Assembly: GCA_963930775.1 (NCBI GenBank)
Contig: OZ005699.1
Span: forward strand, 1-64,000
Length of the DNA stretch: 64,000 nucleotides
Source of the DNA: Cliona cf. orientalis
Lineage: Eukaryota; Porifera; Demospongiae; Clionaida; Clionaidae
Reading direction: 5' to 3'
Position numbers and translations under genes: made by a program. The number at the start of each line of letters is the position of its first letter. Position 1 is the stretch's first letter. Positions 1 through 64,000 of the stretch are shown here, piece by piece. A model generated the notes under the pieces. It was not told the DNA's origin, ran no database searches, and saw only the letters and a program-made list of their open reading frames with translations.

Positions 1-1826
1 CCAAACCCAAACCCAAACCCAAACCCAAACCCAAACCCAAACCCAAACCCAAAAACCAAACCCAAACCCAAACCCAAACCCAAAACCCAAACCCAAACCC
101 AAACCCAAACCCAAACCCAAACCCAAACCCAAACCAAAACCCAAACCCAAACCAAACCCAAACCCAAACCCAAACCAAACCCAAACCCAAACCCAAACCC
201 AAACCCAAACCCAAACCCAAACCCAAACCCAAACCCAAACCCAAACCCAAACCCAAACCCAAACCCAAACCCAAACCCAAACCCAAACCCAAACCCAAAC
301 CCAAACCCAAACCCAAACCCAAACCCAAACCCAAACCCAAACCCAAACCCAAACCCAAACCCAAACCCAAACCCAAACCCAAACCCAAACCCAAACCCAA
401 ACCCAAACCCAAACCCAAACCCAAACCCAAACCCAAACCCAAACCCAAACCCAAACCCAAACCCAAACCCAAACCCAAACCCAAACCCAAACCCAAACCC
501 AAACCCAAACCCAAACCCAAACCCAAACCCAAACCCAAACCCAAACCCAAACCCAAACCCAAACCCAAACCCAAACCCAAACCCAAACCCAAACCCAAAC
601 CCAAACCCAAACCCAAACCCAAACCCAAACCCAAACCCAAACCCAAACCCAAACCCAAACCCAAACCCAACCAAACCCAAACCCAAACCCAAACCCAAAC
701 CCAAACCCAAACCCAAACCCAAACCCAAACCCAAACCCAAACCCAAACCCAAACCCAAACCCAAACCCAAACCCAAACCCAAACCCAAACCCAAACCCAA
801 ACCCAAACCCAAACCCAAACCCAAACCCAAACCCAAACCCAAACCCAAACCCAAACCCAAACCCAAACCCAAACCCAAACCCAAACCCAAACCCAAACCC
901 AAACCCAAACCCAAACCCAAACCCAAACCCAAACCCAAACCCAAACCCAAACCCAAACCCAAACCCAAACCCAAACCCAAACCCAAACCCAAACCCAAAC
1001 CCAAACCCAAACCCAAACCCAAACCCAAACCCAAACCCAAACCCAAACCCAAACCCAAACCCAAACCCAAACCCAAACCCAAACCCAAACCCAAACCCAA
1101 ACCCAAACCCAAACCCAAACCCAAACCCAAACCCAAACCCAAACCCAAACCCAAACCCAAACCCAAACCCAAACCCAAACCCAAACCCAAACCCAAACCC
1201 AAACCCAAACCCAAACCCAAACCCAAACCCAAACCCAAACCCAAACCCAAACCCAAACCCAAACCCAAACCCAAACCCAAACCCAAACCCAAACCCAAAC
1301 CCAAACCCAAACCCAAACCCAAACCCAAACCCAAACCCAAACCCAAACCCAAACCCAAACCCAAACCCAAACCCAAACCCAAACCCAAACCCAAACCCAA
1401 ACCCAAACCCAAACCCAAACCCAAACCCAAACCCAAACCCAAACCCAAACCCAAACCCAAACCCGAACCCGAACCCAAACCCAAACCCAAACCCAAACCC
1501 AAACCCAAACCCAAACCCAAACCCAAACCCAAACCCAAACCCAAACCCAAACCCAAACCCAAACCCAAACCCAAACCCAAACCCAAACCCAAACCCAAAC
1601 CCAAACCCAAACCCAAACCCAAACCCAAACCCAAACCCAAACCGAACCCGAACCCGAACCCGAACCCAAACCCAAACCCAAACCCAAACCCGAACCCAAA
1701 CCCAAACCGAACCCAAACCGAACCCGAACCCGAACCCGAACCCAAACCCAAACCCAAACCCAAACCCAAACCCGAACCCAAACCCAAACCCAAACCCAAA
1801 CCGAACCCGAACCGAACCCGAACCCA
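1..1826. repeat. Telomere-like (CCCAAA)n array
   Basis: About 300 copies of CCCAAA read inward from the first base; the complementary strand is TTTGGG running out to the window edge, the orientation expected of a chromosome end. The distal part is nearly pure with a few one- or two-base slips (around 51-57, 81-84, 134-180 and 667). From about 1464, and densely from 1640, variant units CCCGAA and CCGAA appear, as in the degenerate proximal part of telomeres. It abuts a different satellite at 1827. Seen: unit, orientation, variant gradient. Inferred: that it is the functional telomere. An internal satellite is the alternative. Confidence 0.75.
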
Positions 1827-2334
1827 GACCCAATACTTATTGCTCGACCCAATACTTATTGCTCGACCCAATACTTATTGCTCGACCCAATACTTATTGC
1901 TCGACCCAATACTTATTGCTCGACCCAATACTTATTGCTCGACCCAATACTTATTGCTCGACCCAATACTTATTGCTCGACCCAATACTTATTGCTCGAC
2001 CCAATACTTATTGCTCGACCCAATACTTATTGCTCGACCCAATACTTATTGCTCGACCCAATACTTATTGCTCGACCCAATACTTATTGCTCGACCCAAT
2101 ACTTATTGCTCGACCCAATACTTATTGCTCGACCCAATACTTATTGCTCGACCCAATACTTATTGCTCGACCCAATACTTATTGCTCGACCCAATACTTA
2201 TTGCTCGACCCAATACTTATTGCTCGACCCAATACTTATTGCTCGACCCAATACTTATTGCTCGACCCAATACTTATTGCTCGACCCAATACTTATTGCT
2301 CGACCCAATACTTATTGCTCGACCCAATACTTAT
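1827..2334. repeat. 19-bp subtelomeric satellite, about 26.7 copies
   Basis: Head-to-tail, almost perfect repeats of the 19-mer GACCCAATACTTATTGCTC directly inside the telomere-like array. The unit contains ACCCAA, so the junction is nearly seamless. Because 19 is not a multiple of three and the unit lacks stops, all three forward frames are open for about 180 codons. These frames have no coding character and are not annotated as genes. After 2334 the unit decays (TTATGCGCAG). Confidence 0.95.
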
Positions 2335-2374
2335 GCGCAGAACCATACTTATGCGCCCCCCATGCTTTGGCCCC

Positions 2375-2457
2375 CCAAACCCCCCGTGCTGGGCTCGAAC
2401 CTAGGACCACAGTTTCTATAGTCTCCACAGATTTGTAGGCGAGAGCATGACACAGAC
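2375..2457 (-). other. tRNA-derived relic or SINE head
   Basis: Read on the minus strand, the segment has a good pol III B-box/T-arm (GGTTCGAGCCC) preceded by an anticodon-arm-like stretch and a weaker A-box/D-arm region near GTCATGCTCTCG. The acceptor stem does not pair convincingly, so a functional tRNA is unlikely. A tRNA-derived SINE head or a decayed tRNA fits best. It lies just inside the subtelomeric satellite. Confidence 0.35.
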
Positions 2458-2459
2458 AC

Positions 2460-3328
2460 TACGCTGAACAGTTACTTTTGTCATGTCAATTAAGCTTGTT
2501 TGTGTCTATCTAACTAGTCACACAAAAATATCCCCATATCCTCCCATATTAAGCTAAGTCTTTGCGTGTTGAAGATCAACGCGGGGAAAATTTGATTATT
2601 AAGGGGCCTAGATGAAGCGCAGCGCAGAAAAATCCATAAATTAAAAATATGCATGCATACAATATAATCTAGTAAAGTTGAGTCAAAGTCATGTGCAAGA
2701 GAGGAGAACAGCAGTTCATCACAATCCATTGACGGGCCATGGTCAAGTGCATCACGCTACATTCTAGTTGTTCACACCACCAACATCCGACGGCTCCACA
2801 TACCGTTAATGCAGGGGCAGCGATCCCAACAAGAGTGGAGGACAAAGCAGTTGACCAAGGCTCGTCTCAGGCTGGAGACACAAGAGGCTACACCAACAAC
2901 CAGTAGATAGCAACTCCCAAAAATCTCTGAATAAAAAAAATATATACGTGATAAACTCAATGGATATATTTAACATTAGCATACACATAGTAATATGAGC
3001 CTAATCCAGTGAAGGTGAGTTAGTACACACACAAACTCTAAAGCTGTGCTCCAAACACACATCACACACACACAAGCCAACACCATATGCACCAGAGTAT
3101 AAGCATACCAAGATTCAGTGGAAAGGCCTCAAGCTAGCACCATGCACCAGTAGAAGCACAATAAATCAGTGGACAAGAGTCTTAAGCCAGCACCATGCAC
3201 CATATGTACCAGTAAATAGACAATAAAGTCATGCAAAAGAACTTGCCTCAATCTAACTATGTGCACCAGTAGAAATTCCAAACAATCCAGTCGGTAGGAT
3301 CATTCCAATTTAAGAACACCAGCAATAG
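2460..3328. other. Intergenic, no gene seen
   Basis: AT-rich subtelomeric DNA. A loosely repeated phrase about 'accatgcaccag..agtaaa' recurs roughly every 60-70 bp between 3090 and 3290, which suggests a decayed minisatellite. No open frame here looks coding. Confidence 0.5.
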
Positions 3329-3650
3329 GTGGTAGAGATGAAGACACAGTACAGCCAAGATCCCAACAATGCAGTAGATCCTTCCAATTGAAGAGCGCTA
3401 GCAACAGTTGGCAGAGATGAAGACACAGTACAGCTGAGATGAAGGATGAAGACACAGTACAGCTGAGATGAAGGATGAAGACACAGTACAGCCGAGATGA
3501 ACGATGAAGACACAGTACAGCCGAGATGAACGATGAAGACACAGTACAGCCAAGATCCCAACAATGCAGTAGATCCTTCCAATTGAAGAGCGCTAGCAAC
3601 AGTTGGCAGAGATGAAGACACAGTACAGCTGAGATGAAGGATGAACAGTT
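3329..3650. repeat. Compound minisatellite
   Basis: Short units built on 'gatgaagacacagtacagc' (about 24-27 bp, at 3420-3545) are flanked by two copies of a segment of about 105 bp, near 3346-3450 and 3545-3645. That segment contains 'agatcccaacaatgcag' and 'gagcgctagcaacagttggc'. This gives a higher-order repeat. Both minus frames across it are open only because the unit lacks stops. Confidence 0.85.
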
Positions 3651-3825
3651 AGTTTAGTTGAATGACAATGCTGGCTTTTGCTGCTCTTTAAATACTCCTC
3701 TCTCTGAATCATCCAGTCAAGGGCTAATTGTATGTTTTGACTGGCTGTAATTGGTTTCCACACCTTGAATTGTTCAAATCTATACAAAACTTAATTACTT
3801 GTTTGGACTGGTTTGGACCTGGTTT

Positions 3826-4085
3826 GAGTCGCGAAGTAGTGGCGGCGCGCATGCGTATACCGAGCGCACAATCACATATTATACATACGCGATCATTACT
3901 TCTTCGAGCATCACCGATCGCGGACCACGCCGAGTCCAATACTGGCCAACATCATCCAATCTCGTTCCTATAATTCCAAACTCAAGTTTGTGAATCCTGA
4001 AGCGGTGATTTGAGTCGCGACTCAGTGGCGGCGCGCATACCGAGCGCACAATGGCACCGATCGCGGACCACGCCGACTCAGGTTG
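3826..4085. repeat. Dispersed repeat, internally duplicated
   Basis: A GC-rich phrase (gagtcgcga..agtggcggcgcgca..accgagcgcacaat) occurs at about 3826-3872 and again at 4012-4050. A second phrase (tactggccaacatcatcca..aaactcaagtttgtgaat) at 3938-3998 recurs at about 5424-5481. The 3.8-5.5 kb stretch therefore contains pieces of one dispersed element flanking the LINE fragment. No coding character. Confidence 0.7.
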
Positions 4086-4114
4086 TCTAATGACTGGGAC
4101 ACCCATTCAGACTC

Positions 4115-4762
4115 ATGATTTTAGCTGTATCTTTGCTAGTTTTGTGTCTAGAAGATAACGTGATATGGACAAGAAAGTTGTATCATGAAGTAAACCAACC
4201 ATTGACGTGGTCTGAACACATCTCGGGCATTTGCAACAAAGCTAAACAAATTCTTGGATTGATTTACAGACAATTTTATAACCACTCCCCTCCCTCGACG
4301 GTGAAGCAGCTTTACTTGAGCCTTGTTCGGCCCCACTTGGAGTACGCTTGTCAGCTCTGGGATCCATACACCCAGAACGATGTCAACAAGCTCGAGTCAG
4401 TCCAGAAATTTGCCTTGAAACTCGTTTCTCATCGCTGGGATGCAGGCTATGAGGAGCTAACTAGGCTGGTAAATGTCCCCATGCTGAGCGAGAGGAGACT
4501 ACACTTGAAGCTTGTGCAAGTTTATAAGATTCTTCATGGATTGTGTGACTTTCCCGATGATATTCTACAAATCCAATTGGCACATTCAAGCAGACTGGCC
4601 AGGGCACAATTAAACTCTGCACTGTCCCTTTGCACGAACTAACTATTATTATAATTCATTTGTCCCCAGTAGCATCAGAGCTTGGAACTCGCTAGAGGAG
4701 GACCTAGTACTTACCCCAAGTCTCCAGTCATTTAAGCTGGCTCTTAAAAGCAGCCCAACTTG
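4115..4762 (+). pseudogene. LINE reverse transcriptase C-terminal fragment
   Basis: The frame encodes the typical tail of a non-LTR (CR1/L2/Jockey-like) reverse transcriptase: the thumb-like block LTWSEHISGICNKAKQILG, then LSLVRPHLEYACQLWDPYT and NKLESVQKFALKLVSHRWD. The frame stops at 4642, but the expected ending (FVPSSIRAWNSLEEDL..SFKLALKSSPT) continues in another frame to a TGA at 4760-4762, so a frameshift lies near 4640. The endonuclease and catalytic FADD part are absent. It is a 5'-truncated dead copy; about 150 bp of AT-rich 3' tail may belong to it. Confidence 0.85.
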
Positions 4763-5780
4763 ACTCTTAAACTATTATGTTTAGCTATACCTGTTTTTAT
4801 ATATTCCTTTCTGTCACTGTATTTATGTACCAGGGTGCACACTCGATTAGCCTTAGTTTAGCATTTCGTAATATATACTTCTGGCTATTGTGTATCCTTT
4901 GCTATTATTAAGAAGCAAGAAATATTATAGACAAAAAAACCATTTCTCTAACCGCAAACTAATTTATAACCACGCCCAACTATTAGTTGCCTCCTGGTGA
5001 CGTCATGTGTAATGGCTCTTCTGAAGACTAAATCGCCAAAGGCGGCGGTGAAGATCAGCCTGGACGACTGTTTCTCCAGGCCTTATATAATACTCATATG
5101 CCTAACTAATAAATATCACGGGGGCAAGTCGATCTGTCATACTACTAAGCTAGAATATCACGACGTGTTATAAATGTACCGATCATGGAGGGGTATTTAC
5201 CTGAATATCTCCCGCCCCGTTGAACAGCTCTTCTTGCCCCCGGGCAGTATGGCTTAAAATCGACGTTATTCGCTTTGTGCAACGGAGATATCTTCGTAGC
5301 TAAGCGTCTTCATCGCCGCATCAGCGACCTACTCTATGGCCATGATCGTGATCATGTGACTAAATGTAGTGCTATGTATATCGCGCACGTGATCCAACTC
5401 GCGCGTGCGCGTACCCAGTCCAGTACTGGCCAACATCATCCATTCTTGTTCCCATAAGTCCAAACTCAAGTTTGTGAATATTGAAGCGGACTCGGACTCA
5501 AATTACATTGCGGAGCGCACGATCCGATACGCGATTACTAGCGTGATTATTGCATGCGCACGCACACAATTGAAAGTCATTAAAATAGCATACAATAATA
5601 ATATAATTATTAGCAGTACAAACATTGAATAAAATATGAAGACCAAATATGAATAATGAATGAAGAAGTGAGAAATCACAAGATATGAAAAAGATAACAA
5701 CTATAACAATGAATAAAAAGATGAGTGTGGTCACTACACTACAACTACGTCTCACCTATGTATCGCTCCTTGTGCAGATT
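4763..5780. other. Intergenic, repeat-derived
   Basis: AT-rich DNA with the second copy of the dispersed phrase at about 5424-5481. Otherwise no gene, RNA or element recognised. Confidence 0.5.
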
Positions 5781-5784
5781 CTTG

Positions 5785-6310
5785 CCTGGAACAACCCTGC
5801 ATACCATACTAGAGCAAAATATTAAAATACACAACAGCCACTGCTGCTGTGCACACACTCTCCACACTCCTCTACACTCACATGTATGCACGCATGCACT
5901 TATCAAGCTACATTCATGTGCATACACATGCACTAATCAAGGGTGTACTGAACCAGGGGCAGAGCCCCCAACGTACACCCTTGCTACAAGCTCACCTACT
6001 ACACACATGCATACACACACAATCAACATTACCACTGCAATGGTTTTCCTCAGGCCCCCGCCGGTCAGCCATCAGTCAGTCATCACAGCCTCCCAGCTCC
6101 TGGAACAATCTGCATGCCATACTACAGCAAAATATTGAAGAATGCACACTCACACACACGCACACACAACAGCCACTGTGCACGCACACACTTCACACTC
6201 TACACTCACATGCACACACTAATCAAGGGTGTACTCAACCTGGGGCAGAGCCCCCAACGTACACCCTTGCTACATGCTCACCTACCACACACACACACAC
6301 ACACACACAA
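5785..6310. repeat. Tandem duplication (~310 bp) with hairpins
   Basis: A unit starting at about 5785 (ctggaacaaccctgcatacc) is repeated from about 6098 (ctggaacaatctgcatgcc). Each unit is rich in CA/CAC tracts and contains a conserved stem-loop: 11-bp perfect arms CAAGGGTGTAC and GTACACCCTTG enclose an inner GGGGC-agag-CCCC hairpin (about 5938-5985 and 6226-6273). The arms are intact in both copies although the surrounding CA-rich DNA has diverged. Confidence 0.85.
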
Positions 6311-7155
6311 ACCAACGGTCCTCGTCCGTCACAGCCTCCCTAGCTCCAGATCCTAGAGTCCACCAATCAGCACTGTAAGAGAAGAAAACAAAAAAACAAC
6401 GTATGTCGTGTAAAAAAAATCAAGCACTGCTGTACACTATATAGGCTCAGCGTTCGCACATGCACACACACTCATGCACAGCACCATTTCCATTGTGTAT
6501 TCACGGAAGCGCACGTAGATCCCCACTTCACGTCCAGCACTGCAGATCCTACATAAAAACAGAATAACCACTTTAAACACAGAATCTAGGCAGCTATAGC
6601 TATCTATGACCACACTTCTAACATGTGTATATGCTACAAAAGTTAGAAAATAAAAAAGGGTGACATTACAAATCAATAAGAAAAATGAATTTTTTTTCTC
6701 TTCTTAGTTCTTGCTACTCTCTCCAGCTCGCTTTCTCTGCCCTGTGACACAAGTGAAGATATTCCCAAAACTATCCTCTCTCTTGCCTCCAAGTAGGAAG
6801 ATATAGAGTATCGCGGCTACCTACACTTGGTTGAAATAGCATTCTGATTGTTCCCATAGGACTTTACCACATTTCAGTCGGTGGATACATGTACATCAGC
6901 CACGAGCATCTATACATAGTTGTGTGTGTGACCATATTATGGCCTACATGAATTAAGCACTGAGTACGAATTGCTGATAGGCATGCAACATCACATGTAT
7001 AATACACAATTACCATCATACTGTTTGAATGTATGGCTATGTAGCTGGCAGCGCTTTTGTATGCTAGTTCATGTAGCTTAATATAACTTCTCCCCTTACA
7101 ATGATAAAATTAACGTGAGGGTTCATCCCCACAGTATCCTAGTAAAATTTGAAGG
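6311..7155. other. Intergenic; possible minus-strand exon scraps
   Basis: No confident gene. On the minus strand a short open stretch at about 6690-6815 reads like a membrane segment (ILYIFLLGG) followed by a basic tail, and another at about 6480-6540 follows a ctgcag acceptor-like site. Neither belongs to a family I recognise and they could be chance. Confidence 0.3.
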
Positions 7156-7298
7156 TATTGTACTTGCTCTAATTATCTGAACACCCAAAAATAAGTTATA
7201 GTTAATGCGTGCGCGGAGTGCAGTACGCGATTTACAGCACGAGACCACTCCTCGAGTGCTGTAAATCGTGTACTGCACGACCAAGCCCACGCATTAAC
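7156..7298. mobile_element. MITE-like remnants: TACTTGCTCTAATTAT end plus a 98-bp hairpin
   Basis: At 7156-7180 there is one terminal repeat (tattgtacttgctctaatta) closely matching the ends of the 12094-12589 element, with no partner end. At 7201-7298 lies a separate near-perfect palindrome: outer arms GTTAATGCGTG / CACGCATTAAC and inner arms GTGCAGTACGCGATTTACAG / CTGTAAATCGTGTACTGCAC. No coding. Confidence 0.7.
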
Positions 7299-7681
7299 TG
7301 GCTTATTGTATGACACTCTGATGTGGACCGCCATGACAGCCTACTGGTAAGTTTACATACAGGGCCGCTTGTACACCCGTTGATCCGTCACTTTTTAAAA
7401 TTTATTTTTGTGAAAAACGGTCAAACAAAGCTTTATTTTCAAAAGTAGCAAGGCATACGTACGCAGATCAATGCTCTCTGACTTGGACAGTTTGTAGGTA
7501 GCTAGCTCTAGTAGCTAAATCTTAGTCAAGGCTATCTAACACAAAAAATACTGACCTTTGACAATTTGAAAGCTTCTTTGTGACAACCGTTCCGTCTAGA
7601 AGCTAGTCTGAACAGTATCAAGGCGAATACTTGCTTCTTCATGTGCTTTTAGACTTTCAAAAACTTAAATTTCTAATTAAA

Positions 7682-7770
7682 GCCCGCTAGCGTGCTTTAT
7701 GGCCAATAATGTCCGTGCAATATTGGCCATATTGAGCACGCTCTACGTATACCGGATATAAAGCACGGGC
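7682..7770. mobile_element. Short imperfect hairpin element
   Basis: Arms GCCCG..GTGCTTTAT and ATAAAGCACGGGC enclose a second inverted pair TGGCCAATA / TATTGGCCA. The arrangement is that of a small foldback MITE or a cruciform-forming relic. No target duplication was recognised. Confidence 0.5.
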
Positions 7771-8718
7771 GGTGCCTTTGATGTTATATGGCTTCATACA
7801 ATAATTACTAATAATATCGTCGTTCAGTAAATTCAGCCAATGGCTTGTTAGAGTGTAAAAAATGGAGAATTATAATCAATGGCATTATGTGATACTTCTC
7901 GTGTGATCCAAGGTCCTCCCATTTTTTGTGTGTATAACAATGAAAAGGTGACAGGGTCTGGGGACGAGGCTAGCCACAGTCACTTTTAGCTATTATATAC
8001 TTAGCTAATAATCACCCTCACCTTCCCATAGATGTATCATCGTCTGGTCACATCACCATGCAATTGCATTCAAAATCGACCTGCAAATAGTATGTATGAC
8101 ATTAGGATGAACAAAAACTCAAAAGAAAATTGTAATACTCAGTCTAGTAAATGCTTTTCTAATGATAGGATACATTTAGCATAATAATATTATTGTTGAT
8201 AGAGTAGCTACGTACAGGGCCAGGCGCTTTCATAAATATACCCCCCCCCCCCCCCCCTCAGGCGTTTCTAATGATGGTAGAGCGTTTGGCATCTAGCTAC
8301 ACCAAGATCATAATATAAACGCTAAGTTGATGCTCGTGGCAGGGCTCTTTGCGCGTGATCGCGGATGTATATATATAGTACAGCCCCGAGTGACTTACAT
8401 TGTAAGTTTCAAACTCTTCGTTCCATAACATTAGGTGTAGGTCGATCACGTCCATCTCTTAGGCCGTAGACATTTTACATCGAATTTCTTCGCGAGCGCA
8501 CGCAGATCATTGCTATACATGCGCGCATACGCTAATTATTATTGTCAACGCGCAATGCCTATGAGCGCTATTAAAATCATTTGCGCATCAGTGTCATCGA
8601 CGTTGTGTGCTTCGCGTACATACTAGAACCTCATTCCCAGTCCACGGCCACCCGAGCCCAGTGTTGCAATACCTGTACTCGCGTATCGAATTCCAGTTAC
8701 ATGTATGGATTGGTGACC
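7771..8718. other. Intergenic, no gene seen
   Basis: AT-rich; contains a C homopolymer (about 8241-8257). Nothing coding or RNA-like recognised. Confidence 0.5.
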
Positions 8719-8804
8719 TACAGGAAATTTCAAGTTCGTAGTCAGGTTCATTTTACGCATGCGCAAAGCTACTTTTTCAAACGCACTCGCGGGAAAGCAG
8801 GAAC

Positions 8805-9774
8805 ATGCCAATTCCGTACTCGATCGATCTTAGATGGCGGATTGTTTGGATCTACCTGACCCAAAACCGCCCGGTGGCTGAAATAGCGTCCATTGTGTGT
8901 GTTTGTGAGAGAACTGTTTGGCGTTATATTGCCCTGTTTCGGCAGACTGGTGATGTTGAGCCTCAGCAGAGAAAGTATGGACCGACAAAGATGCTAGGAG
9001 ATCTTGAGCAGCTGACATTACTCCATCTAATACTTGAAAATCACGGTATATACCTCTATGAGATTCAACAAATTAAAGCTCGAGAGTCTGTTTGGAGCTC
9101 GCGTAAGCACGGCAACGATATGCAGGACTCTAAGATCTATGGGTTGTTCTCGTCAAGTCATGCGAAGCGTGGCTATTCAGCGTTCAGACGCCTTGAGATC
9201 ACGCTTTATGGCCGATATCTCCATCTATGATCCACAAATGTTGGTCTGGCTAGACGAGACAGGTTGTGATCGGAGAAACACTCTGCGCAAGTACGGCTAC
9301 AGCTTGCGCGGAATTCCAGTCTGCGATCATCGCCTGTTAGTTCGTGGTAAACGATACTCAGCAATACCAGTGATGTCATTGGATGGAATTCATGATGTTT
9401 ATGTCACTGAGGGAACCGTCAATGGTGAGAAATTTGCTGATTTTGTGAGGAACTGCCTCTTACCAGTTTTGAAGCCTTTTAACTACATGAACTCACACTC
9501 TGTTGTGATTATGGACAACGCCAGCATTCACCACGTCCAGGACGTCGTGGATTTAATTGAGAGACAGGCTGGAGCGAAAGTGTGCTTCCTACCGCCCTAC
9601 TCACCTGACTTAAACCCAGCAGAGGGTGTCTTTAGTCAAGTGAAGAGTCTACTAAAACAAAATCATGACCTCTTTCAAGTGTGTGAGGACCCACGAGCAT
9701 ATCTGACGTTAGCATTTGGAATGGTCACCCCAGAGGACTGCTATGGTCACATCATAAATTGTGGATATTTATAA
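8805..9774 (+). pseudogene. IS630/Tc1-like DDE transposase, one frameshift
   Basis: An N-terminal helix-turn-helix (YSIDLRWRIVWIYL, then VAEIASIVCVCERTVWRYI) is followed by a second DNA-binding segment and a DDE_3-type catalytic core: first Asp in WLDETGCD, second in VIMDNASIHH, Glu in PYSPDLNPAEGVF, spacing compatible with DD34E. The ATG at 8805 has a good context (AACATGCC). The protein starts in one frame and must shift by one base near 9070-9085 (..YEIQQI to KLESLFGARVS..) to continue; downstream it is intact to the TAA at 9774. As drawn it would not give a full transposase unless an intron, a programmed shift or a sequencing error is involved. Confidence 0.9.
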
Positions 9775-9822
9775 CAATGACAATAGTAATTACAACACAA
9801 TCATTGTTCATGTCACTGTGTA

Positions 9823-10773
9823 TTAATTTAATTTCTTCAGTGTACTCATAATTGCTTCACGCTCGGAGGCATACTCGGAGTCTGACAATAAGCCCGATTG
9901 CTTAAGACTGTTAAGATCCGCCAACTGCTTGTAACATTTGGATCTGTTCTCTATTAGCTTTGCAGGACTAGTCCCAACAGTGCTTGAAATCGAGGTAGTC
10001 TGAGCATTAGGTGCACCATGGCTTTTCCTTTTCTGTGCTCCTCCAGTTCCTGCTCTCATAAACATGGTTGAGTGTGTGGGTGCTTCAGAGGTGCTGCTAT
10101 AAACTCCCCCACTTAACAACTCTGCCCATATACGGTACTGCATAGACGTGTATGTTGACTCTCCATGTTTCTCCTTCAACTCCTCAATACGTCGCTGGAC
10201 TTTATCATCCCTTTCTTTTTTACGCTTGGTAGGAGGATCATCATCTGAGTCAGAGCTGTCAATTATTGCTGATGATGATGACTTGCCTTTGCGTTTACGC
10301 GTAGAACTCTTTTCCTTTTGTAAACCATCACACCACAAAAGAATGTTTTCTCCCTTTTGTACACTTCCCATCAAGTCTCTGATATCCTCCTTACTTCTTA
10401 GACTAACAACTTTGTTGTTCTGGACATATCCAACATCGAATCGGTCCACGAGGTCATCAGAAAGCTGGGCTTTAATTAGAGATTTCAAATCTTCCAGTTT
10501 AGACACGCACGCGGGATTAATATTCCTCAGAGTAAAGATTTTACCAGAGTCTTTCTTTTCTTTTTCTCCCTTGTGGACAGCTTTAATCAATAATTTGCGT
10601 AAAGTAATTGGACTTGAAGTGACTCGGGCTGTAGGAGCCGGTACGAGCGGTGTCACGGTGACATGCCTAATGGTAGGGGGTTGCCTCACTCGATCTCCAC
10701 CACTAGAACCGTTGTTCACTGTCACGAAAGCCTGTGAGCCAACGCAATTCACCTGAGCTTGGTGATTGGCCAT
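9823..10773 (-). CDS. Accessory protein of the transposon, PB1-like fold plus SHOCT-like tail
   Basis: A 316-residue frame from the ATG at 10773 (AAAATGG context); an upstream in-frame ATG at 10854 would start almost inside the terminal repeat. It is uninterrupted, unlike the neighbouring transposase. Visible parts, numbered from the 10773 start: a disordered start; about 45-150, an alpha/beta stretch with FDVGYVQNNKVVSLRSKED and ILLWCDGL that resembles PB1/ubiquitin-like folds; about 150-190, a Ser-rich, acidic (SSDSDDDPP) and basic (TKRKKERDD) nuclear-type region; and a C-terminal LADLNSLKQSGLLSDSEY helix pair like a SHOCT motif. No catalytic motif. The function is unknown; a DNA- or transposase-binding partner is a guess. 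Confidence 0.8.
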   Translation of the reverse strand: MANHQAQVNCVGSQAFVTVNNGSSGGDRVRQPPTIRHVTVTPLVPAPTARVTSSPITLRKLLIKAVHKGEKEKKDSGKIFTLRNINPACVSKLEDLKSLIKAQLSDDLVDRFDVGYVQNNKVVSLRSKEDIRDLMGSVQKGENILLWCDGLQKEKSSTRKRKGKSSSSAIIDSSDSDDDPPTKRKKERDDKVQRRIEELKEKHGESTYTSMQYRIWAELLSGGVYSSTSEAPTHSTMFMRAGTGGAQKRKSHGAPNAQTTSISSTVGTSPAKLIENRSKCYKQLADLNSLKQSGLLSDSEYASEREAIMSTLKKLN

Positions 10774-11163
10774 TTTTACCGCTTGAACCAAACAGCAGAT
10801 AAGATCATACAGATTCACGCATGCGCAAGTCGTAACTGAAGGGCGGGCTGACAACGAACCTGAAATTTCCTGTACAGTTGCCCTCCTTCCAATTCCTAGC
10901 GCGCGAATAATAATTAGCGCATGCGCAGGCGAGCCACTCGTCTACAATTCCCCACGCCCCACTTTGAGCTGTGCCTGGCCGCGATGCTATTCTAGACTGA
11001 GAAAGAGAAAGCGGGAAGGCTTACCATGTTTTCACTCTTGCCGATTAATCCCACAAATTGTTGATCATGAGCTGGAGGCGAAAGGAATTAAGGAGGTACG
11101 TACGTAGCCAGCAATTTTGAAGTATTTATGTGTACAGACTACATAGTATGCGCATGGTTTCGC

Positions 11164-11825
11164 TGATGAATATTCGATGCTGTACGACTTACATGATAAT
11201 TAATAATTAATTCAGTGTGATCTTTTAAAATTCATCTACAGCTCCGTATTTACTTGATCTTCCTATGCCTGTATTCACCAGTCTGTGTGTGTCTCTGGAC
11301 AGTGGTGCTGTTCACAATTGGAAGGCACTGGTCACCATCTCCACGATTACACCATGACAGACGTGCGCCAGCTCGGCGTTGTTGAGCAGAGGGTAAGCTT
11401 TGTCGTTAGTTTTGATTGTCTAGTTCTGCATGGTGCTACTTACTACATACGTGTACAACTATGCTGATTGTTGAAGCAGGTGTGTACACAAGTGTGCTAA
11501 TCTCTATAAACGTTAGCCATCCTGAGACTGCCGTCCAGGCCTTAGAAAATTTCCCGGGGAGGGAGGGCAAGACTCTATTGCGATGGTGTAGATCTACCCC
11601 CTTTCGCTGATAAAATTATATTCGATGCTGTACGACTTTCATGATAATTATTCATTTAAAATTTCATCTACAGCTCCGTATTTACTTGATCTTCCTATGC
11701 CTGTATTCACCAGTTTGTGTGTGTCTCTGGACAGTGGTGCTATTCACAATTGGAAGGCACTGGTTCACCATCTCCATGATTATACCATGACAGATGTGCT
11801 CCAGCTCAGCATTATTGAGCAGAGG
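11164..11825. repeat. Tandem duplication of an exon with its upstream intron
   Basis: The sequence from about 11170 (attcgatgctgtacgactt) through the exon to 11392 is repeated from about 11619 to 11825 and slightly beyond, including the acceptor (catctacag) and donor (gagg/gtaagc). The copies differ at few positions. One is a missing T at about 11330 (CTGGTCACC against CTGGTTCACC), which shifts the frame of copy one. Confidence 0.85.
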
Positions 11826-12093
11826 GTAAGCTTTGTCCTTAATTTAGATCGTCTAGTTCTGCATGGTGCTGCTATCTACAGCATTGATATATTATAGTTG
11901 GAAGAAAAAATTATTAAGAATATACATTGGTGTCTGGACGTTTGGTGTAAATGCCCGGTCAAATTTCATTTTGATCAGACATTTTGACTGGCCATACAAA
12001 AAATTTATCATAAGGTCTGCAGTATGTACATGTACTTGCGATTTTAGTAAGGTACTGCTACCACTAATTATTTCAGAAGATTTTATGATGATA

Positions 12094-12589
12094 TACCGTA
12101 CTCGCTCTAATTATCCAAACGGCCAAAAATTATTAATATTGCTGTTCGGTGTTAAATAGAAAGTAAATAAATTCGGGCAATGGTTTGTTCCAGTGTAAAT
12201 AGAACGGATCCGGTGCAAATGGAGAAAGCACTATTATAGCGACGAAGAAACAGCAGTCGATGTCCAACTCAGTATAGGTTTATCGTTGTCAGCTCTAGAG
12301 TTCTCAGTATCGCTGTGCTCTCAGGAGCGATCACAAATGATCGCCGTCTGTGTCTGTGTTACCTTTCTGCTCTTATATGCTGTCCAAGATGTGGTAGCCA
12401 CACTCTTCGATGAACGTGGAAGAGTTGTCTTGAGCTCCTGCCATGCCGTACCATGTGGCCGTTCGGTTGATTTAGAGCGGATGAGAAAACTTGAAATTCA
12501 GGATGCTCGACGAATTAGGAAGGAAATAAATTACTTAAACTTGCCGTTCGGGCTATTAGAATGTTCGAATAATTAGAGCGAGTACAGTA
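12094..12589. mobile_element. TACCGTA-type non-autonomous element, 496 bp
   Basis: Terminal inverted repeats TACCGTACTCGCTCTAATTA on the left and TACTGTACTCGCTCTAATTA on the right (reverse complement of 12570-12589), continuing as ATCCAAAC / TTCGAAC. If the outer TA is the target duplication, this is a Tc1/mariner- or pogo-like MITE. The interior holds a 96-codon open frame (12286-12576) with a hydrophobic start, which shows no family resemblance and runs into the right repeat. Confidence 0.8.
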
Positions 12590-14419
12590 GTAGACATCTA
12601 GAGCATTTCAGAAGGCTTTAATTGTTTAGCTACTGGTGCTGCTATTCATAGGGCCTCACAATTGGTTGTCTGTGACCATGGTTATTTGCATATCAAAGAA
12701 AAAGGGTACCCAATACCCTTATGGCTGGTCATGGTACAGAGGTGCACATCTGCACTTACCCACAGTTTTCATAGGCAAATAAATTATTATGGACTACTGG
12801 AATGAGTGATAGTGAGATATAGCCCCTCATGTATGATGAAAGTAGCTAGGTACACTTGTCTATAGAAACAGCTACAGCTATGCACATTATAGAATAACAG
12901 GAACATTTTTATTGTTAATTAAGACTGGTTGGGGTCAACCCCTGTGTCTCTGGGTATGGAGGGATGAGGCACTGGTGGTTTGGAGGAAGCTATGCATACT
13001 GTGAATACAATGAGTATTATTGCATGCACACACACAGCACATGTGTATAGGGTACAATGGAGTGCATAATATACTACCATGTGTAATTTGTGGTGGTGTG
13101 TCCCTGTTAATTAGCTAAGATGTTACTCCTCTGACCTAGCTATTCAAATTCCCAACTTTGTCTTGTACCAATCTTCATTTTATTATTTTACGAGCACCAC
13201 CCTATAATAATTTAGGTACCCTTTGCATTATTTCAGTTGTAATTAGAAGTAAATTTGCAGATATTACACCAAGAGTATGCAATATATAGTCTTGTACTGT
13301 GAATGGACATTGCCATGTGAGTGTATCAGCTATATATATATGTTGTTGCCCTGCTAACTGGTGTACTCTTTAGCTGTGTACGTGCATGGTATCTTAATTA
13401 GAGGAGGTCTCCTCGTTTCTCATTTCTAAACCAGCCAGGGTTCCACAGTATCCAAGTAACTCTTGTTTTGGCCATGAATAAAAAAATATATTTTTACTTA
13501 TCCGTCCCTTGATCCATGACCACAATCATTATGGTAAACGAGATCTAATGCAATAAAGTACCATTCTCGAGTGAGCATCCATAGTCATAGTGGAGCTGCT
13601 ATGCACAGTGTAAAAATCATGTGCAAGTTAAACTAGTATCATTATGATTACTAACTGTAATGCATGTATGTATATGATCTGAAATAGTCTATAGAGGAGT
13701 GTTCATGCAGTTGATTACGACATTGTGTGTACTCTTGAGCATGTATACAATGTCATGCATACACATGTATACTGTAGTTAGCTAGGTGTATGTAGTCAGG
13801 AGTACAGTACTAATGTACTCCTGATGTAGTACATACTTCATTCCCTGTGACTGGGTATGGCTTGAAGTTTCTGTGTGAGTGTGTTAATGATATTCAGTAC
13901 TTGTGGCCACCATGTGTGTGAAGGAGGTGTAACTGGGTGTAGCTTAACACAAGGTATGCTGGGAATTACTAGACTACACAGAGTTCTTGAGGTGAGGGAT
14001 GCACATGTGTGGTATACTGTGCTCTGCAGTCCAGTTGAAAGGATAAATAGGCAGTGGCTCTCAAGTGCTTAATTCAGTTATACTACAAGTCACAAAGGCT
14101 GTCAGTTTATACAGTGACAGAGACAGGTGCCATTCCCTAACTTTCCTAGACAACTGACCTGCAAAGATGTTTAGGGAGTGTTTTAGGATACTGTGCACAC
14201 TGTTTATCATGTACCTGTGGCAACTTAGGCAAGTTATTGGATGAATTTTCTGTAGCTGATAGTAGAATAGCCTCATCAGGGAGTCATGGACGAACATCCT
14301 TGCCTTGATAGTTACATGTAATTAATTGGAGTGTAAAAATTAAGTCCTGTCTTAGTATTCATACATGTATGACTTGTACGTGCATGTATGTATTTGACTT
14401 AATATTCTTTATTGTGCAG
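12590..14419. other. Probable intron/intergenic DNA of the decayed kinase gene
   Basis: AT-rich with many short TG/CA phrases. No exon could be identified between the death-domain pieces and the kinase piece. Confidence 0.4.
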
Positions 14420-14906
14420 TGCCAACATACTGCTGACGGTGGAGTGGCGTGGCATGCTTGGTGACTTTGGTATAGCTCGCTCTCTTCCCAGCAGTGATCA
14501 GACCAGCCTCCATACTAGCACTGTTGTGGTGTGTGTATACTAGTAAATATACTGTGAATAATGCTGTGATTACAAACGATGTCTACTTGCTTAATATTAT
14601 TAAAATTTGTGCTGTATCCCAGTGCACCCCCCCCCCTTCTGTATGCAACCCTGTGAAATTAAGATATAGGAGCATGTTATTTTTCTCTCTAGTTTCACTT
14701 GTATTATAATAACTATAGATCTTGTAATGGTAGAGTACTTGAGGTGTACGTCATTATGTCTGGCTCATGTACATTAATTTTATCAGATCTCGTACATTGA
14801 TGATTGTGGCGATGTGGACGAGCTGATGGGAGCTGAGTGGGTGTGTCATGAGGAGGTGTGGCGATCGCTATGGCAACTGCATGGTGGAGAGCTGTGTGGA
14901 GCATAA

Positions 14907-15713
14907 TCAACACGAGACCCTCTTCACTGACAGTGAGTTCATGTGCAAATAATATATGAAGAGTAGCTATGGTAGCTGTAGCTAGTGTGCTCTATCAAAA
15001 GTCATGTTTCACTTGATAAAGTATTTAGAGCATTAAATTTTATATTATAATATACAACTTGATTGCAATTGGTGTACAATCCTGTGAATATTTAATTTTA
15101 GTAGCGTGCATGTGCTGTATAGAATTGGCTCTGGGCATAATAAAATTAATTAAGTTTTTGTTCACTTGTGTTTGATGGTGCAGGTATTGGGTCGACTGGA
15201 ACAGACTCTCTTGCAAGTGCAGCCACAAACATAACACCAGCCATGGCCAGTGCATATACAAAATTATCGATCATTTATCATCCAGCATGCAATTTCTACA
15301 ATGTTATTTATTATTAATTAAATTTTTATTATTAAGTTCAATGTACAATTTCTATTGACACTATTTTTATCCAATAATAAAAATTAATTACTATTATTAA
15401 AGAAACTGTAATAATAATGAATCAATGTCATATTATAACAAAAATAAGGAACTCTTATGTTTATATACTATAGCAACTGACCACATGCTAGCTGCTGATG
15501 ATGCAGCTATAATTGGTTGCACTGAATTCACTTTTGCACGAAGTTTATGCGAGAATAGTTAACCTGTGCAGCAAGTACAATATTAAATAGTGCATTGACG
15601 AAAGAATGAAAGCATGCATGACTTGAATATCAATATAAATGCTCAGCCAACCTTAATTAGTAGATCGATATCCAACGATACTTTACCATACCATTTGGAG
15701 ATACTGTCGAGCG
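14907..15713. other. Intergenic, no gene seen
   Basis: Strongly AT-rich (especially 15290-15470). It probably includes the promoter of the first acyltransferase gene in its right-hand part; no element recognised. Confidence 0.4.
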
Positions 15714-17670
15714 ATGATGAAGTACAAGCGCAGGTACGGCCATTGATAGTAAAGTATCAGTGATTCTTCTAGACTATAGTATATCTATGTGGGGTTTCAT
15801 TCTGCTACAGAGCCGTTCGTGTCTTCAAACAACAAGAATCTCTGACTAAGTGAGCTCGATTAGTCAGTGCGTCACACCATTCATGCATCTCCCCCCCCCC
15901 TCAAACTAGTCAACTAGTTGCCACAGATTATCATTTTCAGGCTATCTACGATGTGGCGATGATCCAAGTGCTCATCTTCAACCTCTATGTCTTAATAAGG
16001 GACTCTTACAAGGCAGGAAGGTATCCCACAGCACAGTAGCTAGTCCTGGCTGGCTGTATTATCTCATAATTGTACATGCAGGTTGTATTTCGACACAGGC
16101 ATGCTATTCAAAGGTCTGGGGACATGGGAACAGTTTTCCACTTTCCTTGTCCTTGAGTGTGGCCTGATTTTATCTACCTTTGCTGTCTACCCAGCTTTCT
16201 TGGTTTGTTATAGCTAACGATTTATTTATACGCAGTGTCTAGAGTGCCGGCAAATTTATGTACAAATTTATATTGCCATATGCAGGAGGGGGCGGGGACT
16301 AGGGCTACGTAAGAGTACAGTATTTTATATGGATTTTCCGGCACTATAACGCTTAAATTGCGGTGCCGGTACCAGCACTGTAGACACAGCGTTATTTATA
16401 AGGAGCAAATTCAATGGAGTACGATTTTCATAGTTAGTTCTTGAGCCTCCTAAGCGCTGAAAGTAGCACCTCTGATTATGTAGCATGCACTACAATTTAC
16501 TGAAGTTACATTGCAGGCTTGGCGATGTGTTTATTGTTTAGTGGCTGCTCCAGCTCTTCGCTGGCTTGTCAGTGCTACCTTTGTGCTCAGCTACTCCCTG
16601 CTAGTGCTTCTCTCCGCCAGTATTGTATGCTGGACGATATTTGTTCTTCCCCTTCCACCACTGCTTACCGTTATTGCTTCCATAGAACAGGTATGTTGCC
16701 ATGGTAATGCCATCATAATTATTATGTTCCCTTTAGCTGCGCCTCAGTATGAAGAGCTATTCATTTATTCGTGAGAATGCTTATAAAGTTATTTATCCAT
16801 GGAGCAAGGATGATGATTCAGGCCCTGCCCACTGGTATGCTGGTCAAATGCACCCTAAACCTGGCTCTTTCTCTCAGTATCTCTACTTTCTTATTGCTCC
16901 AACGATGCTTTATCGAGATTACTATCCCAGGTGCCTTTGCTGCTGCACTCGTCACATAATCGATGCTGTGTACATGTATCCCTCTCCATTTCACAGGAAC
17001 CAGGGGTCTATTCGATGGCGATTTGTGTCCGTATATTTCTTACAGGTAAGTACAGCACACAGTGCTAGTGCTTTTCCGTAACTTGTTTGCTCTTCCGTTG
17101 TGGGGGTGTAGTTTCTGACCACCATCTGGTACATGTCTGTTGTATATCGTGACTTCACCTTCCCCAAAGCCTTCAGGTATACTATAGGATTGTGTCTATA
17201 CATTGAAGCATGATAGTGTTCAGTGCTGTTGTCATCTTAGTTCTCAAGAGCTGCTCAACTGCTACCTCTCTTGCCTGCTCTTCGCCTTCTTTATGCTCAT
17301 CCTCATTCACACGTGTGTACTGCACAGCTACCTCAATTTGGTCTCTGAACTGACTCGTTTTGCTGACAGAGATTTCTATCAGGTTAGCATGCGCCACATG
17401 CACTACATGGACTATAATATTATAAGATATCTACTCCCCCCCCCCCCCCTCCACACACACATACTTACATGCACACATTCCAACCATGCATACCACACTC
17501 CAGGACTGGTGGACATGTACTTCTTTCTCCTCTTACTACCGTAAGTGGAACACTCTCATACATGACTGGATAAGATCCTACATCTACCATGACTTCAAAA
17601 CGGTAAGCTAAATACTCAAAATTAATGTGATTATTATAATAATATTATTATCAATCGACGTGTCTCTTGT

Positions 17671-17767
<97 letters not shown>

Positions 17768-18301
17768 CCCCCTCTCTCCCATTCACCCATTCAGCTATTC
17801 AGTAATGGAGTGCTGGCTGTATTTGTAACTACATTTGTGTCTTCTCTCATTCATGAGTATCTTCTGTCCATTGCCCTTGGTTTTGCCAGTCCCATGTTGA
17901 TGATAGAATTTGCTGGATTAGGAGGTATGCTTCTCTTTCACATACCTTCACCATGTATTATGTGTTTTCTCCCTACAGCTATTTTTTATGTCATGAAGCC
18001 TCTAAACATTCGCCGACTCTCCAACTTCTTTGTCTTGCTATCTCTGAGCGTTGGGGGAGCTAATCTATTGTTTTATTATCAGGTTGAGTATGCTGCCAGA
18101 ATCTATTGCCCACAGAAGGTACATGTGTAACATTGTTTTTATGTTTAGGGGCTTAATTTTCAGTATGTAGCTACGTGTATGTTTGTGTGTGGCTGCTGGT
18201 TCACTCCTTGTTCTTGCATTGGTGCAGCTAACAGTGTACAACTTCTTCAAGCCCAGAATGTTTGACTGTTATTGGCAGCAGATCAACAATTCAACTACCT
18301 A
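15714..18301 (+). CDS. SOAT: Sterol O-acyltransferase-like MBOAT enzyme, copy 1
   Basis: Transfers an acyl group from acyl-CoA to a sterol in the ER membrane (family knowledge). The gene has about 13 short exons; probable start ATGATGAAG at 15714. Landmarks in order: [12 protein letters not shown], several membrane segments, [18 protein letters not shown], the SOAT signature [29 protein letters not shown] followed by [16 protein letters not shown] and IHDW, then [10 protein letters not shown] with the catalytic His, and [10 protein letters not shown] near the C-terminus. The family's FYxDWWN motif has Thr in place of Asn. A hAT-like MITE and a (TC)n tract sit in introns. It resembles SOAT more than DGAT1. 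The stop is TAG at 18299-18301. Confidence 0.9.
16231..16391. mobile_element. hAT-like MITE in an acyltransferase intron
   Basis: Inverted ends CGCAGTGTCTAGAGTGCCGG and (reverse complement of the right end) CGCTGTGTCTACAGTGCTGG, flanked on both sides by the 9-bp direct repeat TTATTTATA (16222-16230 and 16392-16400). Size 161 bp, no coding. The duplication length fits hAT-type insertion (8 bp) only approximately. Confidence 0.8.
17671..17764. repeat. (TC)n microsatellite in an intron
   Basis: About 46 TC units with one TTT interruption near 17703. It ends shortly before the CAG acceptor of the exon carrying the catalytic His, so it extends that intron's polypyrimidine tract. Confidence 0.95.
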
Positions 18302-18493
18302 GGCTAGACCAGCTCAAACCATTCATATAGTATGCTCACAGAAATTGATTAGCACTATTCAAATTAATTTTGTGCCGTATTATTATTATGAAAACCGCAA
18401 ACGTCAAGCTACTGCGCATGCTCACTTTGGCACGATAGCAAATCGAAATTAGATTCTCATACCGGTACCTCATATGAAGCGCACCAAGCAGCC

Positions 18494-20709
18494 ATGCCAC
18501 CGAGAGGGCTGAAGGTATACTGCTGCAGATTTGAATAAACATGTAGCGCTTCACGTAATACATACTTTCCCAGGGTAAATCAGCTGGGCGATATGACCAG
18601 CAGCCGAGTGAAGGTGAGGGCGCCAGGCGGCGCACGCGGCCTCCACCTCAAGAGCGAGATCAGGACACAGTGAGCAGTATAAACAATGGCAACGGCAACG
18701 GATCAGGATATATGTCAGAAACAGAAAAGTAACGTCCCTGCAGACCGTAGAGACTATTATGATATAAATGCACATGTGGTGTGATTTTTTGTGTGCAGAA
18801 GCAAGGGCAGTCCAAGGAAGAGGATATTCCGCCACAAAGATTCAATCCTGACGTATGCATATAATAGCCAGCATCTTTTAGCTTAGCCAGTGTTGACTGC
18901 TGCTCTGGTCTTGTATGCAGTGAGCTCTCTCGTACCGACCTCAACGTTCAGTCTCTTTATCACGCCTTCATCATCATGATAGTGACTGGGATATTCTACT
19001 CCCTCCTCAAAGATACCCTGGACAATGGAAGGTACTTTGCATCCACTAGGTTAGCACTACCCTGCCTAACGTGCTGTACTTAACTTACAGGCCAGATGTG
19101 GCCTATTATGTGTCTGGATTTGGACCTGCAGAGCAGCAGGTCACTGCATTAGTGATATGGATCCCCCTCCAGCTGGCAGCCTTTGCCATCTATCCTTCCT
19201 TTAAGGTGGGTATTCAGCATTGCCTCTGGTGGGCCTCGTTAACTGTGTAGTGCTTTAGTTGTGGGAGATTTCTCGGATGCGACTTGGCCGTTTAGCTGAC
19301 ATCTCCTGCATTGTGCTAATGGTGGTGTACAATGTTGTCGCCCATGCTGCTGTTGTTAGTGCCATTGTCAACTTCAATCTGCCTCCAGTGCCAGCTCTCG
19401 TGCTCTCCGTAGAGCAGGTCAGAGGTCAGCCCCCATCATTAACAAGTGTTAATTGTTGCTGGTGTTGTCTCACAGCTTCGGTTTACAATGAAGAGCTATT
19501 CATTTGTTCGTGAGAATGCCTACAAGGTTCTGTATCCGTGGCACAAGGACGATGAGGGTGGTCCAGCTGTGTGGTATGGCGGACAAATGCTACCAACTGT
19601 GGGAACATTCTCTCAGTACTTCTACTTCCTGTTTGCCCCAACACTGCTCTACAGGGACCAGTACCCGAGGTATGTACACATGCTCTGTGCAAGAATATAT
19701 AACAATAGTAGTATGGTCTTAATTTTAGAATTGAGCGTGTGCGGAAATTACGTCTTCTATCTCATTTAATGAAGGTCAGTTACTTTATTATTCTTTATCT
19801 TTATGATCATCAGTGTTTGTCGTACAGTGTTGCATTTCAGTCACTTTTATCACTATCGTTGGCAAGGAGATATTTGGAGCAAAATTCCCTTCAAAGTGAG
19901 TGAGAATTGTGGCGACACCTTCATGTTCTCTCACTCTCCCTCTCCTTGCAGTGCGAAGGTGTTGGCTAAGACGTTTCTAACTTGTATGCTTTGGGGTTTG
20001 GTAATGCAGTTCATGGCTGGTTACCTATTCCTGCACTGCTGGAACAACCTATTTGGTGAACTCCTTCGTTTTGCAGACAGAGAGTTTTATTCTGTACGGT
20101 TGATAGTCTGTTAGCTCTGATGCTGATTTTTGTCTATCTGTTGCATAGGATTGGTGGACGTGCACCTCTTTTTCCCAATTCTATCGCAAGTGGAACTTGC
20201 TTGTACACGACTGGATAAAGGCATACATCTACCAAGATCTCAAGGCTGTACGTTGTCTAATATTTGTTGACTGTAACCATGTGTGATCTCTGTTCTCCTC
20301 TGTGTGCATTTTAGCTGTTTAACAGTAGTGCCTACAACAAGCTGGCCTTCTTCCCAACCATAGTCATTTCTGCCGTTTTCCATGAGTATGTTCTGTGGGC
20401 TCCAATGAGATTTGTTCTCCCTATCCTGCTGCTCATGTTTGGAGTCTTTGGAGGTGTGTACCTCGATGAAGCACTGAGATAACGGTCTTCAATTATTCTC
20501 TCTCATATCCAGTGATTTTGTTTATCCTGAAGCCGTCATCGACGAGCATGGCTTGGAACTACATGGTTCACTGGGGCCTCCATTTTGGTGTCTCTGCAAT
20601 GGTCTTCTGCTATGCCATGGAGTTCTATGCTAGGATCATGTGCCCTAAGGAAGAGAACATTGTCAATACCTTCTTCCCTCGATTCTATGACTGTTTTGTC
20701 AAACACTAG
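18494..20709 (+). CDS. SOAT: Sterol O-acyltransferase-like MBOAT enzyme, copy 2
   Basis: Tandem neighbour of copy 1, only about 190 bp after its stop. The likely first exon is at 18494 (MPPRGLK), followed by an Arg/Gln-rich cytosolic stretch ([19 protein letters not shown]). Landmarks: [84 protein letters not shown] with the catalytic His, and [17 protein letters not shown] replaces DWWN, as in copy 1. The exons between LYRDQYPR and the FADRE exon are the least certain ([15 protein letters not shown] is weak against the family). Ends with TAG at 20707-20709. Confidence 0.88.
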
Positions 20710-21003
20710 TACTAGACTACCTACTCGAACCACCCCACCAATACACCTACTCTGAATGGAAATGTACCCTCACCCTGCATGTCTCTATATACTACTGTGT
20801 GCCCCCTTCAAATTCAATTATATATTTTGGTGTGCAACATTGGTGACACGTGTGTACATGAAAACTATTAGTGTGCATGTGATGAGTTCATCATGACGTA
20901 ATGCTTTCAACGTGTATGCAGCGCATGCATGTATGTATTTATATGCAAGCTGGGCGTTCAAAAGCAGTATTGTACATGTATACATAGGAGATCTAAGTAA
21001 AGC
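20710..21003. other. Short intergenic gap
   Basis: 3' flank of acyltransferase copy 2 and 5' flank of the CAP gene; nothing else recognised. Confidence 0.5.
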
Positions 21004-21551
21004 ATGGGTGGCTGCAGCGGCAAGTCAAGTAAGTCTGCTCACTTGATCGTGTCGATCTATGCATGGTTCGTATTATTAGTGCCGGATGAGTGCTGATTTT
21101 CGTCACAGGTGGAATGGATCCCTTCGGGCGAGCTTTGCTGGAGGCGCACAACAAGTACAGAGCCAAACATGGAAGCCCCAAGCTCAAGTGGTCATCAGAA
21201 GCGGCCAAGAAGGCGCAAGAGTGGGCCGATCACTTGGCGCGCTCCGGCACGCTGCAGCACGGAGGCCACGAGGGAATGGGACAGAACCTCGCCTACAAGT
21301 CGGGCGCTGAGCTGAGCGCAGAAGAGGCAGCAGCACAGTGGTATGATGAAAACAAAAACTACAACTACAGTCATCCCGGATTTGCTGGCAACACGGGACA
21401 CTTTACACAGATGGTGTGGGCTAGCACGACACACATGGGAGCTGGCAAGGCAGTCAAGGGGAGAAGTACGTATGTAGTGGCCAACTATGTACCCCCAGGA
21501 AATATCACCAACCCAGGATTCTTCGAACGAAACGTTAAGAGACCAAGCTAA
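21004..21551 (+). CDS. GLIPR2: GAPR-1-like CAP-domain protein
   Basis: Two exons, 21004-21028 and 21109-21551, join in phase to a protein of about 155 residues. It starts MGGCSGKSSG, a likely N-myristoylation site (Gly2) with an adjacent Cys for palmitoylation, as in GAPR-1, which coats the Golgi cytosolic face. The CAP/SCP fold is clear: LLEAHNKYRAKHGSPKL, WADHLARSGTLQHGG, GMGQNLAYKSG, GHFTQMVWASTTHMGAG and VVANYVPPGNITNPGFF. The His and Glu residues of the CAP cavity are present. There is no signal peptide, which separates it from secreted CAP proteins. Base composition is more GC-rich than the surroundings, and exon 2 is unusually long for this window. Confidence 0.93.
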
Positions 21552-22286
21552 TAATAAGCTGATATCGTATCTTGTTTACATTCTTATGCACACACTGTGT
21601 ACTAAATGTTGAGCTGCAGCACACACACTGTCAATGAGTGGTAATGAATGTTTATAAACTGTACCATACCCACCCAGGCCACCCAGGCCATGCCAGCCAC
21701 ACTATCTTACCCCAGTGTACAAGAGACATCGTTACCTTATATCAGTACTGTTGACATTGTTGTTTTAAGGCCGGCCATTCACAATAGGTTAGTATCATTG
21801 GTCAAGTGGGTGTGCATGAGTATTGTTAGAGGAGATCAACGGCCAGTGTAGTGTTTACGCTATTGTGTTCCATAAATGTATTCTGCTATTAATTTTGTTG
21901 GTGGACATTCATTAAGAAACCTCATCTCTCTCAAACACACAAACAAACTCTTTGGGATGTAATGATATTTGAATTATGTATTGATAACAATATCACTACA
22001 AAAAATAGAATCTGTAGTCAGTTGCTTCATTCTTATAACTGTATAATTAATTTATAAAAAAATTTTGTTACACTTGTTTTCGAAGTCGAATTTTCACTTC
22101 AAAATTTGCATCGTCAGTGAGAAAACTGCAGCAATATTATTATAATAATAGTATACTTGTACTTTGATGTATACAAATCTTGTATACCAATTACAAGTAT
22201 TACAAGTGAAATAGGCACCTGAGTTTGAAATACCATTCTGAGTTGAAATACCTATCTGACTTTGTGTATGTATACTATTAGCCTGT
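21552..22286. other. Intergenic, no gene seen
   Basis: AT-rich DNA between the convergent CAP and PGAP3 genes; nothing coding recognised. It leads into the palindrome at 22287. Confidence 0.5.
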
Positions 22287-22440
22287 GATAGTGAGGTTGT
22301 ATGTTGAATTTGGGTAAATAGCACTCTGAAATAGGCATTTGGTTCATCAAATTGTACTCGCTATCGCTCGTACAATTTTTGAACCAAATACCTATTTCAG
22401 AGTGCTATTTTACCCAAATTCAACATACAACCTCACTATT
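22287..22440. repeat. Long near-perfect palindrome
   Basis: The left arm starting TAGTGAGGTTGTATGTTGAA and the right arm ending TTCAACATACAACCTCACTA pair over about 65 bp with very few mismatches. They meet at a short centre, GTAC-tcgctatcgctc-GTAC. It could extrude as a cruciform or act as an RNA hairpin; it may be a foldback MITE. It lies just past the 3' end of PGAP3. Confidence 0.9.
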
Positions 22441-22492
22441 ACCTATACTAATGGTCGTTGTTGACGGAAATTGAGAGTTGATAGCAATTTTA

Positions 22493-23924
22493 TCATATAC
22501 ACACATACCTGTACCAAAAGAGGGGCAGGGGAACGGTAGACAAGTGCCAAAGAGAATGAGCATCAAATATCCACAGAATCGGAGGAAAATCAAGCAACTG
22601 CAAAAATTAATAATAATTATTATGTTTTGTTCATACTAGTAATTATTGACAAGAACTCACCTCTAGGAGTAGAAAGCAAGATGTACAGATGACTACTAGC
22701 GCACACTTCCACACATACGGCCGCTCACGAAAATGCTAGAGAAAGGAGGGAATGGTACAGCCTAATGCACCATGTGTTGTGTGAGCTGTTTGTACCTTAA
22801 AGCACCATAAGAGCCATATGGCAGTGTAGAAAGTTCCAGCAGCAACAGAGGCAGCCATATTGTAGCCATAGTCAAAACGATAGAAGGAGAGGTAACTGAC
22901 GTGAGCCACAAAGAGCAGCAGCCACAGAGAGAGATACGCCATGTGCCTGGCAAAAAGACACAACAGCTGAGAACAATAGACAACACACACACAAATTTGC
23001 ACATACCAGAGAACTGCAGACGGTCCAGTTATCCTATGAAAAATAATGATATGACATTGTATTAAATTTTATTTTGGTTATCTATTACAAAATTATTTAC
23101 CTCATAAATTGCACCACGATCCCTGCAACTATTAATCCTGCTGCACTGAAATAGTCCAGTTTTTCTGTCCATGGAAGATCTCTGGCATGAAACACTGTTG
23201 ACCAGAACCATGCATTCAACGTTGCCTGTACACACAAAATCATAGTAATGTGCCAGCTGAAATTACTAAAAATTAATACATACTAACCCAGGATTGGCAG
23301 CGTACAGCGAGAGATAGAGGGTAGGAGGAGGGAGAGGCACTGGAGTAGCTCAGGTAACCAATAGTGACAGTGACACCATTCAGTATAGAGAAGAAAGAAG
23401 AGGCTGGCTCTTGGATCCCATAAAACCTAACAAAGGGCCACTGCAGGTGAAGAAAGGAATAGCATGTACGTGACAGCCACGCCACCTCTCAGGTGATTCA
23501 AAGCATAATACAACATTCTCTCTGTGTAACTAGAACACCCCTTTGTAACTACAGATGTTGTAACCAATATGGTCTGAAACACAGCAGTTAGCACTGTGTG
23601 AGGAAGAGAGCCACGCCCCCAAAATTTGTTTTTCTCTTCCATGATATGATCCATACGACATACTTTGCCATAAAACTGCCTGATAGGCCTGCTGAATTTG
23701 ACGTCATCATCAGTTACGGATCGCATACAGTCATATCGGCAGTTTTCGGTACAAGACCATCCTAGAGCTCTCAGCCACGGGTCGGCCAGCACAGAGCCAG
23801 AATCACATCGCTCCCCGTCACAGCGAGATACGCATCGCCTGAAATCGACACTCCTATCGCCAATACTCGCTTCGATCGCTACCAACTTCAACGACAGCAC
23901 CCACACCACCAGCGACAGTGACAT
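22493..23924 (-). CDS. PGAP3: PGAP3 (Per1-family) GPI-anchor remodelling protein
   Basis: Multi-pass Golgi/ER protein that removes an unsaturated acyl chain from GPI anchors (family knowledge). The start at 23924 gives a signal peptide (MSLSLVVWVLSLKLVAIEAS) followed at once by the Cys-rich Per1 lumenal domain: SIGDRSVDFRRCVSRC, LGWSCTENCRYDCM. Later exons give KWPFVRFYGIQEPAS, NAWFWSTVFHARDLPWTEK, VSYLSFYRFDYGYNMAAS and LLDFPPILWIFDAHSLWHLS, all family blocks. The C-terminus is uncertain: reading through gives ..FWYRYVCI and a stop at 22493, but CAG/GTATGTG is a good donor and a last small exon may lie further left. Head to head with DDX23, 77 bp between ATGs. Confidence 0.93.
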
Positions 23925-24001
23925 TCTAAATAGCGCACAGCAAGCATGCAGTACTAGCTGGGCATTAATTGGAATTCCTTGGTTGGCCGAACGTTTGCAG
24001 T

Positions 24002-27535
<3,534 letters not shown>

Positions 27536-27684
27536 TTCACCCAACGATTGTTATTCAAATTGAACACATGTACATATTAAAATTTAATTACATACATGTG
27601 TATGCAAACTGTCTATAGTCTATACATGTCACATGATGTATGTACTAATTAATTCTTGACAGCTTGTTCCAAGGCAGCTGTTCT

Positions 27685-30026
27685 CTACCACGTGAAGCCC
27701 ATTCTCTTCTGAGTGTCTTTAGCTGTCAGCTTTGGTTGGTAAGATGGTAGCTCTACTCTTGTTGAGTCTGTGACCTGGTAGCTTGGTCTGAAGTCAGTGG
27801 TTTGTGCCATGACAGGTCCTCTTCCTCCCCCAGCCCCGGCCCTGAAGGCCTTGACCAGTGGCTGTACTGGTGCCCCCCTCTCCCTTGCCTCTCGCACTAT
27901 CCCCACGGCATACTCCTCAAACTGATCCTCTTCAATCTACATACAACAAAACAGCAGTGCACAATGTCATATATGGACTGCTAGGAATAATTAAAATTTT
28001 TAATGTGATCATAATTATTAATTTTGTGTGTTTACCTTGAGTAGGTTCATGTTTTTTTTTGTATAGTTGCATTTGTCGTCCCTCTCTGCTTTGTCCCTCG
28101 CCCTTCTCTCTGCCATCTGGCTTCGGTGGAACTCTTGCAGCTGCTTTGCCTCTCTTGCTGCCTTTTGTGCCTTCTCCAACTGCTGACTGTGAAACTAATA
28201 CAGACACACTAATCACCACGAGCCCCACCAATTATTCCCCCCCTTATTACTTTTTGGTCCTGTATGATTCTCTGTTTGAGTAGGTGTTGGTCTAGGTCAG
28301 CTTGTTCTCTCCTAAGTTCCTCCTGTTCCCTCATCTGTTCTATCATGTGTTGGTGAATGTCGCGAGTTGCCTCCATAAACTTCTGCTGTTTAGCTAGTTC
28401 TTCAGCCTGCATGTGCACACACCATTGCCATAGTGATGTAATAGGCATTCAGTGCTAGCTCACGTCTCTCTTGGCATGCTGTTGGGCCATGGCTTGAGCG
28501 ATGCGCTGATCTTCATCGGAAGCGGCTTGCTGTTGGTGTGTGTGGAGATGGTCTCCCATGCGTTGCTGCTGACGCTGAAATTCTCCAAATATCTCAATCT
28601 CCTTTTGTTTGCGAAGTTTGGTCATTTTCTGTAGGGAACCACCTGCCATCATCAATTAACTGGCATGTTATTTCATCTACTTACCCTTTTTGCTGCTGCA
28701 AATGCTTCGCTCTCTTCCTGTTCAGTTCTCTCCCTCTCTCTCCTCCTTTCCTCCTCCTTCCTCTTGTCGCTGAGAACCTTGTCCAGCAGTCGCTTGTGCT
28801 CCAGCCTTGCTGCATGTTCCTCTCTCTCACGGGCTCGCTGACTGGCATAGTATTCTGTCACCTCAGTGTCTATCTGCCTCTGAGCATCCATGGCAGCCTG
28901 TCTTTCCCTCTCCTTTACCTCGTGCTTCTCTTTGATTCTAACATTTTTACAAAAAGAATCTACGTAGGCCAACAAACCAATCGTTGTGCAGACTTACTGC
29001 ATTTGTTGATAGTTGGCAATAGTTTCTTTTTCTTTAGCTCTTTCTTCAGCGGCCTTCATGTCGGTGAGAATGCCATTCTCACGATCCTAAAAAACCACAA
29101 TCAACTTACACTATCTACGTTAATAATGCTGATCTAGCAACCTGTTGTTGCTGCTTGATGTATTTTTCATCTTGATTTTTCATGAGGTCTTGTCTTTTCT
29201 TTTTGTAGTTGAGTTGTGCCTCCCTCTCCCTCAATACTTCAGATAGCATTAACGCTCCCTACGTTAAATAAATCAGCATCAGTGCTATATTGTACACACT
29301 GGCAGTATTCAATATGAACCAGGGGTTATCTTATAGACTTCTACTTTAGGGGTCTATAAGCCCTTGGCATGGACTACTCACATGAAACTGTTTGACCCTG
29401 TCAGTTTGATAGTAGAGAAGCGTCTTTGCTCGTTCAATGGCCTCTCTTCTCTTCTCCGCTTGGAACTTTGCTTCCTCCAGATCAATCCTCACCCTTTCGG
29501 CCTACACATGTACAGCTAGTAATTACATCACTCCACTAATTGAAGGGTTTACCTCCTCTTTCTCCTCTCTCAGCTCCCTTGCATGGAGTTTCTTCAGCCG
29601 CTGGCCCTATAAAGTCAAAAATTATAATCATTCTGTGGTACGTGGTCAGAAAATCGAATAGAAACATAATAATAATTATTATTATTGATGTTTTGTACCT
29701 CGATGGTGTTCTCCCAGTTTTTGACAATGGCTTTGGATCGCTCGTGTCTCTCCTTTCTATCACTGACTGGGCCAGCTGGGCTCTTGGCTCCCAGCGCCGC
29801 AGACTGCTGCAGCCTAGTCCACTCTTCTCTACTGATCACTGTAGCCTAGCATAGTACGGACAGTACACACCGACTCTCTTGGCTTTATCATCGCCTCGAG
29901 TTTAGAAATTTATCGGTGATGTGAACTTACTTGTCCTGGTCTCTGGTCGACTGCAGACGATCCACCAGGAGTCGATCTAAGCGAACCTTTCCTTCGTCCG
30001 TGAGAGATCACCTCCACACTCGCCAT
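27685..30026 (-). CDS. CFAP210: CFAP210-like ciliary coiled-coil protein
   Basis: About ten exons encode a Glu/Arg/Lys-rich, almost wholly helical protein. It begins MASVEVISHGRRKGS with ISREEWTRLQQSA soon after, then SKAIVKNWENTIE, RLKKLHARELREEKEE, KTLLYYQTDRVKQFHGAL and KMTKLRKQKEIEIFGEFQ. The ordered C-terminus has EEDQFEEYAVGIVREARE, DFRPSYQVTDSTRVELP and the final KRMGFTW. These blocks fit CFAP210 (CCDC173), a microtubule inner protein of ciliary doublets. CFAP45 is the nearest alternative but lacks this ending. A candidate RFX X-box lies 53 bp upstream of the start, which suits a ciliary gene. Start ATG 30026, stop TAG 27685-27687. Confidence 0.8.
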
Positions 30027-30078
30027 CTTCTGGTTCAGATTCTCGCGATTGATCGCATACGTTTGTTAGCGCGATCGC

Positions 30079-30092
30079 GTTGCCACGACAAC
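30079..30092. promoter_or_regulatory. Candidate RFX X-box
   Basis: GTTGCCACGACAAC matches the imperfect inverted repeat bound by RFX factors (GTNRCC-N0-3-RGYAAC) with one mismatch. It sits 53 bp upstream of the ATG of the ciliary CFAP210-like gene and upstream of the third acyltransferase gene. Position and partner gene support it; binding is inferred. Confidence 0.55.
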
Positions 30093-30210
30093 CCGTCGGT
30101 ACGCGCTAATTGATGAAGGTGCGTGTTATTTGGAACATCATCTTTGGCAGTGACAATAATATAATATTATGTACGTGGAATTGTCTTGATTTGTCGACCG
30201 CCATTGTTAT

Positions 30211-32371
30211 GCTAATCTATTTCCCCTGCAGGGCTACTCAACCTAAGCCGCGAAGGAAGTCAGTTAAGATTTTCAAACCCAGGAAGAGCCTCTTCATGTA
30301 TGTGCATGTCTGAATAATTGTTTTGATTGTACAACATCATAGCACTGCATGCATTGTATTATTATTATTGTTATAGACATTTATTTGAGACGAACGAGTA
30401 TATCCGTGGGTTCTACAATGTCTGTGAGCTTCAGATGGTGCTCTTTTTTGTGTTTGTTGTCATCAGAGATTCCTTCTCAGCCGGCAGGTGCACCTCTTTG
30501 ATCACTACACTGCGTATGAAATGTACTACTACTTATTGTTATTGTTTAGGCTGTATATTGATCTGTCAATGGAGAAGACATTGTACGGAGGGCCTTATGA
30601 GTGGGCGTTGTTTGCTGCTATGGAAATGGTTCAGCTGATGTGCTGTTTTGCTGTCTACCCTGCCTTCTTTGTGAGTGGCTAATTATCATCTTGCCATTAT
30701 GGCTTATTATGTAACATGACCCCCCTCAGATATGGCAGAAGTCCTACTCCATATTTGGTGGTTTTTCCCACCTGCCATTCCTGTGCCTCTATGCTGGTTA
30801 TGTCATCGCTAGCTGGTTCACTGTGTTCCACGCAGTTCAGTGGCTGCACCTGCCTCCTGTCTTCAAAGTCATCTCCAGCATTGAAACCGTGAGTGGTAAC
30901 ACAATAATACTGGTACGGAATGATTGATCCCCCTTCCCTCTCTTGCCCCTGTAATCAAAGATGCGCCTCAGTATGAAGAGTTATTCTTTTATTCGTGAGA
31001 ATGCTTATAAAGTTATTTATCCATGGAGCAAGGATGATGATTCAGGCCCTGCCCACTGGTACGCTGGTCAAATGCACCCTAAACCTGGCTCTTTCTCTCA
31101 GTATCTCTACTTTATATTTGCTCCAACTCTGCTGTACAGGGACCATTATCCAAGGTAGTTGGTAATTTCTAATCATACATATCACTCTTACAGTTCTTAT
31201 TGACACTTGTCTTTTCAGGAATGAAGGTCCAATCAATTGGTATAATGTGTTTACGTATGGATTTCAGTTTCTGACAATTGTCTACTCATCGACACTCTTG
31301 TTTGCCGAACTTCAGTTTCCATCCTCTTTTCAGTGAGTTAGCTATCTCTCTGTCCACCCCTCACTCTCCCCCCTCTCTCTCTATAGTCTGAAAGATTTGG
31401 TGGACAGCTATCTCATTAGCTTTCTTCTTGGTCCCATGATGAATATCCTGGCCTGTGTTCTCCTTTTGCATGCCTGGGGCAACTTCACTTCTGAGCTGAC
31501 TCGATTTGCAGATCGAGAGTTTCATTCAGTAAGCACAGCACATAATAATAATTATTATGGTTACTTCTTTCGAGCTATATAATATATATTATACTGCTAA
31601 TACTGTAGATTGAGATATTTTCACCGATAAAATATTTCGCTTGTAAATTTTTCGTGTAATCTAAATTTCGTCGCCAGACTTTAGCAACCAAAATAGGTAT
31701 AGGTCGACGTACGTTACACAAAATATTTCGCATGTTTAATTTTCATCGGAAAAAGTCATCGGCGAAAAATTTTTAATGGTAAAAATTTTGCGATCTACAG
31801 TAATACTTCTCTTATTATAATAATAATATTATAGGATTGGTGGAACAGTGAGAGCTATGCCACTTATTATCGTAAATGGAATGTTCCTATCCATGACTGG
31901 CTTCATGCCTACCTCTTTCAAGACCTCAAGCCAGTGAGTGTACCTATCTTATCCTTGCCTTGTCTATGTATAATAATGTACTTGAATAGATATTGAAGAA
32001 TCGTGCGGTTATTGCTCTGCCAGCATTTATCCTGTCGTCTGCTGTGCATGACTACCACATTGGCATGGCAATGGGCTTCTTTACCCCACTCTTCCTTATC
32101 ATGTTCGCTGGAATCGGAGGTATGGCTGTTGGCAACAGTATTTTAATTAATAACCCTTTATTCTCTGAATTTAGCGCTGATGTTCCTGTTCCGTCCATCT
32201 TCCTCTCGATTGGCCAATTTCCTGACCTTCTCTGGTCTGTCTCTTGGTGTGACCATTATTGTTTCTTTCTACTACACTGAGATAGCTGCGAGGCTCTACT
32301 GTCCCCTCGACAACCCCTCCTACCTCAAGCTCAGGGCACCTTACTGCTACTCACTCTACAACTCAAAGTGA
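30211..32371 (+). CDS. SOAT: Sterol O-acyltransferase-like MBOAT enzyme, copy 3
   Basis: Third paralogue. The start is uncertain: an ATG at 30211 reads straight into [15 protein letters not shown], while the earlier ATG at 30112 does not join in phase. Landmarks: [112 protein letters not shown] with the catalytic His, and [17 protein letters not shown], very like the SOAT C-terminus. It keeps the canonical DWWN that copies 1 and 2 lack, so it is the most conventional enzyme of the three. A 202-bp MITE lies in the intron before DWWN. Stop TGA 32369-32371. Confidence 0.92.
31601..31802. mobile_element. 202-bp TAC(C/T)GTAGAT MITE, family B copy 1
   Basis: Inverted ends TACTGTAGATTGAGATATTT and (reverse complement) TACTGTAGATCGCAAAATTT; the interior is rich in 'aaaatatttcgc' phrases. 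Exactly the same length and layout as the copy at 54124-54325. It lies in an intron of acyltransferase copy 3. Confidence 0.85.
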
Positions 32372-33036
32372 TAGAATATTATTATTTATTTATAATATGG
32401 TAGTATTATTATTAGTGGTATTAATTTTATTGCTTGATCATTATTTATCGTGGATTATTATTTATTGCTTTTATCAATATTATTGTGTTTTTACTTCTTG
32501 TATAATTTTCACGATTTCCCCTAGTGTCTATGGCAGGAGTGTACGTGCTGAATCGGCATAATAATATTATTATCTTCAACGCCGAATGTACATCATAATA
32601 ATTATACACGCGCAATGATTGGCTGTATGCGTTAGGACAACTTTTTGCTGAATCAACATTGCACGAACGAAAAATAATAATAATTATTATTGCGAGTATC
32701 CGTGAATGCGTTCACTAACCTCGTCTCTATGCAACAAGCAGAAGTGTTGAAATTGCATGGCAGTACTCTACTCCAAAAAATTATAATTATTAATAATAAT
32801 AATATACAGTACAAGAAGCTTCGCTTTGCATCCTACCACGCTAGAGCTCTGCAAGCCGCAAGTACTCTATAGCTATATATAATATTATAGCTCTCTGGGC
32901 GTGAAGCGGGTGTGTGCCGTCTCGTGCAAAGCATGTGACCATCGTTCCATTGCCATTGGCGCCCATAATTGTTGATCTTTGTGCGCATAGGTAGCGAAGA
33001 CACTTTCTTTATCTGAGTGAGAACGAGGCTAAGAAA
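32372..33036. other. Intergenic, no gene seen
   Basis: Very AT-rich 3' flank followed by the ACMSD promoter region. Short inverted ATT/AAT clusters only. Confidence 0.5.
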
Positions 33037-34806
33037 ATGAGCGGTTCATTTTTGAAAGTGGATCTCCACTGCCACATTCTACCAGAGAGATGGCCCGATT
33101 TGAAAGAGGTACGTTTCTTCATAATTTTCGCGTCTCAGTTGTAGCTATCTTTTGTTTTGCTGTGGGCATAGCGCTACGGGTACGGTGGGTGGATTCAGCT
33201 CCACCATCACTGCAAGGGGAAGGCTAAGATGATGAAAGACGGCCAGGAGTTCAGAGTGATCGAAGAGAACTGCTGGAGCGCCGAGGCCCGGATCAGAGAC
33301 ATGGACCAGACTGGTACGATATGATTCGCGCCCCATCGATGATTTGTTTACTAGAATTGTTTATCGGTTGCAGGTGTAACGGTTCAAGTGTTGTCCACAG
33401 TACCAGTCATGTTCAGCTACTGGGTGAGTCACACTCTCTCACCTCCATTTCTTAGAAAAAAAAATGCACGGAGTCTTCTGATCTGATTTGACCAGCATAA
33501 TTGTTTGTGTAGGCAAAACGTGAAGACACTCTTGACCTGTGTCGCCTTCTCAATGATGATCTAGCGGCTACGGTGGCTAAACATCCCACTAGGTTCGTGG
33601 GACTGGGCACGCTACCAATGCAGGCGCCTGAACTGGCCGTCAAGGAGCTGGAGAGATGCGTAAAGGTCAGCTACACTTCAACGACATGTTAGGTGTCTCT
33701 ACACGGCAGTGCAGTATGGTGCCATGTTGACTGCATTGAATTCTGATACACACATGCACCACCAGCTATCACTGACTTCCTAAACTATTTAGTGCCTTAC
33801 ATGTTGTATTGTGTAGGAACTGGGGTTCCCAGGAGTTCAGATTGGCTCTCATATCAACGAGTGGAACCTCGATGCTCCAGAACTGCAGCCTGTCTTTGCT
33901 GTGAGTACTCGAGTGCTATAGTGACTAATTATTATTGTAGCTTGCTTAATGTGTCTCTGTTCTATCCCTCCACCCTGCCTACCACGTACAGGCAGCAGAA
34001 GAGCTCGGTGCTACTATATTTGTCCATCCCTGGGACATGCAGCTTGATGGAAGGATGAAGAAATATTGGCTACCTTGGCTTGTTGGTACGAAACATTTCC
34101 ATTTCATCAAACAAATATCGTCAATACCTCTTTATGCTTTGTTATTATCGACTTAGGGATGCCTAGTGAGACAGCAACTGCCATCTGCTCGCTGCTGATG
34201 GGCGGAGTCCTGGAGCAGTTCCCCAAACTCAAGGTGGTGTTTGCTCACGGCGGAGGGGCTTTCCCTTACCTCATCGGCCGCATCGCTCACGGACACGATG
34301 TTCGACCTGACCTTTGCGCCACTGAAAATCCCTACACTCCAAGGTAGCTGATCCCATAGTGACCTTACCAACAATAGATCACTGTGCCATGAATTTGTTG
34401 ATTAGGAAGTACATAGGTCAGGTATATACCGACTCCCTTGTTCATGACGAGAATGCACTCAAGTACCTTGTGACAACAATGGGGGAGGACAATGTAGTAC
34501 TCGGCACAGATTACCCCTTTCCCCTCGGAGAGCTCCACCCGGGAAAGCTCATTGAATCAATACAGGACTGGCCAAGTTCAACAAAGGTACTGACAAGTGA
34601 CGTTTCAGTGAGACTATAGCTAACATGATGCACATTATTTTTAGGCAAAGCTTCTTGGATTGAATGCAATGAAATTGCTTGGATTGGATGTTGGGAAGTA
34701 CTGGTCTGGAGAAATCGCAATGGCAGACGAACAAGAAGATGAGATTACAGTTCCTGAAGCTAAGAGGTTCAGGCAAGATACAGCAGTAGAACAGCAGGTA
34801 GCATAA
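33037..34806 (+). CDS. ACMSD: ACMSD, 2-amino-3-carboxymuconate-6-semialdehyde decarboxylase
   Basis: Metal-dependent decarboxylase that diverts the kynurenine pathway away from quinolinate/NAD (family knowledge). Nine exons: 33037-33108, 33172-33313, 33374-33423, 33513-33665, 33817-33900, 33992-34085, 34157-34343, 34406-34586, 34645-34806. Metal-site motifs of the amidohydrolase fold are all visible: [15 protein letters not shown] (HxH), IFVHPWDMQ (His), [16 protein letters not shown] (His) and [12 protein letters not shown] (Asp). [10 protein letters not shown] is a family signature. The protein is slightly longer than usual, with an acidic C-terminal tail ([16 protein letters not shown]) that does not match the family I know. 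Confidence 0.95.
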
Positions 34807-34956
34807 CACACACACACAAACGCACTTTCACCTCTATAGTGACTTCATTTATGCACACGCACCCATCAGCTAATTTGTATTGTGGTATTTCATGTAGCAT
34901 CAAAAGAATATGAATTAACGTACTGTCATGCATTGTGTGTTATGGTGTATGACAAA

Positions 34957-36192
34957 TCATGTGATCAGTGACTTTGCTAGCATAGCTTTGAGATCATCTA
35001 TGCCCGTTCTCTGTAGTGCCGATATCGGCAATATTCCTTCAAATTTGGTTCCGCTCCATGAACTACTGATCTGTTCCATTAATAGTTTAAGTGTCTCCGT
35101 TGCCCCGTGGTTATCCATCTTGTTAATGGCTAATATTGCTGGTCGTTGTGACAGTCCACTCTGGTATTCCTCCAGCTCACTGGCTAGCAGGTGAATGGTT
35201 TCCCAGGCGCTTCTCTCAGTGTGCTTACTGGATAGCTGGAAGCCTCCAATGTCCACCACAAACAGTAGCAACCGAGTTCTTTCAATGTGACGAAGAAATT
35301 TATGTCCCATTCCCACGTTAGTATGAGCACCCTCCACCAGACCTGGCAAATCGGCAACTCTGATTGGTTGATCCGTGTCATGTGATAGAATGCCTATTTG
35401 AGGTCTGATTGTAGTAACTGAAAAAATTAAAATTTCATACCATGATAATTATTGTAATAATCAAAATCTTACATGGATAGCTTGCTATTTTGGGTGTGGC
35501 TCTAGAGAGAGCAGAGAGCAGTGTTGACTTGCCTGCATTGGGGAACCTGTATGCCATAAAGAGAGTGAAAGTAGCCATAGTGTGGTAGCAATGAGAATAG
35601 ACTGACATACCCAACCATTCCAACTTCTGCGATGAGTTTGAGCTCAAGAGTGAATATTCCTCTTGTTCCCTTCTGCCCCTGGTAATTAGTGGTCAAATGA
35701 CTTCCTCCAGCTCCACCTTTAACTAGCACGTATGAACTGCCAACTTCATCCAGATCTCTCACCTAACAAATATATAATATAATAGTAACAATAATTCTTA
35801 TAATATTATACAGACACATGCACACCTGTTTTCCCCTATCATTCCACACGACTGTTCCTGGTGGCACATGTATCGTGACATTCTCTCCATTTTTGCCAAA
35901 GGTGCGAGAGCTTGAACAGTTTTCTCCATTTGGGGCGACAAATCTTCGAGATGGGAGCCGAGAGAGATCGGTGAGACTGGCTCCCTTATTCGCACTCACT
36001 ACCACATCACCACCTTTACCGCCACAACCGCCAAGACGCTGTGAACCTTGACCTCCAGCTCCTCCCCTTGCGTAAATCCTGAGCTTATCCACCCACTGTC
36101 CCTGCAATCATTGCATCATAACTAAATTAGCAACCATCAGCATAATACACCTTCCTCCTAGCAGATGAATAAGCAAACCTCTTCACCAGCAT
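34957..36192 (-). CDS. GTPBP10: GTPBP10-type Obg GTPase
   Basis: Obg-family GTPase acting in mitochondrial large-subunit assembly in animals (family knowledge). The start MLVKRFAYSSARRK at 36192 is basic and Ser-rich, consistent with mitochondrial import. The Gly-rich Obg fold follows: DKLRIYARGGAGGQGSQRLG, GGKGGDVVVSANKGASL, FVAPNGENCSSSRTFGKNGE, VTIHVPPGTVVWND. The G domain has the P-loop (PNAGKSTLLSALSRATPKI), ADLPGLVEGAHTNVGMGHKF (G3) and ILAINKMDNH (G4). It ends shortly after PISALQRTGIDDLKAMLAKS. No C-terminal OCT domain, as in GTPBP10. Head to head with the Ral gene. Confidence 0.93.
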
Positions 36193-36368
36193 GGCAGTTC
36201 TAAAAATAACTCGCATTGAGCTAAATTTAAAATTGCGTGCTTAGCGTTAGTATTGTCACGTGACATTTTCTTTTTATAGCGCAGCTCCCCACCCAAACCC
36301 CAATGGCGTTGGAGTGACCGATCGATAAGAGTCAAACGTAAACAGCTAGAAGGAGACGAGAGAGCGAG

Positions 36369-37040
36369 ATGGCAAAGAAAGCGGAGAAGGCGGGAGACCT
36401 TCCCGTGCACAAGGTCATCATGATAGGCAGCGGTGGCGTGGGGAAGAGCGCCCTAACCCTCCAGTTCATGTATGATGAGGTGAGTTGACACTTTTGACAA
36501 GTATCAGGCGCACGAGCTATTCTCTGTCTTACTTATACTTAGTTTGTAGAAGACTATGAGCCAACGAAGGCCGACAGCTATCGTAAGAAGGTCGTGCTAC
36601 ACGGACGAGAGTGTCAGATCGACATTTTGGACACAGCAGGCCAGGAAGACTACGCTGTGGTGAGAGACAACTACTTCCGCAGCGGAGAGGGCTTCCTATG
36701 CGTGTTTTCTCTAGTGGACAGAGAAACATTCGCTGCCACCAATGAGTTCCGAGACCTCGTGCTTCGGGTGAAGGTAGATCAGCAGATCCCATTGATCCTG
36801 GTTGGAAACAAGCTTGATCTGTGTGAGGGTGATAGGAGGGAGGTCAGCAAAGATGAGGCCGAAGGTCAAGCTGCATCGTGGGGGGTACCCTTCATCGAAA
36901 CATCGGCAAAGACACAAGTGAACGTTGACAAGGTGTTTTATGACCTACTGGAGAAGATCGAGCAGCGAAAAAGCGCACAGGGCCCTGGGCCTGAGCCAAG
37001 CAAAAAGTCAAAGAAAAAGAAGAAATGTACAATTCTGTAA
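36369..37040 (+). CDS. RALA: Ral small GTPase
   Basis: Two exons, 36369-36480 and 36543-37040. The P-loop [19 protein letters not shown] and effector region [18 protein letters not shown] are the Ral signature (Ras has DEYDPTIEDSY). Then [27 protein letters not shown] and ETSAK. The C-terminus is polybasic ([13 protein letters not shown]) with a CaaX box whose last Leu predicts geranylgeranylation, so it is a plasma-membrane/exocyst regulator. The linker [12 protein letters not shown] is shorter than in vertebrate RALA/RALB. Whether it is RALA or RALB has no meaning here; it is probably pre-duplication. Confidence 0.95.
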
Positions 37041-37663
37041 AATTATTCCGACTAGTGTAATTAAATTTGTGTACGTCTCCATGGCTACAGTACATGTAGT
37101 ACATTGAACTTTTTTGTGTTTTTGAGTATTAGATTGCGATAGCTCCTATTATGTGTCGTCCTACCCCACCCCGCCCCCCCCCCCCCCCCCCCCCCCCACG
37201 TCTCAACTGCTAACACAAGTACTTATTGTCATGCGATATTATTCTACTGCAGTACTTTATTAATGCCGTATTTTAATGTCAACAGTGTATCCATAAGCAT
37301 ACAGACAATATAAACTAAAAATTAGCACAAATGAATAAGCCATAATATATACCAAGGTAATGTGTTGGTATAATCCCAGGTACATATGTGTGTGGGACAC
37401 GGGTACTGTGTACACGTAGTAACACGTGCATGCATGTGTGTGTGTGTGTGTGCGCGAGTTTATATAACAAATAACAGAGACCAGTCCTACACATACACAG
37501 TCCACGAATGAGGTCAAGGGTCAATGCAGGCCTGGTTCAACATACAAAGAGGCTCTAAAATTTAACATCACATGTCAAAACAGTGTTAGCTGAAAGTGGT
37601 AGTATAATGGTAGCTATGCAGGGGGCGGGGCTTCAATAACATGAAGGGAATACGGCACATCAA
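37041..37663. other. Intergenic between convergent genes
   Basis: 3' flanks of the Ral and SAM/SH2 genes. Contains a long C homopolymer (about 37174-37197) and a (TG)n run (about 37433-37452). No gene seen. Confidence 0.6.
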
Positions 37664-40600
37664 TCAACACTCAGTCATTCGAGAAGGTGGGCGGGGACAG
37701 AATTCCGTCAGTCGGCATGGCAACCGATCGGCTGTCTGTTTGTAGTGTTTGAGGAGCTGATCGATGGTAGCAAATGGCGGGCCATCATCGATGCGGTACA
37801 TCACCATACCACTGGGGTGCTCCGCCTGGGGACAGGGGAGACAGAATACACCAATGGATTACACTCGATATCTAATTACAATCAATATTATCTTAAGACT
37901 GAGACAAGCTCTATTTGCATAACTCACTGGAAGAATTTGGAAGTTTTTAGAAACTCCTTTGGCATACATAGTGAGCACATACGAATTAGGAACAGTAGTG
38001 CTATCACGCACCAAGTAGCATCTGGACAAGGAGAGAAGTTGAGAAAATTAATTATGATATCGGCTGATCACAATTCAGTTACAATGAGGGATTTACCCGT
38101 CATATCCTCCGACAGCCTCTAGTCTCCTCACAGCTTCGTCGCGAGGTATAGCTCCATGGTACCAAGCAAACACAAACAGAGCTTCTTTGTCAGGAGACGG
38201 TGTGGCTGGGGAAGCATTTCGAGCCTGGGGGGCCGGTGGCTGCTGGGAGGGCGTGGTCCTTCGGGGGGCCGGCTGAGGGGGCTGCTGCTGCTGCTGCCTA
38301 GTGTGGCCGGGCTCGGGGGAAATGTGGGGAGGGGGCGCAGGCTGTGTGGGGGCAGGGTAAGGATTGTACGGCCCTCCCTGCTGCTGCTGCTGCTGAAAGC
38401 TGATTGGCTCATCCACTACCCCGTTGCTACTGACAACTGTTTGTGGAGTGGTGTCTCTGCTTGGCTTGGGGGCTGGTGTAGGCTTACTGGGCTTGGGGGC
38501 CACCTGCGGGGGAGCTTTGGGGGTCATGCTTGGACTTCCATGGGGGGATGGCTCTCCAGTGTGATCGCTGGCCCCCACGCTATCAACGCTGAGGTCAGTG
38601 GAGCCCTCTCTATCATCTCCATCTGGGCGAAGAAGGTGAGGGGAGTTGTAAAGCTTTCTTCTCAGCTCCTCCTCCTCCTTCTGCTGTTTGTACTGCTCAC
38701 GCACTTTATCAAGATGTTTCTCCAGCCTCAAGCCAATCAGTTTACTGGCACGCTTCTGCAGAGATAGAGGAAGAGAGAAAGAGTAAATAATGAAAAACTA
38801 ACACACATAGTGTCATTTTCTCAGCTAAAAAATCCACAGACGGTAGATAAACGGTTTAATGTGATAACCATAATTATGTTAACTCACATCAGCGTTGCGC
38901 TGTACTCCCTCTGGGGCTGCAAGATCCTCTAGCTTAAACTGTGTCATCTTTGCTTTATGGAAGTTATCCCTGAGCTGGAGACCGTACTTGGCCAATCGGA
39001 TTCCAGCCGTCCACGAGAGAGCTGTCTGTTCATCATCACAGCAGATCACCTTGATATCTTTCGGTAGAGGTACTACGGCCTTTGGGATCGGCTGTATGTG
39101 TGTGTGTGTGTGTACGTACAGTGAAAGAGAGTGTGCTGTGAGTAAAGGGAGTGTGGGCAAAATACTATAAAGTGACTGAGAACAATGTATCGTATCAAGA
39201 GCCATTTCAACAATACCATACATCCTCTCATATATACATCATACCATGTACACTACATATATGTAGCAGCCAGGCACGGAGACACAGGTGGCGAGGCCTA
39301 CCAGGCATGCCAATGTGCATACTGAGAAGATGTAGCTACTGGCAGACTGCCAGGGAAATGAATTAACCTACCCTTAGGGCGAAGCAGAAATCTGTGGGAG
39401 CCTTTAGTGTCTTCTTAAAGTTGATGCCATGGAAGAGCTCATACTCGTCAAAATGGCAGAGGAGCACCAGATGTTTCGCCGTCTGCAATCAAGATACATT
39501 AACCACTTAGTATGCAGACATTGTGGAAAATTAATCATCCGATACGGCACATGTGCTGACTCTAAATAGAGCCCACTCTCCAGCTTTGTACCTTAGATTT
39601 TCCCTTGGTGGAATAGTAGAGTCCCGACGCCCTTAGGATGATGTAGACCTTCTTCCAACTCTTCTTGTAGCCATCTTTGAGGTTGAGAAATCCCTCTAGC
39701 TCAGGCACTCGTGAAGTTGAGGAGAAATACTCCTGCAGAAGGATCTTTCTTGCCTTCTCTGTCCTCTCTAGAGTGGACTGCTTGTTGGTGGCTGCCTGAG
39801 ATGATCTCAGGTTGTCTGGGAAGTATTTCTAAAGGAAGGGCATAAAGTGACCACATTATCCTAAATACTGCCCACCATGTCACTCATCACATACCATTGG
39901 ATCCTCAAATAGGTCGTACTTTCTTTCGTTTTGCTTGAAGAGGAAGACATTGTTGTGGTCCCTTGGCCAGGAGGAGTAGACGGTCACGACACACTCGTGG
40001 TCCTCCAGCTCTCTCTCCAGACTCACATCTCCAAGCTGCTCCACGATAACCCAGTTGGGGCTCTCGTCAAAATGGTTCTTGTTGACGAGAAGATGGCAGA
40101 CCATGCCAGCAGTCATCCCTTCCTCAACAACCACTGTCTTGTTAGAGCGATCCGGGTTGAAAAATTTGATAGCCACACGCCTCTTGTGAGCAATCTTCAT
40201 CTTTTCAATGCCAATACGCATCTTCTCCTCCTTGAGGATCATCTCTCTCTCCACGTCCGTCAGACTTGGGTCATTGCGAAGTTCTGCTGCCTTTTCATCG
40301 AGCCTTTGCTGCACTGCCTCTGCAGTCATCTGCTCTGTAGCCCCAGAGAGATCTGGCTGGGGAACAGTCACCACTGTGGGCTCCTCGGAGGCTAAATAGG
40401 AGAGGGAGAGAGAGAGAGAGAGAGAGACAGAGAGAGAGAGAGAGATCAGTGATGTGTTGTATAAACAAAGGCTGTTAATATGAGAGGTTGCTAGTGAGCG
40501 GCTGCTCGCCACTTAGGCTAAAAAGAATTTTAGGAATGTAAATTTATTTAATAGCAAAGCAACAGAGTAGAGAAAGTGGAATAATTGTTACAGGCTGTTA

Positions 40601-42812
40601 CATGTATACATGACCCAGCCTAGTTCAACACACAGCCCACACATCAACAAACAGAGCCAATCTAAATACATAAACACACTTCGTACATTTTCTAAAGCTC
40701 TACAACTGATCAGCTTAGAAGACATGCACACACTTGTAATACATACACACACACTTAGTGCACATTAATGCATGCAGCTCTCTCTCTCAGCTAAACTATG
40801 TATAATTGATCGATGATGTACGCCAACATGTAGCCACAAAGTGTTTTCTCTCTCTAAACTTTCCCTCCCCCACTCTCTCTCTCCCCCCTATACCAACAGT
40901 TGGCCTCGGCTAGCAGCCACACACTTGGCATAGCTATGCCAAAAACCACAATTATACGCCAATAGCCACAAAATGAACTTCCCATACGATTGACCTCACA
41001 GAAGAAAGGAAGCGTGTTTCTAATAACACTTTGTTATAGCAACGAGGCAGGGGATTATTTATTTCACAGTTCACAGGTGTGTTTCATTTCTTAGCATGAG
41101 AAAACAGTGAAACTGTTCCCGGCTATATACATGATTAATCTTTATCTGACAATCTTACACTCGTGTTTCGATCGAGCAGGGCTGCTCTCTGACATCGAGC
41201 GCTGATGTAGCTCCCCCTGAGATCCCGCCCTGTCCGTCTGCATGTAGGATCTCAGCGGAGTATGTCCGGGGGTGCTCGGAGGAGTGGGGGTCGGCTGGGA
41301 CCCCATGTGGTTGTGCTTTGGAGTGGAGTGCGCTGATGATGGGGTGGATGATGAAGGGGGACCCCCTCTCATCATTGGGGGGCTGGGCTTTGGCTGAGGG
41401 GGCTGGGGGGAGGGGGCCTTTGGTGGAGGGTGCGTCTCAGCTACGACCTCAGACGGATTGAAGGATGTGAGATCAGACAAGAGCAGGTCTAGCTCAGCAT
41501 CTTGCTCCTGGGACGGCTTGGGAGGTGCAGGAGGGAGGGGATCATGCCGAAACTGATAGGTGTGTGTGTGGCAGTAAATAAGTTAAGTTATGACAATGCT
41601 AGTTCAGGTCGCCTGTTTAATCGAGTGAAAATTATTAAAAAAATCATGGCCCCCCAAACCAAGATCACCATTGCATCATAAATAACTTGATGATATATAA
41701 GCCACTGTCTAGATAAATTTGGTAACTTTGTCCCAAGTTGTAGAATATTTTCCCAGTTTACAACATTGACAGCTACATGGACAATAAGTTGTGGAAATAG
41801 CTTACAATGAGCGATGCCCTTTGATTGAGAGCTGGAGAGGAAGTGGAAGTGTTGTCGATGTGAGTTGGCTGCAGGGAAAAACAATGAAACATTATCACCT
41901 CACGATGGCATGCTATGTCAGCACACAAGACACACACACTTGGATAAAGGTACCAACACCCTGCACTAGCACTACTGACAAGAAATCTCAACAAGTATCT
42001 CTTTTGATGACCACATCAGTGAATGGGGCGGCCAGCCGGAGCCGAACCGTGTTTACAAGTACAAACTCTCTCTCCTCCCTCTCTCTCAGCTGCCCCTGGG
42101 AGAGACCAACTAACAAATGATTCTACATCGCTACTGAATTCAATTTCAGTCTGTGACATTTTGGGCCAGAGGGCAGCAGCTCACATTCTCCCGAGCCATA
42201 TAAGGCAGTGTACAGGTACACATAACACCAGCAATCCACTGCCAGGAAGCACAATACACTTCGGCCAGACACAGAGCCATAACTGTTGGTGGACTGGCTT
42301 ACACCCCACCCTACACAAAAACGACAATACAACAACCTACTAGACTCCACTAGAATCCATTAGTAAGCTCAAACAAGCTAAAGGCTTCCCTCCCTCCCTC
42401 TAGCACAGCGATCCTTCATAGTATTATGCTGCGAGGCTGGCATTCCACGCGATTTTGCGCGTGCAACTCACCACGACGCTGAACATCTCGAGATCTTTGA
42501 TGACCGAGTCCAAATCGCCAAGCATGTTGTCGAAATCGTCCGTCACGGTGGCCGCTCCCGAGCTAGCGCTGGCTTTGTTGAGGATAGCGCGGCGATGATT
42601 TGCGTCCAGAACTCCAAGTTCAATCAATATTCCATCGTTCAGGCGCCTAGAGATCCAACATAGAAACGATAAACTCGATCAGATCTGTAGCGATAAAATT
42701 ACAAAACTTACGCTAGCGAGGCGATAGAAGAGTAGCCATTGCCCTCCAAAACGTGCGTGTAGTGAGCGAGTCCCAGCGAGGAGAGCCACCCGCTCACGCT
42801 CGATCCAGACAT
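37664..42812 (-). CDS. SAM-LD-RA-PH-SH2 adaptor, MRL/Grb7-related
   Basis: Exons join in phase on the minus strand. Start 42812: [20 protein letters not shown] begins a SAM domain that continues [20 protein letters not shown]. Then a RIAM-like talin-site helix ([20 protein letters not shown]), a small exon ([11 protein letters not shown]), an exact LD motif (LDLLLSDL) and a proline-rich exon whose donor GAGT/GTAAGA joins in phase to [15 protein letters not shown]. An RA domain ([20 protein letters not shown]) and PH domain ([31 protein letters not shown]) follow as in MRL and Grb7 proteins. After a poly-Pro/Gln linker comes a complete SH2 ([35 protein letters not shown] with the phosphotyrosine Arg, [13 protein letters not shown]). 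Stop TGA 37664-37666. Confidence 0.85.
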
Positions 42813-43035
42813 GGCGATCTTTCTCTACCAATCGATTAATTCTTCAACAACAAACAGATAGTTGCGATGCCTTTTTGCTGGGTTGCCAAAAGTAATAAAC
42901 AACTTTGTTCTGTACTCTTCTTACAGGAGCACGTTTCTTCAGTTCACAAGTTAAGTTTGGCCTCGCCCAGCCTAATTAATTGCAGGGGTTCCCCCACAGC
43001 GCGGAAGGTATTGTGCACACGCAGCAAGTCCCGAT

Positions 43036-44621
43036 ATGGCTGAGGACGATGAGCGTTGCTTCAAAAATCCTTATTTAGTAGACAGTGCTTGCGATCTGTC
43101 CTTTGCTGGCGCAACAGAGAAGCCAGAGGTATCCTGCAAATACGGGCATGTTGAAATATCTAGGGGATTATGTATAGTTCTCCATCAATGCTGCTATCTT
43201 CCTGCATGCAATCCGCTCTGTGCATAGGTGATTGGTAACCTCAAGGTCAAGTTACAGGAAGCCATCCAGTCTTGTTTACCACTGCTGGAGTCATCCAATT
43301 CAGGCAACAGGGATCAATCCATCTATACTGGAGTCACTGGTATGGTATGCACATCAACAATTACCTAGTCTGCTTTACAAATTTTCACTCATTTGGGAGA
43401 TTCCATGGTAATGCATGCTGCATGCATAATATCCTGTCCATGCATCCTTACAGGTGTAGCACTGCTCCTGCACCGCATTGCAACAAGGCTTTATTCTGAT
43501 TCTCCTGATGAAAGTCGTGCCTATCTGCATCAAGCTGTGCAGCTGCTTGAGCCAGTGTTATCGCAGCCTGATACACACCGATCTACCTTTCTCTGTGGAG
43601 CTGGGGGACCATTTGCAATCGGTGCCCTCGTCTACAGTCAGCTTGGAGACAATGGAAAGGCTGGGGAGTGTGTGAGAAAACTACTGCAGCTCTTCACGGA
43701 CCAAAAATCAGCCTTTGCTAAACTACCAAGTGAACTTCTCTATGGTCACTGCGGATATCTCTATGCACTACTTTTGGTACGAGCCCACTTGCCAAAGCTG
43801 GTGGATGATTCTCTGATTGCTGAGGTAGCTACGATGGTTCTGGATATCGGAGAGAGACAGAGAGAGGCAAAGTATAACTCCCCAGTGATGTATACCTGGC
43901 ATGGGAAGCATTACCTTGGAGCTGCACATGGAATAGCAGGCATTCTCACTCTTCTATTGCAGGTACAGTATTAGCAGCATCATCAAACTGATTTTATGTA
44001 GCTTCTATATTATTTCTTATGATTAGATTGATTTAGTGTCGCTAAAGCCTCGAATTGACCAGCTGGTTCAGAGAGCTACTGATTTTCTTTTGAGTGTGTG
44101 TTTTTCGTCAGGTAATCTCCCGTCCTCGCTGGAGAGCAGCCATGCTGATAGACTAATCCACTGGTGCCACGGAGCCTCTGGATTCGTACATCTACTAGCA
44201 CATGCATACAGGGTAAGTTAAGGATCATACTTAGGTTAGTAAATATTCCTGGGATGACTACATATTTTTTCCTCAATATTATCAGCGTTATGGTGATCGT
44301 CGTTACTTGGATGGAGCCGAGCGTTGTGGAGAGGTTGTATGGAAGAGAGGTCTGCTGAGAAAAGGCTATGGACTTTGCCACGGAGTAGCAGGCAATGCTT
44401 ACACATTCCTACAGCTATACAGACTGACTGGGAAGACACTTTACTTCAACAGAGCGGTCCATTTTGCCGAGTGGTGCCTGAGCAGTGACCAGAGAGAGTG
44501 CCGTCTCCCAGATAGACCTAACTCTCTCTTTGAGGGATTAGCTGGTCTCATCTATTTCTACTCTGATCTCTTAGCAGGAGCTGACAAAGCTACTTTCCCA
44601 GCTCTAGAACTGCCTCAGTGA
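43036..44621 (+). CDS. LANCL1: LanC-like glutathione-binding protein
   Basis: Five exons (43036-43138, 43228-43339, 43454-43962, 44027-44212, 44286-44621). LanC-fold alpha/alpha barrel of about 415 residues. The zinc ligands are conserved: Cys in HWCHGASGFVHLLA and Cys-His in GYGLCHGVAGNAYTFLQLY. The GxxG-type repeats of the barrel are present (GPFAIGALVYSQLGD, GHCGYLYALLLV, HGIAGILTLLLQ, FEGLAGLIYFYSDLLAG). The animal LANCL start (RCFKNPYL) is recognisable. Family proteins bind glutathione and add it to dehydroamino acids in the cytosol. LANCL1 versus LANCL2 cannot be decided. Head to head with the SAM/SH2 gene, 223 bp between ATGs. Confidence 0.93.
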
Positions 44622-44747
44622 AGCTCAGTAATAACTGTGAGTCAAATAATGGAAATAACTACTATTACGTAAAATAATAATGACAGTCCTGGTAGCTGTA
44701 TTGATCAATGCTGTACTGTCTAGAATAAATAATATGCTTTATAAGAG

Positions 44748-46149
44748 TTACTTGCTTTTTCTTGACCTGTAGTCTTGTTGATCGGACGATAGATTTGAGT
44801 CACTTCTGACATCTTTTTTTACCCCCTGTCCTTTGAGTAGCTGGCATACCATGAGTGCTATCAACTTGAACCAGTAGATATGCAGCACTTGCAGTAGAGT
44901 GAGAAGAGATAGGCCCATGATCTGGGCAGGAAAGTGGCCAGTGTGATATGGGAGGTCAAAGGCCACTGCCCATATCAGTCTGAATGGGAACACCACGAGC
45001 CGTGTGATAAAGAACAGCACTGTGAATACTGCAAATACAAACTCTGCACTTCGATCCAGCTTAGCATAGTGAAGCATCTTAGCTAGCTGCAGGAATACGA
45101 AGTCATGAATGGTGAAATCTGTAAATTTTTTTGTACCTCGAGGGGGATGTCTGAAATATCATGTATGATCAAAATGAGCATTCCCAGTTGCACCATGCTG
45201 ATCACATAGCAGAATATCAGCAGTGCAATGGTGGCAAGGTGATGAATTAATAGCTGATTAAAATCCTGTGATAAAAAATGGATGATAATGATGCCGTTGT
45301 TCTGTGATCATTATTGTAGAGTGGTTATACCTTTCTCCTGACGCCGGTGAAGTGTGTTACTAGCAGTGAGCAGTAGAATGCCAGCTGGCATGCCCAGTAG
45401 GCCAGCAGCGGGTCAGATGGAATGACGTCAGGATAATTCTCATAGAATACTGTCAAGTCCCATGTAAATGGCTCCTGTGTTCTTAATAATCATTAATCTG
45501 CTTGACAAATTTGCTTATAATCTTACCCTGATCAGTACACCCATTCCATAGGTAACTGTGACACTGTACATTAAGAATCTCCAACTATATTATCATTAAA
45601 ACATTGGGATAACTATTGTTCAGCCAAAAGATTTTTGATAATGAGATTTACCAGCTCTCTTTAAATTTTGTGAGCATGGATGGTTTTTGACAATTTCTAG
45701 CAGTCCAGAACCACTTGTGCACCTGGTAAGAGGTCCACCCAATCTCCTTAGCAAGCTTTGAAACCTAGTGCGACCACTCAAGTGATGGAGGGTGCAGAAA
45801 ATGGTAATTATTGTAGGGGCGTCTTACCAGTTCCTCTCCTGGATGTCTACATAAGTGAAATGTTCTCTCCAGTACATTGTTATGCAGGGGAGGGCCTATG
45901 CTTCGATTAGAAACTTCACAGACTAGTCCTAGGGGGTGTGCTAACCAACTGGAAATGTAAAAATTGATGAAGCATTATTATTTGTGAAAGTAGTATTGAT
46001 GGTGTGTACCGTTCCACTAATTGTCGTAGCAGTAGTAGAAAGAGAGCCAGCCATGGAGCCAGGTGGAGATAAAAATCATCTCCTCTCTTTATCCGACACC
46101 ATTTGATACCAGGAGGCAGCCAAAACTCGTGAGAGGTGATATACATCAT
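44748..46149 (-). CDS. CERS: Ceramide synthase with homeobox-like remnant
   Basis: N-acylates sphingoid bases in the ER (family knowledge). The start at 46149 gives MMYITSHEFWLPPGIKW, like the usual CerS start. Then a membrane segment (HLAPWLALFLLLLRQLVER), and a Hox-like C-terminal half-domain (VSKLAKEIGWTSYQVHKWFW, then NCQKPSMLTKFKESW). The TLC domain follows with the Lag1 motif: RRKDFNQLLIHHLATIALLI, then LGMLILIIHDISDIPLEMLH, containing both catalytic His and both Asp. A basic C-terminal tail (DYRSRKSK) ends at TAA 44748-44750. Seven or eight short exons. The Hox-like part places it with CerS2-6 types, not CerS1. Confidence 0.92.
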
Positions 46150-46292
46150 AGGTCTCTTCAGATCAGAGATGTGCAGCTGCAAAATATTATGGCCCGAATG
46201 CGCATGCGCAAAGTGTGCGCGCCAGTGCAGTATAGCTAGCTAGCTATATAGGGCGTGGTTTGTGGCCGAAGGCGGGAAATAGTCGCAGCAAG

Positions 46293-47182
46293 ATGAACAG
46301 CTTGGAGGAGAAGCTGAAGGTGATTGAGGGCTACTGTGAGTTGGTTTCAGCCTCCGAACAGGAGAAATGCCCAGAGATCGAGAGATTAAAAAAACAGATG
46401 GACACATTCGAGGAAGACAGAGGTACGCCGAGAAGCAGCACCTCCCTGCATGATTTAATATGACTCAGCTACTGGCTATATCCATTCAGAGACTATGACT
46501 AAGATGTGTGAAGATATCGATAAACTAGAGAAAGAGAAAGTTAGCGTCAGACAACGTAAGTAGTCAATAATCTGTATATTTAAATATGGAACAGTGTACT
46601 ATGGCCTAGCCTCGTACCCAGGCCCTTTAATCGAGGCTAACTATGACCTTACCTTATTCCTCAGTGGTGGATGAGATGCACAAGTGCAAGAAGCAGCTGA
46701 GTGAATTAGAGGAGAGATATGCTGAGCTCAACACACCACTAGAGTACAGCGAGAGCAAGCAGAAGCAGCTGTTTGAGAAGTACATGGGTCTCCAGTTTAA
46801 GCTGACAGAAGATAAGGCCATCAGCCTCGTCTTCACAAACATCAACGAGAATGACCCTGATCAGAGGTTCGTCATCACACTGGACGTCGACGAAAACAAC
46901 CAGTGGAAAGGTATGAGCAATTGATGGGGAGACAAATTAAAACACTGGAAAATATTGCACATTGATCTGCTATTAATTCTCCCCCCTTCCCTCAATCTCT
47001 CTTTATTCTGTCCCCCCATACACCTATTTTACTTGTCTCCAGTTGTTCACCTGGAGCCCAGTGTGCATGGAGTCCAGTCACTCATCAATGAACTCAACCA
47101 GACCAGTGAATTTGGCAAATTCTGCAAGAAAATTCGCCAGAAATTTCAACAACTATGTTCAGAACCAACCACCTCCAGCTAA
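46293..47182 (+). CDS. SPC25: SPC25-like kinetochore protein
   Basis: NDC80-complex subunit (family knowledge). Four exons encode about 200 residues. A long coiled coil (MNSLEEKLKVIEGYCELVS, RETMTKMCEDIDKLEKEK, DEMHKCKKQLSELEERYAEL) is followed by a globular RWD-like head: YMGLQFKL, SLVFTNINENDPDQRFVITL, then VVHLEPSVHGVQSLINELNQ and EFGKFCKKIRQKFQQL. The pattern YxGLxF..LxFxFTNI.xxxP and the ending F..F...IR..F match SPC25. Sequence conservation is low in this family, so the call rests on architecture and these blocks. SPC24 is less likely. Head to head with CERS, 143 bp between ATGs. Confidence 0.85.
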
Positions 47183-47367
47183 ACAGCACCCACTACTACA
47201 GCTACTATTGTTGTCAGAATAATAACAATTATTGTGTAATTAAGTTAAGTATAATAATATTACAATACACTGATTGTAGTGTATGACATTGTGTGAATAC
47301 TAATGTATGTAGAGTCATGGCCGGGGTATGGTAGCAGTTAGAATAAGCATTGCACGACAGAAGGAAG

Positions 47368-49392
47368 TTACGTGCCAAACTTTTCAGCTCTTTTCTTCTT
47401 TCGATCCTATGATTAAAAAATATATATTTTGAAGGAGACACCTGTAATGTTATGGTTGATGGAATACCTCTTCACTCAACTCAGTTGCACTGAGTCCAAA
47501 CTTTTCAATTCTCTTTTTCTTTCTGTCTTCATCCTCCACCTGCCAGTATATACAGTCAGTAGTGAAACCACCAACACAGATGGGAATGGTCGACTTGCCT
47601 TGGCTATGGCTGGAGAGACAGATGTACCAAACCTCTCTCCTCTCTTGCGAAGACGCTCCATGTCTTCATTCTGATGAAGGGGAACAGATAAACAAGGAAA
47701 TGACGCATCGACATGCGCACAGTTCCCCTCCCTCTCCCATCAACTCACAGACATTGGTCTTTTTCCTAGTCCCTTGTAGACACCATTCTCCAGTGTAGTA
47801 CCAAACCTAATACAAGCATCGAGACAGATATCATCTTATCCCCACATGCAGTGGTTGACTACAGTAGTTACCTTTCAGCCCTTGCCATCTTCTTGGCATC
47901 AATACTAGTGTTCTCCCCAAACCTAGCTGCTCTTCTAGCTAAGCGCTGTGTGTGTGTGTGTGGTGCGTCAATGATGTGTGATGACATGTTTCTTTGCTTT
48001 ACCTCCGCTCCACTCAGTCCGCTCAGTGATACTTTAGTCTCAACGCTAGCGGTGGTGGTGGTGGTCGATTCCTGCCCTCCAGTGGAGGTGGTGGGTGGGG
48101 TAGCTCCTCCCACTATGCCACCACTCCCTTTAGCAGCTGGTACATGTCCACTACACAAGGAAAAAAAAATCTCGGTCCAATCAAAATTTTTTTTCCAAAA
48201 TTGGCATTTCTTAAGCATGTATGTCGTCACCTGCTGCCTGGTTTGGGTGTTGTAGTGTCTTTGAGCTGTTCTTGCTCTGTCTTCTCCCCCTCTCCCTCCT
48301 TCCCTCCTCCGCTGGCTGCTGAGCTAGCCGTGGCATCAGTGACGGCGGCCATCTTGTCTTCTTCACTCACCAGCTCATCAATGACCTCTTCTGATCCCTC
48401 ACCCTCCTCCTCCTCTCCCTCTTCTTCCTCAAGCAAATCTTCATCTACTTCCTCTGAGACAGAGAGAGAGAGAGAGAGAGTTGGGCAGTAGTAGTACACA
48501 TAATGTCAGAATTAATTATTGCAACATAAAAATTAATGCATACCGTAAAAGTTCTAATTACAGCGCCAAAAAAAATAATTCTAACCTTCGTGTGGCGCTT
48601 ATATTAGAACGTAAAAAATTGCGTTAAGTAGCCAGTGGTGCTTAGATTAGGGCGGCGCTTACTAATTAGAACGAGCTAGCTGTGCTTAGAACCGCGCCGT
48701 ACCTGTACTTACCGGTTACAGATATGCCGGGTGATTTTGAAGTCAGCTTTTATGCTGTGGTACGTGCCTTTCATGTATACCAAGCTATTTGGACTCCTAC
48801 AGTCGGAGAAGCACTAGCAACACAGCGGGAGCACAGTAATCCCGAAGCAGTGACCGTTACAACGTTCTAATTATAAGCGCCAGTTTTAATATTTCTGACT
48901 GGAGGTTGGCGCTATATTTAGAACAGAAAAAATATGATACAATGCCAAGTGGCGCTTAAATTAGAGTGGCGCTGTAATTAGAACTTTTACGGTACTCGAG
49001 TGCAAAAAAAAAAAAATTACATCATTGAAGAATATACAGTGGCCTAAGCCCAACTGTAACACACCTTGTTCAGTGAGGTATTTCTCCACCCTAGCGATGA
49101 GCTCAGCTTTGGTTCCCTTGTTGTCCAGGCCCAGCTCAGCTAGCTTTCGCTTCAGCTCAGCAACCTGGAAAAAAAATTTAATAACAACGCACAGATGGAA
49201 GGAATGCATGCAATTGTTTCTGTTAAAGTAGTAGTCTCTGCTAATAATGAAAGTAGACAGGAGATTGGATGGGGAAGGTGTGAATTGATAGGGAGTATGG
49301 GTGGCAGAGATGTGGATTGCATGATCGTGTACCTTCAGTTTCTTGAGCTCGGCGATGTCCACGGTCACTTCAATCACCTCTTCGTCCGACAT
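47368..49392 (-). CDS. SARNP: SARNP/Tho1-like SAP-domain mRNA-export protein
   Basis: An N-terminal SAP domain (LKKLKV joined to AELKRKLAELGLDNKGTKAE, then LIARVEKYLTEQG) is followed by a long acidic run (EEVDEDLLEEEEGEEEEGEG) and C-terminal UAP56-binding-type repeats RAxRFG: RAARFGENTSIDAKKMARAE, RFGTTLENGVYKGLGKRP, RGERFGTSVSPAIAK, KKRIEKFGLSATE and KKRAEKFGT just before the TAA at 47368-47370. This repeat pattern is the SARNP signature (TREX-associated export). The start is MSDEEVIEVTVDIAELKKLK at 49392; an in-frame ATG six bases upstream is also possible. A 454-bp MITE sits in the intron between the SAP and acidic exons. Confidence 0.9.
48541..48994. mobile_element. TACCGTA-type foldback MITE, family C
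   Basis: Perfect 27-bp inverted ends: left TACCGTAAAAGTTCTAATTA then CAGCGCC, right the exact reverse complement. Several internal copies of 'ggcgctt(a)tattagaac' occur in both orientations. Inside the SARNP intron. The near-identical ends suggest a young insertion. Confidence 0.93.
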
Positions 49393-49597
49393 GATCACAG
49401 CGCAGTATGCACAACTTCGATCGATCGATCAGCGTGTACAAAGTCTTCCAATTAACGCACACAAATGACGATCATTACCCACAAGAATACTCAAGTACAT
49501 ACATGGAGGGAGGTTAACATGACAATAACTGAGATTAACATAGTAATGGTGTTTCCACGCTATCCCTTAGTCTGCTATGCAGTAGCTACACCTCCTA

Positions 49598-52500
49598 CTA
49601 GCTGAACAATCCTGTGAAATTACTATTGATTGAGTTATTCTGAGTATTGGCGGCGGCTACAGCCGCTGGTGAGGTAGGTCTGGGGACAGGGGCTCTCTTT
49701 GATGATGACGGCTGGAGGTACGAGTCCCCACTCAGGGTAAGCACATCAGGACGCTCATCTTGTCGGTAACAAAGGCACCGACGAATGAAATTCTGAGGTA
49801 GAGAAATATTGATCCATTTTTCAGCTACAATAATTATAACATTGCAGTCTCACTTTGGCCTCTTGGCTGACTGGAGGCTTCGCTGGGAAAGTGACTTCTT
49901 TTGCTCGTAGGATAGTGTTCTGCTCGAGGATGCTTGCCTGCGTCAGGTTGTGACCAAATGGCTGCACAAATTATAATATTTAAAAACAACATGAAGACTA
50001 TGAAATTGTACGTACACGTACCTTAACTCCGTAGAGGCACTGGAAGAGGATGACTCCGACTGACCACACATCAACCTAACACAACACAGTTTACATTGTA
50101 CATAGGAACTATAATATGTATACATCGGTTACCTTTGATGATATTCTTGGAGGATCTTTACCGAGCACAAAACACTCGGGAGGCAGATACCTACAGTATT
50201 GTACAATACATACCCCTCAGCTTTCTAGAAGTGTTTCTACTGACCAGTAAGTGCCAGCTCCCTGTGAGGTGAGCTCCATCATTCCATCCGTACTCTCATG
50301 CTCCATTATCTTACTCAAACCAAAGTCCGTGATCTTTGCCTCATAGCTGTTCTGACCAGAACCAAGCAAAATGTTACCTAAAAAACACAAAAAATAGATC
50401 AAAAACATTCGATCTTTATGCTCACACTAGAAAGTGTACCTGGTTTGAGGTCAAAGTGTATAACTGGCGGCTTGATGGAGTTTAAGTATTTCAATGCTGA
50501 CATGACTTGAACAATGATCAGTTTAGCCTGTAACAGCAATAAAAGGGTCATAGCATTGTGCAAAAAGAGCTGGTTGCTAGGATACAAGACCACACCTCTT
50601 TCTCTGGAAGAGTATTGTTCTGTTTGAGTAGGAAATCCAAGTCATGTCCATCGATAAACTCGAGCACTGTGCAGAATCTAAAACGCAAAATAGACGAGCA
50701 CAAAGCACAAGAGAAAAGTATTAAGATTGTTGGTGGAATATCGATTAGTAATCTTACGAGTTGGAATCAATTTCAAAGACATCAAACAATTGCACGACAT
50801 GCTGCAGGAAGGGAGGGGCGGAGTCACAGGTCACATGACTATAGATAGGCATGATCGATTACTTACAATATGATCAAGCTTCTTGTGAATATTGTACTCT
50901 CGCAATGCATGTCTGAAACAACCATAGCAAACATAAAAATTACAATTTTGTATGATGGGTACGTCCCTCCACTTACTTGATATAATTAGCTTTCTTATCC
51001 TCTTTCCACTCTGAGCCGAGCTGGTGTATCTTACATGCGACGTATCTTTGTTCATCCATGTCAAATGCCTTGTAGACTTCACTGAAGCCACCCTTCCCAA
51101 TGAGGTGAAGGAGAAGGTAGCGATCGTGAAGGGTCGGGTGGTCCTTGAACCGAGATGAATCCTCCGCTGACAAACGCTTCTGTTCTCTAATGTGCAAATT
51201 TCTCTCTCTCTGCAGCTTCTCCAGCTCAGACTGGAGACTGGACTCCTCCTGTCAGTACACGTAATATCATAGATAACAGTGTTAATTCTATAACTATGCA
51301 AAGGGTGATTATTACCATAGATCTGGAAATTTTCGTGTAAAGAAACTTTCGTATGATAAATTTTTTGCGTACAAAAATTTTCGTAGGAACGACCCCTTAC
51401 CGCATTAGCATTAATAGTGCATGCTAATTTTCGAAAGATTAATTTTCATAGCCGCCATTGACTATGAAAATATTTTTACAATGAAAATTTCCAGATTTAC
51501 GGTAATACCTTCTTCAGTAGAGCAGCCCTGAGTTTGAACAGCTCATCTCTCTCCATGTACTCTTGAGGTGTGAGGCTCATAAGGTTTGCCGGTTTAGCAA
51601 ATCCATCCTCGCTACCTCCACCACTGCTGCTGGCTGCTGCTGATGCCTGCTTCCCCCCTCGACTTGCCTTCCCCCCGGACCCACCTCCCCCCTGACCCTG
51701 GCCCCCGGAGGATCCTGGTTTGCGTTTGGTGAGTTGTTTCCTCTGTCTCTCCAGCTCCTCCCTGTGACTGGCCACGGCCGCTTGCTTCTGAGCCAGCTCT
51801 ATGAACGCAAATCCATCCAACCACGCCTCCACAAACTGAGCACCTTTCCTATAGAATACGCATAGTCACCAGATCACATGACATGTCACATGACTATAGA
51901 ACTACAGCTACCGTAGATCTGGAAATTTTCGTGTCAAGAAACTTTCATATGATAAATTTTTGTATAAAAAAATTTTCGTAGGAACAACCCCTTACCACAT
52001 TAGCGATAATAGTGCATGCTAATTTTTGTAAGATTAATTTTCGTAGCCGCCATCGACCATGAAAATATTTTTACAACAAAAATTTCCAGATTTACGGTAT
52101 AATAATATTATTACAGCGTCACCTTTGTGTGATGAATCTTCCTAGCCTGAGTTGGTTCTGCACTGCCTCTTGCCGTCGCTGCTTCTTCTCTGCTCCACAC
52201 TAAATAAAAATGAACACAAAAATCTCTCATCCATTCACAAAATTCAACACTATTCATTTACCTTTTCAATGAGCAGCTGTTTCCCAACAGAGAGGCATTT
52301 GTTCAGCCTAGCCGTTGTAGTCTCCAGCTTTTCACTTGAGAGTGTGAGGAAGTGCTCCAGCTCCGAGACCCTTGACTGAAGTGCTGAGACCTGGGAACTG
52401 GTCTGAGATCGTCCCTCCATCTCCGCCAGACGGTGAACTGTCAGCTCAGTCTGAACACCAATAGCAGCATTGGGAGGGGAAGAGGAGGCGCGTCCAACCA

Positions 52501-53333
52501 CACCCCCACCAGTACCGACACAGCCAAAGTAGTCTTTGATTTGCCGAGACTCTAAACGACGAACTTTAGACCCACCACCTCCTGCATACACATGTATACA
52601 TTTAACACAGTAAAGGATGAAATACCGTAGATCTGGAAATTTTCGTGTAAAGAAACTTTCGTATGATAAATTTCCGTGTAAAAAAATTTTTCATAAGAAT
52701 GACCCCTTACCGCATTAACGTTAATAGTGCATGCTAATTTTCGTAAGATTAATTTTCATAGCCGCCATCGACTACGAAAATATTTTTACAATGAAAATTT
52801 CCAGATTTACTATAGGCTTCAGTGTACTAGCTAAATTTGGCCACAACATGCTCACATACATGATCTAGGACTAAGATTAATGATTTATTTTGGCCGTGTA
52901 TCCTGCGGACCTTTGGTACCTCCAGAGTGAATCCTCTTCCTAGCTCCCCTGCTACTGTCATGGCCGCCAGCACCAGCGGCAGCTGCCCCACTCACTTGAT
53001 GCACTCCACCAACCAATGTTGAAGAAATATTTGACTCAGGAGAGCTTTGGTGGCTCTAATCAGCAGGGCCACGGTAGAGAGATAATAAGTGATAATAATT
53101 TAAAGACACTAGTGTTGATTACCTTGCCGGCGATCCTTGCCTCGAGCAGCTCTCGTTTCTGCGGGTCTAGAGCCTCCAGCTCGTGGGTACTAATAGACTC
53201 TGAATGAAATAAAACAGCAAAATAGCTTTCAAGAAAATTTAGACACAAATGAAGACCTACCTAGATCCTCCGTGTTGACCCACGAGGCGTTTGTCGACTC
53301 TCCAGCGCTGTCTCCGTCCTCAACTTCCATCAT
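49598..53333 (-). CDS. TLK: Tousled-like kinase
   Basis: Nuclear Ser/Thr kinase acting on ASF1 in chromatin assembly (family knowledge). Start ATGATGGAAGTTGAGG at 53333; the TLK N-terminal block [20 protein letters not shown] follows. Then Ser-rich and coiled-coil parts ([30 protein letters not shown]) and the pre-kinase helix [13 protein letters not shown]-type region. The kinase domain: [20 protein letters not shown] (Gly loop), [20 protein letters not shown] (Lys), [44 protein letters not shown] and [16 protein letters not shown]. The ending [12 protein letters not shown] precedes the stop at 49598-49600. Three near-identical MITEs occupy its introns. Head to head with NOL11 (98 bp between ATGs). 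Confidence 0.95.
51313..51504. mobile_element. 192-bp TACC(A/G)TAGATCTGG MITE, family A copy 1
   Basis: Inverted ends TACCATAGATCTGGAAATTT and (reverse complement) TACCGTAAATCTGGAAATTT. The interior shares 'aatagtgcatgctaatttt' and 'catagccgccattgactat' with the copies at 51909 and 52623. In a TLK intron. Confidence 0.92.
51909..52099. mobile_element. 191-bp family A MITE, copy 2
   Basis: Starts TACCGTAGATCTGGAAATTT and ends AAATTTCCAGATTTACGGTA. Same orientation and interior as copy 1, about 600 bp away, in another TLK intron. Confidence 0.92.
52623..52814. mobile_element. 192-bp family A MITE, copy 3
   Basis: Starts TACCGTAGATCTGGAAATTT; the right end is mutated (CAGATTTACTATA in place of CGGTA). 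Same orientation as the other two, in a further TLK intron. Confidence 0.92.
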
Positions 53334-53431
53334 CACTATGCACGCAATGACGATGGATTTCTAAATAATGCACATCACGCACCCCACGTGTCTGGTGAAG
53401 GTCGTCAATGTCATGTGCTAGGATCTAGGAG

Positions 53432-56400
53432 ATGGAACTGGGCGAAGGTTTTAAGCTTTGCTCTGGTTTGTGCATCGGAGCTCGAGCTGGAAGAGAGAAA
53501 AACCAACTCCTTCTATCACTTGATATTGGAACGGTTCAAATCTATGACGTATGTGACATCAGATCTCCTCGATCTACTCTTCACTGATGGAGAGTCACAT
53601 TATCATGTAGCTGTCTACCTTGATTACACAGGCTATTTCTCACAGCTGTATTAATAGTTGGCAGCTTCCATCAGATCAGTGCCTCTGTTCTCCAGCGATC
53701 TACCACTCTTCATCAGATCACTACTGGGCTGTGCGGAGCAGCAGGGGAAAACACTCGGCCAATACATCGCTACCGGTACATCTGTGTTCACACCTATACT
53801 GTGATATATAGTGATAGTGGGATGTAGTCTTTGAGGATTGATCTAGGCTACAAAAATGGATTTTTTCTCTGTGTTTCTAGCTGGAATTGCTGAGCTGGCA
53901 TTGTGGTGATGATGACATGCTTGCTGGCAAGTCGGTTGCTCTCCCTCACTCAAAAGTCTTCACATTACTGGATACGCCATCCACTGATAGTCCGGCCGTC
54001 GTCTATGGCAGTGGGGGTGTGGCTGTGGGAGGAGCCAATATACGGCTGACTGAAGCAGAGAGAGATAAAAAGTTGACAAATTCGATGTAAGTTGACAATA
54101 TTATGGGTATACATAAAATAAAATACCGTAGATCACAAATTTTTTGCCGTTAAAAAATTTTCGTTGACGACCTTTTCCAATGAAAATTAAAGACGCGAAA
54201 TATTTTGTGCAATGTACATCAACCTATACCTATTTTGGTCACTAAAGTCTGGTGAAAAAATTTAGACTATGCGAAAAATTTACAAGCGAAAAATTTTACC
54301 AGCGAAAATGTCCCGATCTACGGTATTCTTTCTTTCCATAATCTAATATCAGGGTGCTGTCGGCTGATATTGTCTGCTTTGGTGGTGCTGAGTATGTATG
54401 TGTTGTCAGTGGTGCTAGCAGTGGTAGTGGTGATGCAACCATCAGACTGTGGTCTCTGAGTGAGAGGGAAGCCAAGCCACTGCCTGCCTCAAGCCTCACC
54501 AACACTGTAAGGAACTAGCTACTCTCTCACCATCACTGTTGGCTGATCATTTTCACTGCCGTACTGTAGAATGGTGTTGTGGACTGCTGTGTGTGTGGAA
54601 CATCACTCATTACAATTGGTACGTATTTCAATCACATTTTTTATTTACTGTATAGCTAGAAATATTGGCAGGGATTAAATTTGGCGGTTGGGCCCAAAAT
54701 CGCAATTTGCAGGGATATTGGCGGATTTAAATTTGGTGGTTCGGTATGGGATTGCCATACGTATATATGCGAGTAGGAAATTTTGGTAGATTTTTTAATA
54801 ATTTGGCGGTTGTAATATAGACCGCCAAACCACCAAATTTAATTCCCTGCCAAATTTTCCGGCTATACGGTACTTACATGTAGTTTGTCATTCATTTCAT
54901 GATACAGGTGGCGATGGTTGCTTGTGTAGATGGAGCATTATGGATATTCTCCATACACGTACACTAATGCCGACTCAGCAGTGTACCCTCACACCTCCAC
55001 CACTACACACAGTCTCCGTGTCATGTGACTACTTTGTTATAGTGGGTGTGGCCAGCGAAGGCACCCAGCTCTCAATATGGGACGTCTCCTATTTGACCAA
55101 TCAGGGCAACTCTTTGTTGAGTGACCACACCCCCTCCTTGGATCATGTGACATGCTGTGTGTGTGGTTATGTTGTTGTGTGCGGGAGGGATTGTGTGACT
55201 CTCGTCAGCATGAGGGAGAGAACCAATTATGGAACGCTGGCTGCCGCACTTGGGAGAGGTCAGAGTTCAACTACCATTAGTGGAGATCAAAGATTGTCCG
55301 AGAATAGTGGGACAGGAGCCGTCAGTGTACAGGTGAGATTGAAAGTTTCTACCGTGATAATAATGTATTTTTATTTTCTTAGGGTGACATACAAACACAT
55401 GTACAGAGAGATATGTTGAATATTCTCATCGACAGAAACAGGGTAAAGAGATATTTTTGTGAACTAATAGCTACATCATCTGGATACTGGCTACACATGT
55501 GCAGACCCCTACGCTGGAGCAGTTCATGAAGGAGTTTGCTGTGGTGCCCCAACTGGACTACTCATTAGTGATCAATCGGTTGCTAGAGGAGACAGAATTC
55601 TGGGCTAGGGACGCTATGCTGCGCCTACTCCAGGATAACATCTTCCCTTCAAGGTATATACCCTTATGTAATTGAACGTGAGCCTCCCCCTTATGTAATT
55701 GATGTCATTCATGTGTCCCCTTATATTGTATGCCACAAGCTTACCAATTATAATGTCATGTATGTTATGTGTAGCAAAAATTAAAAATTTATAAAAATAT
55801 TCTCTGCCTGACAATGTCCACCAAAAAAACACTTTTCTGCCGGACGATGTCCAGCAAACTATAAAAATATTCTCTGCCGGACAATGTCCAGCAAACTTTA
55901 TAAAAATATTCTCTGCCGGACAATGTCCACCAAAATAATATTTTCTGCCAGACGATGTCCAGCAAACTATAAAAATGTTCTCTGCCTGACAATATCCAGC
56001 AAAATTTATAAAAATATTCTCTGCCTGACAATGTCCACCAAAATAATATTCTCTGCCGGACAATGTCCACCAAAATTTATAAAAATATTCTCTGACGGAC
56101 AATGTCCACCAAAAACACTTTTCTGCCGGACGATATCCAGCAAACTATAAAATTATTCTCTGCTGGACAATGTCCACCAAAATAATATTTTCTGCCGGAC
56201 GATGTCCAGCAAACTATAAAAAATATTCTCTGCCGGACAATGTCCACCAAAAATATTCTCTGATGGACAATGTCCACCAAAAAACACTTTTCTGCCAGAC
56301 GATGTCCAGCAAACTATAAAATTATTCTCTGCTGGACAATGTCCACCAAAATAATATTTTCTGCTGGACGATGTCCAGCAAACTATAAAAATATTCTCTG

Positions 56401-57754
56401 CCGGACAATGTCCACCAAAAAACACTTTTCTGCCAGACGATGTCCAGCAAACTATAAAAATATTCTCTGCTGGACAATGTCCACCAAAATAATATTTTCT
56501 GCTGGACGATGTCCAGCAAACTATAAAAATATTCTCTGCCGGACAATGTCCACCAAAAAACACTTTTCTGCCAGACGATGTCCAGCAAACTATAAAATTA
56601 TTCTCTGCTGGACAATGTCCACCAAAATAATATTTTCTGCTGGACGATGTCCAGCAAACTATAAAAATATTCTCTGCCGGACAATGTCCACCAAAAAACA
56701 CTTTTCTGCTGGACGATGTCCAGCAAACTATAAAAATATTCTCTGCCGGACAATGTCCACCAAAAAACACTTTTCTGCTGGACAATGTCCAGCAAACTAT
56801 AAAAATATTCTCTGCCGGACAATGTCCAGCAATAATCTCTCTGCCAGACATGTCTAGCAAAATAATAAAAACCTCAATCATATTGCTGCTCGGACTGCAA
56901 TTTTCATATTATACTTCTTTGATTTAGTTTGGTTGGTGAATTGCTTGAAGCAGCACTGGGGAACAAGGACTGGGTAAGTACTGTAATGTTTGATATGTCT
57001 CCATCTCATATTAATCATAGCTACTTTTGGTTCTGTGCAGCCTTTGATCATTGTTGTACTTGAGAAATGCAGTGATTGTGTACCAGAGGGCACCACAGTC
57101 AAGCTGTTGGAAGCAGCACTCAAGTTAGTACCATCACCATCTCTGCATTGTGCTATGTTTCATTTATTGTCATTTTCCTTCAGGCTGCCTTGCCCTGTCT
57201 CTGTCAGTGATGGTGGATTGAGCAGAGATCAGTTGCTAGTGTCACTGCTCAGTGTTCCTGTCAACGATGGCTTGCTGCATCTACCTCTCTCTCAACTGCC
57301 ATTCAACTCTGTCCTAGTAAGACTGAAAAATTTAGGCATTTGTAGGCGTACAAATTTGTTTACTCTTCAGATACTGCTGGAGTGGTTGTGTCATCGCGTG
57401 GATATGTCACATCTACTGACCACACCCACCCATCTAAGCTCCTCCCACCAGCTGTCGTATGATTGTGTCCTAGACTGGATCTCAGTATTGGTGGATGTGC
57501 ACTTTACTGAACTGACTCTACAGCCTCAGGCCAGGCACATGCTTAGTAAATTACATGGAACGATCTTTAAACAGGTATAATAAACAATATTGAATTTGGC
57601 ATAATGGAGCATTACTGGCACATCCATTGTTTAGGTGAAGTGTCTTGATCACCTATCAATAGCAGGGGCTGCTCAGCACATGACCAAGGCCACACCCACA
57701 AACTCCTCTGATAATTGGTTGTACAAAATTGAAAAATTACCCATCAATATTTGA
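53432..57754 (+). CDS. NOL11: NOL11-like nucleolar protein
   Basis: UTP-A/t-UTP component of the small-subunit processome (family knowledge). Exons include 53432-53548, 53632-53775, 53881-54086, 54353-54506, 54570-54618, 54908-55332, 55383-55442, 55505-55653, 56928-56973, 57041-57123, 57184-57316, 57371-57574, 57635-57754. The N-terminal beta-propeller begins MELGEGFKLCSGLCIGARAG and LLLSLDIGTVQIYD; later blades: FGGAEYVCVVSGASSGSGDA, LSIWDVSYLTNQGN, VVCGRDCVTLVSM, TLAAALGRGQ. The helical C-terminal part has KDWPLIIVVLEKCSDCVPE and VLDWISVLVDVHFTEL, which match NOL11's MDWICLLLDANFT region. It is shorter than human NOL11 in the middle. One intron holds a 1.1-kb repeat array. Confidence 0.82.
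54124..54325. mobile_element. 202-bp family B MITE, copy 2
   Basis: Starts TACCGTAGATCACAAATTTT and ends AAAATGTCCCGATCTACGGTA-type inverted repeat. Same length and layout as 31601-31802, with recognisable shared phrases (cctatacctattttggt and its reverse complement), so the two copies may be inverted relative to each other. In a NOL11 intron. Confidence 0.88.
54646..54872. mobile_element. 227-bp TACYGTATAGC MITE, family D
   Basis: Inverted ends TACTGTATAGCTAGAAA.. and (reverse complement) TACCGTATAGCCGGAAAATT. The interior repeats 'aaatttggcggtt' and its inverse, forming a long imperfect foldback. In a NOL11 intron only 320 bp after the family B copy. Confidence 0.88.
55790..56875. repeat. 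Intronic minisatellite of palindromic units
   Basis: More than 30 half-units of about 32-36 bp, mostly alternating two types, one ending CCACCAAAA and one ending CCAGCAAACTATAAAA. Each half-unit contains the odd-length palindrome GGACAATGTCC or its variant GGACGATGTCC. Together the pair forms a higher-order unit of about 68 bp. The array fills most of the NOL11 intron 55654-56927, the largest in the gene. Long open frames exist on both strands (up to 242 codons), a by-product of the stop-free unit. Confidence 0.93.
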
Positions 57755-57887
57755 ATTATCATGCAGTTGATGCTTGCTATGCAATTTTATGCGCATGCGC
57801 GCGATTAATGCTTAGGGCGGTGCCCTAAGCACTGGGTGTGGTCTTCTCTGGCACCTGTACTTTCATCGTCTAGCTGCGCGCGCTGCT

Positions 57888-58642
57888 ATGGCGTCTGTTC
57901 CCGTCACTTCGGGACCGAATCGAAACAAGTACTGGCTCAATAATCGAGGGATGTGGCTCGGATACCTCACGACCGTCGCCATACTTCACTGCCTCATTCT
58001 CAGCATACCCTTCCTCACAACGCCCCAAGTCTGGACCATCACACACGTCATACATAACATCGTGAGTAAAGAGTTATACTGATATTGAATAGGAGTAAGT
58101 TTTGTTGTTCAGGATGGCCTATTTGATAGATGGAAGCAAATTATTTAACGTGGTGTGCTTTAATTGGAATTATAGCCTAAATTTGCCGAGTCGATCACAC
58201 TGGTATATACTATAAAGAAGCATGTATATCTAGAACCAAATAACCTTATGATTTATATAATACTACTATTGTTTCTGGCCTAGGGTATGTACATCATGTT
58301 TCATCACTTGAAGGGTACCCCTTACCCAACGGGGGACCAGGGGGCCACACGCAGACTCACCAACTGGGAGCAGATTGATGATGGAGAACAGTTCACTGCC
58401 ACCAGAAAGTTCCTAATTACTGTTCCAGTAGTGCTGTGAGTGTTGCTCTCTCTCTCTCTCTCTCAGATACCCAGTGCAAATGCTCTCCCTTTCTCTCTCT
58501 CTGCAGGTTTATTCTTGCAAGTATCTACACAGCTTTCAGTACTGTACATACTGTGATTAATATCTTAGCTTTATTGCTAGGGGTTGTACCCAAACTACCC
58601 ATGCTGCACGGATTTCGTTTATTTGGCATTAACAAGTATTGA
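57888..58642 (+). CDS. ORMDL: ORMDL sphingolipid-homeostasis protein
   Basis: Three exons (57888-58061, 58284-58435, 58507-58642) give about 153 residues, the family length. Blocks in order: [99 protein letters not shown], and the C-terminal [15 protein letters not shown], nearly the same as in vertebrate ORMDLs. ER-membrane negative regulator of serine palmitoyltransferase (family knowledge). A ceramide synthase gene lies 12 kb upstream in the window. Confidence 0.97.
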
Positions 58643-59154
58643 CAACACAATAATAATTATATTGTATCAAAATTGCTGATTTTTGTGTATATAATATCCT
58701 GTGTATGTTGGCAGAGACGGCTATCCAGCACAAATACTAGCCAATCCCATTAGTGTGCATACAGCTGCCAAATGATGATATTTGTAGTAAATGGAATTGT
58801 GTGCATGAACACAGGAGTAATGTGTGTGGAAATCACATGAACATTTTGGCATACATACATCACATGTACAGCATTAACTTAATACGGTATTATTATTGCA
58901 GATAGATATGTCATGGATGTGCAAGGAGAATGAACTGTATGCACATCGCTAACATTCAACAAAAATGGTGCAAATTACAGCCTCATTGCCATGTTCCCCA
59001 GACTGCAACCTACTAAAAATATAGCTGAGAGGGGCCATAACTATTATAGGCAATGAGGCAATAACACAACAATATCAAGACATCAAATTGCACAAACTTT
59101 GCAAATAAACAATGGAATGGTCGATCAATTTAGAAAAAAATTCATTTGGCTCAC
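58643..59154. other. Intergenic between convergent genes
   Basis: 3' flanks of ORMDL and of the minus-strand mucin-like gene; nothing recognised. Confidence 0.6.
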
Positions 59155-59928
59155 TTAATCATGTTCTTCTTCATCAAAATAGACAGTTGGTGCTAGCTGA
59201 ATATATGAATGCTTTTTCTTAACTCGCTGACAGCAAAGACATGACAGTGACGTCACAAGAAAAGTCAAAATGGCCGTCCCAGGAATAGAGATGCCCAAAG
59301 ATAGACCGATCTTTGATGTACAATCTCCAGAGCAGGCCTGAGGAGGAGATGGTGTATTAGAACAGTGTGCACCATTGTTGACTGTGACAGTGATGGGAGG
59401 GCCACACCCAGTCGAGTGCATGGTCTGATGGGATCTACTTGGCAGCAGCTGAGTGGTTGTAGTTGGTACGGGCTCAGGAGGTGGGGTATAAGAGCCGGGG
59501 GGAGATACAGTGGCGGTAGGCATTCCAGGAGAACCATGGGAAGTAGACATAGATGGAGCTTTTGTACTGCTACTAGAACTGCTGCTAATGATCATGGAGC
59601 TTGTAGCAATGGCGGTAGATGTGACCACACCCCCCGTTTGACTTGATGAAGAGCTGGATTCAGACGAGGAGACTGACTCAGATGTTGAAAGTGCCTTTCC
59701 GAGGGAGTTTTGGGAATTTGTTGGTTCGTGTGGAACGGTGGGTGCGGTGATCGCCATGGAACTCGAAGGTAGAGTCGAGAAATTGGTTGGCGAATGTACG
59801 TTAGGCACGATACGAACGATCTCCTCGTCTTCTAAATCTAACTTGCGGTTGAGCGCGACCAGAGAGCTGAAGCATACCGGCCACAGAAGCGCACACAGCA
59901 CACTCACAACTTGCAGATGCAGCTTCAT
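59155..59928 (-). CDS. Mucin-like single-pass membrane protein A
   Basis: One uninterrupted exon, 257 residues. Signal peptide MKLHLQVVSVLCALLWPVCF; a Ser/Thr/Pro-rich ectodomain (long Ser runs near residues 85-130, likely O-glycosylated); a short Cys-containing juxtamembrane piece (TGCGPPITVTVNNGAHC, then CSGDCTSK); a membrane helix IGLSLGISIPGTAILTFLVT; a Cys pair (CLCC); and a short cytosolic tail KKKHSYIQLAPTVYFDEEEH. The tail has two tyrosines and an acidic end. No family recognised. Intronless in a neighbourhood of many-exon genes. Divergent from the similar gene at 60267. Confidence 0.85.
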   Translation of the reverse strand: MKLHLQVVSVLCALLWPVCFSSLVALNRKLDLEDEEIVRIVPNVHSPTNFSTLPSSSMAITAPTVPHEPTNSQNSLGKALSTSESVSSSESSSSSSQTGGVVTSTAIATSSMIISSSSSSSTKAPSMSTSHGSPGMPTATVSPPGSYTPPPEPVPTTTTQLLPSRSHQTMHSTGCGPPITVTVNNGAHCSNTPSPPQACSGDCTSKIGLSLGISIPGTAILTFLVTSLSCLCCQRVKKKHSYIQLAPTVYFDEEEHD

Positions 59929-60266
59929 TTTGGCTTCTTATTCTAATTGACGCCCATCACAATTACTACGCATGCGCATTACGCGCATGCATGACATTGC
60001 AATGACCAGTGGACCTATTATTGTATCCGTATACTAAACCACATGATACATGCGTGCCATGACGAAATATTCATGTTTCTCATTGTCAGTACAGTGAACT
60101 GAACCGGTGTGTGGCGCATCCATTTTTTCAAGCCCTTGAACTGCACTGTGTAAGTGAGCTCTGCAATCTTATCTCTGGCTGTGCTGATCACGTTTTATGT
60201 TTGCAGTGAATCACCATCAGCCCAATAGCAATCCAGCCAGCTACCTCTCACAGCAAACCAGCAACG

Positions 60267-60758
60267 ATGTTGACAGCAGTCCTGCTTCTAGCGATATGTG
60301 GGTTCTTTCACGAATCGCAAGCACAATCTACGAGTACCTCGGTGGTCCCCATGCCTTCACAGAGTTCGAATTTTCCTGGAATGCCCACCAACTCTATGAC
60401 TAACTCTATGTCTCCTGGCGACAGTTCTTCTGTACCTCCGACCCATTCCTCATCGATGCAGCCGGTGCCAACACCAACAATGACGACACCTACCCCAACT
60501 CCTACCCCAACTACTGAGCCGCCTACGGGGCCAACCGATGAGCCAACCACACAGAGGCCAACCTCACCGGGGTCAACCACTACTCAATCTCCTCCTCCTA
60601 CTACGTCCGGCCGTCGTCACAACGTTGGGCTGGCTGTCGGTCTGACACTGCTAGCACTCGTTATCGTAACAGTGGTCGTCGTGGTTGCAGCCATCTTCAT
60701 CTATAAGAAATACGGCAAGTACAAGTCTGGCAATTACGAAGTACTAGCATCTGATTAG
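60267..60758 (+). CDS. Mucin-like single-pass membrane protein B
   Basis: One coding exon, 163 residues. Signal peptide MLTAVLLLAICGFFHESQAQ; a Ser/Thr/Pro ectodomain with TTTPTPTPTPTT-type repeats; a membrane helix (VGLAVGLTLLALVIVTVVVV) and a short tail KKYGKYKSGNYEVLASD with three tyrosines. A TTTGCAG acceptor at about 60200 suggests an intron in the 5' UTR. Same plan as the divergent gene A but little residue identity outside composition. Plausible cell-surface mucins; function unknown. Confidence 0.82.
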   Translation: MLTAVLLLAICGFFHESQAQSTSTSVVPMPSQSSNFPGMPTNSMTNSMSPGDSSSVPPTHSSSMQPVPTPTMTTPTPTPTPTTEPPTGPTDEPTTQRPTSPGSTTTQSPPPTTSGRRHNVGLAVGLTLLALVIVTVVVVVAAIFIYKKYGKYKSGNYEVLASD

Positions 60759-61667
60759 ACGAGCAGGGGTAAACTCTATTGGTGTACACTTTCACTGGTT
60801 GCTGTAAATATATCGAGTTTTTGTGTGTGTAGTTGAAATTGTGTTGACTTTTATTTGCCAATTGTATCATTGTGATCGCCGCTTTAACATTTCAATGTTC
60901 TTTTTTGTACACTGAAATCTGTTAACACAAACTCTCTTTAATCCTTTTGTATTATATAGAAATTATGTTGCTAACAATGTTATAATATTGCATAAAATTT
61001 TTCACATAACAATAAGCAAATCCTTACAGTGATATGATTTGTCTGTTAAGTAGAGCACAATGGCATTGTAATGTGCTGACACAATGAAGCTCAAACATGT
61101 AGCCTCAAGATATGATACAGGTGTGTACGTACTGAGATACTTTGATAACCCACAAGGGTCACTGGAGAGGTATCAGTGATTAACCTCCCGCCAGCCAAAG
61201 GGGACAGTACCTGCCATTATCGTGACTTCCTACCTACAACGCATTCAACTTTCACATGTACATGCTATTAATTTATTATGGTATGTAGTTCGCTGGCCTG
61301 GATGTGCAAAAGGAAGGTGTTGCTTGTATAAATATTCCCAAATGATAAGTGTTATCCGAAAGAGCAAAAAATATCACTTAGAATAATCTCAGAGCAGATT
61401 ATTATAACACTGTATGGAATACAAAAATAGAATGTCAGACGGCTTGATCAGGTGCTGTGTAGCAGCCTAACGTCAATGAAAAGATAGCAACAGAAAAACA
61501 TGAGCATATACACGAGTAGGATGCAGAGGAACGGCTTTCAAGATTACTGTTAAGTCAACAATTGAGGTACATGTAGCAGATGTCCAAGACACTAGCGACT
61601 ATTCAGTTAAGAAAGTGTAAAAATATACTATACCAGAGGAATGAGAGAGTATGATGAAATGAGGACA
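60759..61667. other. Intergenic between convergent genes
   Basis: AT-rich 3' flanks of the mucin-like gene B and of the aquaporin-like gene. No gene, RNA or clear repeat seen. Confidence 0.5.
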
Positions 61668-62525
61668 TCAGTCGACATGCTGTTTCACACGAGAGTATCT
61701 CCTGTAGAGGGATATGGTGAGGACAGTACCCAGGAATGGTGCTACCCAGAAAACAAACACATGTTCGACACAGCCAAAGATATCGAGGGAGGTCCAGGGA
61801 AGGAGGTTGGATAGAGCAACTAGAGGATTCATCATGGCACCACTAAGGGGAGAGACTAGGTAGACTAATAGAGTAATGAGAATTGATTCCAGAAGAACTC
61901 GGTACACGCTCGCTTCAAGAAAGAATCGGAATGAGAATGCGACTGCAGTTGTGATGAATTCGATTCCAAAACCATACATGGACCAGACTTGTAGGTAGTA
62001 GACTTGCTCTAAGCCACTGAAGTGGAAGTGATCGTCAGACACAGTCTCAGCGAGAAATCTCCACACCACAAGCAGAACATAAACTATCGCACAGAGAGAG
62101 GCAAGCAGCTCAACGGCCAATATCTCAAAGAATCGAATGAAACCTTTCCGCGAATATGGCTTATCCTTGAATATATCAAATAGTGCTGCACATGGGCTCG
62201 TGTAAGCGTCTGTAAATAAATATGGTGCTAAAATTAGACGAATAAATAGTAGGAGGAGTCCAACAGATCTGGACCATATCGCGCCCACCACTACGTTCTC
62301 CAGGGACGTGCATATCCAACCAAATGTACCAAGGAACTCGTTTACGAGGTGAAAGTGTGATCGCAGAACAAGGCTGCGCTGAAGTAGAGACCTTGTCACC
62401 GACACAAGAAAAACAACCAGCAATAATGTGAACACGCTCCACAATGGAAAGACAACAGCAGCTTGGTCCAAGTACCAGTCGACCACGCCCACCATCGTGT
62501 GGGGTTCCTTTCCTTCAAGATTCAT
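61668..62525 (-). CDS. AQP11-like superaquaporin
   Basis: Single exon, 285 residues, about six membrane segments (WSVFTLLLVVFLVSV, SVGLLLLFIRLILAP, ILAVELLASLCAIVYVLLVV, YGFGIEFITTAVAFSF, LLESILITLLVYLVSPLSGA, HVFVFWVAPFLGTVLTISLY). The MIP hallmarks are present but altered: the first NPA box reads TSPCAALFDIF (SPC), as in the NPC-type superaquaporins, and the second reads SGAMMNPLVALSN (NPL). The ending EHVFVFWVAPFLG is the typical last MIP helix. AQP11/12-like proteins reside in the ER. Intronless. Start ATG at 62525; an ATG 10 codons in is an alternative. Confidence 0.78.
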   Translation of the reverse strand: MNLEGKEPHTMVGVVDWYLDQAAVVFPLWSVFTLLLVVFLVSVTRSLLQRSLVLRSHFHLVNEFLGTFGWICTSLENVVVGAIWSRSVGLLLLFIRLILAPYLFTDAYTSPCAALFDIFKDKPYSRKGFIRFFEILAVELLASLCAIVYVLLVVWRFLAETVSDDHFHFSGLEQVYYLQVWSMYGFGIEFITTAVAFSFRFFLEASVYRVLLESILITLLVYLVSPLSGAMMNPLVALSNLLPWTSLDIFGCVEHVFVFWVAPFLGTVLTISLYRRYSRVKQHVD

Positions 62526-62862
62526 GTCTCTGGAACCGTTTAGAAAGATTGATTCTTGGCCGGCGTTCGAGTTCTTGAAGGAAATTCTTGCAGCCTTTTT
62601 CAGGATAGCTCCATGTTCACTCGTGGCCGGCCCTGGAGTGGAATCTCAGCGGATGCGTTTCCGCCACAACTTGGATCTGCTTTTGTGCGATTGGCACTCG
62701 ATACCGGTTAGTCTAGCTCGCGCGCCAGGCTTTGGATTCGATTCGAAATTCCATTTGGACCACGTGGTAGTGTTCGTAAATTTAGAAGAAGGTGGATCCC
62801 CCGATAGTTGCAGCTTCTCACCTCTCCTTCGCCTTCAGTTCGCCGATTGCATCTGTGTCACT

Positions 62863-63742
62863 ATGGCAGAAACACAGTAAGGCTACCTGTACTAATACTA
62901 CCCGATTCATTGCGACATCCTAAGCTACTAGTCACTTGATGTACTTTTATTCTAATTAATGCTACCTTGACTGCACATGCTCCCTTCAATTCGTTATGCA
63001 GAGCCCTTCATCCGAGCATCCTGTGGGCGCAGCGCAACGATACCATTCTACTAACAGTTAATGTTAACGACATCCATCATGAGAAGTTGAGCCTGGAGGA
63101 CAAGGTGTTTCGATTCACTGGAGTAGGTGGAGTGGAAGGACAGCACTATGGCGTTGAGCTCAAGTTCTATAAAGATGTCATTCCACAGGTGAGATCAAAG
63201 ATATTAAACTATGGCTGGCATATCATCTTACAATAATTACTACTAGTGTTGAAGTGTTGTAAGGTGACTCTGTTCTTATTGCAATCAACATGACATATCT
63301 TCTTCAATCACTTCAGGAGTCGAAGCATAAAAAGACAGCAAGAGGATTATTCTTTGTAATTAAGAAGAAGGATCCGGGTCCCTACTGGCCGCGGCTGCTG
63401 GATGAGCCAAAAAAGGTGACCAGCTCTTGATAATCTATCGGAGTAAATGTAGTAGTAGTAGAATAATATTAACATTGTTCATGTTATCTATTGTGAATAT
63501 AGTGTCCATATGTCCACACGGACTTTAATCGATGGAAGGACGAGGATGAAAGTGAGTCAGATGGGGAAAACCCCTATGAAGACTCAAGCCTCAACTCTGT
63601 AAGATTGCTGACGTTATGAAAGTGGACCGTTATCTAATCAGTGATATCTTATTTTCCCCTCACTCAGCTAATGCAGCAGATGGGTGGTTCTGGAATGGGA
63701 ATGGGCGGAGCCAGGACGGGAAATAATCTACCCAACTTAGAT
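62863..63742 (+). CDS. PTGES3: p23-like HSP90 co-chaperone (3' end not seen)
   Basis: Exons 62863-62876, 63002-63188, 63317-63415, 63503-63600 and 63668-63742 join in phase. The CS domain reads ALHPSILWAQRNDTILLTVN, LEDKVFRFTGVGG, YGVELKFYKDVIPQESKHKK, then GPYWPRLLDEPKK and VHTDFNRWKDEDES, matching p23 (WxxR.., WPRL, VDFNxWKDWEDD). An acidic and Gly/Met-rich tail (LMQQMGGSGMGMGGARTG, NNLPNLD) follows. No stop codon is found before the last donor at 63743, so at least one exon lies in the remaining 250 bp (not recognised) or beyond the window. An open frame in phase extends upstream to 62428 but shows no conserved residues. Confidence 0.9.
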
Positions 63743-64000
63743 GTAAGTTTCTAGCTGGTTTCAAAATGATAATGGGGGGGGGGGGGGGGGGGGGGGAGAT
63801 TGGCTATACCAATGACTTGGTAATTCCCTCCATACTAAGGATAGCTCAGCACACTAATTTCATAAAATAGTTTAATTCCCAGGTACAATATACCTACGGC
63901 TCTTCACTCTAGTGAAAGGTTGGTTTTTTTGGGGGGGAGGGGGGGGCACCTGGGGACGAGAGTATCTGTAACAAACATGCACGTAGCCTAGACACAGAAG
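63743..64000. other. Intron or 3' part of the p23-like gene
   Basis: Contains a G homopolymer (about 63774-63797) and a second G-rich run at 63931-63947. No further exon recognised before the window ends. Confidence 0.5.

Follow-up and report, generated by a model that had tools for sequence, protein, structure and literature searches.

A two-gene IS630/Tc1/mariner-type transposon lineage with a convergent partner gene in Cliona cf. orientalis

By comparing one transposon copy in a 64,000-nucleotide stretch of the Cliona cf. orientalis genome (the whole of which we call the window) with the rest of the assembly (216.8 Mb in 149 contigs), we identified what is almost certainly a large two-gene lineage of IS630/Tc1/mariner cut-and-paste elements, in which a second gene, ORF2, is co-inherited with the transposase. 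Among 150 listed transposase places, 148 lie within 1.5 kb of a convergent ORF2, with a median gap of 126.5 bp. In 21 elements whose two genes are each read in a single open frame, pairwise distances between transposases and between ORF2 proteins are closely correlated (Mantel r = 0.935), a value reached by none of 20,000 permutations, and ORF2 is constrained at the protein level. The preliminary description of this DNA had proposed such a lineage from the window copy, and the genome-wide comparison bears this out.

Boundaries, ends and genes of the element

The window copy is 2.15 kb long with two genes reading towards each other (Table 1), and its inverted ends (8719-8745 and 10848-10874, counting TA on each side) lie exactly where they had been placed beforehand. 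When the flanks of this copy were joined with one TA kept, they aligned uninterrupted through the junction at 26 other places in the genome, the best being C14:8393819-8394133 (99% identity over query positions 18-331, 314 query against 315 genomic bases), while the remaining matches had 83-90% identity and were mostly close to contig ends. For a second copy, on contig C1, the joined flanks aligned through the junction at 13 places with 95-99% identity, the best at C1:32821942-32822138. We take these alignments as empty sites, in which the target repeat is unoccupied, and they indicate that the element boundaries and the TA target are right. The repeat into which the window copy is inserted is mainly subtelomeric. 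Around the insertion site (8500-8720 and 10875-10990 of the window), a 21-bp inverted pair is present at 8523-8543 and 10906-10926.

Table 1. Features of the two-gene element in the window (positions within the window)
Feature	Position	Strand	Basis or remarks
Whole two-gene element	8721..10872	.	Inverted ends and alignment of joined flanks
Left TA target-site copy	8719..8720	.	Empty sites
Right TA target-site copy	10873..10874	.	Empty sites
Left terminal inverted repeat (TIR)	8721..8745	+	25/27 bases complementary, TA included
Right terminal inverted repeat (TIR)	10848..10872	-	25/27 bases complementary, TA included
Left subterminal palindrome-bearing repeat (CGCATGCGC)	8752..8766	.	Repeat D1; motif enriched in element ends; upstream of transposase ATG
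Right subterminal palindrome-bearing repeat	10814..10828	.	Repeat D1; motif enriched in element ends; upstream of ORF2 ATG
Transposase gene, IS630/DDE_3 type, frame broken	8805..9774	+	HTH_23 and DDE_3 matches; frames 8742-9230 and 9031-9774
ORF2, 316 aa and stop	9823..10773	-	Open frame (316 codons, 9826-10773; stop 9823-9825); PB1-like ~56-152, helical core ~182-245, C-terminal hairpin ~268-315

As had been described, a DDE transposase lies on one strand and an open second gene on the other, both inside the ends. The transposase, whose start was placed by reference to L002, a locus with a 321-aa reading frame, is broken in the window copy, since Pfam places HTH_23 (7.4e-7) in one frame and DDE_3 (1.8e-28) in the other. 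With 99.7 bits for DDE_3 (cut-off 28.6) and 150.6 bits for the NCBIfam IS630 model (cut-off 100), its sequence classes it as IS630-type. Of 31 genome copies, 29 have the catalytic DDE triad, as do 117 of 121 alignment rows (P0121 plus 120 database proteins). Among the 31 genome copies, the D-E spacing is 35 residues in 18 and 34 in the other 13, which makes the lineage DD34/35E by sequence, the narrow Tc1/mariner spacing being 34 (DD34E or DD34D); these spacings were taken from alignment rows, and a regular-expression count was dropped because it missed many rows. The TA duplication, short TIRs and a transposase with HTH and DDE domains are the features of the IS630-Tc1-mariner superfamily, and all of them are present.

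The copy on contig C1 (C1:3318009) is identical to the window copy at 2148 of 2151 aligned bases (99.86%), and each gene differs by one small indel besides. Its transposase is open (321 aa) whereas its ORF2 is split over two frames, so that the intact and the broken gene are swapped relative to the window copy. The two are recent copies of an element whose genes were, most simply, both open. The preliminary description had read the combination of an open ORF2 and a broken transposase as a hint of selection on the former; because so similar a copy shows the opposite, this pattern says nothing on selection.

Across 31 elements of the genome, a superfamily-type TA flank was found at both ends of 22 by a rule requiring a TAC end, which nine elements lacked. 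Three of the 22 had poorly matched TIRs (12-14 of 27), leaving 19 of 31 with well-matched TIRs (at least 20 of 27 identical), all with TA at both ends and with TIRs of one style, near TAC.G...TTTTCAGGTT.GTTGTC. In these 19 elements, which include near-identical copies, the terminal 150 bp contain 39 matches (6.84 per kb) to a GCGCATGCGC-like palindrome, against none in the interiors and 0.65 per kb in the flanks, and the palindrome occurs at both ends of 13. In the window copy it lies inward of each TIR, before the start codon closest to that end. A 12-base palindrome, TGCGCATGCGCA, occurs at 3141 places genome-wide, versus 16 for the reversed control, so the palindrome extends well beyond this lineage; a role as a host promoter motif, dispersal by mobile elements, or a combination of the two may account for its abundance. 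The subterminal palindrome resembles the animal NRF1 site. It is most likely a promoter element for a host factor rather than a transposase site.

Elsewhere in the window, positions 1-1833 at the contig start hold a 307-copy CCAAAC array (CCCAAA/TTTGGG phase), and contig C1 begins likewise. This array looks like a telomere of TTTGGG type, the usual repeat in animals being TTAGGG; the genome listing for the array shows contig C1 only, and its control pattern, another phase of the same repeat, is uninformative. There are also tandem arrays of 19-, 29- and 69-base units (1827-2334, 3416-3556 and 55796-56871) and gene fragments with LANC-like (43369-43971, plus strand), Per1-like (23430-24077, minus strand) and Ras-association (39883-40512, minus strand) domains.

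Pairing of the two genes in the genome and among relatives

The ORF2 query matched 142 places in the genome, and the transposase query gave 150 listed places, the genome holding at least that many. Initial pairing placed a convergent ORF2 at 95 of the 150 listed transposases. When the first five loci seemingly without ORF2 were fetched, a diverged ORF2 was in place at four, the exception being L073. Two more ORF2 queries brought the count to 139 of 150, and an ORF2 profile search found the gene in 10 of 11 fetched loci; one more ORF2 query then gave the final count of 148. The preliminary description had named copies without the second gene as evidence against a two-gene lineage; ORF2 went unrecognised at only two of the 150 listed transposases, L073 (C1:19008954), which was read and is degenerate, and C2:6703353, seen only as a match. 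In L073 (1-3862), a short frame on the transposase strand resembles the ORF2 N-terminus by eye and is perhaps an inverted remnant. A further 40 transposase matches, chosen by eye as absent from the list of 150, have a listed convergent ORF2 match at 27, with the other 13 known from match lists alone.

Merging the ORF2 matches (142 places of the original query, 150 of the second, eight of the 138 of the third and the new-looking ones among the 149 of the last) yielded at least 217 loci, a lower bound given this partial intake, and 163 of them adjoin a transposase among the matches listed. For the distance comparison, a frame was called single and open at 270 (transposase) or 230 (ORF2) profile positions. 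Restricting it to 16 separated representatives gave r = 0.911, again with none of 20,000 permutations reaching this value.

Beyond this genome, we found 167 database homologues of ORF2 (E<=0.001), 1199 of the transposase (E<=1e-5) and 21 of a distant ORF2 type. The 120 best homologues of each protein share 22 longest-contig sizes. Two of these, at 1169 and 1796 bases, could not hold both proteins, which shows that some lengths in this comparison coincide by chance; the other 20 suggest that both genes lie on the same contigs in relatives. No relatives were confirmed in prokaryotic species genomes or IMG/VR.

Domains and constraint in ORF2

The preliminary description had assigned ORF2 a PB1/ubiquitin-like stretch, a nuclear-type charged region and a SHOCT-like C-terminal end. 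The predicted ORF2 fold matches PB1 chains, including host PB1 scaffold domains, and Pfam PB1 is found in 21 of the 72 members of ORF2 alignment A1 at E<=0.01; the window ORF2 itself gave no Pfam PB1 match at that threshold, and against the cut-off of 23.6 relative P0090 scores above (27.7 bits) and P0073 below (19.1 bits). On the predicted structure, ORF2 thus carries a PB1 ubiquitin-like fold. SHOCT matches 39 of the 72 members at E<=0.01, and the window copy (E 0.011, 15.9 bits) falls below the Pfam cut-off of 27, so that its C-terminal hairpin can be called SHOCT-like only. The charged stretch (~153-181) is present but varies greatly in sequence (median identity 0.17). No zinc-finger/kinase, recombinase or Myb models were found by Pfam in the window ORF2 or the 72 alignment members.

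PB1 domains of type II carry a conserved lysine/basic cluster on strands 1-2 and lack the acidic OPCA motif. In the ORF2 PB1 region, K60, K64, K74, K78, R83, K97 and K101 are basic in 93-100% of rows. D107, D113, D130, D133 and D149 are acidic in 96-100% of rows, which makes a mixed PB1 type possible.

Differences at codon positions 1, 2 and 3 (medians 0.492, 0.406 and 0.669 for ORF2 in 317 pairs; 0.448, 0.288 and 0.646 for the transposase in 453 pairs) show a pattern of protein-level constraint on both genes. In ORF2 this constraint, as judged from the alignment, is confined to the PB1 region, the core and the hairpin, with median identities of 0.42, 0.44 and 0.51, against 0.17 and 0.23 in the linkers. 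Estimates of dN/dS range from 0.12 to 0.24 for the transposase and from 0.22 to 0.59 for ORF2, each from four near-identical pairs, which are too few to rank the genes. Among the 16 separated representatives, median identity is 0.37 for ORF2 versus 0.56 for the transposase, so ORF2 changes faster.

Possible roles of ORF2 and comparison with known systems

Since ORF2 has evolved together with the transposase, it probably helps the element move, and the sequence evidence favours an element-encoded transposition cofactor. In such a role the hairpin would self-associate, the core would contact the transposase or DNA, and the PB1 domain, whose basic face hardly varies, would polymerise or engage an acidic partner; the complex of both proteins would then aid nuclear entry and the pairing of the two ends. 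In Harbinger elements the second protein helps nuclear entry and end pairing, and by this analogy we suggest only tentatively that ORF2 acts specifically in nuclear import or transpososome assembly. It is less likely that a whole branch of the IS630/Tc1/mariner superfamily needs an obligate PB1-scaffold subunit, one that polymerises or docks on host PB1 partners and so steers the transposase to the ends, to the nucleus or past silencing.

Other readings of ORF2 deserve consideration. It may act on the host instead, with its PB1 domain engaging scaffolds of the p62/NBR1/aPKC type or countering silencing and so keeping the element expressed. The structural match to host PB1 scaffold domains fits this reading, as does the faster evolution of ORF2, often seen in host-facing proteins, and the near invariance of K60, K64, K78 and R83 suggests a partner with an acidic face; tight one-to-one co-divergence, however, fits better a protein working with the transposase, and we consider a host-directed role unlikely. 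Quite unlikely is a self-regulator that would hold transposition down by binding the transposase or the ends: convergent genes, each with its own promoter, could be dosed separately, and copies with an open transposase and a broken ORF2 exist, as on contig C1, yet repeated loss from active copies would then be expected and recognisable ORF2 is kept at nearly all listed loci. As for a host gene captured once, a possibility raised in the preliminary description, or a chance open frame opposite element DNA, the window copy alone, with ORF2 open and the transposase broken, would permit either; both are ruled out, for practical purposes, by the number of merged loci, the 148 of 150 pairing, the co-divergence with the transposase and the database homologues.

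Tc1/mariner transposases are the textbook example of a machine made of one protein, and they serve widely as genetic tools. That one branch has retained a second protein across deep divergence prompts the question of what ORF2 adds, be it import, end pairing, target choice or regulation, and two small genes with defined ends make its contribution open to experiment. If the less likely reading of an obligate subunit held, the Tc1/mariner elements would include a branch with a PB1 cofactor of its own that evolved along with the transposase.

Among two-gene transposons, those of Harbinger type have a Myb/SANT-like second protein, unlike ORF2 and its aligned relatives, which have no Myb model, and the transposase here is IS630-type. 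The preliminary description held that elements of this superfamily normally encode only the transposase; the available excerpts on the ciliate TBE and Tec elements record exceptions to this, and accessory genes in DNA transposons are already known, including in the IS630-Tc1-mariner superfamily. Like the present element, TBE and Tec are Tc1/mariner elements with extra genes, one reversed, and purifying selection acts on each of the three TBE ORFs; unlike it, they are described in these excerpts as having three ORFs, the partner proteins being of zinc-finger/kinase or site-specific recombinase type, where we find two genes and no such models in ORF2.

Single-gene Tc1 (DD34E) and Incomer (DD36E) elements, in the accessible portions of their descriptions, share the TA target, TIRs of ~20-30 bp and a DDE transposase of ~320-350 aa, but have one ORF in ~1.2-1.3 kb (PMC7325037, PMC6875036). 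The element described here, with its second, convergent gene and larger size, thus falls outside the narrow Tc1/mariner definition of a single ORF in ~1.3 kb. Kolobok lineages (including KolobokP and KolX) also pair a DDE transposase with an accessory gene, on the complementary strand in KolobokP, but they belong, according to the available part of the source, to another superfamily with a TTAA target and nuclease, helicase or KolX partners (PMC9587614). The open-licence literature searched gave no IS630-type lineage with a PB1/SHOCT-like protein as its regular partner. The plant MUSTANG-B (MUGB) genes join PB1 to a transposon-derived gene, where, in the excerpt of the review available, PB1 was added as an exon to a domesticated gene of Mutator origin (PMC8616336), whereas the mobile IS630-type element described here has it in a gene apart from the transposase. 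If true, a PB1 scaffold domain is here a permanent component of a mobile element, which is seldom seen.
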